Shown: positions 1 to 64,000 of the stretch, piece by piece
Layout: every line of letters begins with the position of its first letter
Numbering within the stretch: the first letter of the stretch is position 1
Source of the DNA: Mycobacterium pseudokansasii
Lineage (GTDB): Bacteria > Actinomycetota > Actinomycetes > Mycobacteriales > Mycobacteriaceae
Assembly: GCF_900566075.1 (NCBI RefSeq)
Contig: NZ_UPHU01000001.1
Span: 3,410,001 to 3,474,000, forward strand
Direction of reading: 5' to 3'
Length of the DNA: 64,000 bases
Made by a program: the position numbers and the translations under genes
Notes under the pieces: generated by a model
Database searches by the model: none
The model's input: the letters and a program-made list of their open reading frames with translations, nothing else
Told to the model about the DNA's origin: nothing

Positions 1-506
1 TGCTCGTCACGCAGCAACAACGCCGCCGATAAGGCGATTTGACCGCCCGCAGAGTCGCCGGCCAAGCACACGCCGTGCTCGGGCGAGATCTTCTCAGCCG
101 CCAATTGAGCGACCACGGGCACCACAGCGGCCGCCGTACCAAACGGAATCAACGGATAGATCGGTACGACAACTTTCACGCGCGCCCCGGCGGCGATGTG
201 GGTCACCAATCGCCAGTGGTGTGAGTTGATTTCGTTGACCCACGCACCGCCATGGAGGTAGACGACGGTGTGCGTGTACGCGTCGTTCTTGGGCACCACG
301 GCATAAATGGGCCAGCCGGATCGACGAGCGACCTCCACAGTCACATCGGAACGCAGCCGCGCCGGCGGTCCGTACGCCGACGGACGCAATGCGCGGGCCG
401 TGATGTGTTTGCGGGCATCGGCTGCGGTGGTGTACTGGCGGGTCCGCCCCGTGACACGAAGCATTGCGGGCATGGTTCGGCTCGCCCAGCTGGGCCCACG
501 TGTCAC
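1..506 (-). CDS. alpha/beta hydrolase (HSL-type esterase/lipase), C-terminal part cut by window edge
   Basis: Reading the minus strand gives a hormone-sensitive-lipase-type alpha/beta hydrolase. The oxyanion-hole motif YLHGGAW lies about 90 residues from the start, and the nucleophile motif GDSAGG follows at the window edge. The family hydrolyses carboxyl esters through a Ser-Asp-His triad; only the nucleophile Ser is visible because the Asp and His parts lie outside the window. I start it at a GTG (506) with an AAAGGA Shine-Dalgarno sequence 7 bases upstream. An internal ATG at 473 is the alternative. It is divergent from the flavoprotein gene that starts at 823. The substrate is unknown; mycobacteria carry many Lip paralogues of this type. 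Confidence 0.85.
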   Translation of the reverse strand, partial: MTRGPSWASRTMPAMLRVTGRTRQYTTAADARKHITARALRPSAYGPPARLRSDVTVEVARRSGWPIYAVVPKNDAYTHTVVYLHGGAWVNEINSHHWRLVTHIAAGARVKVVVPIYPLIPFGTAAAVVPVVAQLAAEKISPEHGVCLAGDSAGGQIALSAALLLRDE

Positions 507-822
507 GGCTCGTTCCTTTCGCTGATCTCAGACAGCAGCTTCCACTCCGGGACGATGACACCTCTTCGCCAGTACATCCCAGACCGTCATACACCGCGGC
601 ATGTTTCGTCGATACCCGGATAACCGATACGGGGCAGCCCGACATCGACGGGACACCGCCGGCGCTCACACCGCTTTCGGCCGATCGCCGATCGGTCGCG
701 GTACGGGGCTTAGACTCCATTCGGCTCCGTTGCAGCAACAGAGACCGCTCCGCCACAGCGACGACTGGCTCGCTTCCCGCCGGCGACTGGTCGTGCAGCT
801 CCCAAAGGTCGAAGGAGGGCCT

Positions 823-2280
823 ATGAACGGGCCAACACAAGGGCCAACGACGGCCATCGACGCCGACTACCTGGTGGTGGGCGCCGGGGCAATGGGGATG
901 GCGTTCACCGATACGCTTCTCGCCGAGTCCGAGGCGACCGTGGTGATCGTCGACCGGGCCCATCAACCGGGCGGACATTGGACCACCGCCTACCCATTCG
1001 TGCGGCTGCACCAACCGTCGGCGTATTACGGCGTCAACTCAAGAGCCTTGGGCAACAACACGATTGACGCCGTCGGCTGGAACCAGGGACTCAACGAACT
1101 CGCCTCCGTCGGCGAAATCTGCGCCTACTTCGACGCCGTGATGCAACAGCAATTCCTGCCCAGCGGGCGGGTTACCTACTTTCCCATGAGCGAGTACCTC
1201 GGCGACAGCCGATTCCGGACGCTCGGCGGCGCGGAGTACCCGGTGCGGGTCCGTCGGCGCATCGTCGACGCCACCTACCTGCAAGCCCTCGTGCCGTCGA
1301 TGCGGCCGGCACCGTACCCGGTGGCACCCGGCGTCGACTGCATTGCGCCCAACGACCTGCCGAGATTCCGCGCGCGCGACCGATACGTGATCATCGGTGC
1401 CGGCAAAACGGGAATGGACGTCTGTCTATGGTTGCTGCGAAACGGCGTCACCCCCGAGAAGCTGACCTGGATCATGCCCCGCGACGCCTGGTTGATCGAC
1501 CGCGCAACGCTGCAGCCGGGACCGACGTTCATCAAGAAGTTTCGGGACAGCTACGGCGCCACGCTCGAGGCCATCGGCAACGCGACATCGATCCAGGACC
1601 TGTTCGACCGGCTCGAGGCGGCCGGAACGTTGCTGCGGCTCGACCCCGCGGTGCGACCGACCATGTATCGGTGCGCGACCGTGTCACAACCCGAATTCGA
1701 CCAATTGCGCCGCATCGACGACATCGTCAGGATGGGCCATGTCCAACGCATCGAGGCCACGGAAGTGGTGCTCGACGGCGGTTCAATCCCCTCTGGTCCT
1801 TCGACCCTCTACATCGACTGCACCGCCGACGGAGCCCCGCAGCGGCCGGCCACACCGGTTTTCGACGGCGACCACCTCACCCTGCAGGCGGTGCGGGGCT
1901 GTCAACAGGTGTTCAGCGCGGCGTTCACCGCGCACGTCGAACTTGCCTACCCCGACGACGCGGTGAAAAACGAACTCTGCGTGCCGATTCCACATCCGGA
2001 CTCCGACCTGGACTGGTTACGGCTGACGCATTCCGATCTGCGAAATTTTCAGCGCTGGCTCGCCGACGCCGAGCTTACCGACTGGCTCGGTTCGGCACGG
2101 TTGAATCTTCTCGCCGAGTTGCTGCCGCCGTTGTCGCACAAGCCGCGGGTACGTGAGCGGGTGGTGTCGATGTTCCAGTCGAGGTTGAATGCTGCCAGCG
2201 AGCGACTGGAAAAGTTACTGAGCGACCACGGCGGCGATGGCGCGGCAACGTTGAGGAGTGGGCGTGCTGCAGCACACTGA
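823..2280 (+). CDS. FAD/NAD(P)-binding oxidoreductase (flavin monooxygenase-like)
   Basis: A 485-residue flavoprotein. An N-terminal dinucleotide-binding motif (VVGAGAMG, near residue 18) is expected to bind FAD. A second Rossmann motif (YVIIGAGKTGMDV, around residue 190) would bind NAD(P)H. This two-site arrangement is seen in flavin-containing monooxygenases and related NAD(P)/FAD oxidoreductases. The ATG at 823 has a near-ideal AAGGAGG a few bases upstream, so the longer open frame is not needed. The 3' end overlaps the thioesterase gene, implying translational coupling and perhaps joint action on an acyl or lipid substrate. The substrate cannot be read from the sequence. Confidence 0.8.
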   Translation: MNGPTQGPTTAIDADYLVVGAGAMGMAFTDTLLAESEATVVIVDRAHQPGGHWTTAYPFVRLHQPSAYYGVNSRALGNNTIDAVGWNQGLNELASVGEICAYFDAVMQQQFLPSGRVTYFPMSEYLGDSRFRTLGGAEYPVRVRRRIVDATYLQALVPSMRPAPYPVAPGVDCIAPNDLPRFRARDRYVIIGAGKTGMDVCLWLLRNGVTPEKLTWIMPRDAWLIDRATLQPGPTFIKKFRDSYGATLEAIGNATSIQDLFDRLEAAGTLLRLDPAVRPTMYRCATVSQPEFDQLRRIDDIVRMGHVQRIEATEVVLDGGSIPSGPSTLYIDCTADGAPQRPATPVFDGDHLTLQAVRGCQQVFSAAFTAHVELAYPDDAVKNELCVPIPHPDSDLDWLRLTHSDLRNFQRWLADAELTDWLGSARLNLLAELLPPLSHKPRVRERVVSMFQSRLNAASERLEKLLSDHGGDGAATLRSGRAAAH

Positions 2281-3028
2281 CGTCGACGCACCGCTGGTGG
2301 AGGTCCCCGGCTCGGGATACGTCTACCGGACAAGCTGGCGCCTGGCCACCACCGACATCGACGAGCACCAGCGGTTGCGTCTGGATGGAGTAGCCCGCTA
2401 TATCCAGGAAGCCGGCGCCGAGCATTTGGCCGATGCCCAGCTGGCCGAAGTCCATCCGCACTGGATCGTGTTACGCACGGTCATCGACGTCGTCGAGCCG
2501 ATCGAGCTACCCAGCGACATCACCTTCCGCCGTTGGTGCGCAGCGCTTTCCACCCGATGGTGCACCATGCGCGTCCGGCTTGACGGCTCGGCCGGCGGAC
2601 GGATCGAAACCGAGGGTTTCTGGATTTGTGTGAACAAGGACACCCTGACGCCGTCGCGGCTCACCGATGAATGCATCGCCCGCTTCGGCAGTACCACCGA
2701 CAACCACCGGCTCAGGTGGCGCCCCTGGCTCACCGAGCCGGTAACCGACGGCACCGATACACCATTTCCACTGCGCCGCACCGATATTGATCCTTTCGAG
2801 CACGTCAACAACACCATCTACTGGCACGGCATAGTCGACGTACTCGGCCAGCTGCCGGCCGGCGCAGAGCTGACCTCCGCTCCACATCGCGTCGTGCTCG
2901 AGTACCGCAGCCCGATCAAGTACGGCGAAGCCGTCACCATTCGTTCCAACCAGCGCGACGGCCGTATCCGCATGCACTTCGTGGTGGGTGACGACGTCCG
3001 CGCAGCGGCTTTGGTCCGCAAGCTTTGA
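2264..3028 (+). CDS. acyl-ACP thioesterase family protein (Rv2001-like)
   Basis: About 254 residues with two tandem hot-dog segments typical of FatA/FatB-type acyl-ACP thioesterases, which release fatty acids from acyl carrier protein in the cytosol. The first half carries the family-like stretch DEHQRLRLDGVARYIQEAG. The second has DPFEHVNNTIYW, the usual Asp/His-Val-Asn-Asn active-site region. Length and features match M. tuberculosis Rv2001. The GTG at 2264 has GAGGAG just upstream; a GTG at 2258 is possible. It overlaps the end of the flavoprotein gene by 17 bases, so the two are probably one transcript. Confidence 0.82.
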   Translation: MLQHTDVDAPLVEVPGSGYVYRTSWRLATTDIDEHQRLRLDGVARYIQEAGAEHLADAQLAEVHPHWIVLRTVIDVVEPIELPSDITFRRWCAALSTRWCTMRVRLDGSAGGRIETEGFWICVNKDTLTPSRLTDECIARFGSTTDNHRLRWRPWLTEPVTDGTDTPFPLRRTDIDPFEHVNNTIYWHGIVDVLGQLPAGAELTSAPHRVVLEYRSPIKYGEAVTIRSNQRDGRIRMHFVVGDDVRAAALVRKL

Positions 3029-3140
3029 CCGGTGCTGGATCGTGTCGGCCGCCGAAGCCTCGAAGCAGCGTCCGCGCGATTGTGAGGGTGCCGCCGAGTA
3101 CCCTCGCGCTAGTGCAGGTCGCTGAGCTTCCCCCGATCTG

Positions 3141-4469
3141 ATGGACCACGCAGGCACCGGTCGGCCTGCCCGCGATCTGGCGGTTGACTATTACCGGGTG
3201 TCGGGCGTGGTCCTCATCGTCCTGGGCCACTGGCTGGCCGGGTCGGTGACGTATCACGACGGACAGTTCGGCCGACAGAACCCGCTTGTCGACCAGCCCT
3301 GGACGCAGTGGCTGACGTGGCCTTTTCAGGCGGTGCCGGTTTTCTTCCTGGTGGCCGGCTATGCCGGCGCCGTGTCATGGACACATCGTTACGGTGACGG
3401 CGGTGTGTCGCGGCAGGACTGGATTCGGCATCGGGTGGCGCGAGTACTCGGACCCACCGCGGTGTACGTGGGGCTGATGTCGGCAGTCGTGGTGGCGCTG
3501 CAGGTCTCCGGCCTGCCCGCCTCGGTGCTGGAATATGCGGGTTGGGCGGTGGCGATGCACCTGTGGTTCCTCGCGGTGTATTTGGTGGTGGTATCGCTGA
3601 CGCCTGTTGCGATAGCCGCACATCGACGGTGGGGGCTCATGGTGCCGGCGGTACTGGCAGTTGCGCTGGTAGCGGTAGACGCCGCTGCGTTGGCCGGTCA
3701 TATGACCTCTCTCGGTGGCATGAACTACCTGTTGTGCTGGGGCCTGCTCTACCAGCTGGGGATCTGTTGGCAGGCAGGGCTATTGAGCGGCCATCGACCG
3801 GTGGTGCTAGCCGGCGGATCGGCAGTCGCGCTGGCCCTGCTCATCTGGGTCGGCCCCTATCCGGTCAGCATGATCGGGGTTCCCGGCCAAGCGGTACAGA
3901 ACAGCATGCCGCCCTCGGCGGCGATGCTGGCGTTCGCCTGCGTACAGGCCGGCATTGCGGTGGCCGTCGCACCCGCGCTCAACCGCGTGCTTGGTTCCCG
4001 CCGATTGCAGCGGCTGTTGTCGGCGGCCAACAGCAATGTGATGGCGCTCTACCTGTGGCACATGGCGCCAGTGGTGATCGTCGCGGTCGTCGCCTACCCG
4101 GCCGGGCTGCTGCCGCAACCGGCCCAGGGGACGGCGGCGTGGTGGCTGGCCCGGCTGGAGTGGGAGGTTGTCTTGAGCCTGGTGACAGCCGTGCAGATGG
4201 CGTTGTTGTGGTGGCTCCGGCGATTCTTCGCGGCACCGCTGCCGACCATCCGGATACCGCTGCCGCAGCGTTGGGCCGAACCGGTGGTGCTGGTGGGTGT
4301 CATGATGGCAGCTGCCTTCCTGTGGGTGGTCGCCGCGGCCGGATTTGCTCCGTCGGGGAAATATCCGTGGATGACCGCGCTGGTTTTCGCGCTCGGGCTG
4401 ACACTCGTGGCGTGCCGGCCCGCAAAGGCCACCCGGCGGTCAGTCGATACCGCCGCGGGGCCCAATTGA
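3141..4469 (+). CDS. integral membrane acyltransferase 3 family protein
   Basis: A 442-residue polytopic membrane protein with about ten hydrophobic segments. The N-terminus (DYYRVSGVVLIVLGHW) carries the conserved Arg and His of acyltransferase-3/OafA-type proteins, which transfer acyl groups to sugars or other envelope molecules at the membrane. A later segment reads MALYLWHMAPV, another family hallmark. It follows the thioesterase by about 110 bases on the same strand and could be co-transcribed. The acceptor is unknown. Confidence 0.75.
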   Translation: MDHAGTGRPARDLAVDYYRVSGVVLIVLGHWLAGSVTYHDGQFGRQNPLVDQPWTQWLTWPFQAVPVFFLVAGYAGAVSWTHRYGDGGVSRQDWIRHRVARVLGPTAVYVGLMSAVVVALQVSGLPASVLEYAGWAVAMHLWFLAVYLVVVSLTPVAIAAHRRWGLMVPAVLAVALVAVDAAALAGHMTSLGGMNYLLCWGLLYQLGICWQAGLLSGHRPVVLAGGSAVALALLIWVGPYPVSMIGVPGQAVQNSMPPSAAMLAFACVQAGIAVAVAPALNRVLGSRRLQRLLSAANSNVMALYLWHMAPVVIVAVVAYPAGLLPQPAQGTAAWWLARLEWEVVLSLVTAVQMALLWWLRRFFAAPLPTIRIPLPQRWAEPVVLVGVMMAAAFLWVVAAAGFAPSGKYPWMTALVFALGLTLVACRPAKATRRSVDTAAGPN

Positions 4470-4528
4470 GCTCGGCGCCAACCTCGACGCTGCGTTCAGA
4501 GTTATCAGAGGTCTGAAGGCCCATCGAC

Positions 4529-4548
4529 AAGGGACCAATGCCTCGTTC
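4529..4548. promoter_or_regulatory. DosR-box-like palindrome upstream of a usp gene
   Basis: The core GGGACCAATGCCTC resembles the DosR/DevR binding consensus (GGGACT-WW-AGTCCC type) with a few mismatches. It lies about 50-70 bases upstream of the universal stress protein start at 4600, a usual distance for activation. Two similar sites occur near the other usp genes in this window. Assigned by eye, without scoring. Confidence 0.4.
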
Positions 4549-4599
4549 CGTATTGCCGCTGAACCAATAGCGTCCAAGCACAAAGGAATGAGGAAACGC

Positions 4600-5511
4600 A
4601 TGTCCAAGATCGACAGCCATCGGGGAATCGTCGTCGGCGTCGACGGCTCGCCGGGCTCCCAAGCGGCGGTCCGATGGGCCGCCCGCGACGCCGAGTTGCG
4701 CAATGTTCCGCTGACCTTGGCTCATGTTCTCCCGGCCGCGGCCGGAACGCGGCTGGCCTCGTCGGTAGCCGCAGGGCGGACCCGCAGCCGGATTGACGCC
4801 GGACAGCAACTGCTCGACGAGGCGCTAAAGATCGCCGAGGAAAGCTGCGAACGCGGACTAACCCAGATCTATCGCGAAATAGCCAGCGGGACCACCGTTC
4901 CAACGTTGACCAGGCTGTCCGAAGATGCCCATTTGGTGGTGGCTGGTTGCCGCGGCGCAGGCTCGTTGCGGGGCCGGCACTTGGGTTCGGTGAGTTCGGG
5001 GCTCATCCATGACGCGCGGTGCCCGGTGGCAGTCATCCATGACGACGTCCCAATGGCCGCCGATTCCCAGCGAGCCCCGGTGCTGGTGGGCATCGACGGT
5101 TCACCGGAGTCGGAAGTGGCGATCGCCATCGCGTTCGATGCTGCCTCTCGTCGCAAAGTGGACCTGGTGGCCGTGCACGCGTGGAAAGCTCCGGGCGTGT
5201 TGGATCCCATCGTCAGTTTGCCGGGTCCCGGCTGGCCGGAACTGAGGACGCATGAGGACAAGATCGTCGCCGAACGCCTGGCCGGTTGGGGCGAACACTA
5301 CCCCGATGTCGTTGTTCGCCGAACGATCGCACGCAACGATGCGGCGCCTGAAATTGTGGGTATGTCCAAGTCGGCCCAACTCGTAGTGGTCGGCAGTCGC
5401 GGGAGCGGCGGATTCGCGGGGATGTTGTTCGGTTCGGTCAGCGCCGCCGTGGTGCTACTGAGCCATGTGCCGGTCATAGTCGCACGCAAAACGGTCGCCA
5501 AAAGACGCTGA
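4600..5511 (+). CDS. universal stress protein, two UspA domains
   Basis: A 303-residue protein made of two tandem Usp domains. Each begins with the ATP-binding Asp segment (VVGVDGSPGSQAAV and VLVGIDGSPESEVAI) and ends with a glycine-rich nucleotide loop (VAGCRGAGSLRG and VVGSRGSGGFAG). Mycobacterial double-Usp proteins of about 295 residues, such as Rv2005c, Rv2028c and Rv1996, are DosR-regulated dormancy proteins. The ATG at 4600 is preferred over 4588 because GAGGA lies 6 bases upstream. A DosR-box-like site precedes it. Cytosolic; the exact function of the family is not settled. Confidence 0.88.
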   Translation: MSKIDSHRGIVVGVDGSPGSQAAVRWAARDAELRNVPLTLAHVLPAAAGTRLASSVAAGRTRSRIDAGQQLLDEALKIAEESCERGLTQIYREIASGTTVPTLTRLSEDAHLVVAGCRGAGSLRGRHLGSVSSGLIHDARCPVAVIHDDVPMAADSQRAPVLVGIDGSPESEVAIAIAFDAASRRKVDLVAVHAWKAPGVLDPIVSLPGPGWPELRTHEDKIVAERLAGWGEHYPDVVVRRTIARNDAAPEIVGMSKSAQLVVVGSRGSGGFAGMLFGSVSAAVVLLSHVPVIVARKTVAKRR

Positions 5512-5535
5512 ACCCCTTCGGCGGCCCGGTTCAGC
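5507..5535 (+). terminator. hairpin at the end of the usp gene
   Basis: The arms GCTGAACC and GGTTCAGC, 13 bases apart, form a stem that overlaps the stop codon of the upstream usp gene. There is no T-run. This fits a mycobacterial intrinsic terminator or mRNA 3' hairpin, but the stem is short. Confidence 0.35.
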
Positions 5536-5693
5536 ACGAGCTTCGCGAGTCCCGCCGGTCGCGGTAGACCCTCTCGCGAGGTCGGTCGGGCAGAAGCTGG
5601 CGGAAACCGTGCCGGAACTCTCTCGTTTGACGGATTCGGGCATGGGAAGCCTATCCTAACTAATCGCTCGACAGAGGAAGGCTGACCGCGCCC

Positions 5694-5933
5694 ATGTTGC
5701 CCATCGATCCACACGCCGACGCTTGCCGGCGCGCCTGGCTACCCTGCCCGAATTGCAACTGGGGCCGCAACGCATGCTCCGAATGCCGCAGCAGCCGCAA
5801 CTGCGGAACCCACTGGCAGTACCTGCTGAGCAACCGCGCCACAGAACTGCACCTCCAGTGCCCCGGATGCACTACTTTGTGGTCCACTGACACGCGAAAC
5901 CGGCCGCGAGACAACGCGGTTGGTCATCGCTGA
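5694..5933 (+). CDS. small Cys-rich (zinc-ribbon-like) conserved hypothetical protein
   Basis: A 79-residue protein with seven cysteines in a compact pattern: CRRAWLPCPNCNWGRNAC, then CSEC, a lone Cys-Gly-Thr-His, and CPGC near the C-terminus. The CxxC pairs suggest one or two zinc sites, as in small zinc-ribbon proteins. An in-frame stop 33 bases upstream leaves the ATG at 5694 as the only normal start; a GAGGAAGG lies about 11 bases upstream. It stands alone after the usp gene and is convergent with the TetR gene. I do not recognise a function. High third-position GC and the conserved Cys pattern support it as a real gene. Confidence 0.6.
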   Translation: MLPIDPHADACRRAWLPCPNCNWGRNACSECRSSRNCGTHWQYLLSNRATELHLQCPGCTTLWSTDTRNRPRDNAVGHR

Positions 5934-5989
5934 CGCGGCGACGGCACCGGTTACCCGCCCCTGCCGGCACCCAAACCGGCACCCGAGTG

Positions 5990-6658
5990 TCAGGCAACCG
6001 AACCCGATTCCGCCCGGCCATCGAGGGCAGGAAGCGGGCGTTGGCAAATGGTGCGCGCCTCCTGGGCATCGAGTCCGAACAGACGCAACAACCTCTCGGT
6101 GACCATGTCGGCAGCCAACGCATCGTCACGATGCGGATCCGTGCGCAACAAGGCGCCCAGCCCCAGCAACGCACCCCCGGCCGTCGCTAACGCCAGTTCG
6201 GGGTCCCCCACCCGAAACCGTCCGGCGTCGGCGGCGGCCTTGATGTCGCGCAGGGCACGGGGGGCCAGCCCGTGATCGGATGACAGCAGGTCGGTTCCGG
6301 TGGCCAACAGGATGTCAGTCTCCAGTTCTCGCTGACGAAACAGCCTGCCGGTCAGCCGGAAACTGACAGCAAACGTTTCGGCAGGGTCGTCGATCGATGC
6401 GGTGAGCCGGTCCAGCAACGCCCCGTGGGTGTCAAGCACGTCAGCTACCGCCGCCGCGAACAGCTGCTCCTTGCTGTCGAAGTGGTTGTAGAACGAGCCC
6501 ATGCCGACGTCGGCTGCCTGGGTGATCTCAAGCACCGGCGCGTTGAACTTTCCTTCGGCGATTAGCCGCTGCGCGGCCTTGACCAGCGCTGTCCTGGTGC
6601 GCTGTTTGCGTCGCTCCAGACGGTTCGGCGGTTCGGCGTGGCCGTCGCTAGAAGTCAT
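5990..6658 (-). CDS. TetR-family transcriptional regulator
   Basis: A 222-residue repressor-type protein. The N-terminal helix-turn-helix spans about residues 15-65 (KQRTRTALVKAAQRLIAEG, then VGMGSFYNHFDSKEQLF), followed by an all-helical ligand-binding domain. The start is an ATG at 6658; a GTG one codon upstream is also possible. It is divergent from the ThDP-enzyme gene with a 340-base gap containing an imperfect palindrome next to its own start, so autorepression is likely. The ligand is unknown. Confidence 0.85.
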   Translation of the reverse strand: MTSSDGHAEPPNRLERRKQRTRTALVKAAQRLIAEGKFNAPVLEITQAADVGMGSFYNHFDSKEQLFAAAVADVLDTHGALLDRLTASIDDPAETFAVSFRLTGRLFRQRELETDILLATGTDLLSSDHGLAPRALRDIKAAADAGRFRVGDPELALATAGGALLGLGALLRTDPHRDDALAADMVTERLLRLFGLDAQEARTICQRPLPALDGRAESGSVA

Positions 6659-6671
6659 CACTATGGCAGTA

Positions 6672-6696
6672 TGACTCGATTATGAGGATATCGTCA
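6672..6696. promoter_or_regulatory. imperfect palindrome, possible TetR operator
   Basis: TGACTCGAT and ATCGTCA face each other across a short AT-rich spacer, directly upstream of the TetR start. This is the usual place for an autoregulatory operator. The arms are imperfect (TGAC-tc-GAT against ATC-GTCA), so the call is tentative. Confidence 0.3.
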
Positions 6697-6999
6697 GAAA
6701 TGCGGGCGGGGGCGAACCGCCTGGCCCGCTCCGGATCAACAACCAGCGGCCTTACCAAGGACTGATTTGCCGCCGCCGGGGAACCCGCGCGGCCCGGTTC
6801 TCCGACGATCGTCGCCCATGTCCGCGATCCCGGGGGCTCGTGAGAGCGGACCCAGTCGACCGATGGCATGGCAGGTAGCGCGGGCGCTCCTGCCACTCGT
6901 CTGGGCGCATGGACCGTCACCTGCCCATTAGGCCGTCTAGTCAGGCCCATGAATGGGTAACCCCTGTCCGGTAAGCGTGGCAACGGAGAGAGGTGTGCA
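6697..6999. other. intergenic region, promoter side of the ThDP enzyme gene
   Basis: About 300 bases without a convincing gene on either strand. It should hold the promoter of the ThDP-enzyme gene. GGGTAA at about 6955 resembles a SigF -10 element, but a clear -35 match is missing. A strong GGAGAGAGG Shine-Dalgarno sequence lies just before 7000. Confidence 0.5.
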
Positions 7000-8802
7000 A
7001 TGGCGGCGACCGAAGTGAGTGACTTTCTGCTGGAGCGACTCCGCGACTGGGGCGTGGAACATGTGTTTGCTTATCCCGGCGACGGAATCAACGGGCTCCT
7101 TGCAGCGTGGGGCCGGGCCGGCAACAAGCCGATGTTCGTCCAGGCGCGACACGAGGAAATGGCCGCCTTCGAGGCCGTGGGCTACGCAAAGTTCAGTAAC
7201 CGGCTTGGGGTCTGCGCGGCGACCTCGGGCCCGGGCGCGATCCATCTGCTCAACGGTCTCTACGACGCCAAACTCGACCGGGTGCCGGTGGTGGCGATCG
7301 TCGGACAAACCAACCGCAGCGCAATGGGGGGCTCCTACCAGCAGGAAGTTGACCTGTTGAGTCTGTATAAGGACGTTGCCAGCGACTACGTCCAGATGGT
7401 CACCGTGCCCGAACAACTGCCCAACGTCTTGGACCGGGCCATCCGCACCGCGTTGACCAGGCGGGCGCCGACCGCGCTGATCATCCCGTCCGACGTACAA
7501 GAGCTCAAGTACTCCCCGCCCGCCCACGAATTCAAGATGGTTCCGTCCAGTCTCGGGTTTCAACGGCCAGGAGTGGAGCCGGCACGCGACGGTCTGCAAC
7601 GGGCCGCCGACGTGCTCAACGCCGGTGAACGGGTCGCGATGCTGATCGGATGCGGGGCACGCAACGCCGCCCGGGAGATCGTCGCGCTCGCCGACGTGCT
7701 CGGCGCCGGAGTCGCCAAGGCGTTGCTGGGCAAAGATGTGCTATCCGACGAATTGCCCTTCGTGACCGGCGCTATCGGCTTGTTGGGTACGCGGCCAAGC
7801 TACGAGATGATGCGCGACTGCGACACCTTGCTGACCATCGGGTCGAGCTTCCCCTACACGCAGTTCCTGCCACCGTTCGGTGGGGCTCGCGGCGTGCAGA
7901 TCGATATCGACCCCACGGTGATCGGAATGCGATACCCGAACGAGGTGAACCTGGTCGGCGATGCCGCTGCCACAGTGCGCGCGTTATTGCCACTGCTGCA
8001 ACGCAAATCCGACCGATCCTGGCGGGAGACGATCGAACGGAACGTGGCACGCTGGTGGGAGACCATGGCCATGGAGGCCCAGGTGGCGGCCAAGCCGATC
8101 AACCCCATGCGGCTGTTCGCCGACCTGTCACCCAAACTGCCCGACAATGCGATTATCACCGCCGATTCGGGATCGTCAGCGAATTGGTATGCCCGCCAAC
8201 TGAAATTCCGCGACGGCATCCGCGGCTCGCTGTCGGGCAATCTCGCCACCATGGGGCCCGGAGTTCCCTACGGCATCGGCGGGAAGTTCGCCCATCCGGA
8301 CCGTCCGGTGATTGTCTTCGCCGGTGACGGCGCGATGCAGATGAACGGTATGGCCGAGTTGATCACGATCGCGCACTATTGGAAGCAGTGGGCGGACCCG
8401 CGGCTGGTCGTGGCGGTGTTGCACAACAACGACTTGAACCAGGTGACCTGGGAAATGCGCGCCATGGCCGGGGCTCCGAAATTCGCTGAGTCGCAAACTC
8501 TTCCCGATGTCGACTATGCCGGGTTTGCCGCCAGCCTGGGCTTGGGCTCGGCGACGCTGACCGCTCCCGATCAAATCGCGTCGGCCTGGGATCAGGCGCT
8601 ACAGGCCGACCGGCCGACCGTGCTGGATGTGCACTGTGACGCGGACATCCCGCCGGTGCCGCCACACGCCACGTTCGATCAGATGAAAAGCGCGGCCAGC
8701 GCCGTGCTGCGCGGTGACGAAAATGCGTTCGGCATCATCAAGGAAGGCGTCAAGATCAAGGCGCAGGAGTTCTTGCCGCACCGGGAAACCAGCAGGCGAT
8801 AA
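7000..8802 (+). CDS. thiamine-diphosphate-dependent enzyme, pyruvate oxidase/acetolactate-synthase-like
   Basis: A 600-residue ThDP enzyme with the three-domain POX/AHAS layout. The N-terminal Pyr domain has the catalytic Glu in ARHEEMAAFEAVGYAK (about residue 50) and TSGPGAIHLLNGLYDA. A central Rossmann-like domain follows. The C-terminal PP domain carries the GDG...N diphosphate/Mg motif (GDGAMQMNGMAELI, and N in LHNND). These enzymes decarboxylate pyruvate-like 2-oxo acids, PoxB types passing electrons to quinones. The start has a good GGAGAGAGG. It stands alone, with a divergent TetR gene as a possible regulator. PoxB-type pyruvate:quinone oxidoreductase is the best guess; the substrate is not proven. 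Confidence 0.85.
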   Translation: MAATEVSDFLLERLRDWGVEHVFAYPGDGINGLLAAWGRAGNKPMFVQARHEEMAAFEAVGYAKFSNRLGVCAATSGPGAIHLLNGLYDAKLDRVPVVAIVGQTNRSAMGGSYQQEVDLLSLYKDVASDYVQMVTVPEQLPNVLDRAIRTALTRRAPTALIIPSDVQELKYSPPAHEFKMVPSSLGFQRPGVEPARDGLQRAADVLNAGERVAMLIGCGARNAAREIVALADVLGAGVAKALLGKDVLSDELPFVTGAIGLLGTRPSYEMMRDCDTLLTIGSSFPYTQFLPPFGGARGVQIDIDPTVIGMRYPNEVNLVGDAAATVRALLPLLQRKSDRSWRETIERNVARWWETMAMEAQVAAKPINPMRLFADLSPKLPDNAIITADSGSSANWYARQLKFRDGIRGSLSGNLATMGPGVPYGIGGKFAHPDRPVIVFAGDGAMQMNGMAELITIAHYWKQWADPRLVVAVLHNNDLNQVTWEMRAMAGAPKFAESQTLPDVDYAGFAASLGLGSATLTAPDQIASAWDQALQADRPTVLDVHCDADIPPVPPHATFDQMKSAASAVLRGDENAFGIIKEGVKIKAQEFLPHRETSRR

Positions 8803-9206
8803 GGGCGCAGGTCGCTGCCGTCGCGGCTGACGGCGCCCGTCCCGGCCGGATTGCGATGGCGTCATGGCGGCTGACGAGTTCGCTTGACCTGACACGGCGA
8901 CCGGGCGCGGCGGTGCGTGGCATGCTTGGAGCTGAGCTAGCTGGTGCGCGGCCAGATCGGTTGCCGAGCAGAAGACGTGACGGTTCTGCCGCTCGGGCAG
9001 TCATCGAACGGCCTGTCGTATCGCGCAGTTGGTTCCCGCCCTCTCGGCTCAGCGAGCGCACCGCGCCGGTGACTCAGGCCACATGTTTGAGGCCGCGACT
9101 ATTCGGAAACCCTTGCAGTGCAGGGATATTTTGACTGAGCGCTGGCTGAGCGCAATCGAGCGAGCGCGAGGTCGCCATGTGAATAGTAACCGATAGGGAG
9201 GAATTC
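8803..9206. other. 404-base intergenic region
   Basis: No open frame here has mycobacterial coding character or a recognisable domain. The right end (about 9080-9200) holds the promoter and a strong GGGAGGAATTC ribosome binding site of the small stress protein at 9207. A GGAAAC...GATATT arrangement at about 9107-9131 could be a sigma-dependent promoter, but this is weak. Confidence 0.5.
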
Positions 9207-9440
9207 ATGGCGGAGAAGAGTGGCCCCCAAGAGGGCGTCGAGGGCGTCGTCGAGGGTGCTAAAGGCAAGGCCAAGGAAGTCTTTGGAGCCGTGACCGGAC
9301 GCGACGACATGAAGCGAGAGGGGCAGGCCCAGCAGGATAAGGCCGACGCCCAGCGCGACGCGGCCAAGAAAGAAGCCGAGGCCGAAGCTGCCCGCGGCAG
9401 CGCCGAGGCTTCTGAAAAGCGTCAGGAAGCCAATCAGTAG
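9207..9440 (+). CDS. small charged stress protein (CsbD/microaggregate-binding-protein-like)
   Basis: A 77-residue, very hydrophilic, Lys/Glu/Ala-rich protein predicted to be helical. The N-terminal GAKGKAKEVFGAVTGRDDM resembles the CsbD-type motif of general-stress proteins and of mycobacterial 'microaggregate-binding protein 1' homologues. The rest (KADAQRDAAKKEAEAEAARG) is low-complexity and coiled-coil or LEA-like. An excellent GGGAGGAATTC precedes the ATG and a strong hairpin terminator follows at once, so it is a single-gene transcript, probably abundant. The biochemical role is unknown. Confidence 0.8.
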   Translation: MAEKSGPQEGVEGVVEGAKGKAKEVFGAVTGRDDMKREGQAQQDKADAQRDAAKKEAEAEAARGSAEASEKRQEANQ

Positions 9441-9445
9441 CTTGA

Positions 9446-9489
9446 AAGAGAGTGGGCCCGGTCCGATTTCGGACCGGGCCCACTCTCTT
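9446..9489 (+). terminator. strong hairpin terminator (20-bp perfect stem)
   Basis: AAGAGAGTGGGCCCGGTCCG, a 4-base ATTT loop and the exact reverse complement, starting 5 bases after the stop of the small stress gene. It lies between convergent genes and probably terminates both. There is no long U-tract, as is common in mycobacteria. Confidence 0.85.
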
Positions 9490-9508
9490 GCCGTAACACT
9501 GCCGACCG

Positions 9509-10222
9509 TCAGCGCGCCAGACGCGCGATCGGGGTCTGCGCGAGATGGTCAAGTAAGTCTGCGGCATTCTCGAAAACCATCACTGCCCCGGCACTTTCGA
9601 GTTCCCCGCCAGACACGCCGCCGCTGAGCAGCCCGATGCTCGGCACATCGGCGCGGGCACATGCTTCGGCATCCCACACCGCGTCGCCGACGAAGACGGC
9701 CCGGGTGTTGTCGACGCCCGCTCGGCGCAGCGCCACGTGGATGATGTCGGGCTTGGGTTTTGCGGTGTCGACGTCCCCGGCCGACGTGACTTCAGCAACG
9801 ACGTCGTCACTGTCGAGTACCTTACGCAGGAGCGCCAATTCGTCTTCTGGGGCCGAGGTGGCAAGCACCACGTTAAGGCCGAGGCTTGCCACGCGGTGCA
9901 GCAGGGCGCGTGCGCCCGGCAGGGGTCGCAGTAAGTGTGACGCTTCTTTGTAGTACCGCGAGTGCAAATCCTTCAGGCGTTGCTGAATGTCCTTGGGCGC
10001 GTTGCCCGACAGCGATTTCACCAGCGTCGAGCCGTCCATCCCGATGGACCGGTGGATGCGCCATGTCTCGACGTCGATTCCCGCCGTGGCGAACGCACGG
10101 AGCCAGGCGTCGATATGCAGGTAGTTGGAGTCCACCAGGGTACCGTCGACGTCGAACAATACCGCCGGCCGCGCCGCGGAACCGGAAGCGTCCCCAGGGA
10201 TTTCGCTGTCGGACAAGGCCAT
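9509..10222 (-). CDS. HAD-superfamily hydrolase (phosphatase)
   Basis: A 237-residue haloacid-dehalogenase-type phosphatase. Motif I is FDVDGTLVDS near residue 22 (nucleophile Asp and acid/base Asp). A helical cap follows, then motif II (LATSA), motif III Lys (DTAKPKPD) and motif IV (VFVGDAVWDAEA). It resembles phosphoglycolate phosphatase/beta-phosphoglucomutase-like members. The ATG at 10222 is 8 bases downstream of the stop of the membrane-protein gene on the same strand, implying one operon. The substrate is unknown. Confidence 0.85.
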   Translation of the reverse strand: MALSDSEIPGDASGSAARPAVLFDVDGTLVDSNYLHIDAWLRAFATAGIDVETWRIHRSIGMDGSTLVKSLSGNAPKDIQQRLKDLHSRYYKEASHLLRPLPGARALLHRVASLGLNVVLATSAPEDELALLRKVLDSDDVVAEVTSAGDVDTAKPKPDIIHVALRRAGVDNTRAVFVGDAVWDAEACARADVPSIGLLSGGVSGGELESAGAVMVFENAADLLDHLAQTPIARLAR

Positions 10223-10230
10223 CGACCGAC

Positions 10231-10614
10231 TCAACTGCTGAACAGGATGGCCGTGACTGCGATGTCGACGACCAGCAGGGCCAGCGCGCATAACGGAACG
10301 ACAAAGCCACGCCGCCGGGAAGCCGTGAAGAAGGAGGCGACAAGCGTTGAAGCAGCCACAACCGGAGCGCCATACAGCACCACTCCGAACACCAGACCGT
10401 TCGGGCCCAGGTCTGGGCACTGATCGCCGCTGCACGCAGCCATGCTCATCGCCGCGCCGATGGCGAATACCATGACGACTGCTGCCGCGGGCACCGTCAG
10501 CAACGCCAGCACCCAGTTCACCAGGGTGCGACGGCCACGGTTGTGATCGCCAGCCTGCGCTGCGATGCCCGCGTCGGTGATGACCTCGTGGTGTTCGTGG
10601 TTCTGCAGCCTCAT
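10231..10614 (-). CDS. small integral membrane protein of unknown function
   Basis: A 127-residue protein with a polar His-rich N-terminus (LQNHEHHEV) and three hydrophobic segments (about residues 33-58, 70-92 and 102-126). Between the first two lies an extracytoplasmic loop with two cysteines (AACSGDQCPDLG) that could pair. A strong GGGAGG lies 5 bases before the ATG. It is probably co-transcribed with the downstream HAD gene. No family is recognised. Confidence 0.65.
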   Translation of the reverse strand: MRLQNHEHHEVITDAGIAAQAGDHNRGRRTLVNWVLALLTVPAAAVVMVFAIGAAMSMAACSGDQCPDLGPNGLVFGVVLYGAPVVAASTLVASFFTASRRRGFVVPLCALALLVVDIAVTAILFSS

Positions 10615-10791
10615 CAGCGCCTCCCTTCATGGGGTTCCGGTGGAAACTGGCGGCGGCCGCGGCGAGTCGCGGCGCGCCCCGATCGCCTTCTGGCCGACTA
10701 CCCGCGTGGGTTGTGCCGAAACATGGCGGCTAGCGCATGCAACCCGCGGCAGTGCCCGGCTGCGTCGGCACCCCGGCGGTTGACGGCCCGA

Positions 10792-11460
10792 TCAGCGCCA
10801 GGTGGGCAAGTCCATGCCGGCTCGGGCCCTCTTGAGGTCCTCGACGAACAGTGTGTAGGCCTCGCCGCGGCGGTCACTGCGATCCCGCAGCACCGCCGAC
10901 GGGTGAACGGTTGCCGTCACCAGTGGTTCGGGGTTGACCGCGACCCGCAACGTCGCGGACAGGCGCACCCGTTCACCACGATGTGCGGTCACGCGAAACG
11001 CGCCACCCAGCAAGGATTGTGCGGCCGTCGCACCCAGGCACACGATCAATTGTGGCTGTACTGCCTCGATTTCGGCGATCAGCCAGGGCCGGCAGGCCAC
11101 GACTTCGGTTCGAGAGGGTTTCTGATGTATGCGCCGCTTGCCCTGCCTGCGGAACTTGAAGTGCTTGACGGCATTGGTCTGGTAGGTCAATCCCGGGTCG
11201 ATGCCGGCATCGTCGAGAGCCCGCTGCAACAGTCGGCCGGCCGGGCCGACGAACGGAAGTCCCTCCTGGTCCTCGCGATCGCCCGGCTGTTCCCCGACCA
11301 ACATCAGCGGCGCGTCACACGTGCCGTGACCGAAGACGGTGCGGGTGGCGTCGGCGTACAGCGCGCAACCCCGACAACTGCTGGCGGCGTCCTCCAAAAG
11401 GGTCAATTCACGTTCGTCGGGTAAGTAGCGCCCCGCCCCCGCGGCAGATGCTGCAGTCAT
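10792..11460 (-). CDS. udgX: UdgX, uracil-DNA-binding/uracil-DNA glycosylase superfamily protein
   Basis: A 222-residue iron-sulfur UDG-superfamily protein. Motif A is GEQPGDREDQEGLPFVGPAG (about residues 56-75). The N-terminal CRGC (residues 29 and 32) and later Cys residues fit a 4Fe-4S cluster. The diagnostic loop KRRIHQKP is present, with His112. In M. smegmatis UdgX the equivalent His (109) attacks the abasic sugar after uracil excision and leaves the enzyme covalently bound to DNA. UdgX is found in some mycobacteria such as M. smegmatis and M. avium, and as far as I know not in M. tuberculosis. It forms a single-gene unit, a possible second line of uracil repair or DNA-damage sensing. 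Confidence 0.88.
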   Translation of the reverse strand: MTAASAAGAGRYLPDERELTLLEDAASSCRGCALYADATRTVFGHGTCDAPLMLVGEQPGDREDQEGLPFVGPAGRLLQRALDDAGIDPGLTYQTNAVKHFKFRRQGKRRIHQKPSRTEVVACRPWLIAEIEAVQPQLIVCLGATAAQSLLGGAFRVTAHRGERVRLSATLRVAVNPEPLVTATVHPSAVLRDRSDRRGEAYTLFVEDLKRARAGMDLPTWR

Positions 11461-11593
11461 GGCCGAAACCCGCTGCGGCCGACGGCGTCGGCGCCGACCT
11501 CGGTACGTTCTGACACCGGAATTCCTTCATCGACGAGCGTCCCCACTCGGGATACCCGCTTCGAGGGCACGCAATCCGGCCCGAGACCGGCCG

Positions 11594-11980
11594 TCAGGCT
11601 TCTCCGCCGGCGGCAACTCGGGTGGCTCGGGTCGATCGTGGGGTCGCTTTCGCGGCGTTGCGCAGGGAGCGGTTGGTCGCCTGCAAGTCGTCGTTCGCAG
11701 CAGCCAGTGCCGCATTGTCGTCTTCGAGACTGAGGATACGCGCAATTCCGGCCAGATTGATTCCGGCGTCAACCAGAGCGCTGATCCGCTGCAGCCGGGC
11801 CAAGTCGTCGGCGCTGTAGCGCCGTGTTCCACCGTCACTACGAGAGGGGGTCAACAATCCGTAGCGTTCGTACAGCCGTAGCGACTGCACCGCGATGCCG
11901 GAGAGCTCGGCGGCCACTGAGATGCCGTACACGCCATGGTCAGGCGCCGGCGCGCCGGTTTCGCCGGGACGGTCAGCCAT
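11594..11980 (-). CDS. MerR-family regulator, HspR-like
   Basis: A 128-residue MerR-type regulator. The winged helix-turn-helix (YGISVAAELSGIAVQSLRLY, ERYGLLTPSRSDGGTRRYS) is followed by a coiled-coil segment (LEDDNAALAAANDDLQAT). The sequence is closest to heat-shock repressors of the HspR type rather than metal sensors, since it has no Cys sensor residues. It is divergent from hsp18, with an inverted repeat between them, so it most likely controls hsp18 and itself. GAGGAGATGAG precedes the ATG. Confidence 0.82.
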   Translation of the reverse strand: MADRPGETGAPAPDHGVYGISVAAELSGIAVQSLRLYERYGLLTPSRSDGGTRRYSADDLARLQRISALVDAGINLAGIARILSLEDDNAALAAANDDLQATNRSLRNAAKATPRSTRATRVAAGGEA

Positions 11981-12059
11981 AGCTCATCTCCTCGACTGCT
12001 ACTCGCATAGAAAACCTCTCTATCACACTTGCATTGCAATGTCGATACTGGTATAAAAA

Positions 12060-12081
12060 ATCTATGGTGATGGCCATAGAT
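12060..12081. promoter_or_regulatory. inverted repeat between HspR-like regulator and hsp18
   Basis: Perfect 8-base arms ATCTATGG and CCATAGAT with a 6-base spacer lie in the divergent promoter region, about 45 bases before hsp18. It is probably the binding site of the adjacent MerR/HspR-like protein. It does not match the Streptomyces HAIR consensus (CTTGAGT-N7-ACTCAAG), so specificity may differ. Confidence 0.5.
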
Positions 12082-12126
12082 GTGCAACCCTATTGGACCA
12101 GCAGATTGGAGTGAGAGGTGACCACC

Positions 12127-12576
12127 ATGCTGATGCGCACCGACCCGTTCCGTGATCTGGACCGCTTCGCCCAGCAGGTGCTGGGCACGGCCGCCCGGCC
12201 AGCGGTGATGCCCATGGATGCGTGGCGGGACGGCGAAAAATTCGTCGTCGAGTTCGACCTTCCCGGCATCGACGCCAACTCCCTCGACATCGATATCGAG
12301 CGCAACGTGGTCACCGTGCGCGCAGAACGGCCCAGCGTCGATCCGAATCGGGAAATGCTGGCCAGCGAGCGGCCGCGCGGAGTGTTCAGCCGCCAGCTGG
12401 TGCTCGGCGAAAACCTCGACACGGACCGGATCGAGGCGTGCTACCAGGAAGGCGTCCTGAGACTGGTGATCCCGGTGGCCGAACGGGCCAAGCCGCGCAA
12501 GATCTCGGTCGCCCGCGGCAATGGCCACAAGGCCATCGACGAGGCTGACGCGCAACCCGAGGGGATCGAAGCCTGA
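12127..12576 (+). CDS. hsp18: small heat-shock protein Hsp20/alpha-crystallin (18-kDa antigen)
   Basis: A 149-residue alpha-crystallin-domain chaperone, near-colinear with the M. leprae 18-kDa antigen ([20 protein letters not shown] at the N-terminus). The core contains [18 protein letters not shown] and [16 protein letters not shown]; the tail carries [12 protein letters not shown] with the usual I-x-V-type motif. Small Hsps hold unfolding proteins in oligomeric complexes. The ATG at 12127 matches the M. leprae start and has AGTGAGAGG 8 bases upstream; a GTG at 12118 also lies in frame. Probably repressed by the divergent HspR-like protein and induced by heat or intracellular stress. Confidence 0.92.
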
Positions 12577-13216
12577 CCGGGGGTGGATGGCGCGGCGACC
12601 GCCGCCGGCCTCGTCGGCCCGGACTCGTCGCGCCTCCACCAGACGTCATGTCCCACAACCGATGACTCGACGCGACTGGCAATTCGAAGTTCCGGGTAAG
12701 CCGGGTGCACTCGAGCCCGCAGGAAACGGCTTTCAACCTGCTGAAATTGGTGTCGCACGAGACCAACGTCAAGCTGCGGCTACCGGCGGAACAAAACCTG
12801 TCGAGATTTCCGCGATGCCAACCGACCATTTTCGCCGTCCGCAGAGCTGGACCGATTACTCCTGACCGCGCATCGCCACGCCGCGGGACAGACCAGGAAG
12901 CGTGACGTCTCCCTCGATCGGGGGACATGAGATTCATCCGAGCAGGGGCCGGTCAGCCGACAGACATCGCCGCAAGGCGAGGGCATGGTAACTGGCGGAG
13001 CGGTGTCCGCGTCGGACCCGCTCCTGCTCCACACCGCGAGCAGCAAGGGCGCACCGTAAAGGTTGGGCACGGGTCAGCCGCCAGACGGGAATCGATAATG
13101 ACCAGCATCGCAGTCAGCGCTGAGCCCGCTATCGGATGGGCGGCATGACGGCTATCCCCTCGGCGCCGCGCCAGGCCCGTTATCAGATGCCGCCGTTCTG
13201 CTCGAGCGGCTGGGCG
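12577..13216. other. 640-base region without a convincing intact gene
   Basis: Only short open frames occur, the longest forward ones from 12663 and 12705, and none has a recognisable domain. Several stretches look like decayed coding sequence, for example a frame with FNLLKLVSHETNVKLRL after 12730 and one with [14 protein letters not shown] just before 13217. A near-palindrome GTCTCCC-N6-GGGGGAC sits at 12907-12926. The region probably holds gene remnants plus the folE-like promoter. Confidence 0.4.
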
Positions 13217-13879
13217 ATGACCAACGACGAGGTGGCGCACGGGGCCGCGGCCTACCCCGCAGACATCGGTTACCAGACGACGGATTCGCCGGCGTGGTGG
13301 GACAACAACGCCGACATGGCCGTCGAGGGAGCCGTACGGCAGCTTCTTTCCGCCCTCGGCGTGGACGAGGGCGAGCACACCGCCGAGACACCTGCGCGGG
13401 TCGCCCGCGCTTGGCGGGAGATGCTGTGGGGATACAACGAGGTGCCCGAGGACCACCTTGACACCGATTTTCCCGCTCCGGACGACCCCGGGCTGATTGT
13501 CCTGCACGGCATCTCGTTCGCTTCCACCTGCGCGCACCATCTGTTGCCGTTCTCGGGGACTGCCACCATCGCCTACCGCCCCCATCCCGGGCAGCGCATC
13601 GTGGGCCTGTCCAAGCTTGCCCGGCTGGTCCACGGTTACGCCGCGCGACTGCAGGTTCAGGAGCGCATCGGGCACCAGGCGACCGCCGGGATCATGCGCA
13701 AGCTCAACCCTTCCGGGGCCATGAGTGTCATTACCGCACGACACGACTGCATGAGGCTGCGCGGAGTACGCGAACCGGCCGCCGAGGCAACCACCGAGTC
13801 CCGCAAAGGCAGATGGCTGGACCGTGAAATTGCGCTGGTCCATCGCCTACATGCCGGCGGTCGTCCCGGCGCCTGCTAG
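13217..13879 (+). CDS. folE: GTP cyclohydrolase I family protein (FolE paralogue)
   Basis: About 220 residues of GTP cyclohydrolase I, which converts GTP to 7,8-dihydroneopterin triphosphate for folate. Visible motifs are the zinc segment [10 protein letters not shown], the [13 protein letters not shown] helix, [10 protein letters not shown], and HDCMRLRG with the second zinc Cys. In classical enzymes the first motif reads C-E-H-H; here Glu is Ala, an unusual change beside the zinc site. Mycobacterial folate synthesis normally uses a folE next to folP elsewhere, so this is probably a second copy. The start is uncertain: ATG 13145 and ATG 13136 are in frame but lack a better ribosome site. Confidence 0.8.
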
Positions 13880-14763
13880 GACGACCGCGCCACGATCAGG
13901 GGCATCCGCACGGCGTGCACCACCGCGTTGCTCACCGAGCCCAGGAGGACGCCGGTGACGCCACCGCGGCCGTGACTTCCGACCACCACGAGCTGAGCGG
14001 TTTGCGACCGTTCGATGAGCTGCCGTGCCGGGCGGTCGCATACGACCACCCGGCGCACCGTCACATCGGGATAGCGCTCCTGCCAGCCCGCCAACCTCTC
14101 GGCAAGCAGGACCTGGGCTTCGGCTTCCACCGCGGTCCAGTTCAGTCCCGGCAGCTCGACCACCTCGAGATCGCTCCATGCATGCAGCGCGATCAGCTCA
14201 ACCCCGCGGCGGGATGCTTCGTCGAACGCCACCGCCACCGCGGCCTCCGACGCCGGTGACCCGTCGATCCCGAGCAACACCGGGGCGTGCAACGGATCCG
14301 GCATCAAAGGATCTTCGTCACGGACGATCGCGACCGGACACCGGGCACGTCTCACCAGACTCGAACTGACAGAACCCAGCAAGACCCGGGCCAACGCGCC
14401 GCGGCCGGAGCTGCCGACGACGATCATCTCCGCCTCGGCCGACATTTCGACCATGGTGGGTACCGGCGTGGAAAACACGATCTCACTCTTCACGGTGAGC
14501 TTTCGCTCCCCCGTGACCGACTCGTCGGCGATCTTGTGCGCAGCGGCCAGAATCTTGCGCCCCTCGTCTTCCTGCCACACCGCCCAGGTATCCGGGTAAG
14601 GCATCGGCGGCCAGGTCGCCACATCGGTGCTCACCACATGGACGATGGTCAGCTGAACGTTGCGCATCGCCGCGTCGCGGGCCGCCCAACATACCGCGGC
14701 ATTCGAGGCGGGTGAGCCGTCGGCTCCGACGACAACGCCGAGACGCTTTTCCAAAATCGACAT
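13876..14763 (-). CDS. universal stress protein, two UspA domains
   Basis: 295 residues, two tandem Usp domains. ATP-site segments are [16 protein letters not shown] and [15 protein letters not shown]; glycine loops are [20 protein letters not shown] and [25 protein letters not shown] 7 bases upstream supports the ATG at 14763. The 3' end overlaps the folE-like gene end by 4 bases (convergent). It lies downstream of a second, parallel usp gene, with a DosR-box-like site between them. A dormancy/stress role is likely by analogy with Rv2005c and Rv2028c. Confidence 0.88.
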
Positions 14764-14948
14764 TTCGTTGCTCCTCCGATTACCTGACGTGTGTCGGCAA
14801 AGCTGCGACCAATGGTGTGTCGACGCCGAGTCGGCCTACCGTGGTGGCCCCGCCCGGCGCACCGGCGCAGTGCCGGCCGATCACCCAAGTCATAACGCCA
14901 AGCTACAAAACACATACCGCTGTGGCGTCTTCCGAACGGCCTGACCAG

Positions 14949-14968
14949 CAGGGACCAAAGACCTCTGT
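14949..14968. promoter_or_regulatory. DosR-box-like palindrome
   Basis: The core GGGACCAAAGACCTC matches the DosR/DevR consensus at most positions. It is about 190 bases upstream of the usp start at 14763 and just beyond the stop of the next usp gene, so it should serve the 14763 gene. Confidence 0.45.
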
Positions 14969-14998
14969 TTCGTGTGGTTCGTACACGGCGGCCGGCAA

Positions 14999-15883
14999 TC
15001 AGGCGGGACGCACGACGATGACCGGGATTTTCGCCGAGTGGGCCACGGCAGAGCCGACCGAGCCGAGGAGCATGCCGGGAAATCCCCCGCGGCCGCGGCT
15101 TCCGACCACTACCAATTGCGCGTGCTGGGCACCCTCGAGCAGCCAGTGCGCAGGCTTGTCACAGACCAGGGACCGCTGAACGTGGACGTCAGGGTACTGC
15201 TCTTGCCAACCTGCGAGCCGCTCGGCGAGAACTTCCTCTCCCTGACTCTCGCGATCGCGCCAGTCCATCCCGAGGATGGGGAAAACGCCGACGTCACTCC
15301 ACGCGTGCAACGCGACCAGATCTACGCCACGACGGGAGGCTTCGTCGAATGCCAAGGCCGTCGCGGCTTCCGAGGCCGGTGATCCGTCGATGCCCACCAG
15401 CACCGGCGCGCTGGTGTCCGGAGCCATACCGTCGTCGGAATGAATGACCGCTACCGGGCAATGCGCATGGTGCAACAGCGCCGAACTCACCGATCCCAGC
15501 AATGCTCGGCCCAGCGCGCCCATTCCCTGACTGCCGACGACGGTCATCCAGGCGTCCCTGGAGGCCTCGATCAGCGCCGGCACGATGTTGGAATAGACCA
15601 CCTCGGTGCGGACGTCCGGCGGGCGGGATTCTCCCAGGCTCTCGTCCAGCGCCCGGCGCGCCCGCTCGATCACGGTTCGCGCTTCGTCTTTCTGCCACTC
15701 GGGCATTTCCGTGTAGAGCTGGCCCACCGGCCAACCGACAACGACGGGGGCGACACCGTGCATCAATGTGACGGGCATCTGGCGCGAGCTGGCCTCGCAG
15801 GCGGCCCAGGCCACCGCCGCGTCGGACTGCGCCGAGCCGTCAACGCCCACCAGAATTCCGTACTGCGTTGTGTCCCTGGACAT
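14999..15883 (-). CDS. universal stress protein, two UspA domains
   Basis: 294 residues with two Usp domains: ILVGVDGSAQSDAAVAWA and [18 protein letters not shown] at the nucleotide sites, VVGSQGMGALGRALLGSVSS and VVGSRGRGGFPGMLLGSVGS as the glycine loops. AAGGAGGG 4 bases upstream fixes the ATG at 15883. It is parallel to, and about 235 bases upstream of, the other usp gene, suggesting tandem duplication. A DosR-box-like sequence lies about 125 bases before the start. Confidence 0.88.
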   Translation of the reverse strand: MSRDTTQYGILVGVDGSAQSDAAVAWAACEASSRQMPVTLMHGVAPVVVGWPVGQLYTEMPEWQKDEARTVIERARRALDESLGESRPPDVRTEVVYSNIVPALIEASRDAWMTVVGSQGMGALGRALLGSVSSALLHHAHCPVAVIHSDDGMAPDTSAPVLVGIDGSPASEAATALAFDEASRRGVDLVALHAWSDVGVFPILGMDWRDRESQGEEVLAERLAGWQEQYPDVHVQRSLVCDKPAHWLLEGAQHAQLVVVGSRGRGGFPGMLLGSVGSAVAHSAKIPVIVVRPA

Positions 15884-16006
15884 TTCACCCTCCTTGCGGC
15901 AGCCCCATGGGTACCCGGCCAGCGCCGGCACCGGATCCTCACGTCAGCACAACCTTGGCGGCGCGAGTCTCGACCTGACCGTATACGACGCCCGCCCGGT
16001 TCAGCA

Positions 16007-16021
16007 GAGACCATGGACCTC
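16007..16021. promoter_or_regulatory. DosR-box-like palindrome between usp and cold-shock genes
   Basis: GAGACCATGGACCTC has the same pattern as the other two sites in this window. It lies about midway between the divergent usp (15883) and cold-shock-like (16170) starts, so it could activate both. Confidence 0.4.
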
Positions 16022-16169
16022 ACTTTGACGCGGTTGATCCCAATCAGCTCACCGGTGGGCCGAACAGCTCACGAAATCAGAGTCGAAGGACCCTACGCCG
16101 ATTCCCGCTCGATGGATACGGTCTGGCATGTCGGAGTCCACCGACAGTAACGAGGGGAAGGCTGTCACA

Positions 16170-16427
16170 ATGCCCGTCATCAATAGCTACAACGTCGAAG
16201 CGATGCTGGATTCGATGGCGACCGTGTCGTATGGCGTTATCCACTGGTTCGATGACGAGCGCGGATTCGGATTCGTCCACCCCGCAGACGGTGATCGCGA
16301 CGTCTTCATCGACTCCTCCGAGATCGTTGATTGGCCTGCCGGCGGCGTTCATGAAGGTCAGCACGTGAGCTACCAAACCGGGGGCACACGGCACTGGCCC
16401 TTGGCGCAAGCCGTACACATCCTCTAA
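16170..16427 (+). CDS. cold-shock-domain protein
   Basis: An 85-residue protein with an N-terminal extension followed by an OB-fold cold-shock domain. GVIHWFDDERGFGFVHPADG carries the RNP1-like aromatic motif, and DRDVFIDSSEI the RNP2-like one. Canonical Csp proteins read K-G-F-G-F-I; here the site is R-G-F-G-F-V, still compatible with single-stranded nucleic acid binding. An ATG at 16128 would add 14 residues; AGGGGAAGG upstream of 16170 favours the shorter form. It is divergent from a usp gene and convergent with the FNT-channel gene. Confidence 0.75.
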   Translation: MPVINSYNVEAMLDSMATVSYGVIHWFDDERGFGFVHPADGDRDVFIDSSEIVDWPAGGVHEGQHVSYQTGGTRHWPLAQAVHIL

Positions 16428-16438
16428 AGGCGCGCCGG

Positions 16439-17314
16439 CTACGGCTCCCGCGGCTGAAGCCGCGCGATGACGTAAAACGGCAGCGCCACAAAAACCGTGC
16501 CGCCGACCAGATTGCCGAGGCTGGTAACGCAGATATTGGTGACCAAGCCGTGAGTCCCCCAACCCCAGCTGATCCCGCAGTGTGGGGCATCCGGGTGAAA
16601 CGCATTGAGCAGCAACGGCAGTCCCAGGAACCCGACATTGGCCACGACGTGCTGATCGCTGCCGATCACGAATGCGAAGGGCCCGTAGAACGCGAAGCCC
16701 ATCCGCGCGACGTCGCTGCGCGCCTTGTAATACATGCACATGGCGGTTTGCAGGAACCAGGTGCACAGCACCGCCAGCAGGAAGGCGGTCCACAAGGGCT
16801 GGCCGGCTTTCTGGGCGCCGACGACTGCCGCACGCGTGGCGAAGGCACCCAGATACGGACCCCCGGCCGCGGCGCAGACGGCGACGAACACCAGTGCACC
16901 AACGATATTGCCGCTCAGTCCGATAAGCAGCAGCTGTAGATAGCAGCTGATGCGCATGCGTCCCTGCAACACCGCGAAGAAGCCGGCTGCCATGTCGGCG
17001 GTGATCAGTGATGCCCCTGACACGAGGATGAGAACAAAAGACATGCCGAACGCCAGGCCCATCAGCAGGCTGGCGATACCAGGCGTGCCGACCCCGGTGC
17101 TGACGACCAACGACAACAACGCGCCGAAACCCACCATCGACCCGCCGACCAGTGAGCGGATCAGGAAAGCCCATGGATGGGCGGATTTCTCGAGTGCCAT
17201 GTCCGCTATTCGGGTCACCATGGCCGGGACACCGAGTGGTTCGAACGGATCACCGGCCCGGCGATCATCGGACAACGGGCCCACGAGATCTGGGCCCAGG
17301 GCAAGCTGGGACAT
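16439..17314 (-). CDS. formate/nitrite transporter (FNT) family channel
   Basis: 291 residues with six to seven membrane segments, typical of FocA/NirC/HSC pentameric channels for small monovalent anions (formate, nitrite, hydrosulfide). The conserved central His occurs in DQHVVANVGFLGL, and the C-terminal GNLVGGTVFVALPFYVI is a family signature. It is the last gene of a tight minus-strand operon with cyanase and an ECF sigma factor; only 38 bases separate it from the flavin reductase. The anion is unknown: nitrite, formate or hydrosulfide by family, while cyanate or bicarbonate would be a guess from context. Confidence 0.85.
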   Translation of the reverse strand: MSQLALGPDLVGPLSDDRRAGDPFEPLGVPAMVTRIADMALEKSAHPWAFLIRSLVGGSMVGFGALLSLVVSTGVGTPGIASLLMGLAFGMSFVLILVSGASLITADMAAGFFAVLQGRMRISCYLQLLLIGLSGNIVGALVFVAVCAAAGGPYLGAFATRAAVVGAQKAGQPLWTAFLLAVLCTWFLQTAMCMYYKARSDVARMGFAFYGPFAFVIGSDQHVVANVGFLGLPLLLNAFHPDAPHCGISWGWGTHGLVTNICVTSLGNLVGGTVFVALPFYVIARLQPREP

Positions 17315-17352
17315 GGTGCGCCTATCGGTAAGTATGGAAAGTGTTGCGTCGC

Positions 17353-17913
17353 TTAAGAAGCCACCGGGTGGACGGTGTCTGCCCAATCGTGCATCCGTCC
17401 CGAGTAGTAGAGCAGCGGCAGCCCGCCGGCGCGGCGCACGGCGCAGGCGCGGATGAGCAGGATGACGTGGTCGCCCGCGTCGTAGATCCGGTCGATGAAG
17501 CCGCTTACCGAGGCGGCCGCGCCGACAAGAACTGGACAACCGCAGTCATCGGTGTCGAATGCGACTCCCTCGAAGCGGTCGTCGACCTTGCTGGCGAAGC
17601 GGCGCGCCAGGCTCGCCTGGTCGTTCGCCAACACGTTGACGGCCACGGAGCTGCCGATGCGGAACGCCGGCAGGCTGCCCGCGCTGCGCGCCACACACTG
17701 CAGCAACAGCGGCGGGTCCAGGGACACCGAGGCAAACGAGCTGATGGTCATGCCGACCGATCGGTCGCCCAGTCGGGTGGTCAGAACGGTGACGCCGGAG
17801 GGAAAGGCGCCCATAGCGTTTCGCATCGATGTGGCGTCAACCGGGCCCCCCAGTGTCCAAACCTGGTCCGGGCGGCGATCCGGTTGCGACGAGTGTGCAC
17901 TGGCGTTCGTCAT
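17353..17913 (-). CDS. flavin reductase-like FMN-binding protein
   Basis: 186 residues, one flavin-reductase-like domain of the HpaC/DszD type. Landmarks are FPSGVTVLTTRLGDRSVGMT, ISSFASVSLDPPLLLQCVAR and NVLANDQASLARRFASK. Such enzymes use NAD(P)H to make free FMNH2 or FADH2 for a partner monooxygenase. The ATG overlaps the stop of the anti-sigma gene (ATGA). The acyl-CoA-dehydrogenase-like flavoprotein in the same operon is the obvious candidate partner. Confidence 0.85.
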   Translation of the reverse strand: MTNASAHSSQPDRRPDQVWTLGGPVDATSMRNAMGAFPSGVTVLTTRLGDRSVGMTISSFASVSLDPPLLLQCVARSAGSLPAFRIGSSVAVNVLANDQASLARRFASKVDDRFEGVAFDTDDCGCPVLVGAAASVSGFIDRIYDAGDHVILLIRACAVRRAGGLPLLYYSGRMHDWADTVHPVAS

Positions 17914-18176
17914 TCTTGGCCTTTCCTGAGGGTGTTGATCGTCTTGATAACCCCCGCGATGTGCTCGTCGCTGAGCTTTTCCCCGTCGAATACATGATTG
18001 AGCAGAACTTTGAGGTCCAGCATTTGCTGCAGATACACCAGGCATGGCGGGCACTCGTCGATGTGTTTGGCCACGATCGCTCCCCAGTCCTGCGGGTCCG
18101 AGTCCACCAGGTCGTCGACGAGTCGGACGAAATCAACGCAGTCGACGGCGGGGACCGTGTTGTCGTAGACGGTCAT
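17910..18176 (-). CDS. zinc-binding anti-sigma factor (ZAS type)
   Basis: An 88-residue protein with the H-x3-C-x2-C signature (His38, Cys42, Cys45 in KHIDECPPC) and an upstream Cys13. This is the zinc anti-sigma arrangement of RsrA/RshA-type proteins that release their sigma factor when thiols are oxidised. It overlaps the sigma gene by 4 bases, as expected for a sigma/anti-sigma pair. No membrane segment, so it is a soluble sensor. Confidence 0.85.
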   Translation of the reverse strand: MTVYDNTVPAVDCVDFVRLVDDLVDSDPQDWGAIVAKHIDECPPCLVYLQQMLDLKVLLNHVFDGEKLSDEHIAGVIKTINTLRKGQE

Positions 18177-18787
18177 CGTTGGTACCGCTTTTCCAGTTCA
18201 TTTCGGAGGTTTGCCCGGGCACGGTAGAGCAGGGCACGTTGCGCCTCGGCGGACAGCTCGAGAATCTCGGACGCCTCTTCGGCGGAGGTACCGACCAGGT
18301 CGCGCAGGATTACCAGCTGTCGCTGCCGCGGCGGCAGCGTATCCAGCGCAGCGCGCACCTGCTCGACGAGTTCCCTTGCAACGGTTCGGTCCTCGGGGAG
18401 GAACCGCCGCGACGGCGGCACGCTCCAGTGCCCGGCGTCGGGGTGGCCGGCCGGGTGCATCCGGTCCGACAGCGGGTCGGCATCGTCGGTGGCCAGCACC
18501 TCATGTTCGCGGATCCGGGACTCGCGGCGCCGGTGCCGCGACGCGGTGTTCTTGACGATCCCGAACAACCAGGTGGCCACCAACGAGCGGCCCTCGAAAG
18601 AGGCCGACGACTGCATCACCTGAACCCATGCTTCTTGTACCGCTTCTTCGGCCACCGTCGGCGAGTTCACCATTGTGCAAGCAAAACTCACCATTTGGCG
18701 GTGATAGTCGCGCACCAAGCCGGCCAGCGGAACTCCGCCGACCGTGTGCTCGGATGCGGATCCGGGTGGGACCGCGACCGGGGTCAT
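18173..18787 (-). CDS. ECF sigma factor
   Basis: A 204-residue extracytoplasmic-function sigma factor. Region 2 covers about residues 20-95 (LVRDYHRQMVSFACTMV, EEAVQEAWVQVMQ, TWLFGIVKNTASRHRR). Region 4 covers about 140-200 (LPPRQRQLVILRDLVGTS, LELSAEAQRALLYRARANL). The linker is Pro/His-rich. It starts 20 bases after the acyl-CoA-dehydrogenase-like gene and is followed by its cognate zinc anti-sigma factor. It probably drives its own operon under oxidative or electrophile stress; no promoter could be assigned with confidence. Confidence 0.9.
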   Translation of the reverse strand: MTPVAVPPGSASEHTVGGVPLAGLVRDYHRQMVSFACTMVNSPTVAEEAVQEAWVQVMQSSASFEGRSLVATWLFGIVKNTASRHRRRESRIREHEVLATDDADPLSDRMHPAGHPDAGHWSVPPSRRFLPEDRTVARELVEQVRAALDTLPPRQRQLVILRDLVGTSAEEASEILELSAEAQRALLYRARANLRNELEKRYQR

Positions 18788-18806
18788 CGTCGACCCGAGC
18801 GGTCAC

Positions 18807-19874
18807 TCAACGGCATCCCCCCAGTTCCCACCGCAGCTGCGCCTCCGACGGCGACTGCACGGGCAGGAATGCGGCTTCCCGGTATCGGCGGCTCGCCGGC
18901 GTCCTGCTGGCATATCCCTTGCCGCCGGCCGTACGAATCTCGAGCGCGGCGCTGGCACTGGCGATTTCGGCCGCGCTGAGGCGTAGCGAGAGCAACTCCT
19001 TCTTGCTCGGCGGTTGCCCGCCGCCGACCGACGCGGCCACGCTGGCCAAGGTGGTCTCGGCCAGCGCGAGCTTTCCGGCGATCAGGTCGACGTCGGGGGC
19101 GAACACCGAATTCACTCCGGTGAGACCGATCCTGCATTGCGTCAGTGTGGTCTTGGCCAGCCCGAGGCACATTGCCGACTGCAGTACCAGGAAGGCGGGG
19201 CGGACCGCGTCGAGAAACCCGTCGAAGTCGGCGGACAGCACCTGCTCATCGCCGACGTACACATCGGTCAACTCCAGATACGACGAGGCCGTGCTGCCCA
19301 TCGCCAAGAGTTCGAAGTGGTCACCGATGGTGATACCCGGTGTGCTCAACGGCACCGCCACGATCAATTTGTCGCCACGTTCGGTGCGCGCCGCGGTCAC
19401 CAAGACCGAGTCGTGGTACAGGTTGCTGGCCCATCTGATCGACCCGCTCAGCTGGTAGCCGCCCGGGACGGCTGCGGCGGTGAGCTCGAGGCTGCCGCAG
19501 CCGGCCGCGTCTTTGAAGGCTGCCGCCATTCCGGTGATGCCCAGCGCGGTGCCGGCCAGCAGCGGCTGGACCGCGACCATGCTGTATTCCGTTGCGGCGG
19601 TGAGTAAGTACTCGATCGCCATTCGGTTGGCCCACACGCAGAACCCGGTGCTCATGCACTCGCCGGAGATCATTCGGATCACCTGGGCCATCTGTGGCAG
19701 CCGTCCGTCGATATTGCCGGGAGCGCCGAGCCCGAGCAGTCCGACTGTCCCCAGGCCCGGAAAGCTGCGGCGGGCGGTGTCGTCTCCGCAGTCCAGCACC
19801 CCGGCGTACGCGCGGATCTCTGCCAGCAGCTCCGAATCGAGCAAGTCGATCGCGGCGTCAATGGTCGCGGTCAC
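18807..19874 (-). CDS. acyl-CoA-dehydrogenase-like flavoprotein, possible FMNH2-dependent monooxygenase
   Basis: 355 residues with the acyl-CoA dehydrogenase fold: N-terminal helical part, a beta domain around GGYQLSGSIRWASN, and a C-terminal helical bundle (GGKGYASRTPASRRYREA). The segment that normally carries catalytic Glu (E-G-T type) reads VQSPSEAQL, so dehydrogenation is doubtful. The same fold serves in FMNH2-dependent monooxygenases such as DszC and SfnB. The flavin reductase gene in this operon supports that reading, which remains inference. The GTG start overlaps the cynS stop (GTGA) with AGGAGG 8 bases upstream. Confidence 0.75.
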   Translation of the reverse strand: MTATIDAAIDLLDSELLAEIRAYAGVLDCGDDTARRSFPGLGTVGLLGLGAPGNIDGRLPQMAQVIRMISGECMSTGFCVWANRMAIEYLLTAATEYSMVAVQPLLAGTALGITGMAAAFKDAAGCGSLELTAAAVPGGYQLSGSIRWASNLYHDSVLVTAARTERGDKLIVAVPLSTPGITIGDHFELLAMGSTASSYLELTDVYVGDEQVLSADFDGFLDAVRPAFLVLQSAMCLGLAKTTLTQCRIGLTGVNSVFAPDVDLIAGKLALAETTLASVAASVGGGQPPSKKELLSLRLSAAEIASASAALEIRTAGGKGYASRTPASRRYREAAFLPVQSPSEAQLRWELGGCR

Positions 19875-20347
19875 GACATGACCTCCTGTTCCGTGTTGTT
19901 CCATGTGTAGTCGAGAAACTTGCCGTCGAAGGTCACAATCACCCGATCACCTTGCGGATCCGGACGACGCTGCACACTCATCCGGAAGTTGATGGCGCTC
20001 ATAATCCCGTCGCCGAACTCCTCGGCAATCAGCTCCTTGAGTGCGGGCCCATAGAGCGACAGCGCCTCACGGAACCGGTAGATCGTCGGATCCGCCGACG
20101 CCGATTCGTCGGATCCCCGGTAGGGCGTCAACTGCAGAGCGGCGACCGCGTCGTCGTCGAGGTCGAGCAGTGCTACGACTGTCGCGGCATCGTCAGCCGA
20201 CAGCGGGTGCTGGCCGAGGAGCGCCGCTACCGTCCACACCCGGTCCTTGCCGATCGCGTCGGCGATCTTGGTCCAGCTCAATCCCTTTGCCATCCGGGCC
20301 AGCTTGATGGCCTCGGCGAGCTTTAGCCTGGTCGCGTTGTACGTCAC
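19871..20347 (-). CDS. cynS: cyanate hydratase (cyanase)
   Basis: A 158-residue cyanase. The N-terminal helix-turn-helix-like domain (LAEAIKLARMAKGLSWTKIA) precedes the catalytic segment with Arg91, Glu94 and Ser117, equivalent to E. coli Arg96, Glu99 and Ser122 (DPTIYRFREAL, then FGDGIMSAINF). The enzyme, a decamer in E. coli, converts cyanate plus bicarbonate to ammonia and CO2. M. tuberculosis has no cyanase that I know of. It sits between an OsmC-like gene (10 bases away) and the acyl-CoA-dehydrogenase-like gene (4-base overlap), in an operon with a sigma/anti-sigma pair. Confidence 0.93.
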   Translation of the reverse strand: MTYNATRLKLAEAIKLARMAKGLSWTKIADAIGKDRVWTVAALLGQHPLSADDAATVVALLDLDDDAVAALQLTPYRGSDESASADPTIYRFREALSLYGPALKELIAEEFGDGIMSAINFRMSVQRRPDPQGDRVIVTFDGKFLDYTWNNTEQEVMS

Positions 20348-20357
20348 GTCACGATGC

Positions 20358-20882
20358 CTAGTCGATGGTCAGGGTCGAGTCGACGGTGGCCGGGCGGCGG
20401 AACGTGTTCACCACGGGCGACCAGGCGATCGCGTTGTCGTGGATCTCCCGCAACGTCTCGTCGTCGGCATCTCCGGCCAGGGTGACGCGGCAGCGCACCG
20501 CGGTGAAGCCGAGGATCTTGCCTGCCGGGGTGTCGCCGACGCCCCACACGGCGGAGATGTCGATGTCACCTTCCATCTCGACCTCGATCTTGGTCAGGGT
20601 CACGCCACGGTGGGTGGCGTTGGCCAGCAGGCCCACCGAGATGCACGATCCCAGGGCCGCCAAAGTCGTCTCCGAGGGGTTGGGCGCCGAGTCGTCACCC
20701 AGCAGCGCGGGGGGTTCGCCGACCAGCATGGGCGCCAGGTCGCGCACGTAGGTCATGTTGCGAAAGCCGCTTTCACACACCGTCTTGGCTTTCAGCGTCT
20801 TCTTGCCGGTGCTGGGGTCGGTCTTGGCGCTGCACGACAGTCGGTCCAGGCCTTCGGCATCGATCACAAGCACGTCGGTCAT
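20358..20882 (-). CDS. OsmC/Ohr-family protein
   Basis: 174 residues of the OsmC-like fold. Candidate peroxidatic Cys80 lies in the family motif NPSETTLAALGSC, and a second Cys131 (AVRCRV) could resolve it. OsmC/Ohr proteins reduce organic hydroperoxides with thiols. Cys spacing is shorter than in E. coli OsmC, as in the broader OsmC-like group. GGAGG 7 bases upstream supports the ATG. This is the first gene of the seven-gene minus-strand operon with cyanase and the ECF sigma factor, consistent with a thiol/oxidant stress theme. Confidence 0.85.
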   Translation of the reverse strand: MTDVLVIDAEGLDRLSCSAKTDPSTGKKTLKAKTVCESGFRNMTYVRDLAPMLVGEPPALLGDDSAPNPSETTLAALGSCISVGLLANATHRGVTLTKIEVEMEGDIDISAVWGVGDTPAGKILGFTAVRCRVTLAGDADDETLREIHDNAIAWSPVVNTFRRPATVDSTLTID

Positions 20883-20960
20883 GTCGAGTCCTCCGTTTCT
20901 TTCCAAGCGAATAGTTTTCGGCGTCAAGCTTTAGTGCTCGGCAGACGCGCCGACGTGACG

Positions 20961-20986
20961 ACGATCGGCAGTCTTTTACACGATCG
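20961..20986. promoter_or_regulatory. direct repeat in the promoter region of the cynS operon
   Basis: ACGATCG occurs at 20961 and again at 20980 (19-base period), about 80-100 bases before the first gene of the operon. It could be a regulator or sigma recognition site. On the coding strand TGTCGATC and CGTCGTC lie about 20 bases apart, loosely like an ECF promoter. Weak evidence. Confidence 0.25.
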
Positions 20987-21055
20987 ACACAAAGCTCACC
21001 TGGGCGAAACATTGCGGCCCGCCCTTTTCCTGCGGCCAGCGGGTCGCCCGGGCGG

Positions 21056-21892
21056 CTAGGCGGCAGGCTGGGTAACGAAGTCGATGAGTTCTTCGACCCG
21101 GCTGATCAGCGCGGGCTCCAGATCATTCCAGTCGCGGACCGTCGAACGGATTCGCCGCCACGCCGTGGCAATGTCCGCCTGGTCGGCGTGCGGCCAGCCC
21201 AGTGCCTGACAGACTCCGTGCTTCCACTCGATGTGCCGGGGTACGCTCGGCCACACCTTGAGGCCGAGCCGGTGCGGTTTGACGGCCTGCCAGATGTCGA
21301 CATAAGGGTGACCGACGACCAGGGTGTCCGAGCCAGCCGGCCCCTGACGCACCGCGTCGGCAATGCGAGCCTCTTTCGACCCGGGGACTAGGTGGTCCAC
21401 AAGAACGCCGAGTCGACAGCGCGGCCCGGGCCGGAAATCGGCGACGATGCGCACCAGGTCGTCGACGCCGCCGAGGTGCTCCACCACAACGCCTTCGATG
21501 CGCAGGTCCTCCCCCCAGACCTGTGCGATGAGTTCGGCGTCGTGACGGCCCTCGACGTAGATCCGGCTGGCACGGGCAACCCGAGCGCGGGCGCCGGGGA
21601 CCGCGACCGACCCGGATGCCGTTCGCTTCGGCGTGACCGGCGCCGGGCGGCGCGGCGCAGTGAGGATTACCGGTCGACCGTCGATGAGGTAACCCGGCCC
21701 GAGCGGGAAACCGCGGGTCTTACCGTGGCGGTCTTCGAGGTCGACGCGGCCGTATTCGACTCGGACCACGGCGCCGACATAGCCGGTTTGGGCGTCCTCG
21801 ACCACCATGCCGATCTCGACCGGATGCTCAACCGATCGCGGCGTGCGCCGCAGTCCCCCGGACAAGACGTCGCTGCCATAACGATCCACCAC
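21056..21892 (-). CDS. DUF3097 family protein (Rv2033c-like)
   Basis: A 278-residue protein I recognise as DUF3097, conserved across Actinobacteria; length and position fit M. tuberculosis Rv2033c. The N-terminus has a small beta-rich region (VGAVVRVEYGRVDLEDRHG). The middle resembles a TOPRIM-like nucleotide fold (RIYVEGRHDAELIAQVWGED, then VLVDHLVPGSKEARIA, with acidic residues). A nucleic-acid role is possible but unproven. Divergent from the decayed ArsR gene. Confidence 0.75.
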   Translation of the reverse strand: MVDRYGSDVLSGGLRRTPRSVEHPVEIGMVVEDAQTGYVGAVVRVEYGRVDLEDRHGKTRGFPLGPGYLIDGRPVILTAPRRPAPVTPKRTASGSVAVPGARARVARASRIYVEGRHDAELIAQVWGEDLRIEGVVVEHLGGVDDLVRIVADFRPGPRCRLGVLVDHLVPGSKEARIADAVRQGPAGSDTLVVGHPYVDIWQAVKPHRLGLKVWPSVPRHIEWKHGVCQALGWPHADQADIATAWRRIRSTVRDWNDLEPALISRVEELIDFVTQPAA

Positions 21893-21976
21893 GCGGCGAT
21901 ACTAGGCGGTCGCTCGCCGGACGCGGTTGCGGCGCGCCGTGGCTGTCCAGCGAAAATGCCTGTCTCGGAGTGGCTT

Positions 21977-22366
21977 TGATGCGCACAAGCTTGGCAGGCT
22001 CTGGCCGACGGGACTCGGTGGGCCATCATGGAACGTCTTGCTTATGGTCCGTCGGCCGTGGGTGAACTAGCTCGCGACCTGCCCGTCAGCCGGCCGGCGG
22101 TGTCACAACACCTCAACGTGCTCAAGGCAGCCGGGCTGGTCTGCGATCGTGCCGCGGGCACGCGTCGGGTCTACCAAGAGTCGGTTCGCGCGGGCCAACG
22201 AGATAGCGTCGAGCAATTCGCTGCGCGGAGCCCACCGAAGCTGGTTGAGTTGACCGGCAGTCACCTCCAACCGCGCGGGCGGACAGCCGGTTCCGGCGGC
22301 ATGATCGCGTTGGTCGACGGCATGATCCCGACTGATCGAACGCGGAGTCCACCGTGTCTAAGCTGA
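21977..22366 (+). pseudogene. decayed ArsR-family regulator (Rv2034-like)
   Basis: Translation gives AWQALADGTRWAIMERL followed by VSRPAVSQHLNVLKAAGLVC and TRRVYQ, the winged-helix core of ArsR regulators and very like Rv2034, which sits at this place in M. tuberculosis. An in-frame TGA precedes the ArsR N-terminus with no start codon between it and the core; ATG 22028 would begin inside the first helices. After VYQ the sequence loses similarity to the family C-terminus. Both ends are therefore damaged. A truncated product from 22028 is the alternative. Confidence 0.6.
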
Positions 22367-22402
22367 ACCTGAACAACTGTGACGACACTCAGGGGGTGTG
22401 CC

Positions 22403-22795
22403 ATGCGAATGCTCGTTTGCCGTCTGGTCTCCGTCGCCGCGATGATGTTAGCGCCGATGGCGATCGGGACGACGGTTTCACCGGCGGTGAGTTCGGCACA
22501 GTGCGCCGACGGCGAATGGTGGGATACAAAGGCGAACCTGTGCCGACCGGCAGATGCGCCTGCAGCTCTGCCGTGTGACGCGGGCCAATGGTGGGATCCC
22601 ACGGCCAACATATGCCGACCCCTGGGGGTTGGGCCGCAGCCACTCGCGTGTGATGCGGGCCAATGGTGGGATCCCACGGCCAACATATGCCGACCCTTAG
22701 GCGTTGGGCCGCAACCGCTCGCATGCGACAACGGCTGGTGGTGGGATCCGATCTCTAACGCATGCCGTCCGCCCTTGATACCTCCGGTCGGGTAA
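22403..22795 (+). CDS. secreted Cys/Trp-repeat protein (four WWD repeats)
   Basis: 130 residues with a signal peptide of about 33 residues (hydrophobic segment ending near SSAQC), then four copies of C-x2-G-x-W-W-D-x3-N-x-C-R-P at roughly residues 33, 58, 83 and 108. Each repeat has two cysteines, so four small disulfide loops outside the cell are likely. The two middle repeats are almost identical at DNA level (75-base period), so the number probably varies between strains. AGGGGG precedes the ATG. It occupies the place of Rv2035/Rv2036. I do not know a function; a wall- or carbohydrate-binding surface is a guess. Confidence 0.75.
   Translation: MRMLVCRLVSVAAMMLAPMAIGTTVSPAVSSAQCADGEWWDTKANLCRPADAPAALPCDAGQWWDPTANICRPLGVGPQPLACDAGQWWDPTANICRPLGVGPQPLACDNGWWWDPISNACRPPLIPPVG
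22574..22723 (+). repeat. 75-bp tandem repeat, two near-identical copies
   Basis: Copies begin at 22574 and 22649 and differ at only a few bases. Each encodes one C-D-A-G-Q-W-W-D-P unit of the secreted repeat protein plus a GVGPQPLA-type linker. Divergent units flank them on both sides. Confidence 0.85.
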
Positions 22796-22861
22796 GCCGG
22801 CTCTGAGTTGCGAGGGTCTGCAGTTTGTTGGCTACCTGCCATCTCCGCCTGCTCACCGCGG

Positions 22862-23473
22862 CGCGGTGAGGGTAACGACTTCGCCGACAAGGCGCTGGGC
22901 AAGGTGGCTCCCTACGGGGTCTACGACATCGGCGCCAACACCGGCTGGGTCAATGTCGGCACCGACGCCGACACCGGCCGGTTCGCTGTGGAATCGATCC
23001 GCCGCTGGTGGACCACGATGGGTGCCCTCGGCTATCCCGGATCAGACAAGCTGCTGATCACCGCCGACTCCGGTGGCTCCAACGGATCCAGGCTGCGGCT
23101 GTGGAAAACCGAACTCGCCGCCTTGGCCACCGAGGCCGGACTCGACATCACCGTCTGCCACCTGCCGCCGGGCACCTCCAAATGGAACAAGATCGAACAC
23201 CGGCTGTTCTCCGCGATCAGCCGCAACTGGCGCGGACGCCCCCTGGAATCCCACGAGGTGGTCATCGAAACCCTCAGGGCAACAACCACATCCACCGGAC
23301 TGACCGTAAACGCGGTCCTCGACACCACCACCTACGACCCGGGCATCAAGACTACCGACAAGCAAATCGCCGCCCTCGAAGCCACCCAACCGCACCGTCA
23401 CCAGTTCCACGGCGACTGGAACTACACGCTCATCGCCGACCACACCGCGACACGCCCGACAACACCTACCTAA
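22862..23473 (+). pseudogene. C-terminal fragment of an ISAzo13-family transposase
   Basis: The translation (NDFADKALGKVAPYGVYDIG, ANTGWVNVGTDADTG, LLITADSGGSNGSR, HLPPGTSKWNKIEHRLFS) matches the DDE domain of ISAzo13/Rhodopirellula-type transposases. Acidic residues in the ITADSGG and KIEH motifs are kept. The N-terminal half of a normal roughly 400-residue enzyme is missing; similarity starts abruptly near 22862. No inverted repeats were seen. A dead IS remnant beside a decayed regulator gene, marking an unstable point in the backbone. Confidence 0.75.
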
Positions 23474-23564
23474 TTACTGCGCGATCCCTAAGCTAAGCAA
23501 CTGGCCGGCGCTGCCGAGGCCGCCTTTCGGCCGGCGGGTGGCCCGGAGCGCATAGACCGAAGGC

Positions 23565-24542
23565 TTAGACCAATGGGGTGGCGGGGCCGCCGCACGCCGC
23601 GATGTAGTCGTGGTAGTTCCAGGTCTGCAGAAACTCTTGACCGGCTTGTAACCCGCGTTGGTACAGGGCCTCGCGTTGTTCGGCGGTGATATCGAAGTCG
23701 ATCGGGCTGATCTCATCGGCCGGGACGAAGATCGTGCGCCGAACGGTGCACGGGTCGTCGATGTAGGCGTTGTCCTGGTTGCTGACTAACGTCTCAACGG
23801 CGGCGATTCCCAACGACACCGGCCCGTGAACCGGATGCGTGGGCGGAATGCCCGGACGCGACGACAGCCGGATCCCGAAGGTCGGCCACTCCGGCCCACC
23901 GTCGGACCGGTCGAACAGCCCCACCGGAAAGTTCGACAGCAATGCTCCGTCAACCCACGTCGCGCCGGCAACCCGAACCGGCTCGAACACGAACGGAATC
24001 GCCGAGGAGGCATGGACCGCGCGCGCGACCGAAAAGTCGTCCGGGTCAATGCCGTAGGAGTCCAGATCCCATGGGATGCGAACCAACCGCCGCCGCGACA
24101 GGTCACTGGCGGTGACCACCAGCGACCAGGCGAATTGTTCCGGCTCGTCGCCGGTACGCACATCGGCGAAAGTGCGCACGCCCAGGTCGGCCAGCAAACC
24201 GGTGAGCAGCTGTTCCAGATGGGTTCCCTGATAGACGCCATCCGACGTCAGCAGCGAGAGCACCCCGCCGATCAACGGCACACGTCCGATAAGACTGCGG
24301 TCGAGGAACTTCGAGTAGTCGATGCTGCGCATGATCTCGGAAAGACGTGTCAGCGGTTCCCCGGCAACCTGCAGCGCGGCGACCAGTGACGCGACGATCG
24401 CACCGGCGCTGGTCCCTGCGACACGGGGAAACCTGTAGCCGGCCGCGTCCAGCGCGTCCACCGCACCGACCAGTCCAATCCCCCGGACCCCGCCGCCTTC
24501 GCACACCAGATCGACATGTTTGGTGCTCACCGGCGTCACCAT
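23565..24542 (-). CDS. patatin-like phospholipase (Rv2037c-like)
   Basis: 325 residues. The oxyanion motif is CEGGGVRGIG, the nucleophile Ser lies in GTSAGAIVASL (about residue 45), and the catalytic Asp in VDGALLSNFP (about residue 200), giving the patatin Ser-Asp dyad that cleaves acyl esters of lipids. Length and position match Rv2037c. It starts 41 bases after the ABC ATPase stop on the same strand, so it is probably the last gene of the importer operon. Confidence 0.88.
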   Translation of the reverse strand: MVTPVSTKHVDLVCEGGGVRGIGLVGAVDALDAAGYRFPRVAGTSAGAIVASLVAALQVAGEPLTRLSEIMRSIDYSKFLDRSLIGRVPLIGGVLSLLTSDGVYQGTHLEQLLTGLLADLGVRTFADVRTGDEPEQFAWSLVVTASDLSRRRLVRIPWDLDSYGIDPDDFSVARAVHASSAIPFVFEPVRVAGATWVDGALLSNFPVGLFDRSDGGPEWPTFGIRLSSRPGIPPTHPVHGPVSLGIAAVETLVSNQDNAYIDDPCTVRRTIFVPADEISPIDFDITAEQREALYQRGLQAGQEFLQTWNYHDYIAACGGPATPLV

Positions 24543-24583
24543 AGCCGCATCATCGGTGGTTACCGGTATGCGGCACACCGATG

Positions 24584-25654
24584 TCAGGCAATCCGACGGC
24601 CGTCGGCTCCGAAGAAGTGCAGTTGACTGGGTTGGGGGTGCAGACGCACCCGGCTGCCACGCTCGGGCGGCTGACGGCCGTCCGTGCGGGCGACGATCGC
24701 CTGACCGGAGAGCTGACCGGCCCCGCTGATCCGGCCGTACAGATAGGCGTCGGCTCCGAGCTCCTCCACCACGTCGACCTCGATTTCGACGCCCACGTTG
24801 CCCACCACGAAATGTTCGGGACGAATGCCGACAACAATCTCCGCTGCCGCGGTGGCTATCTCGCGTGGTATAGCCATAGGCCAATCGCCCAGCGTCACTG
24901 CGGAATCGGCGATCGGCAGGGTGAACAAATTCATCGCCGGGGACCCGATGAATCCGGCGACGAATACGTTGTCCGGGTTGCGATAGAGTTCCCGCGGCGC
25001 CGCGCACTGTTGCAAAACCCCGTCGCACAGCACCGCGACCCGGTCGCCCATCGTCATGGCCTCCACCTGATCATGGGTGACGTAGACCGTCGTGGTACCG
25101 AGTTGACGTTGTAATGCGGCGATCTGATTGCGGGTTTGCACCCGCAGTTTGGCGTCGAGGTTGGACAACGGCTCGTCCATCAGGAACACCTGCGGACGGC
25201 GCACAATGGCGCGCCCCATTGCCACCCGCTGGCGCTGTCCGCCGGAGAGGTCCTTGGGTTTGCGGTCCAGGTATGGTTGCAAGCCAAGCACTTTCGCAGC
25301 TGCCAGCACTCTTTCGCGGATCTCGGTCTTCGGCGTCTTGGCGACCTTCAACGCGAATCCCATGTTCTGCGCCACGGTCATGTGCGGGTAGAGGGCATAG
25401 TTCTGGAACACCATCGCGACATCGCGTTGCTTGGGATCGACGTTGGTGACGTCACGGTCGCCGATCAGGATCCGGCCCGAATCCAGTTTCTCCAATCCGG
25501 CCACCAGCCGCAGGGAGGTGGTCTTGCCGCATCCGGACGGTCCCACCAGTACGACGAACTCACCGTCGCCGACGACGAGATCCAGACGGTCCAGTGCGGG
25601 CCGGTCTGCGCCGGGGTACCGCCGGGTCGCCTCCTCGAAACTCACCGTGGCCAT
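24584..25654 (-). CDS. sugar ABC transporter ATP-binding protein (Rv2038c-like)
   Basis: 356 residues, MalK/UgpC type. Walker A is GPSGCGKTT, Q-loop VFQNYALYPH, signature LSGGQRQRVAMGRA, Walker B VFLMDEPLSNLD, and H-loop VYVTHDQ. A C-terminal OB regulatory domain (about 240-356; VGIRPEHF) is typical of carbohydrate importers. It lies 4 bases after the downstream permease gene. It powers the Rv2041c-Rv2038c-type importer; the ligand is unproven. Confidence 0.93.
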   Translation of the reverse strand: MATVSFEEATRRYPGADRPALDRLDLVVGDGEFVVLVGPSGCGKTTSLRLVAGLEKLDSGRILIGDRDVTNVDPKQRDVAMVFQNYALYPHMTVAQNMGFALKVAKTPKTEIRERVLAAAKVLGLQPYLDRKPKDLSGGQRQRVAMGRAIVRRPQVFLMDEPLSNLDAKLRVQTRNQIAALQRQLGTTTVYVTHDQVEAMTMGDRVAVLCDGVLQQCAAPRELYRNPDNVFVAGFIGSPAMNLFTLPIADSAVTLGDWPMAIPREIATAAAEIVVGIRPEHFVVGNVGVEIEVDVVEELGADAYLYGRISGAGQLSGQAIVARTDGRQPPERGSRVRLHPQPSQLHFFGADGRRIA

Positions 25655-25658
25655 ACGG

Positions 25659-26501
25659 CTAGCCGCCGAGCCCGGTCGCGGCGATACCGCGGATAAACGA
25701 GCGCTGCGCCACCGCGTAGACGAGCACCAACGGCAGCAGGATCAGCATCGACGTCGCCATGAAAACCGGCCAGCGCGCCACGTATTCGCCGCGTAGCCGC
25801 ACCAGGCCCAGCGTCAGCGTGGCCAGGCTGTTGCGCTGGATCATCAGCAGCGGCCAGAGAAAATCGTTCCACACGTTGACCCAGGTGAGCACCGCCAGCA
25901 CCATCACCGCCGGCCTGGCATGCGGCAACAGGATCCGCCAGTAGATCTGCCAGGGAGAGCAGCCGTCCAGAATCGCCGCCTCTTCGAGATCGGCCGGGAG
26001 AGTGCGGAAGAACTGCCGCATCAGGTAGGTGCCGAAGGCGCTACCGAACAAGCCCGGCACGATCATCGCCCACGGGGTGTCCACCCACCCCACGGTCCGC
26101 ATGAGAATGAACTGCGGGATCACGGTGACCGTCAGCGGCACCATGAGAGTGCCCAGGTACATCACGAACAAGGTGTCGCGGCCGCGAAAATGCAGTCGCG
26201 CGAAGGCGTATCCGGCGAGCGAGCAGAAGAACACCTGACCGGCGGTGACGCAGCCGGCATACAGCACCGTGTTGAAGAACATTCGCCAGAACGGCATCAG
26301 CGCGAATACTTCGCCGTAGTTGGACCACTGCGGATGGTCGGGGACCAACTTCGGTTGGCTCACCTCGCCTTCCCTCTTCAACGACCCCGACAGGGCCCAC
26401 ATGATCGGGAACAGGGCACACCAGGCGATCGCGATCAGCGCGGTGTACAGGGCCAGGGAGCGAACAACGTTGCGCATGACCACTCGATCAGCCGAGCCCA
26501 C
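25659..26501 (-). CDS. sugar ABC transporter permease (Rv2039c-like)
   Basis: 280 residues with six membrane segments, MalG type. The EAA loop that docks the ATPase is visible as EEAAILDGCSPWQIYWRILLP. Starts at a GTG that overlaps the end of the partner permease gene by 14 bases; length equals Rv2039c. Confidence 0.9.
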   Translation of the reverse strand: MGSADRVVMRNVVRSLALYTALIAIAWCALFPIMWALSGSLKREGEVSQPKLVPDHPQWSNYGEVFALMPFWRMFFNTVLYAGCVTAGQVFFCSLAGYAFARLHFRGRDTLFVMYLGTLMVPLTVTVIPQFILMRTVGWVDTPWAMIVPGLFGSAFGTYLMRQFFRTLPADLEEAAILDGCSPWQIYWRILLPHARPAVMVLAVLTWVNVWNDFLWPLLMIQRNSLATLTLGLVRLRGEYVARWPVFMATSMLILLPLVLVYAVAQRSFIRGIAATGLGG

Positions 26502-27438
26502 GGGAAACCTCCCACGCGCGGCGCCGTGTGAGGCGCAGCTGAAGTACGGTCAATACCAGCAAGACGGCGAACATCACCCAGGCCAGCGCCGAGGCGTAAC
26601 CGAATTCCAGGAATCCAAAGGCGTTTTGGAAGAGCATGATGCCCAAGACGTAGGTTCCGGTTTCCGGTCCTCCGTTCGCGCCGGTGAGAACGTAGACCAG
26701 ATCGAAAGCCTGGAATGCGTGGATGATCGAGATGACCACGACGAACGACATCGCGCCGCGGATCAACGGCACCGTGATCGATACGAACTGCCGTATCTCG
26801 CCGGCACCGTCGATTTTGGCTGCTTCGTAGACGGTTTCGGGAACCCCCTGCATCGCGGCCAGCAGCACGACGGTGGCAAACGGCACGCTTCGCCACACAC
26901 TGACCAGGCACAACGAGGCCATGGCCCACCTGGGTTCGATCAGCCATGGGATCGGGCCGATGCCGACCCAGCCCAACATGATGTTGAGTAATCCGTTGTT
27001 GGTATCGAAGACGAATTGCCAGATCACCGCCATCACGACCGACGAAATAGCCAGCGGTAAGAACGTGATCGTCCGAAAGATACCGATGCCCTTGACTTTC
27101 CGGTTCAGCACGCCGGCGATGGCGAGGCTGATGAGAACGGTTGGGGCCACCGTCCCGACAGTGAAGATCGCCGTGTTGCGCACCGCGATGAGAAACAGCG
27201 GGTCAACGGTGACCAGGTCGCGGAAATTCCGCAGGCCCACAAACTTTGGCGGAGTGAACAGGTCCCAGCTCTGAAAGCTCATGTACAGCGAGAACCCGAG
27301 CGGGAACAGCATGAACACCACGACGGCAGCCAGGTTCGGTGCAACGAACAGGCGGCCGGCCCACGGCCGTCGGCGCCAGAGGCTCGGCCTCTTGTGGCGC
27401 TTCGCGGTGCCCGGCTCGGGTGTGTCGATCGATGTCAC
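26488..27438 (-). CDS. sugar ABC transporter permease (Rv2040c-like)
   Basis: About 316 residues, MalF type with six membrane segments and the coupling loop VYEAAKIDGAGEIRQFVSIT. The GTG overlaps the TGA of the binding-protein gene (GTGA), indicating coupled translation. A basic N-terminal tail (KRHKRPSLWRRR) is cytoplasmic. Confidence 0.9.
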   Translation of the reverse strand: MTSIDTPEPGTAKRHKRPSLWRRRPWAGRLFVAPNLAAVVVFMLFPLGFSLYMSFQSWDLFTPPKFVGLRNFRDLVTVDPLFLIAVRNTAIFTVGTVAPTVLISLAIAGVLNRKVKGIGIFRTITFLPLAISSVVMAVIWQFVFDTNNGLLNIMLGWVGIGPIPWLIEPRWAMASLCLVSVWRSVPFATVVLLAAMQGVPETVYEAAKIDGAGEIRQFVSITVPLIRGAMSFVVVISIIHAFQAFDLVYVLTGANGGPETGTYVLGIMLFQNAFGFLEFGYASALAWVMFAVLLVLTVLQLRLTRRRAWEVSRGLG

Positions 27439-28751
27439 GGACTGCGCAGCACCTCGTCGACGGCTCGCGACAGCCCGGTCAGCGATGTCGCCGGGCGGGA
27501 TCCGCGCAATACCGGTCCGAAGGTCCGTTCCATCAGGGCGTAGACCTTCGGCCACGCCGGGGTGATAGGCAGGCCCTGGGAATGGCTCGGTCCTCCGGTG
27601 AGTACGGCGAGATTGTCAACCCTACTGTGTGCTTTGGCGAATCCGGCCGAGTTGATCGCAGACCACACGACCGGCACGAAAAGGTTGGTTTCGCCGATCA
27701 ACGCCTGACCCACGGGTCCGGTTGCGAACTTGACGAACTCCCACGCCTGCTCTCGGCGCTGACAACTGGCCGCGACGGCCAATCCGGTGGCTCCGATGTT
27801 GGAGCAGGGCGCATGCCCCCGTGGGCCCAGGGGCAGCGCGGTCACATTGAAATCCAAGCCGTCGGCGCGGTCGAAAGTCTGGTAGCGCCAGTGGCCGCCC
27901 AGCGCCATCGCCGCCTTGCCCCGGGAGAACAACTCCGGCGTGGCCGTCGACTGCAGCTCGGATGCGGTGGGCGCCACCTGGTGCTTGTTGGTCAGGTCGG
28001 CGTAGAACTGGACGGCTTCGATGAAGGCGGCATTGTCCAAGTTGAGATGCGACGGGTTCATTCTCGGCGAGGACCACGGCACGCCGTTGTTCACGGCGAA
28101 CAGTCCCGCGGAGATCGTCGGGACAAAGGTGTCGACAAACCCCCACTGCTTGACCCGTCCCGCGGCATCGTGCTTGGTGAGTGCGCGAGCCGCGTCGAGG
28201 AATTCGGCAAAACTCCACGGCTGCTCCCAACTCGTGGGCGGTGGCCGAATGCCGGCCTCGGCGAAAAGCCGCGTGTTGTAGTACAGGTAATTTCCCGACC
28301 ATTGCTCCGGAAAGGCGAATTGGCCGCCGTTATAGGTGAACGTCTCATACAGTGGCCCGATGCCGTCTGAAGACAGCTCGGCGGCAAAACCGGGATCCCG
28401 GGCCAACATGGTGTTCAGGTCCAGGAGCACACCCCGGTCGGCCAGCCCGGCGTAGCTCAACTCCCACGCCATCAGCACGTCGGGACACTTCCCGCCCGCG
28501 CAAAACGTCGATATCTGCTGCAGGGGTCCCGGCCCGGACAGCAACGCCCGCACCCTGATGTCGGGGTGGCGGCGGCAGAACTCCTCGATGATGCGCATCC
28601 GGGCGTCGGCTTCATCGGGGTTGGCGGCGAAGAAGAAGGTCAGGGCGTCGTCGTCGGAGGCGCAGCCGGCCGCCCACGATGCCAGCGGTGCCGCGGCGAG
28701 TGCTCCCGCTGTCCGCAACAGGCGCCGCCGTGCGAACGGCTTGTCGAACAT
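27435..28751 (-). CDS. sugar-binding lipoprotein of ABC importer (Rv2041c-like)
   Basis: 438 residues, family 1 extracellular solute-binding protein. The N-terminus combines twin-arginine-type ARRRLLRTAG with lipobox-like SWAAGC, so it is probably a Tat-exported lipoprotein held outside the membrane. Aromatic residues in the mature part (WSGNYLYYNTRLF, LGGHWRY) fit a sugar site. First gene of the Rv2041c-Rv2037c-type operon. M. tuberculosis orthologues are annotated as sugar-binding; the ligand is not established by sequence. Confidence 0.9.
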   Translation of the reverse strand: MFDKPFARRRLLRTAGALAAAPLASWAAGCASDDDALTFFFAANPDEADARMRIIEEFCRRHPDIRVRALLSGPGPLQQISTFCAGGKCPDVLMAWELSYAGLADRGVLLDLNTMLARDPGFAAELSSDGIGPLYETFTYNGGQFAFPEQWSGNYLYYNTRLFAEAGIRPPPTSWEQPWSFAEFLDAARALTKHDAAGRVKQWGFVDTFVPTISAGLFAVNNGVPWSSPRMNPSHLNLDNAAFIEAVQFYADLTNKHQVAPTASELQSTATPELFSRGKAAMALGGHWRYQTFDRADGLDFNVTALPLGPRGHAPCSNIGATGLAVAASCQRREQAWEFVKFATGPVGQALIGETNLFVPVVWSAINSAGFAKAHSRVDNLAVLTGGPSHSQGLPITPAWPKVYALMERTFGPVLRGSRPATSLTGLSRAVDEVLRSP

Positions 28752-28902
28752 GCTGCTCCCGGTTCTGGGCCTGGCCTCCGGTGCCGACTGTATGTCATGG
28801 GCACCGATACTTCTGCGGTCTTCCCGGGATGACGATGCGTGGGTGGATTTCCGGTCCGGCGGGTCAGCACCGGATCACGGCAGCGATCTGCGCCACCAGG
28901 CT

Positions 28903-30162
28903 TCAGGCCGAGGTTCCCGCGGCCAACTCCTGCAATTCGGCGGGCATGTCGTCGTGGTCGTAGCCGTGACCCGCGTCGACGGTGAGGTCGTCCTCGGTGA
29001 GCTGGGTGGCGTTCTTGCCGCCCAGATATTGGGTGAGCCCGGACTTTTCGTAGTGGGTTTTGATCCGGTCGCTCATCAGCCCGATGTATTCGAGGTTGGG
29101 TATGAGCCGCTCGAACATGATGCTGCGGAATTTGACCATGCTGGGCGAGTCCAGCATCTGTTGGTCCCAGACCTTCAGCGGCACCTTGTGGGAGAACCAC
29201 TCTTCGTACACCTCGTGCATCAGGAACCGGTTACGCATCAGCAGCGCCACCTCATAGACCCAGTCTTCGCGCTCGCGGCGTTCCTTCTCCGAGATGTTCT
29301 GGGTGATGTGGTCGCGCAGGGCCAGCACGCCGTAGTGCACATGGCGGGCTTCGTCCTGGATCACCATCTTGAGCAACTGTTTGAGCAGCGGCTCGCGCGT
29401 CTGCTGGTAAATGGTGGTGAAGGCGCCCAGCGCCAGGCCCTCGATCATGATCTGCATGCCGAGGAATTTGAAATCCCAACGGCCGTCGGTCATCAGCTCG
29501 TCGATGAGGACGAACAGGTTGTCGTTGATGGTGTAGATCTTCTCGAGCTTGGTGTCGAGATAGCGCAGGAACACCTCGAGGTGCCGGCCCTCGTCCATGA
29601 CCTGGGTTGCTCCGTAGAGCTTCGCGTCAGTCCAGTGCACACACTCGGTCACCTGAGCCGAAGCGAACAGCGCGCCTTGTTCACCGTGCATGAACTGGCT
29701 GAGCAGCCACGCCGCGATGTCCCAGGTCAGCTTGCGCTCCTCCAGCGCCGTCAGCCGCACGCCGAATCCCTCGATTTCGGTGAACGGCACGAAGCTGCGC
29801 GGCAGGATTTGCGCGTCGGGATTGTCGGGGGTGACGTCGAGTTCCCACGGCAGGTCGGCCTCACCGTCCCATTGCTTGGATACCGCGCGACGGTACAGCT
29901 CGTACATCTCGGTGAAGTCGCTGTGGTAGTTGAGCCGGAAATGCGCACTGTGGTGGGCCGGCATATCCACATGATCGCCACGCTTGCCTTTGCCCAGCAC
30001 CAGTCCCCGCACCGCCGAAGGCGCCATGGATACGGCGACCTTCGGGTTCTGCACCGAAAGCATCAACCCCACACTGTCGAGGGTCTTGTGAATCTTGTTC
30101 TGCGCCTTGATGGGCAGCCCGCGCACCATCGATTCCACCGAAGTCTTCACTGTCGAAGTCAT
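28903..30162 (-). CDS. ferritin-like diiron oxygenase/hydroxylase family protein
   Basis: A 419-residue helical protein with repeated iron-ligand motifs: E in FMHGEQGALFASAQ (about 150), DEGRH (about 180), IEGLALGAF (about 240) and QDEARHVHYG (about 270). This is the two-pair E/ExxH pattern of ferritin-like diiron oxygenases (compare AurF, acyl desaturases). AGGAGG 6 bases upstream sets the ATG at 30162. It follows the ferredoxin-reductase gene by 16 bases, which would supply electrons. The pair sits between the Rv2041c and Rv2042c equivalents, where M. tuberculosis has no such genes. The substrate is unknown; a lipid is plausible. Confidence 0.8.
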   Translation of the reverse strand: MTSTVKTSVESMVRGLPIKAQNKIHKTLDSVGLMLSVQNPKVAVSMAPSAVRGLVLGKGKRGDHVDMPAHHSAHFRLNYHSDFTEMYELYRRAVSKQWDGEADLPWELDVTPDNPDAQILPRSFVPFTEIEGFGVRLTALEERKLTWDIAAWLLSQFMHGEQGALFASAQVTECVHWTDAKLYGATQVMDEGRHLEVFLRYLDTKLEKIYTINDNLFVLIDELMTDGRWDFKFLGMQIMIEGLALGAFTTIYQQTREPLLKQLLKMVIQDEARHVHYGVLALRDHITQNISEKERREREDWVYEVALLMRNRFLMHEVYEEWFSHKVPLKVWDQQMLDSPSMVKFRSIMFERLIPNLEYIGLMSDRIKTHYEKSGLTQYLGGKNATQLTEDDLTVDAGHGYDHDDMPAELQELAAGTSA

Positions 30163-30178
30163 CTCCAACCTCCTGGGG

Positions 30179-31303
30179 TCACGCGTCGAGGACGACGCTT
30201 TCTTGGGCGTACGCCGAGCAGCTGAGGATGTAGCCATCGGATCGTTCCTGGTCGCTCAAACAGTTCGGTTCGTCGACGGCCACCGCGCCGCTGATCACTT
30301 TGAGTTTGCATGCGGCGCAGCCGCCGACGGTGCAGCTGAAGTCGAGCTTCAATCCGGTGCGCAGACCTGCCTCCAGAATCGTCTCGCCTGGCTGCTGGGT
30401 GACCGTGCGGCCGGTAGCGCGAAACTCCACAGCGTGCGGTTGGGTCGGCAGCGTGCGGGTGTGTTGGGGCGCCGCATAGAACCGTTCTCGATGGATGCGA
30501 TCGGCGTCGACGCCGCCGCTCGTCAGCGCAGCGGTGGTTGCGTCCATCAATTCCGTTGGACCGCAAAGAAATACCTGTGTATCCGGGCCCGCCGCCAATA
30601 GCTCGGCAGCACGCGCGCCGGTGAGCCGTCCGGTCTCTCCCGGCCATGCCGACGCCGGTTGTGAGAGCACGTGCACCACCCGCAGCCGCGGATAGCTGGC
30701 GGCCAATGCCGACAGTCGCCGCGCGAAGATGATCTCGCTTTGCCGACGCGACGCGTACACCAGCGAGATCTCGCGTTCGGGCGACTGTCGCAGTGCGGTT
30801 TCGATCATGCCGATCACCGGCGTGATGCCGCTGCCGGCGGCCAGGAACGCCAGCGGCGCGGCGTCAGCGTCGTCATTGTCAGGAAGGACGAAGTCACCCG
30901 ATGGTCCGAGCACTGTGTATTCGTATCCGGCAGCGACCTTGCGGTGCACCAAGCCCGACACAACGCCGCCGTCGATCGCCTTGACGGTGCAGGCCAGCCG
31001 ATCACCCTCGGCGGCGCAGATCGAGTATGCCCGCTTGACGGTCCCGCCGTCGACGTCGAAGCAGTGCGTCAGGTACTGCCCGGCGCGGAACTCGACCGGG
31101 CGCCCGTCGGTGACCTCCAGCACCAGCGTCACCGCATCGTCGGTCTCGCGGATGACCTCGACAACCCGAACGGGGCGTCGCACCGACGTCGTCTGGGATT
31201 GCCCCCACCGCCGCGACGGACCGTCGGGCCGCGGCAGGACAACCGGATTGGACTTCCTCGGACGGAAAAGGGTAACCCGCGGCATGGTGGGAAGGCTCGG
31301 CAT
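30179..31303 (-). CDS. ferredoxin reductase with C-terminal 2Fe-2S domain (PaaE/Rv3230c-like)
   Basis: 374 residues. Flavin domain (FRAGQYLTHCFDVDGGTVKRAYSI shortened here to RAYSI motif for FAD), then NAD(P) domain (LAAGSGITPVIGMI, VFLCGP), then a plant-type ferredoxin domain with C-x4-C-x2-C (CTVGGCAAC) and a distal Cys (LSCSAY). It passes NAD(P)H electrons to a partner oxygenase, here the adjacent diiron protein, as Rv3230c does for DesA3. The ATG at 31303 has AGGGGA upstream. Divergent from a TetR gene across palindromes. Confidence 0.88.
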   Translation of the reverse strand: MPSLPTMPRVTLFRPRKSNPVVLPRPDGPSRRWGQSQTTSVRRPVRVVEVIRETDDAVTLVLEVTDGRPVEFRAGQYLTHCFDVDGGTVKRAYSICAAEGDRLACTVKAIDGGVVSGLVHRKVAAGYEYTVLGPSGDFVLPDNDDADAAPLAFLAAGSGITPVIGMIETALRQSPEREISLVYASRRQSEIIFARRLSALAASYPRLRVVHVLSQPASAWPGETGRLTGARAAELLAAGPDTQVFLCGPTELMDATTAALTSGGVDADRIHRERFYAAPQHTRTLPTQPHAVEFRATGRTVTQQPGETILEAGLRTGLKLDFSCTVGGCAACKLKVISGAVAVDEPNCLSDQERSDGYILSCSAYAQESVVLDA

Positions 31304-31324
31304 CGGGTCCCCTGCCACAAAGTA

Positions 31325-31360
31325 GGAACTGAACGGTTCCGACAATATTGACAGGTGTCA
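31325..31360. promoter_or_regulatory. two palindromes in the reductase/TetR divergent promoter
   Basis: GGAAC-N6-GTTCC at 31325-31340 and TGACA-GG-TGTCA at 31349-31360 lie just before the reductase start and upstream of the divergent TetR gene. Either could be the TetR operator; -35/-10 elements cannot be assigned with confidence. Confidence 0.4.
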
Positions 31361-31426
31361 TGTATGGGCCGTAGGGCCGAAAGTCACTAATCCAAAAGGA
31401 TCCGCCCGAGAAGCATAGGCGGCACG

Positions 31427-32077
31427 ATGCTGTGCCAAGATGACTTCGTGATCCGCGTCGTGAGGCCATTTCGCGGCGTCAGCGCAGAGGAACGACGCGA
31501 CCTGCGCCGAAATCAGTTGCTCGAGGGGTGCCTGGAAGTCGCCGGCACCGTTGGGATGGCGGCAACGACCATCGAGGCGGTCAGTCGGCAGGCCGGCCTT
31601 TCGAAGCGGTACTTCTATGAGAGCTTTCGGACCCGCGACGAGCTTTTCGTGACCCTGGCGCAGGGTCTGCTCGCCGAAATCAGCAGCGGCGTCCTCGATT
31701 CGATGACAGATTCCGCCACTGAGCTGATAGATCGTGCGCGGATCGGCATCCGGCGGGTGATCACCGTGCTGACCGATGATCCCCGCAAGGCGCGGTTGTT
31801 CACCGAGCTGATCGGCAGCGAGCTGCTCAAAGACACCGTCGGGGGGGCCGAGCACGAACTCGCCGAGCTACTCACCCAGCTGCTGCTCGCCGGCACCGGC
31901 AGCGACCAGAGCCAGTACCATCGCCTGCGCCTCGCCACCTTGGTGATCGTGGCCGGCACCGCCAAGGCCGTCACCAGCTGGCTCGACGGAAGGCTCACCG
32001 TGTCCCGAGACGACCTCATCGAGGAGGTCGCCCAGATGTCGGTCGCCGCGGCGCACACCGTGCGCAGCGATCTGTGA
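31427..32077 (+). CDS. TetR-family regulator, divergent from diiron oxygenase operon
   Basis: 216 residues. The helix-turn-helix is in the first 70 (RRNQLLEGCLEVAGTVGM, then QAGLSKRYFYESFRTRDELF). The remainder is a helical ligand domain. A GTG at 31448 would remove seven residues. Divergent orientation and nearby palindromes suggest that it represses the reductase/diiron pair in response to a small molecule, perhaps the pathway substrate. Confidence 0.85.
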   Translation: MLCQDDFVIRVVRPFRGVSAEERRDLRRNQLLEGCLEVAGTVGMAATTIEAVSRQAGLSKRYFYESFRTRDELFVTLAQGLLAEISSGVLDSMTDSATELIDRARIGIRRVITVLTDDPRKARLFTELIGSELLKDTVGGAEHELAELLTQLLLAGTGSDQSQYHRLRLATLVIVAGTAKAVTSWLDGRLTVSRDDLIEEVAQMSVAAAHTVRSDL

Positions 32078-32097
32078 CCGCTACCGTGCCCACCGAA

Positions 32098-32895
32098 TCA
32101 GGCGGGGAAATACCGGATCCGGTTGATCAGGTTGCCGCGCCACGGCAATTCGGCGAACATGATCCCGCGCCCATGATCGGATGCCAGCGACACCGTCACC
32201 GTTGATCCGGCACCGTTGATCTTCGTCCAGTTGACCCGACGGAGCTGTTGGCGTAGTTCGGTCAGGTCCAGTACATCGTCATCGCCCAAAGTCATTGCCG
32301 CAGTGGGCGACAGCGCACGTTCAGCGTCATAGGTGTCGCCGCGCCCCACCGCGTCGAGAAATGTCGTCACCAGCGTCTTGCGACGCGCGCCCGCCCGGCG
32401 AAATCCGGTCAGGAAGCCGGCGGTGCCTCGCAGGCCCTGATTACCCAACAGCCCCTGCGACAGCTTCAGCGCCGGCGATATCGCCGACGATCCGCTCCGC
32501 AGGAACTGCAGCATCATCGCCGGCAAGTCCCAGTACGCCCGGAGAACGGCAATCTTCCAGTCACCGTTGACCTTTCGCAGATCGTAGCGCAAAAAGGCGG
32601 GAACGAACATCGTCACCGCTGGTGCCATTGCCACCTCGAGTTCGACGTCGCGCAGGACGACCGAGCCGGAGACGATGTCGAGGTCGCGGTGGAACTTGAT
32701 ATCTCGCGGACCGATGAAAGTGTCAAAGAACCGGCCGATCTGCTCGTGGCCCACGTGCGGCTGCGAGCCCACCGGGTCTTGGACCCGGCCGTCGCTGGTG
32801 AACAGGCCTACCCAGCCGGCGCGGTCGTGAGCTGCGGCGGCCCGCGGCGACCGCTCGACTGCGGCCAGCAGATCGCCGCGATCCGGCAGCGCCAT
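32098..32895 (-). CDS. conserved hypothetical protein (Rv2042c-like), NTF2/SnoaL-like domain
   Basis: 265 residues, same length as M. tuberculosis Rv2042c, and likewise directly downstream of pncA. The N-terminal 130 residues resemble a SnoaL/NTF2-like fold (GWVGLFTSDGRVQDPVGSQP, then HRDLDIVSGSVVLRDVELEV). A second similar half may follow from about 170 (TTFLDAVGRGDTYDAERALS). The ATG overlaps the pncA stop by one base (TGATG), so translation is coupled. Enzymatic role unknown. Confidence 0.85.
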   Translation of the reverse strand: MALPDRGDLLAAVERSPRAAAAHDRAGWVGLFTSDGRVQDPVGSQPHVGHEQIGRFFDTFIGPRDIKFHRDLDIVSGSVVLRDVELEVAMAPAVTMFVPAFLRYDLRKVNGDWKIAVLRAYWDLPAMMLQFLRSGSSAISPALKLSQGLLGNQGLRGTAGFLTGFRRAGARRKTLVTTFLDAVGRGDTYDAERALSPTAAMTLGDDDVLDLTELRQQLRRVNWTKINGAGSTVTVSLASDHGRGIMFAELPWRGNLINRIRYFPA

Positions 32896-33455
32896 CAGCG
32901 GCTCCGGACCAGCGCGATGCCGGTGGTGCGCAGCTGTGTCAACGCCTCGTTGGTGGTTTCGGCCGACGCTCCTGCGGTCAGGTCGACCAACACCCGGGTC
33001 GAGAAGCCGGCGCGGTCCAAGTCCTCGGCGGTGCGCCGTACGCAATGATCGGTGGCGACGCCGACCACGTCGACCTCGTCGATCCCCCGTTGCCGCAGCC
33101 AGTCCGGCAGCATGGTGCCGTGCTCGTCGACGCCCTCGGCCCCGCTGTAGGCGGCGCCGTAGGCACCCTTGCGGAAAACTGCCTCGAGGTGGCCGGTGTC
33201 GAGTTCGGGATGGAAGTCGGCGCCGCGGCTTCCGGCGCGGCAATGCGCAGGCCACGACGAGGAATAATCCGGCTGGTCGGAGAAGTGGTCGCCGGGATCG
33301 ATGTGGAAATCCTCGGTGGCCACCACGTGGCGGTAACCGGGCCGGCCGGCCAGGTAGTCGTTGATCACCCGGGCCAGTCGATCGGCGCCCGCCACCGGCA
33401 CCGAGCCGCCTTCGCAGAAATCGTTCTGCAGGTCGACGATGATCAGCGCTCGCAC
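32895..33455 (-). CDS. pncA: pyrazinamidase/nicotinamidase
   Basis: 186 residues, as in M. tuberculosis PncA. Catalytic Asp8 (VDLQNDF), Lys96 (RKGAYG) and Cys138 (ATDHCVRRTAED) are present. So are metal ligands Asp49, His51, His57 and His71 (EDFHIDPGDHF and ADFHPE). The enzyme hydrolyses nicotinamide to nicotinate and activates the prodrug pyrazinamide. I align the GTG at 33455 with the M. tuberculosis start; a GTG at 33464 lies three codons upstream. His57 is retained, unlike M. bovis. Coupled with the Rv2042c-like gene. Confidence 0.95.
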   Translation of the reverse strand: MRALIIVDLQNDFCEGGSVPVAGADRLARVINDYLAGRPGYRHVVATEDFHIDPGDHFSDQPDYSSSWPAHCRAGSRGADFHPELDTGHLEAVFRKGAYGAAYSGAEGVDEHGTMLPDWLRQRGIDEVDVVGVATDHCVRRTAEDLDRAGFSTRVLVDLTAGASAETTNEALTQLRTTGIALVRSR

Positions 33456-33547
33456 GATGTCCACCCTAATCCCAACGGTTGCGGGCCGCCGCGGGCTCCG
33501 GCGACCGGGCCGGTTTGCCGGCGCGCAGACCGGGGAATACCCCGCCC

Positions 33548-34396
33548 ATGTTGATTCGCAGAATCGCCCGACCCATGTTGTCAGCGGCGTTCATCGGCCA
33601 AGGCGTGGAGTCGCTGCTCAACCCCAAGCCCGCGGCCGAAGCCGCCCAGCCCACCGTGAGCGGATTGCGAACACTGCCAGATCCAGTCGGCAGCAGCATT
33701 CCGTCGAACGCCGAGACGTTCGCTCAGATCAACGCGGCCGTCCAGATCGGGGGTGGGGTGCTGCTGGCCACCGGCCGACTGCCCCGCCTCGCCTCGGCGG
33801 CGCTGGCGCTGACCGTGATACCGGGAAACCTTGGCGCCCATCTGTTTTGGAGTGAACCCGATCCGGCGCTCAAGGCGCAGAAGCGGCGCGAATTCCTGAC
33901 CGACCTGAGCCTGCTGGGCGGGCTGATCATCGCCTCGGCGGACACCGCGGGCAAGCCGTCGTTGGCGTGGCGCGGCCGGCGCGCGGCGAGCCGGATCTCG
34001 GAGGCGGTGTCCTCGACGCTGCCGGGATCCGACGACACGCTGTTGGGCTCCGAGCTCGGTGACAAGATCGTGCACGGCCTCAAGGCCGGAGCCGAGCGTG
34101 GCAAGGAGCTGGCCGAGACAGCCGCCGAACGCGGGGCACCCTACGCCGAGGCCGCGCTGGAGCGCGGTCGCCACCTGGCCGGCACCGCGGCCGAAAAGGG
34201 CGGGCCACTGGCCGAGGCGGCGCGCGCCCGGGGTGAAAAGCTGGCCAGCAAAGCCCGGTTGCGCGGCCTGGAACTCGCCGAGACCGTGCGTCATCAAGGT
34301 TTGCACCTCGCCGACGCGGCGACGGCCCGCGGCGGCCACGTGGCCGACACCGCACGCGAGCAGGTCAAGGGCCGGGGCCGGCGCGTTCGGCGCTAG
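33548..34396 (+). CDS. DoxX-family membrane protein with eight 11-residue repeats
   Basis: 282 residues. The first 150 form a DoxX-like four-helix membrane domain (LIRRIARPMLSAAFIGQGVE, INAAVQIGGGVLLATGRLP, RREFLTDLSLLGGLIIASA). From about residue 185 the tail consists of eight consecutive 11-residue units of pattern G-x2-[LYV]-A-x2-A-x2-[RKQ], giving an amphipathic apolipoprotein/LEA-like helix, then a basic end (GRGRRVRR). DoxX proteins act in membrane redox or envelope functions; the tail is unusual. An in-frame GTG at 33479 is less likely. Divergent from pncA, convergent with gluconokinase. Confidence 0.8.
   Translation: MLIRRIARPMLSAAFIGQGVESLLNPKPAAEAAQPTVSGLRTLPDPVGSSIPSNAETFAQINAAVQIGGGVLLATGRLPRLASAALALTVIPGNLGAHLFWSEPDPALKAQKRREFLTDLSLLGGLIIASADTAGKPSLAWRGRRAASRISEAVSSTLPGSDDTLLGSELGDKIVHGLKAGAERGKELAETAAERGAPYAEAALERGRHLAGTAAEKGGPLAEAARARGEKLASKARLRGLELAETVRHQGLHLADAATARGGHVADTAREQVKGRGRRVRR
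34100..34363 (+). repeat. eight 33-bp tandem repeats within the DoxX gene
   Basis: Eight degenerate in-frame units of exactly 33 bases encode G-x2-L-A-E-x-A-x2-R type 11-mers, for example GKELAETAAER and GGPLAEAARAR. The units share residues more than bases, so the repeats are old and kept for helix periodicity. Confidence 0.85.
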
Positions 34397-34892
34397 CCAG
34401 GAAGTTGTCGACGATCGCATCGACGTCCTGGTGCACGTCGACGACCACGCCTGACTCGTCGCCGCCGAGCGGTTCCAGCGTGTCCAGTTGCGATCGCAGG
34501 AGCTCAACCGGCATGAAATGCGCGGCCCGGTTGGCCAACCGGCGCGCGATCACATCCGCGGAGCCGCTCAGATGCAGAAATTCCAGCTCGGGACAATGGG
34601 CTCGCAGTTGATCGCGGTAGCTGCGTTTGAGCGCCGAACAGCTGGCCACCCCACCGTCGCGGTGGGCGGCCAGCCACTCCCCCACCCGTCGCAGCCATGG
34701 GTAGCGGTCTTGGTCGTCGAGGGGTTGGCCGGCGGCCATCTTGGCGATGTTCGCCGGTGGATGCAGCGTGTCGGCGTCCAGGAACGCCACCCCCAGCCGC
34801 TGGGCGAAGGCAGCGCCCACCGTCGACTTGCCGGACCCCGAAACACCCATCACCACAATGGGACAACGCATCGGTGCGCGCGCTGTGGTCAC
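34365..34892 (-). CDS. gntK: gluconokinase
   Basis: About 175 residues, GntK-type P-loop kinase. Walker A is MGVSGSGKSTVG, followed by the substrate stretch FLDADTLHPPANIAKMAAGQ and CSALKRSYRDQLR, typical of thermoresistant gluconokinase (gluconate to 6-phosphogluconate with ATP). The GTG overlaps the stop of the upstream fusion gene (GTGA); ATG 34910 or ATG 34871 are alternatives. It overlaps the end of the convergent DoxX gene by about 30 bases. Confidence 0.88.
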   Translation of the reverse strand: MTTARAPMRCPIVVMGVSGSGKSTVGAAFAQRLGVAFLDADTLHPPANIAKMAAGQPLDDQDRYPWLRRVGEWLAAHRDGGVASCSALKRSYRDQLRAHCPELEFLHLSGSADVIARRLANRAAHFMPVELLRSQLDTLEPLGGDESGVVVDVHQDVDAIVDNFLASAERAGPGP

Positions 34893-36883
34893 GGCTGGTT
34901 GCGATTCCATTCCAGCCAGCCGACGCCGCTGCGGCCGTCGGCGGTACTGCCGGCGACCCAGGCGCGCGGGAATTGGCTGACCCGCCCGTCGACGGCCAAC
35001 AGCCGCACCGGCGCGTGCGCGCGTACCTCGACGTCCGCGGTGAGCTCACCGGGATCGAAGGTCAGGGTCGCGTGCAGCGGTAAACCGTTGGGGCCGAACC
35101 TATCCTGGATGCTCACCGTCTGCAGCTCGGTGAGCTGCCCGTCAGCATCTTGAACGTAGCCGACACTGAAGGCCGGTGCGCCCGGGATTTGGATCCGGAC
35201 GCCATGCAGGTGGGTGCCGTCATCGAGGTGCACGGCACTCCACATCCAGTCCATGCTCCACCAATCGCGCACGCCCCAGGAGTGGTCGCGTTGTCCGGGA
35301 ACGGAGTCGAAACGGTAGTCGGTCCCGTCGACGGTAACGGAACCCGAAACGGTGCAAGGGATTTCGTAGCGTGACGTCACGCGATATTGGTAGGGGCTGC
35401 CGTCGGTGGTCCAGACGAGGTGCATGGTTACCTCGACCGGATCTCCGGGCTCACCGCGCAACAACTCCGCGGGGTCGGCGTATGCGTGCCCGCGCGCCCG
35501 CAGGTCGACACGATAGGTCTGCAGCGGTGCGCTGACGACGTGACCCAGCTCGATGGCCTCGGTGCGCACCGCCCACGGGTCGTCGGGCAGCGGAACGTCG
35601 ACATCGACGACGGCCACGGTCGGTACGCCGGGCCCGCACAGCAGCGCGTGCACCCACGCGGTCTGCTGATTCGCTATCCGGCCCAGACGGAACCAGCCGC
35701 CCAATCCCTGTGGCGCGTCGACGAAGTCGGCGTACCAGCTCTCACTCCACAGTGGTTCGTCGGTCGGTGCGTGGGCCAGTTCGTCGTCGTCCGACGGCCG
35801 CAGCGGCTCCGGTCGCGCAGCGGCCGGCAGTGTCGCCAGGGCGTCGGTGTCCAGCACGTGGTCGCAATGGCGCTGCAGCATCGTCATGAACAGCCGGTCG
35901 CCCCGCTCGGTGCGCTCCACCAGCATCGACGAGACGATCGCCATCATGACGCCGAAAAAGCTTTGCCCGCGGACACCTTCGGCGACCTCGGCCAGGCCGA
36001 TCGGCGGTTCGGACCCCAGCGCCTGGTGATAGGTCCGCAGCAGGTCGTCGTAGTGTGTCCGGCGATCTTGCGTCGGCAGCGCACAGCCCAGGAAGTACGC
36101 CAGATCGGTCATCGCCGGACCCCAGGAGACCGTCTGCCAGTCGACCACGGTCAACGCCCGGTCGGCTCCGGCTGCCCCGAAAAGCAGGTTGTCCAAGCGG
36201 TAGTCGCCGTGGACGAGCCCCTGGATTCCGCCTCGGACAGCCTCCTGGTAGCCGTCGAACGCGGCCACCAGCCGGTCACAGACTGCACGGCAGTCGGCAG
36301 TGATCTGGTCGCCATAGCGCTCGACGAAGGCGGCGTACAGCGAAGCGATCATCGCTTGGTTCAATGGGGCGTCACGGTGCAGCCACGGCGCTTCGGCCAG
36401 CGCCGCGTCACCGAGCAGCGGCCCGTGCAGCCGTCCCAGCTCCCTGACCGCCAGCCGAGCTTGTTGCGTTGTGGCGCCAACGATCTCGTCGCCGACGACA
36501 GCGGGCCCGGCGTCACCGAGCAGCAGGTCGAACGCGCCGGTCGAGGCGTCGACCGCCGCGTGATAACAGGGGGCGACCGGCCCGTCGAGGCGTGGCGCGA
36601 TGTCGCGGTAGAACCGGACCTCACGCTGGTAGAGGCCCAGCGTCTGGCCGGTTTGCCGGCTCATCGGATCGGTGGCCGCGACCTTCAGCACCACCGACTG
36701 CGGGCCGGCAGCCGCTGCATACGTCGGCACGACGCGGTAGCACTCGCTCATCTGGCCGGTACCGATACGCTCGACGGTGAAATCGGTGACGGTGCCGGCA
36801 CCGATCGCCGCCGTCAGCCACGACGCGGTGAGATCGTCCGGTCTTTCGATGACGCGCTCGTTGTCGGGATCCATCTCGTTCAC
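34889..36883 (-). CDS. fusion of aminoglycoside-phosphotransferase-like kinase domain with a C-terminal domain of unknown function
   Basis: About 664 residues. The N-terminal 370 form an APH/EcKinase-like domain: catalytic GLVHGDYRLDNLLF and metal-binding VVDWQTVSWGPAMTDLAYFLG. The C-terminal 290 have a beta-rich region resembling DUF7064-type lipocalin-like domains (RDHSWGVRDWWSMDWMWSAV). The kinase acts on a small-molecule hydroxyl by family analogy; the fused domain could bind a hydrophobic ligand. The GTG overlaps the lipT stop; ATG 36874 is the alternative. It sits between lipT and gntK, absent from this place in M. tuberculosis. Confidence 0.75.
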   Translation of the reverse strand: MNEMDPDNERVIERPDDLTASWLTAAIGAGTVTDFTVERIGTGQMSECYRVVPTYAAAAGPQSVVLKVAATDPMSRQTGQTLGLYQREVRFYRDIAPRLDGPVAPCYHAAVDASTGAFDLLLGDAGPAVVGDEIVGATTQQARLAVRELGRLHGPLLGDAALAEAPWLHRDAPLNQAMIASLYAAFVERYGDQITADCRAVCDRLVAAFDGYQEAVRGGIQGLVHGDYRLDNLLFGAAGADRALTVVDWQTVSWGPAMTDLAYFLGCALPTQDRRTHYDDLLRTYHQALGSEPPIGLAEVAEGVRGQSFFGVMMAIVSSMLVERTERGDRLFMTMLQRHCDHVLDTDALATLPAAARPEPLRPSDDDELAHAPTDEPLWSESWYADFVDAPQGLGGWFRLGRIANQQTAWVHALLCGPGVPTVAVVDVDVPLPDDPWAVRTEAIELGHVVSAPLQTYRVDLRARGHAYADPAELLRGEPGDPVEVTMHLVWTTDGSPYQYRVTSRYEIPCTVSGSVTVDGTDYRFDSVPGQRDHSWGVRDWWSMDWMWSAVHLDDGTHLHGVRIQIPGAPAFSVGYVQDADGQLTELQTVSIQDRFGPNGLPLHATLTFDPGELTADVEVRAHAPVRLLAVDGRVSQFPRAWVAGSTADGRSGVGWLEWNRNQP

Positions 36884-38385
36884 CGCACCAGCGAAAAGCC
36901 GTCCCAGACCAGCCGGCGGTGCTGGTGCGGATCGAACTCGACGCGACACTTGCGGTCGATCACCAGCACGGCTCGCTCGGTGTGCGTATAGGCCGGCCAG
37001 TCGTCGCCCGGCACACCGGTCTGGCTGAAAGACCGCCAGCGGCTTATGACTTCGTCGCTGACCCGCAGCGCATGTCTCCGGTCGGCGGCAGCGGTCAGCA
37101 GTGCGCCGAACGTGGTCCGGTAGATGTCGAAGACGGCGAGCAGTTCGGTCGCGTGCGTGGCACCGAAACCGGACCAGCGCAGGGTCCGCGGGGCGTAGTC
37201 GTAGCGGTAGAGATAGGTAGGGGCATGCGCGCCGTGCGCCTCGGCGATCTGCCAGGCGGCCGCGTTGAACGCGAAATCCCCGCCGAGTTGAATGCATGCC
37301 GACGGCTTGGGGTAATCCGGGTAGGCCGCGGTAATGCGTTCCCGGGTAGCCGGTTCCGTGTCGGCCAGCAGTTCGTCGATCATCGCCTTGTTGGTCGGCA
37401 GCATCTTGAGGAAGCGGGTGAACAACCGACCCTCTTCGGCGTTGGTGCCCACGATCAATGGCACCTGGTGGGATTGCCCGGACCGCATCGCCTCGACGGG
37501 TTCGAAGGGCAGGCAGTCGTCGCCGAAGGTGGGCCCAATGGGGAAGGCGCCCAACCGGTTCTGCATGCCTTGCTCGATCAGGCGGTGCTGGGCTTGCACC
37601 AGTTGAGCCGGGGTCGCCCGCATGAGCGCGCTGGCGGCATCGCGCGGGCGGGCGCCCAGCAGATCGGCAAAGCGTGCCGCGAACTCGGCGGCCGTCTCGC
37701 GGGGACGCACCATTCCCGCCGCCGGACTTTCCGAAATCGCCTGTGCAAAAAGTTCTTTCGCGGCCGGCACGGCCAGCAATGTAGCGGTGATGTGAGCGCC
37801 GGCGCTTTCCCCGAAAATGGTGACGTTGTCGGGGTCACCACCGAATTGGGCGATGTTGTCGCGGACCCACTGCAACGCCAGCACCAAGTCGCGCAGGTAC
37901 AAGTTGCCGTCGAAGGTGGTGTCGGCTGTCGACAGCGACGACAGGTCCAGACAGCCCAGCGCACCCAACCGGTAGTTGACCGACACGTAGACGCAGCCGC
38001 GCCTGGCCAGCGCGGCGCCGTCGTATATCGGGGTGGCCGAGCTGCCCAGGATGTAGCCGCCGCCATGGATGAACACCATGACGGGTAGCGGTTCGGACAC
38101 GGGGGCTTCGGGTGTGACGACGTTGAGGGTCAGGCAGTCCTCGCTCATCGGCTGATACCTGCCCACGCCGAGCATCGTGTAGCGACGTTGCTGGGGCGCG
38201 CAGTTGGTGAACCCGTGGCAGTGCCGTACACCGGACCAGGGCTGCGCCGGCTGCGGCGCCCGGAATCGCAACGGCCCCACCGGCGGCCTGGCGTAGGGGA
38301 TGGATCGCCAGCGGTGCACGCCGTCGCGGGTGAAGCCTTCGACGATGCCGGTGGCTGTTCGTGCGCGGACGGTGCGCTCGTGCAT
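36880..38385 (-). CDS. lipT: carboxylesterase type B, LipT
   Basis: 501 residues of the cholinesterase/carboxylesterase B family, like Rv2045c. The oxyanion hole is MVFIHGGGYILGS, the nucleophile Ser is in FGESAGAHITATLL (about 195), the acidic residue follows in GTNAEEGRLF, and His in GATHATELLAVF. It hydrolyses carboxyl esters. Head of a coupled operon with the kinase fusion and gluconokinase. Divergent from lppI. Confidence 0.92.
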   Translation of the reverse strand: MHERTVRARTATGIVEGFTRDGVHRWRSIPYARPPVGPLRFRAPQPAQPWSGVRHCHGFTNCAPQQRRYTMLGVGRYQPMSEDCLTLNVVTPEAPVSEPLPVMVFIHGGGYILGSSATPIYDGAALARRGCVYVSVNYRLGALGCLDLSSLSTADTTFDGNLYLRDLVLALQWVRDNIAQFGGDPDNVTIFGESAGAHITATLLAVPAAKELFAQAISESPAAGMVRPRETAAEFAARFADLLGARPRDAASALMRATPAQLVQAQHRLIEQGMQNRLGAFPIGPTFGDDCLPFEPVEAMRSGQSHQVPLIVGTNAEEGRLFTRFLKMLPTNKAMIDELLADTEPATRERITAAYPDYPKPSACIQLGGDFAFNAAAWQIAEAHGAHAPTYLYRYDYAPRTLRWSGFGATHATELLAVFDIYRTTFGALLTAAADRRHALRVSDEVISRWRSFSQTGVPGDDWPAYTHTERAVLVIDRKCRVEFDPHQHRRLVWDGFSLVR

Positions 38386-38463
38386 AACCCGACGTTAGCG
38401 GATTCTCGGGGCACACCCGATGGGCAGCACCTTTAGCCACGCCGAGGCCGCTAGCCTGAATCG

Positions 38464-39165
38464 ATGCGGATCGCCGTGCTGGTCGCAGTGCCATTGCTGG
38501 TTGCCGGGTGCTCGCACGACATCGGCAGCCGCCCGGAGCAGTCGCCGACCAGCACGCCGACGCCGGCGGGGTCGTCGGCGTCGTCGCTGACGAGCACACC
38601 GACAGCCGGGACGGCGCCACCGTCGGCCGCGTCGTCGGCACCGGCGGCCGGTGCCCCGATCTCGGCTGTAGTCGCCTGGATAGCAGCAGGCCGACCCGCC
38701 GACCCCGCGCACTATCACAGCGTGAGCCGCGACGGTGTCACCACCGACCTGGGCGACGACATCGCGTTTGCCGCCCAGTCCGGCAAAGCGTCGTGTCTGA
38801 CCGACTCCAAGCACACTGGCAGCGCGCTGATCTGTCTGGTCAGCCTGTCCAATCCTCCGCCCCCTCCGGCTACCGCCTACGGCGAATGGAAACCCGGCTG
38901 GGTCGACTTCGAAGGGACGACAGCGCAGGTCGGAGCTGCCCGTGGCGATCCGGGTCCGTTCGTCAACGGCAACGGACCCGAGTTGGCGAACGGGGACTCA
39001 TTGTCGTTCGGCGATTACCGCTGTCGTGCCGATCAAGCCGGGCTGTTCTGCGTGAACTACGCCCACCAGTCCGCGGTGCGGCTCAGCGCCGGCGGCGTCG
39101 AGCCGTTTGGTTGCCTGCGGTCGGTGCCGCCCCCGGATGGAGTGGGTACGGCCTTCAGCTGTTGA
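38464..39165 (+). CDS. lppI: lipoprotein LppI
   Basis: 233 residues with a short signal peptide and lipobox LLVAGC (Cys16), so the mature protein is lipidated on the outer membrane face. A Ser/Thr/Pro/Ala-rich linker (about 20-65) may be O-glycosylated. The globular part has four cysteines near the C-terminal half (YRCRADQAGLFCVNY, FGCLRS, FSC). Position next to lipT and similarity to Rv2046 support the name. Function unknown. Confidence 0.88.
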   Translation: MRIAVLVAVPLLVAGCSHDIGSRPEQSPTSTPTPAGSSASSLTSTPTAGTAPPSAASSAPAAGAPISAVVAWIAAGRPADPAHYHSVSRDGVTTDLGDDIAFAAQSGKASCLTDSKHTGSALICLVSLSNPPPPPATAYGEWKPGWVDFEGTTAQVGAARGDPGPFVNGNGPELANGDSLSFGDYRCRADQAGLFCVNYAHQSAVRLSAGGVEPFGCLRSVPPPDGVGTAFSC

Positions 39166-39308
39166 CTACGGCATATCCGTGGCTCGCAGCAGTTCTGGGC
39201 CGACACCGCAACGACCGCGGTACTCAGGGATCCGGATCGAGTCGCCCTCGGTCGCCGGGTGATGCCGGCGCGACCGGTGCCCATGGCCATGCGAGCGTCG
39301 TTGTCGGC

Positions 39309-39340
39309 TTGACTCGGTAGTTGGGTACAGGGTTCATGCT
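39309..39340 (+). promoter_or_regulatory. putative MerR-type promoter/operator of the mer module
   Basis: TTGACT, then CGGTAGTTGGGTACAGGG and a CATGCT -10-like element with a long 19-20-base spacer containing an imperfect GTA/TAC dyad, just before merR. MerR promoters have such overlong spacers. The dyad only partly matches the Gram-negative mer operator. Confidence 0.4.
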
Positions 39341-39346
39341 TGAGCG

Positions 39347-39766
39347 GTGAGAACCAGCGAGGTCGCCACGCAGGCTCAGGTCAACGTTCAAACGCTGCGC
39401 TACTACGAGCGACGCGGTTTGCTCCCGGAACCCCGGCGGACCCGCTCGGGATACCGGGCGTACACGCCTGAGGCGGTACGGGTCGTGCGGTTCGTCAAGC
39501 GTGCACAGCAGCTTGGATTCACTCTCGATGACATCGAGGATCTCTTGCGTCTGGCCAAGGGTGGTCCCGACTCGTGCGACGAGGCGAGGGCGATGGCTCG
39601 CAGTCGGATCGGCGAGCTGCAGCAGCGCATCGAACAACTCGAGGGCATGCGTGATGCGCTGGTCCGCCTAGTGGATACCTGCGATCGGCCCCGTTCCAAG
39701 CGTGATTGCCCGATCTTGCAAGATATCGAAATAGCGGCCACCACAACGTCATCCGCTGCGAACTGA
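39347..39766 (+). CDS. merR: MerR-family mercury-responsive regulator
   Basis: 139 residues. Winged helix (VNVQTLRYYERRGLLPEPRR, GYRAYTPEAVRVVRFVKRAQ) and a dimerisation helix. The three metal-ligand cysteines of MerR are matched in context: DSCDEA (like Cys82), DTCDRP (Cys117) and RDCPIL (Cys126). This spacing favours Hg(II) sensing rather than zinc or redox. First gene of a merR/thioredoxin-like/merB run, with only 3 bases to the next start. Confidence 0.88.
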   Translation: MRTSEVATQAQVNVQTLRYYERRGLLPEPRRTRSGYRAYTPEAVRVVRFVKRAQQLGFTLDDIEDLLRLAKGGPDSCDEARAMARSRIGELQQRIEQLEGMRDALVRLVDTCDRPRSKRDCPILQDIEIAATTTSSAAN

Positions 39767-39769
39767 ACC

Positions 39770-40045
39770 ATGATGCGGATTGAACTGCTCACCTCGCCGG
39801 GATGCCCCAATGCCGCCGCAGCCAAGGCGACGATCACCGAATGCCTGACTTCGTTGGGCATCGACGTGCCGATAATCGACCGCGTCGGTAGCCATCCCTC
39901 GCCGACGGTGCTTGTCGACGGCGTCGACGTGATGCGTCCCGAGGCCGGACCACCTATCGGCAATTCGTGCAGACTCGACTTGCCCACGCCGTCCCGGGTT
40001 TTCGACGCACTGCGGGCCCACGCGCCCAGGACAACGGAATCTTGA
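39770..40045 (+). CDS. thioredoxin-fold small protein of the mer module
   Basis: 91 residues beginning IELLTSPGCPNAAAAKATI, a thioredoxin-like beta-alpha start with a single Cys-Pro rather than CxxC, followed by SPTVLVDGVDVM (cis-Pro region) and one more Cys. Such proteins commonly precede merB in actinobacteria and may deliver or hold mercury. ATG 39773 is also possible. The stop TGA overlaps the merB ATG (TGATG). Confidence 0.75.
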   Translation: MMRIELLTSPGCPNAAAAKATITECLTSLGIDVPIIDRVGSHPSPTVLVDGVDVMRPEAGPPIGNSCRLDLPTPSRVFDALRAHAPRTTES

Positions 40046-40704
40046 TGCCCGACCAGTTCGCGAATGCACCCGAGTCGCCGGCCACCGCCGCCCAGCAGCT
40101 CCCGCCGACAATCCGGGAACTACACCGAGCCGTACTGCGCTGCTTCCTCGATCACGGCCGATGTCACCGTGACGACTTACGCAGGACAGCCAATGCGCTG
40201 GGCGTCGAGCTCGACGACGCGTTGCACCGACTGGAATCCGACGACCTGGTGCACACCGCGGCTGACGGACACATCGAGGTCGCCTACCCCTTCTCGGGTA
40301 GGCCCACCACGCATACCGTCCACCTGACCGGGCACCCTCCGGTCGCAGCGATGTGCGCCATCGACGCGCTGGGCATCCCGCTGATGACCGGAAGCGACGG
40401 CGTCATCTACTCCGCCGATCCCGTCAGCCAAGCGCGGATACAGATTCGACGCCACGGTAGCGACTGGATATGGCAACCAGAGTCCGCCGTCGTGGTCATC
40501 AGCAGAACCGATTGCTGCGGAACCCTGGCCGACACTGCATGCGAGTCGATTACGTTCCACACCAACGCGCAGGACGCGCAAGCACACCGTGACAGCCATC
40601 CCGAGCTTCGTGGTGCCATCCTCGGCCAGGCCGACGCGATCGACGTCGCCGCCAGCGTATTCGGCTCCCTGCTCGCAGCTGACCAAACCACTTCGCCCGA
40701 CTAG
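40045..40704 (+). CDS. merB: alkylmercury lyase (organomercurial lyase)
   Basis: 219 residues. An N-terminal winged-helix-like segment (DDLRRTANALGVELDDALHR) is followed by the MerB core: PFSGRPTTHTVHL, then AMCAIDALGIP with Cys104 and Asp107 equivalent to E. coli Cys96/Asp99. Cys166 in DTACESITFH lies at the spacing of Cys159. MerB breaks the carbon-mercury bond to give Hg(II). No merA reductase is in the window, so Hg(II) must be handled elsewhere. The stop TAG spans the IS junction but would read TAG without the IS too. Confidence 0.87.
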   Translation: MPDQFANAPESPATAAQQLPPTIRELHRAVLRCFLDHGRCHRDDLRRTANALGVELDDALHRLESDDLVHTAADGHIEVAYPFSGRPTTHTVHLTGHPPVAAMCAIDALGIPLMTGSDGVIYSADPVSQARIQIRRHGSDWIWQPESAVVVISRTDCCGTLADTACESITFHTNAQDAQAHRDSHPELRGAILGQADAIDVAASVFGSLLAADQTTSPD

Positions 40705-41677
40705 GGTGTGTCTCCCGATTCTGTGGCCGCTACGCGGGCATGGATGACTGCGCAGGCCAGTAGGACGCCGCCGAGGTAGGTGAGGGCGTATTTGTCATAG
40801 CGGGTTGCGACGCCGCGCCACTGCTTGAGCCGGTTGAAGCCTCGCTCGACGGTGTTGCGCAGCCCGTAGAGGGCGGCGTCGAATGCGGGCGGGCGACCGC
40901 CTGCTGATCCTTTGGCCTTACGTCGAGCGATCTGGTCTTTGCGTTCAGGAATTGTGTGTTTGACTCTCCTGGAACGCAATTCAGCACGCGTGCTCGGATG
41001 TGAATAGGCCTTATCGGCGAGCAATCGGAAGTTGCGGCCCGACACGTCCTTTCCCTTGCCGGCTGCGGCGTAGTCGTCGAGCAGCCGCACCAACTGAGGG
41101 TTGTCTCCGGCCTGTCCGGCAGTCAAGCGGACCGCCACCGGGGCTTGCCGCTGATCGGTCAGAGCGTGAATTTTCGTAGTGAGCCCGCCGCGCGAGCGGC
41201 CGATCGCATGATCGTCGGGCTCATCGGCAGATTTCTTGTAATTCGACAGAGCCCCCTTTTGCCAGCGTGTCAGACCGTGCGCCCGCGCAATGTTGATGTG
41301 CCCGAACGTTTGTCGAATCCACCGACAGTAGCTTCTCGACGTCGGCGACCACCGCGGCGCCGAGCCCGAATACCGCCCTAACCTGAGCGAACATCGCGTC
41401 GTAGGTGCCGTCCAAAGACCATCGATGATGGCGCTTCCACACCGTTTGCCACGGCCCGAAATCGGCCAGCAGGTCCCGCCAGGGGCTGCCAGTGCGAAAT
41501 CGCCATGCGATCCCTTCCAGTATCAACCGGTGATCACCGAACCTGCCGCCCCGCTTGCCCTCATCCGATGGCATCAGCGATTCGACAGCCACCCAAAACT
41601 CATCAGAAATCACACCCATCCGCGTCATCAGCAAATCGTCGCCGGTCAACACCTATTAATTCGGGAGACACGCCCTA
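40702..41677 (-). mobile_element. complete IS5-family (IS427-group) insertion sequence with TA duplication
   Basis: The element body 40704-41675 is bounded by near-identical inverted repeats GGGTGTGTCTCCCGATT and GGGCGTGTCTCCCGAAT, each next to a TA (40702-40703 and 41676-41677), the 2-base duplication of this group. It encodes the transposase in two overlapping reading frames on the minus strand. Inserted at the merB stop codon. Confidence 0.88.
40704..41652 (-). CDS. IS5-family transposase, two frames joined by frameshift
   Basis: The first frame (41652 to 41221) gives the N-terminal part (SDEFWVAVESLMPSDEGKRG, FGPWQTVWKRHHRWSLDGTY) and ends soon after SDTLAKGG. The catalytic C-terminal half (KSADEPDDHAIGRSRGGL, then LLADKAYSHPSTRAEL, NTVERGFNRLKQWRG with DDE Glu) reads in another frame to 40704. 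They join at the A4G5 run (41251-41259), needing a +1 or equivalent -2 shift. This is the usual programmed-frameshift design for the group, so the element may be active. Confidence 0.8.
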
Positions 41678-41736
41678 GCCGGCAGCGGCAAGTCCACCGG
41701 CCTGACCGGTTTCGGGGGCCAACGAGGCAACCCACC

Positions 41737-43092
41737 CTAGAGCCCGTCGTCATCGTCGGTGAGTACCTTCTCTGGGTGGTGGAAACTACTGGTTCGTGGC
41801 TGCCCGTAATCAAGATGCGGCGGCGGCAGCCACTCGGTGTCGCCGTTGGCACGTTTCCGCGTGATCCAACCCTTGTCGAGAAGTTTGTGGTCGGGTCCGC
41901 AGGCCAGGGTGAGTTGGTCGATGTCGGTGCGACCGGTGGTGGCCCACTCCCGCACATGATGGACCTCGCAGCGATACCCGGGCACGTCACAGCCCGGCGC
42001 CGTGCAGCCACGATCCTTCGCGTACAAGACAATTCGCTGTCCCGGTGACGCCAGGCGCTTACTGTGATACAGCGCCAGGGCTTTGCCGTCGTCGAAGATC
42101 GCCAGGTAATGATTCGCGTGACGGGCCAGACGGATCACATCTGACATCGGCAACAGGCTGCCACCGCCGGTCAGTCCCTTACCGGATGCCGATTCGAGGT
42201 CTTTGAGCGTGGTGGACACGATGATGCTGGCCGGTAAGCCGTTGTGCCGACCCAGATTCCCGCTGGCCAACAGCGCACGCAAGGCAGCGTTGAGACCGTC
42301 ATGATTGCGCTGGGAGGTGCTGCGGGTGTCGCGCCGTGCCACCTCTTCGGCAGGCGGGCCATCGACCACCGGACTCTCGTCCTGCGGATTGCACATGCCC
42401 GGAGCGGCCAGTTTGGCCAGCACCGCCTCCAGCGTCGCGCGCGCCTCCGGAGCCAACCAGCCGCTAAGGCGCGACATTCCGTCAAGGCCTTGCCTGCCCA
42501 GTGTCAGCCCACGCCGCCGCGCCCTGTCCTCATCGGTGTAGTTGCCGTCCGGGTTGAGGCAGTCCATGAGCCGCTGAGCCAGCTTGGCCAGTTGCTCGGG
42601 TCCGAACTGGGTGGCCAGCCGGGCCAGATGAGCTTCGGCTTTCTCCCGTGTCGCGAAGTCCACCTCGGCGGGCAGGTGACGAAAGAAGTCGCGGATCACC
42701 CGGACGTGGCCCTCGCCGATATGGCCATCGCGCTGAGCGGCAGCGGTGGCGCTGAGCTGCGGCGCCAACGGCTCGCCGGTCAATGCACGGCGCGCACCGA
42801 GCTCGGCAGCCTCCGCCACCCGCCGGCCCGCCTCGGCCCGCGTGATCCGCAACCGGCCGGCCAACGCCGCCGGCAGTTTGCCGCCCAGCTCCTCCTCGCT
42901 GGCCTGTTCACCGATCTGGTTGATCAGGGCATGCTGGGCTGCCGGTAACCGGCGCGCCGCCCGTTCGAGCCTCTCGAGCACGCGCAACCGCTCCGGAGTC
43001 GTCAACGCCTCAAACGACAACTCAGTCAAGTCATCGATCGCATCGTCGAGCCGGTCGAGCACCGCCACCACCGGCTCGCGATCCGAACCCAT
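41737..43092 (-). CDS. HNH endonuclease of the 13E12 repeat family (DUF222)
   Basis: 451 residues. N-terminal DUF222 (about 1-300; [37 protein letters not shown]) and C-terminal HNH domain with zinc cysteines ([20 protein letters not shown]) and a final His ([13 protein letters not shown]). The REP13E12 family is multi-copy in mycobacteria and thought to be mobile. No flanking repeats are visible. Activity on DNA is inferred only from the HNH motif. Confidence 0.87.
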
Positions 43093-43166
43093 GTTCGAAT
43101 GCTACTTCAGGGCGCCGACAAACTTCCGGCACTGGGACGCCTGAAACCACTGTGACGCAGGTGATT

Positions 43167-45791
43167 TCAGTCGCTCGGCAACCCCCCGGAAGCCAACTCG
43201 AGCACGTGAATCTCCCCCGTGGCGCCGTCGACCTCGATGAGCGCACCGGGCTGCAGGAATCGCGTCGCGCCCTGGACGTCGACCACACAAGGGAAGCCGA
43301 ACTCACGGGCCACGACGGCCGCGTGGGACATCGGGCCGCCGAGTTCGGTGACCACTGCCGCGGCGTAACAGAAGGCGGCGGTATAGCCGACATCGGTGAC
43401 CTCGGCCACCAGGATCTCGCCCGGCAGCAGGTCGTCGATGGTTTCCGGACGCACGATCCGCACCCGGCCGCGGACCCGGCCACCGCAAACGCCGACTCCA
43501 CGCAACGTGTCCCCCGCTCCCAATGCGGCCGACGACCCGGTCGATGGTTCCCAGCTCCCGCTGAACACGGTGGGCGGCACGACGGCGGTCAGCCTGCGTT
43601 GTTCGGCCCGCCGCCGGGCCACCAGCGCGGTGACATCATCGGGCAACGCGTCGAGCTCGTCGACCAGCAGATAGAACACGTCGTCGGGGGATTCCACGAC
43701 ACCGGCCGCGACCAGCCGGCGCCCATACTCACGCAGCAGAGCGCGCAGCACCCAAATCGCGCGGACCATCCTGTCGCGGCGGACTTCCCGATCCCGTAGC
43801 TGACGCGCCGCGAGCAGCGCAATGGCCTTGGCTCGCAACGGGATTACCGGATGCCGGGGCTCCGGTGCGGGCGGGGCGCTCAATGCCTTGGCAACCATCC
43901 GGACCAGCAGTTCCGGATTGTCGGCGTAGCTGGCTGACAGCATTTCGACCTCGGCAGGACCGCGATGGCCGATCAGCGAAAGCTCTTGCCGCACAAGGGC
44001 GTGAAACTGCGGCGCCGCCACCGCCAGCTTTTCCAGGCGCTCCCCAGGCTCGTCGAGCACTCGCATCACGGCGGGATCCCGCCCGGCCGCCGCCACCAGC
44101 CGCTGCACGGCTTCCACCGGACGCGCGCTGACCAATTGCGGCCCGGCCGCCGGCGCGGTGTCTCGGCCGCACAGAGCACGCAACAACACGTTGAAGGCGG
44201 CACACAGCATGAATGACCCCGAGGCCAAGACCCAGCCGTGAACCACGTGGTCCCGTGCCAGCAAGATCAAGCTCAGCAGCCGGCGGTCGTCCAGCTGCGA
44301 AATGTCGCGGGTCAGATGTTCCAGACGGTCGACGTCATCGAGATAGTCGCTGGTGTCACGCGGCGAGCCGGCGCTCAATCCGACCAGGTTGACGCCGAAA
44401 ACCCCGATGTTGCGGATGGTGCGCAACAGCCTGCGGCCGCGGCGTGATTCCGACGGCGGGCGCTCCTCCCCGAAGATGGGAAGCGCCGCCATGCTGGGAC
44501 CGAAGAATCCGCTGTTGCTGACGATCATCGCAGGTTTGGCGAACGGCACGGTCTCGGCCATGAAATATGCCGAGGTGATGGCCCCGTACAGTCTGTGGGC
44601 GAACACCGCCACCGTGCGCATCGCGATTTCGCGTTGGATCACCCCACCGGGCCGAAGCCGTTCGGCAATGCCCACCCCGCCGGCACGCAGTCCGCGTACG
44701 GTGACCGACGCCGACGACGGCGAGAACGGACCGGGCAGCGCCTCGGATAAGTTGGTGGCCAGGAACGTCGGAAACCGCGGATCGATCGGGGTGTCGAACT
44801 CGCCGTTAACGCCTTCGGGCCCAGCCAGTCTGGGAACAACTCCATCCTCGGCCGGGGTGTCGAGGGCCGGAAGGTCCTGGATCGTGGCCAGCCGCCAAGG
44901 CAGGGCGAACACCCGGCTGCCCACGGAGACCCGGCCCCGCACCGCCAGGACGAAATCTTGGACGGCCTCCTCGGCCGTCCACGCCGCTCGGAATCCCCAC
45001 TCGTCGTGCAGCCGCGATGTGTCCATCGTCGGAACGCCTTGCAGCAGTTCGAGTTCGGCGAAGGATGGGACACGCTGCAGCACTGCGGAGGTAATCGGCA
45101 GAACTGGGCGGCCCAGTGCGGCGGCGATCTGGCGAAAAGTCGGCTGACCCGCATTGGCCAGGTTCACCGCACCACTGTCGGTACCCAGGATGGCCCGGAT
45201 CAGCAGGCGCAGCACGTCGTCGACGTGGACAACCTGCACGACGGAATCGGCCGACAAGTCGGGGAACGCCGGCAGGGCCCACACCCGCCGCACCCAATTG
45301 TCGACGCTGCGGCCGACTATCAGTGCCGAACGCACGGCGACCCATTGGGCTCCGGACTCCGCCAGCATCTGCTCAACCCAGGCTTTGTGCCGGCCCTCCA
45401 TGGAACTCGGTGCGACTTCGGCGTTCTCGGCGACTGGTGGTTCCCCAGCCCGGTAGACGTGGGCGGAGCTGGCGAAGACGATGCGCGCGGTTCCCGACAT
45501 GCTCATCGCTTCCAAGATGTTGCGCGTGCCGTCGATATTGACCTGGTGGCTGAGGGGGCTGTCGGGCCCGGGGCTCCTGGCCCATGCGCAGTGCGCTACG
45601 ACGTCGGCGCCGGTGATCGCGCGCCTGACCGCGGCCGCATCCCGGATGTCTGCTGTAACGAAATCGGCTGCGCTGGGCCAGCTCGCGGGTCGATGGCGGG
45701 CGATACCGACAACCTGGTGGCCTTGGCTGAGCAATCTGGCGGTAAGGCCCCGCCCGAGTACTCCGCCGGCCCCGGTGATCGCGACTTTCAT
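43167..45791 (-). CDS. NAD-dependent epimerase fused to PEP-utilising mobile (swivel) domain (Rv2047c-like)
   Basis: About 874 residues. The N-terminal 300 form an extended short-chain dehydrogenase/epimerase (TGAGGVLGRGLTARLLS; active-site-like region FASSAHVY). A large helical middle follows. The last 100 carry a PEP-utilising swivel domain with phosphorylatable His in GGPMSHAAVVAREFGFP. No ATP-grasp or PEP barrel is present. It starts 43 bases after pks12 on the same strand and is probably co-transcribed, as Rv2047c is. Role in mycoketide processing is plausible but unknown. Confidence 0.87.
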   Translation of the reverse strand: MKVAITGAGGVLGRGLTARLLSQGHQVVGIARHRPASWPSAADFVTADIRDAAAVRRAITGADVVAHCAWARSPGPDSPLSHQVNIDGTRNILEAMSMSGTARIVFASSAHVYRAGEPPVAENAEVAPSSMEGRHKAWVEQMLAESGAQWVAVRSALIVGRSVDNWVRRVWALPAFPDLSADSVVQVVHVDDVLRLLIRAILGTDSGAVNLANAGQPTFRQIAAALGRPVLPITSAVLQRVPSFAELELLQGVPTMDTSRLHDEWGFRAAWTAEEAVQDFVLAVRGRVSVGSRVFALPWRLATIQDLPALDTPAEDGVVPRLAGPEGVNGEFDTPIDPRFPTFLATNLSEALPGPFSPSSASVTVRGLRAGGVGIAERLRPGGVIQREIAMRTVAVFAHRLYGAITSAYFMAETVPFAKPAMIVSNSGFFGPSMAALPIFGEERPPSESRRGRRLLRTIRNIGVFGVNLVGLSAGSPRDTSDYLDDVDRLEHLTRDISQLDDRRLLSLILLARDHVVHGWVLASGSFMLCAAFNVLLRALCGRDTAPAAGPQLVSARPVEAVQRLVAAAGRDPAVMRVLDEPGERLEKLAVAAPQFHALVRQELSLIGHRGPAEVEMLSASYADNPELLVRMVAKALSAPPAPEPRHPVIPLRAKAIALLAARQLRDREVRRDRMVRAIWVLRALLREYGRRLVAAGVVESPDDVFYLLVDELDALPDDVTALVARRRAEQRRLTAVVPPTVFSGSWEPSTGSSAALGAGDTLRGVGVCGGRVRGRVRIVRPETIDDLLPGEILVAEVTDVGYTAAFCYAAAVVTELGGPMSHAAVVAREFGFPCVVDVQGATRFLQPGALIEVDGATGEIHVLELASGGLPSD

Positions 45792-45834
45792 CGAGCTGTT
45801 CGCCCCCACTGCATCGTCGCCGGTTCGCGCATGG

Positions 45835-48800
45835 CTATTCGTCGTCGTCCATGAATGCGACGTTGACCAGGTCGTCGAGGTCCATGTCGGCAATGTCTTT
45901 TTCGGTGGTCGCTGCCGACGTTGCCGCCTGACCGTTCACCTCGGTTTCCTGGGCCAAGGCCAGCAGCAGGTCCAGCACTCCCGCCTGTCGAAGGCGCTTG
46001 ATCGGGATGGACGCCACCACGCGCTGCAGTTCGGCTTCACCGGGGGCGGTGACCGGGGCCTGCTGCGGCGCCGAGCCCAGAAGTTCGCGGTGCATGTAGC
46101 CGGCCAGCGCAGCGGAGTTGGGGTAATCGAAAATGAGCGTGGGCGAAAGCGCCAGACCGGTCGCGGATTTGAGCCTGTTGCGCATTTCGACCGCGGTCAG
46201 CGAATCGAAGCCCAACTCCTGGAACGCCCGGTCCGGGTCAATGGCTTCCGGGCTGGAATTACCCAGCACGGTCGCGATGTTAGACCGCACCAGGTCCAGC
46301 AGGACCGCGTGCTGCTCGTCTTCGGGCAAGCCATCCAGGCGTTGCAGCAGCGCGGATTTCGACTTGGCCGCGGCCAGTGAGTCGTCGACCTGGCGCCGCG
46401 TCGGCGCGTTGATCAGGTCGACGAACATCGGTGGCAGCGTGCCGCTATCGAACTTGACCCGCAACGCGGCAAAGTCGATGTGGGCGGGCAACATGAACGG
46501 TTCGTCGACGATCATGGCGGTGTCGAGCAATCCCAGTGCCTCCTCCGAGGACATCGCCACGATGCCGTCGCGGGCGAACCGCTTGAAGTCGACGCTCGCC
46601 AATCCGCCGGTCATGACACTGGCCTGATTCCACAGACCCCAACCCAGCGAGATTGCCGGCAGTCCGTGCGCCCGCCGGTGGACGGCCAGCCCGTCCAGGA
46701 ACGAGTTGGCGGCCGCGTAGTTGGCCTGACCCGACGACCCCACCAGCCCGGCCATCGACGAAAACATCACGAAGGCCGACACATCCAGATCGCAGGTCAG
46801 CTCGTGCAGATTCCACGCCGCGTCGACCTTGGCCCGTAGCACCGGTTCCATCCGCTCCGGTGTCAGCGAGGTCACCACGGCGTCATCGAGCGCGCCGGCG
46901 GTGTGGATCACGGCCGACAGCGGGTGCTGGACCGGGATATCGGCAATCACCTTTGCCAACGCGGCCCGATCGGCGGCATCACAAGCGACCACATGCACCT
47001 GTGCGCCGGCCGCACCCAATTCGGCCACCAATTCCTCGGCCCCGGGTGCGTCCGGGCCGCGCCGGCTGACCAGGACCAGTTGACGGACCCCGTGACGAGT
47101 CACGACGTGGCGTGCCAACGCCGAGCCGGCCATGCCGGTCCCGCCGGTGATCAGCACCGTGCCGGCCGCCCACGCGTCCGGCATGGTCATCACCACCTTG
47201 CCGACGTGGCGTGCCTGGCTCAGGTACCGCAACGCCGCCGGCGCGCGACGCACGTCGAACGTCGTGACCGGCAACGGCCGCAGCACCTCGTCGTCGAACA
47301 GCGCGGCCAGCTCGGCAAGAATCTGCGCAATGCGGTCCGGTCCGGCCTCGAAGAGGTCGAAAGCTCGGTAGCGCACTCCCGGGTAACGCTGCGCGATCAC
47401 TTCGGGTTCGCGGATGTCGGTCTTGCCCATCTCCAAAAACGCTCCGCCCGGGGCCACCAGACGCAGCGACGCATCCACGAAATCACCGGCCAGCGAGTCC
47501 AAGACCACGTCCACGCCGCGCCCACCGGTAGCGGAGCGGAACTTGTCCTCGAAGTCCAGGCTGCGCGAGTCGGAGATGTGGTCGTCGTCAAAGCCCATGG
47601 CCCGCAACGTGTCCCACTTGCCCTTGCTGGCGGTGGCGAATACCTCGAGACCCCAATGCCGGGCCAGCTGTACCGCCGCCATACCGACACCGCCGGTGGC
47701 GGCGTGCACCAGGATGCGTTGCCCCGGCTGCACGGACGCCAAATCGCGCAGCGCGTAATAGGCGGTGGCGAACACCACCGACGTGGTGGCCGCCGCGGTG
47801 TGCGACCAGCCCGCCGGGACCTTGACCAACAGCCTGCGGTCGGTGGTGGCGATCGTCCCGGTGCCTTCGGGGAACAAGCCCATGACTCGGTCGCCGACGG
47901 TGAAACCCCCATCGTCTGAGCCGGTTTCGAGGACAACACCGGACGCCTCGACACCCATCACCGCCTCGGGGTCGGGGTAGAGCCCCAGTGCGATCATGAC
48001 GTCCCGGAAATTAGCTGCGATGGCCGACAACCGCACCCGGACGTGTCCGGACTGCAGCGGAGCGTCGGCGTCGGGAATCGGCTCCAACCGCAGGTTTTCG
48101 AACGTGCCGGCCGCGCTCATGCCCAACCGCCACGGCCCGTCGCCCGGGGGAACCAACAGAGCACCGACCGTGCGGCTGCCGTGGACGCGGGCAATGTACA
48201 CCTGCCCACCACGCCACAACACCTGCGGCTCGCCGGCGGCCAATACCGCCGCAAGGGCCGATTCATCCAGGGCCGCATCGGTATCGACCAGCACGATACG
48301 TCCGGGATGCTCCGTCTGCGCCGAGCGCACCAGGCCCCAGATCGCCGCGCCAGCCAGGTCGGTGACGTCTTCGCCGGGCAGCGCGACAGCACCGCGCGTC
48401 GTCACCACCAATACCCCTGCGCCGTCGCGGGCGAGCCAGGACTGCAGCACGTCGAGCACCGAATTCGTGGCGGTGTAGACACCCGCCACCGCGTCACCGG
48501 CCACCGGCACGGATTCGAAGACCACCGTGGACGAGTCGCTGTCCGCCGTTGTTCCCCAGGCCACTACGGGCACCGGTTGCAGGGCGGCCGACGGCTGGGC
48601 CGACCAGTCCACCTGGAACAGCCGGTCGGGACCCGACCCGGATACCGCGGCTCGTAGCTGCTGATCGGTGACGGGCCGCGCCAGCATCGACGCGACCGAC
48701 AGCACCGGCAATCCGAGCCCGTCGGCCAGCTCGATCGACACCCTGGACGGCCCCACCGGCGCGATGCGCGCCCGAACCGCCGACGCGCCGCCAGCATGCA

Positions 48801-51800
48801 GCGACACGCCTTGCCAGGAGAACGGAACGAGCACCGAGCCCTCGGCAACGCCGAAATCGTCGGCGCCGTCGGAGGCCAGAATTACTGCGTGCAACGCCGC
48901 ATCCAGCATCACCGGATGAACTCCGAAGCCCGCGACCGACACCCCGGCGTCGGCGGGTAAGGCGACCTCGGCGAACACTTCATCGCCGCGTCGCCACATC
49001 GCGGTCAGCCCGCGGAACGCCGGGCCGTAGCCGTAGCCGCGCTCGGCCAACCGCTCGTACCCGTCGGCGACCTCCACCGGTACCGCGCCCACGGGTGGCC
49101 ACGTCGCCAAATCGGTTGTCGGAGCAAAGGACCCGTTCGTCAGCATGCCCTCGGCATGCAACACCCAGCCGGCGCCGGCCTCCGCACGGGAGTACACCGA
49201 CACCGCACGAGCGCCGGACTCGTCCGCACCGCCCACAATCACCTCAACCGCAACCGATGTCCCGGCAGGCAACACCAATGGCGCGGCGAGGGTCAACTCC
49301 TCGACCACTCCGCAGCCCACTTCGTCGCCGGCACGAATCGCCAACTCGACGAAGCCCGCTCCCGGGAAGATCACCACGCCGCCGACGGCATGATCGGCCA
49401 ACCAGCCCTGCGCGCGCAGCGATAACCGCCCGGTCAGCACGACGCCGCCGGAGGTCGGCAACTCCACCACCGCGCCGAGCAGCGCATGCTCGCTGGCCTC
49501 TAGGCCCAGATCGGTGGCGTCGGCCGCAACGCCGTCACCGGACAGCCAGAACCGCCGCCGCTGGAACGCGTACGTCGGCAACTCGACGAAGTTCGCCTGC
49601 CCCACCACGGTGCGCCAATCCACGCTGACACCGGCGACGAACGCTTGAGCCACGGCGTTGACCAAAGTCGCCGGCTCGGGCCGATCCTTGCGCAGCGCGG
49701 AGATCGTGAGGATCCCGGTACCGGGCAGCGATTCTTCGATCGACGCGGTGAGGCCGCTGCCCGGCCCGACTTCGAAGAAGCGGGTGGCACCGGCCGATTG
49801 GGCGAATCGGACGCTGTCGGCGAACCGGACCGCTTCCCGAATGTGACGCTTCCAGTAGGCCGGAGAGCCGAAGTCGTCGGCGGCCGGCGCACCGGTGACA
49901 TTGGAGATCACCGGAATCGCAGGTTGTCCGATGGCCAGGCCGCTTGCCACGGCGCCGAATTCGTCGATCATCGGGTCCATCAGCGGCGAGTGGAAGGCGT
50001 GCGAAACGGCCAGGCGATGTACCCGTCGGCCGTCAGCGCGCAACCGGTCGGCGACCGCGAGTACCGCATCTTCGGCGCCGGAAATCACCACGGAGGCAGG
50101 GCCGTTGACGGCGGCGACGCTGACGTCAGCGCCCAGCAGCGGCGCAACTTCTGCTTCGGTGGCCTGCACCGCGACCATCGCTCCGCCGGGCGGCAGGGCC
50201 TGCATGAACCGGCCGCGGGCGGCGACCAGAACCGCGGCGTTTTCCAGCGACAGGACACCGGCGACGTGTGCCGCCGAGATTTCACCGACCGAGTGGCCCA
50301 TCACGAAGTCCGGGCGCATTTCCCAGGATTCCAGCAGCCGGTACAGCGCGACTTCCACCGCGAACAGCGCCGGCTGCGCGAACTCCGTTGTGTTCAAGAG
50401 GTTCTCGTCGTGGCCCCAGATGACTTCGCGCAGCGGGCGCAGCAGGTGACGGTCCAGTTCGGCGACGACGGTGTTGAACGCCTCGGCGAACACCGGATAT
50501 CCGGCATGCAATCCCATTCCCATGCCCAGTAATTGGGAGCCTTGGCCGGGGAAGACGAACACCGTCTTGCCCGCCGGCACCGCGGTGCCCCGAACCACCG
50601 ACACCGCCTCCCCGCCGGCCAGCTCGTCCAGCCCGGCCAGCAACCGGTCCCGATCCCCGCCGACCACCACCGCGCGATGCTCAAACGTCGAGCGCCCCGC
50701 CAACGTCCACCCCACATCGGCCACATCCAGCCCGTCATGGGCCCGCAGATACCCGGCCAACCGCGCCGCCTGCGCACCCAACGCCGCATCCGACTTCGCC
50801 GACACCACCCACGGCACCACCACCGGCCGCGGCCCGACCTCCCGGGACTGCTGAGCCGGCACCGCCTCGATAATCACATGCGCATTGGTGCCACTGATCC
50901 CGAACGACGACACCCCCGCCCGCCTGACATGCCCATCAGCCGACCACGACCGCGCCTCGGTCAACAACGACACCGCCCCCGCCGACCAATCCACATGCGG
51001 AGACGGCTCATCGACATGCAACGTCGCCGGCAACACCTCATGGCGCATCGCCAACACCATCTTGATCACCCCGGCAACCCCCGCCGCGGCCTGCGTGTGA
51101 CCCATATTCGACTTGATCGACCCCAACCACAGCGGCTCACCACGCCCCTGCCCATAGGTCGCCAACAACGCCTGCGCCTCAATCGGATCCCCCAACGTGG
51201 TCCCGGTCCCATGACCCTCGACCACATCCACATCCGCCGCAGACAACCCCGCATTAGCCAACGCCGCCCGCACCACCCGCTGCTGCGACGGACCATTGGG
51301 CGCGGTCAACCCATTCGACGCCCCATCCTGATTCACCGCACAACCACGCACCACCGCCAGCACCGGATGCCCCAACCGCCGCGCATCCGAGAGCCGCTCC
51401 ACCACCAACATTCCCCCGCCCTCGGAGAAGCCGGTGCCGTCGGCCGCGCCGGCGAATGCTTTGCAGCGCCCGTCCGGTGACAATCCGCGCCAGCGACTGA
51501 ATTCCACGAAGATGTCGGGCGTGGCGTTGATGGTCACCCCGCCGGCCAGCGCCAGGTCACACTCACCCGAACGCAGCGACTGCACCGCCATATGCAACGC
51601 CACCAACGACGACGAACACGCCGTATCCACCGACACCGCCGGGCCCTCCAACCCCAGCACATAGGCCACCCGGCCGGAGGCCACACTCGACAGCTGGCCG
51701 GTCAGCCGGAAGCCTTCCACCGGTTCGGCCGCGAACATGCCATAGCCCTGGGTCATGACTCCGGCGAAGACGCCGGTGGCGCTACCGCGCAGGCTGCCGG

Positions 51801-54800
51801 GCTCGATTCCGGCTCGCTCCAAGGCTTCCCAGGACAACTCCAGGAACATGCGTTGCTGCGGGTCCATCGCCAGGGCCTCACTGGGGCCGACGCCGAAAAA
51901 CGCCGGATCGAAGTCGCCGACCCGCTCCACGAAACCGCCGGTGCGGGTGTAGCAGGCGCCGGGCGTGTCAGGATCCGGGTTGAACAGCCCTGCGACGTCC
52001 CAGCCCCGGTCGTCGGGGAATTCGGACAGCACGTCACGGCCCTGAACCAGCATGTCCCACAGGTCATCTGGTGACTCGATCCCACCGGGGTAACGACATG
52101 CCATGCCCACGATGGCAATCGGGTCGTCACCCGCTGCGCGCACCGCCGATACGTGCTTGATCTCCTGCGGAACACCGGCAAGTTCGCTGCGAATGTAGCC
52201 GGCCAGGCCGTTGGGGGTCGGGTAGTCGAAGATGAGCGTGGGTGAAAGGGTAAGGCCGGTAGCAGATTTGAGCCGGTTGCGCATTTCGACCGCGGTCAGT
52301 GAGTCGAAGCCCAATTCCTGGAACGCCTTGTCGGCATCGACGGCCTCGGGTGCGATGTTGCCCAGGACCGTGGCGATGTGGGACCGCACCAAATCCAGCA
52401 CCACGGCGTGCTGTTCGGCTTCGGGCAGGCCGTGCAGGCGATGCGCCAGCGCCGATTTCGACTTGGCGGCAGCCAGCGCGTCGTCGACCTGGCGTCTGGT
52501 CGGCGCGTTGACCAGATCGCTCAACATCGGCGGCACCGCCACCGCGTGGGCCCGCAGCGCGCTCAGGTCGATACGGGCGAGCGCCAGTAACGGCTGGTCG
52601 ACGATCAGCGCGGTGTCGAACAATTCCATCGCCTCATCCGAGGACAGCGCCAGCACACCTTCGCGACCCAGCCGGGCACGGTCAGCGGCGCCCAGTCCGC
52701 CGGTCATGTCGCTGGTCTGCTCCCACAGGCCCCACCCCAGCGACATCGCCGGCAAGCCGTGGGCCCGCCGGTGCGCGGCCAACCCGTCCAGGAAGGTGTT
52801 GGCCGCCGCATAGTTGGCCTGACCCGACGACCCCACCAGCCCGGCCATCGACGAAAACATCACGAACGCAGCCACATCCAGGTCGCGGGTCAGCTCGTGT
52901 AAATTCCACGCCGCATCGACCTTGGCCCGCAGTACGGCATCGAGGCGCGCCGGTGTCAACGACGTAATCACCGCGTCGTCAAGCACACCGGCCGCATGGA
53001 TCACGGCGGACAACGGGTGCTGCGCCGGGATGTCGGCGATCACCTCGGCCAGCGCGGCACGATCGGCGGCATCACGTGCCACCACCTCCACCTGCGCGCC
53101 GGCGGCAGCCAACTCGGTGACCAACTCCGCGGCCCCGGGGGCATCGGCACCGCGCCGGCTGAGCAACACCAGATGACGGACCCCATGGCGAGTCACTATG
53201 TGACGCGCCAAGACCGAGCCCGCCATGCCGGTTCCGCCGGTGATCACGACGGTGCCGGCAGCCCACGCGTCCGGCATGGTCATGACGACCTTGCCGGTAT
53301 GGCGCGCCTGACTGAGGTACCGCAAGGCCGCCGGCGCCCGCCGGATATCGAACGTCGTCACCGGCAACGGCCGCAGCACCCCGGCGTCGAACAATGCGGC
53401 CAGTTCGAGCAGGTACTGGTGCATGCGGGGACGGCCGGGCTCGAAGAGGTCGAAGGCGCGGTAGCGCACGCCCGGATATTCCTGCGCGATCACGCCGGGG
53501 TCGCGGATGTCGGTCTTGCCCATCTCGAGGAACACCCCGCCGGGCCCCAGCAGGCGCAGCGACGCGTCGACGAATTCACCGGCCAGCGAGTCCAATACGA
53601 CATCCATGCCGCGGCCGCCGGTGACCGCGCGGAATTTGTCCTCGAATTCCAGGCTGCGCGAGTCGGAGATGTGGTCGTCGTCAAAGCCCATGGCGCGCAA
53701 GGTGTCCCACTTGCCCTTGCTGGCGGTGGCGTACACCTCCAGACCCAGATGCCGGGCCAGCTGTACGGCCGCCATGCCGACCCCGCCGGTGGCGGCGTGC
53801 ACGAGCACCCGCTGACCCGGTTGGACGTCGGCCAGGTGGACGAAGGCGTAGTACGCGGTGGTGAAGACGGCCGAGATGGCGGCGGCTTCGGCGTATGACC
53901 AGTCGGCGGGCATCGGCAGCAATAGCCGCACGTCGCCGGCCACCAGCGTGCCGCTGCCGTCGGGGAAGAAACCGTACACCGAGTCGCCGACGGCGAATTC
54001 GGTCGCTCCCGGGCCGACCTCGACGACGACGCCGGCGCCCTCGCCGCCGATCAAGGCATCGTGGGTGAACATGCCCAGGGTGATCATGATGTCGCGGAAG
54101 TTGGCGGCGATGGCGCGCAGGGCCACCCGAACCTGGCCCGGGCCCAACGGCGCGCCGGCGTTGGGAACCGGCTCCAGCCGCAGGTTCTCGAACGTGCCCG
54201 CACTGCTCAGACCCAGCCGCCACGGCCCGCCGGACGGCGGCACCAGGATGCCGTCAACGTCGCGGCTGGCGTGCACCCGCGGGGTGTAGGCCTGTCCGTT
54301 GCGCAGCAGCACCTGCGGTTCGCCGACCGCCAATGCTGTTGTTACCGCCGAATCACCAAGCGGCACATCGGAATCCACCAGGACCAGCCGACCGGGGTTT
54401 TCGGTTTGCGCCGACCGCACCAATCCCCACACCGCGGCCCCCGCCAGGTCGGTGACGTCCTCACCCGGCAGCGCCACGGCACCCCGGGTGGCGACCACCA
54501 GCACTCCGGAGTCATGATCGGCCAGCCACGATTGCACGGCTGCCAGCGCCCGGCCGGCGCTTTCGTGGGTCGCGGCCACCGGATCGTCAACAGCGACAAC
54601 ACATTCGAAGACGTCGTAGCACGCGGGTGCATCGGCGCTCGCGGCGGTCGCCGGTGACCAGACGACCTCGAATAGTCGGTCGGCACCCGCGCCGGACAAC
54701 ACGGCCCGCAGTTGCTGCTCGCTGACCGGTCGGGCCACCATCGCGGCGACCGACAGCACCGGCAAGCCGAGGTCGTCGGCAAGCTCGACCGACACCGCCG

Positions 54801-57800
54801 ACGGTCCGGCCGGCGCGATCCGTACCCGCACCGCCGCTGCCCCGGTGGCGTGCAACGAAACCCCTTGCCAGGAGAACGGCAGAACCAGCTCGGCCTCTGG
54901 ATTCGCTATCACCGCGGTGTGCAACGCCGCGTCCAGTAGCGCGGGGTGCACCCCGAACCCGGCCACGCCGCCGGCCGCCTCCGGCAACCTCACCTCGGCG
55001 AACAGCTCGTCACCGCGGGCCCACATCGCGGTCAACCCGCGAAACGCCGGACCATACCCGTAGCCGTATTCCGCCAGCCGCTGATAGCCGTCGGACACAT
55101 CCACGGCGGCGGCACCTGCGGGCGGCCACACCGACAGGTCGGCCGCGGGCTCGACGGTCCCAGTACGCAACGTCCCCTCGGCGTGGCACACCCACACCGA
55201 ACCGGCGTCGACGTCGGCGCGCGAATAGACGGAGACGCTGCGCTCGGAAGACTCCGCTGCGGCGCCGACCACCACCTGCACAGCGACCGATCCTGAAGCC
55301 GGAAGCAGCAACGGCGTCCGCAGGGTGAGCTCGTCGACCACGGGGCAACCGACTTCGTCGCCGGCGCGGATCGCCAATTCGACGACACCGGTGCCGGGGA
55401 ACACCACGGCGCCCGACACGGCATGATCGGCCAACCAGGCCTGGGAGCTGACGGACAACCGGCCCGTCAAAACCACACCACCAGATGCCGGCAGTTCCAC
55501 CACGGCGCCCAGCAATGCGTGTTGACCCGCTGTCAATCCCAAACCGGATGCGTCGGCCCCCATGCCCTCGCCCGAGAGCCAAAACCGGCGCTTCTCAAAG
55601 GCATACGTCGGCAGCTCGACGAAACCGGCCCCGTCAAGTACGCCACGCCAATCCACATGCACACCCGCGACGAAGGCGGAGGCGGCCGACAACAGGAACC
55701 TGTCGAGCCCGCCGTCCTCGCGGCCGAGGGTGGGGACGACGACGGGTTCGGAGTCAGCCATGCAGTGGTTGGCGGTGTCCTCGATACCGGCGATCAGCGC
55801 AGGGTGCGGGCTGGACTCGATGAATGTCCGGTACCCGTGTTCGCATGCGCTGCGCACCGCCTGGTCGAACTGCACGGTCTGGCGGATATTGCGGTACCAG
55901 TAGTCGGCGTCCAAACCTGCTGTGTCCACCCGGCTTCCGGTCACCGACGAGAAGAAGACGGTCCGCGAGGAACGCGGCTCGAGACCCGCAAGGGCGTCGG
56001 TGAGCTGGTCCCGGATGGCTTCGACATCCGCCGAGTGCGAGGCATAGTCCACCTCGATCCGACGGGTGCGCAGCTCACGGTCCGCGCAAACCTCGATCAG
56101 CTCCTCCAGCGCAGCCACCTCACCCGACACCACGACAGCCGAGCGGCCGTTGACCGCTGCGATGCTGATTCGAGTTCCGAAGGGCGCCAACAACTCCTGC
56201 GCCTGTTCGACGCCGCACGCCAGTAACACCATGCCGCCCGGACCGGCGAGCCCGGTCAGCAACGTGCTGCGCAGTGTGACCACCTTGGCGGCGTCGCGCA
56301 GCGACAACGCGCCGGCAACATACGCGGCGGCGATTTCGCCCTGGGAATGACCGATCACGGCGTCCGGACGCACGCCGATCGACTTCCACAACTCAGCAAG
56401 TGACACCATCACCGCAAACAGCACCGGCTGCACCACGTCCACCCGGTCGAGGCCGGGGGCGCCCGGAGCACCGCGCAGCACGTCGGTCAGCGACCAGTCG
56501 ACGAATTCGGCGAACGCCTCGTCGCACTCCGCAATCTGCTGTGCGAATACCGGTGCAGTGTCAAGCAATTCGATGCCCATGCCGACCCACTGGGAGCCTT
56601 GGCCGGGGAAGACGAACACCGTCTTGCCCGCCGGCACCGCGGTGCCCCGAACCACCGACACCGCCTCCCCGCCGGCCAGCTCGTCCAGCCCGGCCAGCAA
56701 CCGGTCCCGATCCCCGCCGACCACCACCGCGCGATGCTCAAACGTCGAGCGCCCCGCCAACGTCCACCCCACATCGGCCACATCCAGCCCGTCATGGGCC
56801 CGCAGATACCCGGCCAACCGCGCCGCCTGCGCACCCAACGCCGCATCCGACTTCGCCGACACCACCCACGGCACCACCACCGGCCGCGGCCCGACCTCCC
56901 GGGACTGCTGAGCCGGCACCGCCTCGATAATCACATGCGCATTGGTGCCACTGATCCCGAACGACGACACCCCCGCCCGCCTGACATGCCCATCAGCCGA
57001 CCACGACCGCGCCTCGGTCAACAACGACACCGCCCCCGCCGACCAATCCACATGCGGAGACGGCTCATCGACATGCAACGTCGCCGGCAACACCTCATGG
57101 CGCATCGCCAACACCATCTTGATCACCCCGGCAACCCCCGCCGCGGCCTGCGTGTGACCCATATTCGACTTGATCGACCCCAACCACAGCGGCTCACCAC
57201 GCCCCTGCCCATAGGTCGCCAACAACGCCTGCGCCTCAATCGGATCCCCCAACGTGGTCCCGGTCCCATGACCCTCGACCACATCCACATCCGCCGCAGA
57301 CAACCCCGCATTAGCCAACGCCGCCCGCACCACCCGCTGCTGCGACGGACCATTGGGCGCGGTCAACCCATTCGACGCCCCATCCTGATTCACCGCACAA
57401 CCACGCACCACCGCCAGCACCGGATGCCCCAACCGCCGCGCATCCGAGAGCCGCTCCACCACCAAGATGGCGCCGCCCTCGGACCAGCCGACGCCGTCGG
57501 CCGCGCCCGCGTAGGCCTTGCAGCGCCCGTCCGGCGCCAGCCCCCGGTGCCGGCTGAATTCCACGAAGACCGTCGGGGTGGCGTTGACGGTGGCGCCGCC
57601 GGCCAGCGCCAGGTCACACTCACCCGAACGCAGCGACTGCACCGCCATATGCAACGCCACCAACGACGACGAACACGCCGTATCCACCGACACCGCCGGG
57701 CCCTCCAACCCCAGCACATACGACACCCGGCCGGAGGCGACGCTGGAGGTCATGCCGGTCAACCGGTAGCCCTCGATCTCCTCGGCGAACATGCCGTAGC

Positions 57801-58281
57801 CCTGGACGATGAGCCCGGCGAAGACGCCGGTGGCACTGCCGCGCAACCGGGTCGGATCGATCCCGGCTCGCTCCAGCGCCTCCCACGACAGCTCCAGCAG
57901 CATCCGGTGCTGCGGGTCCATCGCCAGCGCTTCGCTGGGGGCAATGCCGAAAAACGCCGGATCGAAATCGGCGACGCCGTCGACGAAGCCGCCGGTGCTC
58001 GCATACGACTTATGGGGTGTGTCGGGATCCGGGTCGAACAGGCCGGCCAGGTCCCAGCCGCGGTCCGTGGGGAACTCGGACATCACGTCGCGGCCGTCGG
58101 CGACCATCTGCCACAGGGCCTCCGGGGTGTCGACCCCGCCGGGGAAGCGGCACGACATCCCGACGATCGCGATCGGCTCGCTCGACCGCTCCAGCAACGC
58201 GCGGTTGGTCCGCTTCAGGCGTTCAACCTGGACCAACGCTTTCCGCAGTGCTTCGGTTGCATGCTGGAGTTGATCAACCAT
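45835..58281 (-). CDS. pks12: Pks12, two-module type I polyketide synthase (mycoketide synthase)
   Basis: 4148 residues, matching M. tuberculosis Pks12. After a coiled-coil N-terminal docking segment come two full reducing modules, each KS-AT-DH-ER-KR-ACP. Active sites: KS Cys203 and Cys2222 (DTACSSS); AT Ser646 and Ser2664 (GHSQG, GHSVG); DH His near 953 and 2963 (LADHAV); [19 protein letters not shown] near 1495; [11 protein letters not shown] near 1683 and 3714; [18 protein letters not shown] near 1994 and 4026. AT1 carries YASH (methylmalonyl type), AT2 HAFH (malonyl type), giving the alternating methyl branches of mycoketide for mannosyl-phosphomycoketide, the CD1c antigen. A C-terminal linker may join molecules head to tail. 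Confidence 0.95.
50534..51408 (-). repeat. 875-bp exact repeat, module 2 copy
   Basis: Encodes the KS C-terminal part and KS-AT linker of pks12 module 2. By eye it is base-identical to 56591-57465, 6057 bases away (exactly 2019 codons). Shorter identical patches continue beyond it (about 51543-51663). Confidence 0.88.
56591..57465 (-). repeat. 875-bp exact repeat, module 1 copy
   Basis: Partner of 50534-51408. Identity stops sharply at both ends (protein side: after FVFPGQGSQ and before RLSDARRLG). Recent gene conversion is the simplest reason; surrounding domains differ much more. Confidence 0.88.
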
Positions 58282-58632
58282 TACTAACCTCGCCTAACCC
58301 TCGCCTCACCCCTGGTCGTCGCCGACCGGGTGCGGCATTATCGCCGAATCACGGAAGTCGTTGCACGAATCGGCCTCGCCGTTTCGCCGACCAGCGTCGC
58401 TTTTTCGACCGGCGTCGTGCTGCGTTCCGACCGAAGAATGTCGCTGGTGAGTATCGCCAACTGCGGCAGGATTTCAAAACGTCCGATACTCCCAGGTATG
58501 CGCGGGCGGGCCGGGTGCCCTGGAAGCCTTGGAAGCCATTCTGGGCGAGCAACCGCGGCCGCTTGCATACCTGGGTACACCGAGCCCGCCGTCCATGGCG
58601 CGACTTTACCCGGTTCGCCGGTGCCCTAACGG
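58282..58632. other. 351-base pks12 promoter region
   Basis: No supportable gene. It must hold the pks12 promoter on the minus strand. No clear Shine-Dalgarno sequence is visible close to the pks12 ATG (CGAGGTTAGTA is the nearest purine-rich stretch). Confidence 0.5.
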
Positions 58633-59004
58633 CTAGACACCCACCCTGCGCCAGCCGTCGGCGGCCCTGGCCGCCCGGAGCAGCCCGTCGCACAGCTCAC
58701 GCAATTCGGCCGCGCCGGCACCCTCGTCGAGCGCGATGGCGACATCCTCCGCTGCGCACCGCACCTGGTAGATGCGATCCGACAGGTCGGCCGCTTCGTC
58801 GGCCGTCAACACCACCGCGTCGGCGGGCAGGGCCGCTGCGGCCCCGGCGTCACCCCGGGTCATCATGGCTCGCTGCTCATAGGCCCGCTGCCGGCACGAC
58901 TGCCGGCAGTATTGGCGGCGGCGGCCCATTCCGGCATCAGTCACGTCACGTCCACACCAGCGGCATGGCTGGGGACGGGCACGTTGACGTCGGGCCGGGC
59001 TCAC
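58633..59004 (-). CDS. small zinc-ribbon protein (Rv2049c-like)
   Basis: 123 residues. The basic N-terminal part holds CRWCGRDV and, about 18 residues on, YCRQSCRQRAYEQR, a four-Cys zinc ribbon followed by an Arg-rich helix that may touch nucleic acid. The rest is an acidic helical tail. The GTG at 59004 includes all four Cys. It lies upstream of pks12 and divergent from rbpA, as in M. tuberculosis, although the annotated Rv2049c is shorter. Function unknown. Confidence 0.7.
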   Translation of the reverse strand: MSPARRQRARPQPCRWCGRDVTDAGMGRRRQYCRQSCRQRAYEQRAMMTRGDAGAAAALPADAVVLTADEAADLSDRIYQVRCAAEDVAIALDEGAGAAELRELCDGLLRAARAADGWRRVGV

Positions 59005-59182
59005 GCCTGCCGACTTTAGTCCGCTCGGGTCCCTGATCCCGGTATCATCAATGTTCGCGAATGGTCGCGTCGCGCGCTGAGCACCAGCCCGGGAACTACG
59101 CAGCCGTCGGCGACGTTCGCTAAAGCGGAGAGAATCACCATCCGGAGCCAACCAGCTCAACGAGTCCAGAGGAGTAGCGTCG

Positions 59183-59518
59183 ATGGCTGATCGTGTCTTG
59201 AGAGGCAGTCGTCTGGGAGCCGTGAGCTACGAGACCGACCGCAATCACGACCTGGCGCCGCGGCAGATCGCGCGGTACCGCACCGAGAACGGCGAGGAGT
59301 TCGAGGTTCCGTTCGCCGACGACGCCGAGATCCCCGGCACCTGGCTGTGCCGCAACGGCATGGAAGGCACCCTGATCGAGGGCGACCTGCCCGAACCGAA
59401 AAAGGTCAAGCCCCCGCGCACGCACTGGGACATGCTGCTGGAGCGTCGCTCCGTCGAAGAGCTCGAAGAGCTGCTCAAGGAACGCCTCGAAATAATCCGG
59501 TCGCGTCGGCGCGGCTGA
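59183..59518 (+). CDS. rbpA: RNA polymerase-binding protein RbpA
   Basis: 111 residues, the length of Rv2050. It has the RbpA N-terminal tail (LRGSRLGAVSYETDRNHDLA), the beta-barrel core domain, basic linker KKVKPPRTHWDM and the sigma-interaction helix ERRSVEELEELLKERLEI. RbpA binds RNA polymerase and group 1/2 sigma factors (SigA, SigB) and stabilises open complexes; essential in mycobacteria. AGAGGAG lies 8 bases upstream of the ATG. Confidence 0.96.
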   Translation: MADRVLRGSRLGAVSYETDRNHDLAPRQIARYRTENGEEFEVPFADDAEIPGTWLCRNGMEGTLIEGDLPEPKKVKPPRTHWDMLLERRSVEELEELLKERLEIIRSRRRG

Positions 59519-59526
59519 TCCGGACG

Positions 59527-60333
59527 CTATCCGGCCGGTTGAGAGCGGTCGTGTGCACGGCCGGCTCGACCGCGGTCACGTCTGCCCTCAATACCCCATC
59601 GGGTGACTTTGAAAAGCGCCTCGCGAATGTTGGATCCGCTCATCTTTGACACGCCGATCTCGCGTTCGGTGAAGGTGATCGGAACTTCGACGACGACGAA
59701 CCCGCTGTTCACGGTGCGCCAGGTCATTTCTATCTGGAAGCAATAGCCCTTGGAGTCGACGCTGTCGAGATCGATCGTCTCGAGCACTTCGCGGCGGTAA
59801 GCGCGATAGCCGGCGGTGATGTCATGGACCCCGACCCCCAATGCGAGCCGCGAATAGGTGTTGGCCGTCTTGGACAGCGCCAGGCGCCGCCACGGCCAGT
59901 TACGCACCGTCCCCCCGGGCACGTAGCGTGAACCGATGGCCAGATCGGCCCCCGCGCCGACGGCGTCCAGCAGTCGGTGCAGCTGTTCGGGCGCGTGGCT
60001 GCCGTCGGCGTCCATTTCGACAAGCACCGCGTACTCCCGGCTGAGGCCCCAGGCGAACCCTTCCAGGTAGGCCGCCCCCAGACCATTCTTGACGGTGCGG
60101 TGCAAAACATGGGTACAGCCCGGGTCGGCCTGCGCCAGCTCGTCGGCGAGTTCACCGGTGCCGTCAGGGCTGTTGTCGTCGATGATCAGCACGTGTACGT
60201 CGGGGCAGGCTTCCTTGACCCGCCGATGTATCAGCGGCAGGTTCTCCCGCTCGTTGTACGTCGGAATGATCACCAGGACACGCTGGCCGAGACGATTGCC
60301 CGGCACCTCGGCCGCAGGTTGGCCGCTGGTCAT
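59527..60333 (-). CDS. ppm1: polyprenol-phosphate mannosyltransferase (Ppm1 catalytic unit)
   Basis: 268 residues, GT2 family. [13 protein letters not shown] opens the GT-A fold; [11 protein letters not shown] and the metal-site [13 protein letters not shown] follow. A soluble DPM1-type enzyme lacking membrane segments, it uses GDP-mannose to make mannosyl-phosphopolyprenol for LAM, PIM and protein mannosylation. In M. tuberculosis this domain is fused to Lnt as one Ppm1 protein; here it is a separate gene whose ATG overlaps the lnt stop (ATGA). Confidence 0.95.
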
Positions 60334-62321
60334 GTAGCTCCTTCAGGTCGCCCGAACTCGTGGTGGCCGCCCGCGTCGGGCGGAGTGTCTTGCGCGGTCT
60401 GCGGGCCGCCCCCGGATTCGTTCCGGAGCGCCGCTTCCGAGTCGTCGCCGTCGTCCGGGGGTCCGTCGGACTCGCCAGCGCCACGCGGGTGCCCGGACAA
60501 CCGACGCCTGGGACGTCTTAGCCGCGGGAACCACCCATTGTGCCGTATCGCGACCAGAATGATCGTGCCCGCCGCCCCGACCAGAATCCACTGCACTAGC
60601 GGAGCCCAGCGAGTTGCCGGCGTCAGCCTGGTCTTCAGCCGCACCTGGGTGTCCAGATAGGCGGGCTCGAAGAAGTCGGTACGGACCAGTTCTGCGCCGT
60701 CCGGGGCGATCACCGCGCTGATGCCGGTGGTACCGGCGACCACGACGTAGCGGTCGTGCTCGACGGCCCGGACCTTGCCGAATGCCAGCTGCTGCTCACT
60801 CATCGTCTGGTTGAAGGTGGCATTGTTGCTGGGCACCGTCAGCAGCTGCGCGCCATCGAGCACCGCCTTTCGCGGGGCCCGATCGAAGATCACCTCCCAG
60901 CAGGTGGACACCCCGACCGGCACACCGGCGATGCGCACCACCCCGGAACTGGTGCCGGGCACGAAATTACCGGCGCGGCTGGCGTATCCGGAAAGGTGGC
61001 GGAAAAGCCACGGCATGGGCAGGTACTCGCCGAATGGCTGCACGATTTCCTTGTCGTGGCGGTCGGCGGGTCCGGTGCCGGGGTTCCAGACGATCACCGT
61101 GTTGGTGAATGCCGGGTCCCCTTGCAGTCGGCCCGGCGCGTCGAGCACGGTACCGACCAGGATCGGCGCGCCGATCGCCGCCGCCGCCTGGGATATCTGC
61201 TGGGCAGCGTCGGGGTTGACGAACGGATCGATGTCCGACGAATCCTCGGGCCAGACGACGAATTGCGGTCGCGGGGCGCTGCCCGCACGGACATCCTCGG
61301 CCAGTCGCAGGGTCTCCTGCACGTGGTTGTCCAGGACCGCTCGCCGCTGCGCATTGAAATCCAGACCCAAACGCGGCACATTGCCCTGAACAACCGCGAC
61401 GGTGACTGCCGGTTCGCCGTCCGCTCCCGCGCCGGCGTGGCGCACCTGCGGCCACACGATGACAGCGGCGAACAACACCAGGCAGATGCACGCGCCGGGC
61501 AACACCACCGCCGGCGGCGCGGCCGTTTCGGCCGACCCGGTCTTGCCGCCGGTCCGCCACCACTTCTCGATTTCCAGCGCGATTGCGGTCAAACTGCAGC
61601 CCACCAGCACGATCCCTGCGGACAGCAGCGCGACACCTCCCAGCTGAACCAACGGCAGCAGCGGACCCTCGGCCTGACCGAAAGCCACCGATCCCCAGGG
61701 AAAGCCACCGAACGGCATGATCGACTTCAGCCACTCCTGCGCCGCCCACAGCACCGCAAACCAGATCGGCCAGCCGGGCAGCCCCCGTACTACGACGGCC
61801 AATAACCCGAAAAGACCCGGGAACAGCGCGGACAGCGTCGCCAACACCAGCCAGGGCATCGGTCCCACCAGCGAGCCGATCCATGGCAACAACGGCACGT
61901 AGAACGCCAGACCGAACAGGAAGCCGTAGCCCAGCCCGCCTACCGGCGTAGTTGCCCGGTGCGTCAGCACCCAGGTCAGCAGCGCCACCGCGACGATGGC
62001 CGCCCACCACCAGTTAATCGGCGGGAAGCTGGCATACAGCAACAAGCCGGCCCCGACACAGACCAGCAGGCGCGGCAGACGCGGCCGGACTGCGGCCCAC
62101 AGCCGCGGTAGCCGCGTCGCCGCCTCGGTGCCCATCACCGACATGCGCCGACGGGCGGCGGCACTGAGCCGAGTGGTCGCGGTCGAAGCGCCGGCGTCGT
62201 GCGAGGAGTCTGGCGCATCGGCGGGATTGGCGGGCATGTCGGCGTCAGGCACCTCAACCGCCGGATCGATCTCGCCGCGATCGAGGTTCGGCGCCTTGCG
62301 GCCGGGCCATCCCCTAGCCAT
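60330..62321 (-). CDS. lnt: apolipoprotein N-acyltransferase
   Basis: 663 residues. A polar N-terminal extension of about 85 residues precedes several membrane helices and an extracytoplasmic nitrilase-like domain. The Glu-Lys-Cys triad is visible: [21 protein letters not shown] and STCWEVIFD. It adds the third acyl chain to lipoproteins. A hydrophilic C-terminal tail ([17 protein letters not shown]) ends where the M. tuberculosis protein would continue into the mannosyltransferase. The ATG overlaps the amidohydrolase stop by 8 bases. Confidence 0.93.
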
Positions 62322-63918
62322 AGATGACCGCACCCCGATGCACGGTTTGACGGCAGCGCGGCAAAACATCCCGCGGACCCAGCCGCGGCAGCGCCGGCAC
62401 CCGGGACCGCGGGTCGGTAGACCAACGCTGAACGGCGTCGCGCGGCGCATTGACGTCCAGGACGTCGACGTCCCACACGGCGTACGAGGCCGGCGCGCCC
62501 GGCACCAAGGTGCCGGACTGCCCGTCGCGGACACCGCCGGCCCGCCAACCTCCGCGGGTTGCCGCAGCGAACGCCGCCCGCGCCGACACGGCGCTGCCTG
62601 CCGTGCGGTGATTGACCGCCGCCCGCACACTCGCCCACGGGTCGAAGCCGGTTACAGGCGCGTCGGAACCAAGGGCGAGGGGCACGCCTTGGGATGCTAA
62701 CAGCGCAAGCGGGTTGAGCCGGCCACCTCGATCCGGGCCGAGGCGCTGGGCGTACATGCCGTCGACGCCGCCCCAGAGGGCGTCGAAATTGGGCTGCACG
62801 CTGGCAATGACCCCCCACGACCCCAACTTGGCGGCCTGCTCGGCGGTGACCATCTCCACATGCTCCAGACGGTGTCCGCAGCGAGCGACCGCGACCACGC
62901 CGAGCTCGTCCACGACCCGTTCGAGTGCGCCGACAACCGCCGACACCGCGGCATCACCGATGACGTGGAAACCGGCCGTCACCGCGGCCTCGGTGCATGC
63001 CCGCAGGTGCGCTTCGACGGCGTCGGGGTCGAGGTGGCAGGTTCCGGTGCAACCGGGCGCGTCCGCGTAAGGGTGGTGCAGCCAGGCCGTGCGCGAGCCG
63101 AGAGCGCCGTCGATGAACAGGTCACCGGCCAACCCGCGGGCGCCGGTCTGCTCCATCAGTGCCCGCGCCTGAGTCGGTGTGGTCACTGCCTCGCCCCAGT
63201 AGCCGGTCACTTCGACGCCGTGCTGCAGAGCGCGCAGCGCCAGCCAGTCGTCCAGCCCGCCGATCTCGGGACCGGCGCATTCGTGCACGGCAACGACTCC
63301 CGAGGCGGCCAGCGCCTGCAGCGCCGCGGTCCGGGCTTCGGCCAGCTGCGCGTCGGTCAGCAAGTCGCGGGCCGCGGCTCGGGCCAGGTGGTGCGCGTCG
63401 CCGGTCAACGGCTGCTGTGCGGCGAAACCCGCGGCGGCCGGCAGTTGGGGGACCAGCCGCCGCAACGCCGACGAGGCCAGCGCCGAATGCACGTCGACCC
63501 GGGCCAGGTAAGCGGGCCGGCCGTCGAGCACGGCGTCCAGGTCCGCGGTGCTGGGCGCGGCTTTTTCGGGCCAGGCCGACTCGTCCCAGCCGTGTCCCCA
63601 GATCAGCCGGCCGGGGTTTGCCGCGGCGTAGTCGCCAACCATACGCAGGCATTGCGCGCGTGAGGTCGCGGAGCGTAAGTCCAGTCCGCTGAGCGTCAGA
63701 CCGGTCGCGCTCAGGTGGATGTGGCTGTCGACGAATCCCGGCGCGACGAATGCGCCGTCGAGGTCCTGCACTTCGACATCCGGGAACTGGTCGTGCGCGA
63801 CATCGTCGCTGCCCAGCCATGCCACGGTGTCGCCGCGCACCACCATGGCGGTGGCGTCGGGGTGGGTCGGGCTATAGATCCGGCCGTTGACCAGGAGCTT
63901 GGAGGGAATCTGCGTCAC
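62314..63918 (-). CDS. amidohydrolase 3 family metal-dependent hydrolase
   Basis: 534 residues, YtcJ/LAF3-like TIM-barrel amidohydrolase. Metal-binding HxH lies in [15 protein letters not shown] (about residue 65); later His residues occur in [10 protein letters not shown] and [11 protein letters not shown], and the catalytic Asp in [15 protein letters not shown]. It hydrolyses amide or related bonds; substrate unknown. Starts at GTG (63918) and is translationally coupled to lnt, forming an amidohydrolase-lnt-ppm1 operon. Confidence 0.87.
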
Positions 63919-64000
63919 ACCGCAAAATTACGTGGGAAGTCCAACACCTTGGTCTGACCTAGCTCTGACCTAGGTCCGGATCGGGCCTTGATCGGGAATG

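Follow-up and report, generated by a model that had tools for sequence, protein, structure and literature searches.

The window analysed here, a 64,000-nt stretch of Mycobacterium pseudokansasii contig NZ_UPHU01000001.1, carries seven minus-strand genes (16439-20882) that probably form a single operon encoding a redox-type sigma/anti-sigma pair of its own. Sequence comparison suggests that an unusual flavin enzyme stands at the centre of this operon together with an OsmC-type protein, and that cyanase is a frequent but replaceable helper. We tentatively read it as a self-regulated catabolic or detoxification operon in which a flavoprotein that lacks the catalytic Glu would act as the two-component oxygenase of a small N/S compound, a reading to which we give somewhat less than an even chance.

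Starting from the promoter side, the first gene (20358..20882, minus strand, as are all seven) codes for an OsmC-family protein of 174 aa (PF02566, score versus cut-off 76.7 vs 27.5 bits) and is followed by the gene for the 158-aa cyanase CynS (19871..20347; TIGR00673, 155 vs 113.3 bits; PF02560, 107.7 bits). Next comes the Glu-less flavoprotein, which alignment and an AlphaFold2 model assign to the acyl-CoA dehydrogenase fold (18807..19874; 355 aa from a GTG start, with an in-frame ATG also present at 19904; only 23.1 bits against a Pfam cut-off of 33.3). The ECF sigma factor of 204 aa (18173..18787; PF04542, 54.7 bits; PF08281, 45.7 bits; TIGR02937, 90.9 vs 42.9 bits) precedes a CHCC-type zinc anti-sigma factor of 88 aa (17910..18176), and the set ends with an HpaC/HsaB-like flavin reductase of 186 aa (17353..17913; PF01613, 117.1 vs 27 bits) and a putative FNT-family anion channel of 291 aa (16439..17314; PF01226, 146.6 vs 34.6 bits). 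From OsmC to FNT the junctions measure +10, -4, +19, -4, -4 and +38 bases, which agrees with the 4-base overlaps and gaps below 40 bases reported by the initial annotation, and each gene lies where it had been placed. That annotation also proposed a search for the same seven-gene order; the full set was found at 9 named Mycobacterium loci and one Amycolatopsis locus among the best 80 of 271, and this recurrence of a conserved neighbourhood in relatives excludes a chance arrangement.

The anti-sigma factor is identified by its position and its zinc-ligand pattern, and its redox-sensing type is putative; it had no match in Pfam, NCBIfam or, using phmmer, PDB sequences. Its ligands C13, H38, C42 and C45 are conserved in all 67 stop-free rows and have a spacing nearly identical to that of Cys11, His37, Cys41 and Cys44 in RsrA, as excerpts of the published work give them, and passages of PMC4960319 describe the N-terminal Cys of the RsrA CHCC pattern as needed for redox sensing. 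A further likeness to the sigma-R/RsrA system is that the sigma gene immediately precedes the anti-sigma gene, whereas the absence of a phmmer match to any PDB chain sets the present anti-sigma factor apart. The predicted promoter for the operon's own ECF sigma (20931..20960, minus strand) consists of a -35 element CGTCAC (20960-20955), an 18-base spacer and a -10 element CACTAA (20936-20931), and it stands 48 bases before the OsmC ATG. Counted on the same loci from which the pattern was derived, and leaving out L169, L171, L172 and L173 where the OsmC start was not found, CGTCAC-N17/18-CACTAA occurs upstream of OsmC at 64 of the 67 sigma-pair loci versus 0 of the 8 that lack the pair. The spacer is 18 bases in 51 loci and 17 in 13, though 14-19 were permitted, and shuffled upstream sets yield 0.1 elements. 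There is thus strong comparative support for an operon that is self-regulated by its ECF sigma from this element, and the earlier proposal of a redox-type sigma pair inside the operon is borne out at the level of sequence. Outside Mycobacterium, the element was not found at 3 of the 4 loci that have the sigma pair. Both the CGTCAC/CACTAA promoter and the apparent restriction to a single operon differ from the sigma-R/RsrA system, since no regulon was seen beyond the operon, with 3 promoter-pattern sites in this genome versus 2 in a reversed control.

Gene content was compared at 80 named loci. They are the best 80 of 271 in terms of similarity, which tilts the counts towards near relatives. 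Gene presence was scored by tblastn at E 1e-3 (1e-12 for the ECF factor) within fetched flanks, a procedure that misses diverged or distant genes; some of the 80 loci are cut by contig ends, and de novo gene calls in relatives served for neighbourhood maps only. Among these best 80 of 271, the near-constant pair is OsmC, present at 78 loci with no tblastn match in the fetched flanks of L142 and L168, together with the acyl-CoA dehydrogenase-fold flavoprotein. The sigma/anti-sigma pair is found at 66 of the 80, the FNT channel at 55 and cyanase in cis at 36, leaving 44 without cyanase in cis. The flavin reductase, which the initial annotation described as accompanying the flavoprotein, does so at 12 of 15 loci outside Mycobacterium, in six genera, but at only 9 of 65 loci inside it, with none in place at the other 56 (again the best 80 of 271). 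A quick 80-row tree, which carries long-branch warnings, implies at least 12 changes for cyanase, at least 8 for FNT and at least 5 for the reductase. Cyanase, channel and, in mycobacteria, reductase are optional members, and cyanase as the operon core was rejected on its count in cis and its changes on the tree. In the six non-Mycobacterium genera OsmC, flavoprotein and reductase are kept together, mostly without the sigma pair; at L156, L157 and L164 a TetR gene takes the place of the sigma pair, with core and channel still together. An NrtA/CmpA-like importer sits next to the same core in Rhodococcus as well as in four Corynebacterium; in a fifth Corynebacterium it lies some 4 kb away.

Regarding cyanase itself, the statement that it is rare in mycobacteria was wrong; it is present in 202 of 248 sampled mycobacterial genomes, and the source genome carries a second cyanase besides the operon CynS. 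The OsmC-linked flavoprotein clade occurs in 65 of these 248 genomes, as well as in other Actinobacteria, and all 65 contain a cyanase in cis or in trans versus 137 of the 183 others (Fisher p 3e-7, kinship ignored). Among non-mycobacterial genomes, whose completeness is not stated, cyanase was found in 4 of 4 with the sigma pair versus 1 of 11 without it. The 10 ECF-less relatives outside Mycobacterium in which no cyanase was found indicate that cyanate is not a universal product. This weakens the earlier idea of a pathway that releases cyanate; as judged from co-occurrence only, cyanate is likely a product in the sigma-controlled lineages.

The reading of QSPSE at the catalytic Glu position of the flavoprotein was correct. 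Specifically, Ser351 (365-aa numbering) falls opposite the catalytic Glu when the protein is aligned with human SCAD, and the Glu of the YEG motif is replaced in 38 of 38 flavoproteins compared (Ser in 26, Ala in 12, giving QSP or QAP). Ordinary acyl-CoA dehydrogenation is therefore unlikely, and a normal acyl-CoA dehydrogenase was rejected as a candidate. The initial annotation had also raised the case of a functional catalytic Glu elsewhere; residues 233-250 of the flavoprotein in the window, the region checked for an isovaleryl-CoA dehydrogenase-type Glu, include no acidic one, but a Glu stands at the position of window Met245 (365-aa numbering) in 7 of the 27 A2 alignment sequences, each of the seven from Corynebacterium, where it is near, not at, the alternative base position and the exact alignment is uncertain.

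The proposal of a DszC/SfnB-type monooxygenase fared unevenly. Like HsaA, DszC, SfnB and HadA, the flavoprotein belongs to this fold superfamily, has lost the catalytic Glu and has a recurrent flavin reductase neighbour. It differs from them by its QSP/QAP motif, by a reductase that is not always in place, by a predicted fold closer to SCAD/IVD and by scores below every family cut-off tried. Among NCBIfam models, where no monooxygenase cut-off was passed, it reaches 32.3 vs 430.9 bits for SfnB, 21.9 vs 450 for HsaA and 18.1 vs 650 for the HPA hydroxylase oxygenase component. Membership in the DszC/SfnB/HsaA families was rejected on these scores. The structure prediction that had been suggested gave an AlphaFold2 model (pLDDT 91.9, pTM 0.92) with the acyl-CoA dehydrogenase fold, to which SCAD/IVD are nearest and HsaA ranks 41 in Foldseek; Group D monooxygenases were not among the 50 VIA entries listed, an absence that carries no evidential weight.

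This nearest fold also fits an oxygen-independent Glu-less acyl-CoA-type enzyme, for instance a desulfinase or a decarboxylating dehydrogenase that works on a CoA ester or other carrier, with the flavin reductase keeping the flavoprotein's flavin reduced or serving something else. The NCBIfam models for 3-sulfinopropanoyl-CoA desulfinase (22.5 vs 600 bits) and for acryloyl-CoA reductase (25.2 vs 640 bits), which the flavoprotein matches weakly and in part, point the same way, and passages of PMC8360864 describe Glu loss in non-oxygenases of the superfamily, with Glu-less branches that catalyse such reactions. However, the branches described there keep the final Gly (AGG, SGG, YGG, GAG, GGG), whereas YEG has become QSP/QAP here; 3-sulfinopropionyl-CoA desulfinase and benzylmalonyl-CoA dehydrogenase IaaF likewise have AGG or GGG for YEG in the excerpts, and act on CoA esters. 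In addition, the alignment has a two-residue gap at the helix carrying SCAD's conserved Arg, the operon has no CoA ligase or transferase, and the reductase is the usual neighbour outside Mycobacterium. We regard this alternative as a serious one that is nonetheless rather doubtful.

Among the remaining proteins, OsmC has the first catalytic Cys, C80, in 79 of 79 rows, while Ser155, also in 79 of 79, replaces the second Cys of the two that define OsmC/Ohr thiol peroxidases and faces that of 9wo1 in a profile alignment; further cysteines C17, C36 and C131 are present in most sequences. The flavin reductase lies under every NCBIfam equivalog cut-off, with relatives in the PDB, and the FNT protein missed the cargo-specific cut-offs (NCBIfam TIGR00790, FocA, NirC). 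A PHROGs search with three operon proteins gave nothing useful.

In the oxygenase reading that we favour, the RsrA-like CHCC anti-sigma factor would hold the ECF sigma until it is freed by oxidation of thiols or by some reactive compound of the pathway, and the freed sigma would transcribe its own operon from CGTCAC-N17/18-CACTAA. The flavoprotein would then catalyse the central step, acting as a two-component flavin-dependent oxygenase with reduced flavin supplied by the operon reductase, or by another reductase where the gene is missing. OsmC, with one of its family's two catalytic Cys, might handle peroxide, sulfenyl or persulfide species. Judging from the neighbours, the substrate may be a C1-N compound or a small anion that contains N, S or both, with FNT, or the NrtA/CmpA-like ABC importer in some relatives, moving substrate or product. 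In sigma-pair lineages the co-occurrence suggests that pathway or substrate would yield cyanate, which cyanase in cis or in trans would convert to ammonia and CO2.

Counted for this reading were operon spacing, the core pair, CHCC, promoter, Glu loss, reductase, importer, cyanase co-occurrence and the nitrogen-starvation response of the M. smegmatis set described below. Counted against it were the unreached monooxygenase cut-offs, the SCAD/IVD fold, the known Glu-less non-oxygenases, the Corynebacterium Glu at Met245 as a possible substitute base, the loci that lack the reductase (56 of 65 mycobacterial) or cyanase in cis (44 of 80), the lack of kinship correction in the cyanase association, the derivation of the promoter pattern from the loci counted, the promoter not found at 3 of 4 non-mycobacterial sigma-pair loci and no sign of a wider regulon. 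Overall, the interpretation of the initial annotation is partly supported. The alternative of a redox-stress unit, with OsmC and flavoprotein guarding against peroxides or electrophiles and with loosely attached cyanase, FNT and reductase genes sharing only the promoter, would suit the redox-type anti-sigma factor and the repeated changes of those three genes on the tree, but it is unlikely given that OsmC, flavoprotein and reductase stay together mostly without the sigma pair in six genera and that core and channel persist with TetR.

Regarding known systems, the formamidase-cynS-FNT set MSMEG_5358-5360 of M. smegmatis resembles the operon in that cyanase adjoins FNT and in its link to nitrogen scavenging; passages of PMC4222082 report induction of this set by nitrogen starvation, and it differs in that its transcripts are GlnR-dependent. 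In open-access literature, a scope that leaves most subscription papers outside, no work joined thiocyanate, cyanase and OsmC, or any three of OsmC, flavin reductase, ECF sigma factor and cyanase; by title, none of the open-access work on cyanase and acyl-CoA dehydrogenase was about this operon and nothing on M. kansasii and cyanate was related. A bolder version of the oxygenase reading, which we consider quite improbable, is that QSP/QAP flavoproteins form a new two-component flavin oxygenase branch that, with the OsmC of single catalytic Cys, oxidises a small soft anion, for example thiocyanate (or cyanide/isocyanide), to cyanate, the dedicated CHCC-gated sigma sensing a reactive intermediate; this would amount to redox-switched N/S scavenging in many mycobacteria, with FNT and NrtA-like importers (HxCC ligand site) interchangeable.

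The operon defines a testable regulatory unit of sigma, anti-sigma and promoter, and a Glu-less flavoprotein family common to mycobacteria and other Actinobacteria. If the oxygenase reading is true, it would provide a new cyanate source and a partner pathway for the widespread mycobacterial cyanases.

All seven minus-strand genes named in the initial annotation (OsmC, cynS, flavoprotein, ECF sigma factor, anti-sigma factor, flavin reductase and FNT channel) were found in the claimed order at 16439-20882, with successive junctions of +10, -4, +19, -4, -4 and +38 bases. OsmC, cyanase, the ECF sigma factor, the flavin reductase and FNT have clear Pfam/NCBIfam support, with the cyanase scoring above its NCBIfam equivalog cut-off. 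The flavoprotein is weakly supported, its acyl-CoA dehydrogenase middle domain reaching 23.1 bits relative to a Pfam cut-off of 33.3, and no model in Pfam or NCBIfam matched the anti-sigma protein. Upstream of the operon is a DUF3097 gene (21056-21892), and just below the FNT gene a cold-shock-domain protein gene lies on the opposite (plus) strand (16128-16427), towards a Usp gene further downstream. Its flavoprotein shares 97% identity with the M. gastri and M. innocens proteins, which makes an origin of the window in the M. kansasii complex very likely. The operon is real and conserved.

We next compared gene content among relatives. OsmC and the flavoprotein are present in all 13 near neighbourhoods (L056-L068), with OsmC shortened in L068 where its middle part is missing, while the sigma pair is found in 12, cyanase in five and the reductase in three. 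Among the best 80 of 271 loci from named genomes, the 65 mycobacterial loci contain OsmC in 64 cases, the sigma pair in 62, FNT in 51, cyanase in 34 and the reductase in nine; the corresponding counts for the 15 non-mycobacterial loci are OsmC 14, reductase 12, sigma pair four, FNT four and cyanase two. A quickly built tree of the flavoproteins from the window and 79 loci (80 sequences, L170 left out) requires at least 12 changes in presence or absence for cyanase, eight for FNT, five for the reductase and three for the sigma pair. Together these results show that OsmC and the flavoprotein form the core, with the reductase as the usual third member outside Mycobacterium. The flavoprotein family was found in 31 of 298 genomes sampled from the order (E 1e-30) and in 8 of 396 sampled from the phylum (E 1e-25). 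In M. lepraemurium (L170) the flavoprotein and sigma genes match in pieces only. An efeUOB-like set (FTR1 permease, imelysin and DyP peroxidase genes) is directly upstream of OsmC in L065, and L060, L062 and L066 have partly the same gene clusters. Regarding OsmC itself, C80 aligns to the first catalytic Cys and Ser155 occupies the second catalytic position in 79/79 sequences; the nearest solved relative, the uncharacterised protein 2opl, likewise reads SPV there.

The operon is most likely regulated by its own redox-type sigma switch, as judged from sequence comparison. Specifically, anti-sigma residues C13, H38, C42 and C45 are invariant in 67/67 sequences and correspond to the RsrA zinc ligands Cys11, His37, Cys41 and Cys44, of which Cys11 is required for redox sensing (PMC4960319). 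A predicted promoter element, CGTCAC-N17/18-CACTAA with minor variants, occurs upstream of OsmC (20960-20931 in the window) in 64 of the 67 loci that carry the sigma pair and in 0 of the 8 that lack it, as counted on the very loci from which the pattern was derived; resampled upstream sets gave a count of 0.1. The three exceptions are from Nesterenkonia, Rhodococcus and Actinacidiphila. A genome-wide search returned 3 sites versus 2 for a reversed control, so a regulon beyond the operon cannot be claimed. Genome G023 carries two strict copies of the element, the second (G023:C4:117821-117850) lying some 370 bases further upstream.

Some loci lacking the ECF gene point to a different regulator. 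A TetR gene is near three of these (L156, L157 and L164) and is 46-57% identical to the TetR of a second kind of cassette, which consists of an SCO4226-like (DUF4242) gene, a Glu-less flavoprotein and an NrtA-like ABC importer, often with the TetR gene divergent. A palindrome of the AGACAGA-N4-TCTGTCT type is upstream of OsmC in L156 and L164, and the same AGAC...GTCT palindrome is found, by the pattern used, in the TetR intergenic regions of 6 of 8 second-kind cassettes (L070-L073, L077 and L092), linking TetR-controlled cassettes of both kinds. The regulator was therefore swapped while OsmC and the flavoprotein remained paired.

Among the 23 distant flavoprotein loci without OsmC (L070-L092), 11 have the SCO4226-like gene, flavoprotein and importer, eight have the flavoprotein gene between ftsX and smpB, and four have neither setting. 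The ftsX-smpB loci (L078, L079, L082-L084, L087, L088 and L090) come from eight genomes, all belonging to a single family within the order. Second-kind cassettes are L070-L073, L075-L077, L080, L086, L089, L092, L168 and L266-L268, with the permease gene of L267 falling past the contig end. OsmC loci can also adjoin importers: an NrtA/CmpA-like ABC importer follows the reductase in Rhodococcus sp. HNM0569 and C. halotolerans, is divergent in three other Corynebacterium and is about 4 kb off in C. lemuris. The Rhodococcus binding protein matches NrtC (E 8e-51) and NrtA (E 2e-35) over most of its length, the ATPase is narrowly above the ntrCD cut-off (292.9 versus 291.8), the permease is narrowly below that of ntrB (202.8 versus 209.05), and a rhodanese-domain gene follows. 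NrtA-like importers carry nitrate, nitrite, bicarbonate and cyanate. All 18 aligned binding proteins from both locus kinds contain H-x-C-C where NrtC reads QPKK; this motif is present in 6 of 18 NMT1_2 proteins of relatives, three of which adjoin a flavoprotein. In L269, L270 and L271 an H-x-C-C importer occurs without a flavoprotein, in divergent orientation to a gene for a DUF3556 membrane protein (Pfam assignment in L269 only).

The initial annotation called cyanase rare in mycobacteria, which is incorrect, as it is present in 202 of 248 sampled genomes of the genus. The OsmC-linked flavoprotein clade (≥57% identity to the window flavoprotein) occurs in 65 of these 248, and cyanase is present in 65/65 genomes with the clade versus 137/183 others (Fisher p 3e-7, uncorrected for kinship). 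In 14 mycobacterial genomes checked for cyanase position, all eight without an operon cyanase have one elsewhere, and the operon copy is the sole cyanase in two of the six carrying it. Outside the genus, cyanase is found in 4/4 genomes with the sigma pair at the locus and in 1/11 without. Cyanase is thus a companion of the sigma-controlled form, and the core also exists without it. The window's genome has a second cyanase gene (L093:5751-6209; G000:C1 near 972984) that is 55% identical to the operon copy, and its 3.2-kb locus (L001) contained 0 of 7 operon genes.

Regarding function, two reports describe mycobacterial cyanase expression: adjoining formamidase, cyanase and FNT genes of M. smegmatis are co-induced by nitrogen starvation in a GlnR-dependent manner (PMC4222082), and in M. 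abscessus the level of cyanase transcripts increases in the presence of P. aeruginosa, an effect that the authors connect with HCN (PMC12098619). Together with the importers and their H-x-C-C motif, these reports speak for a small N/S anion or a C1-N compound as what the pathway handles, with thiocyanate as our guess at a candidate. The proposed chemistry, oxidation of a small N/S compound with release and removal of cyanate, is plausible in part and unproven. The operon brings known protein families together in a new arrangement, and its flavoprotein belongs to an unassigned branch.
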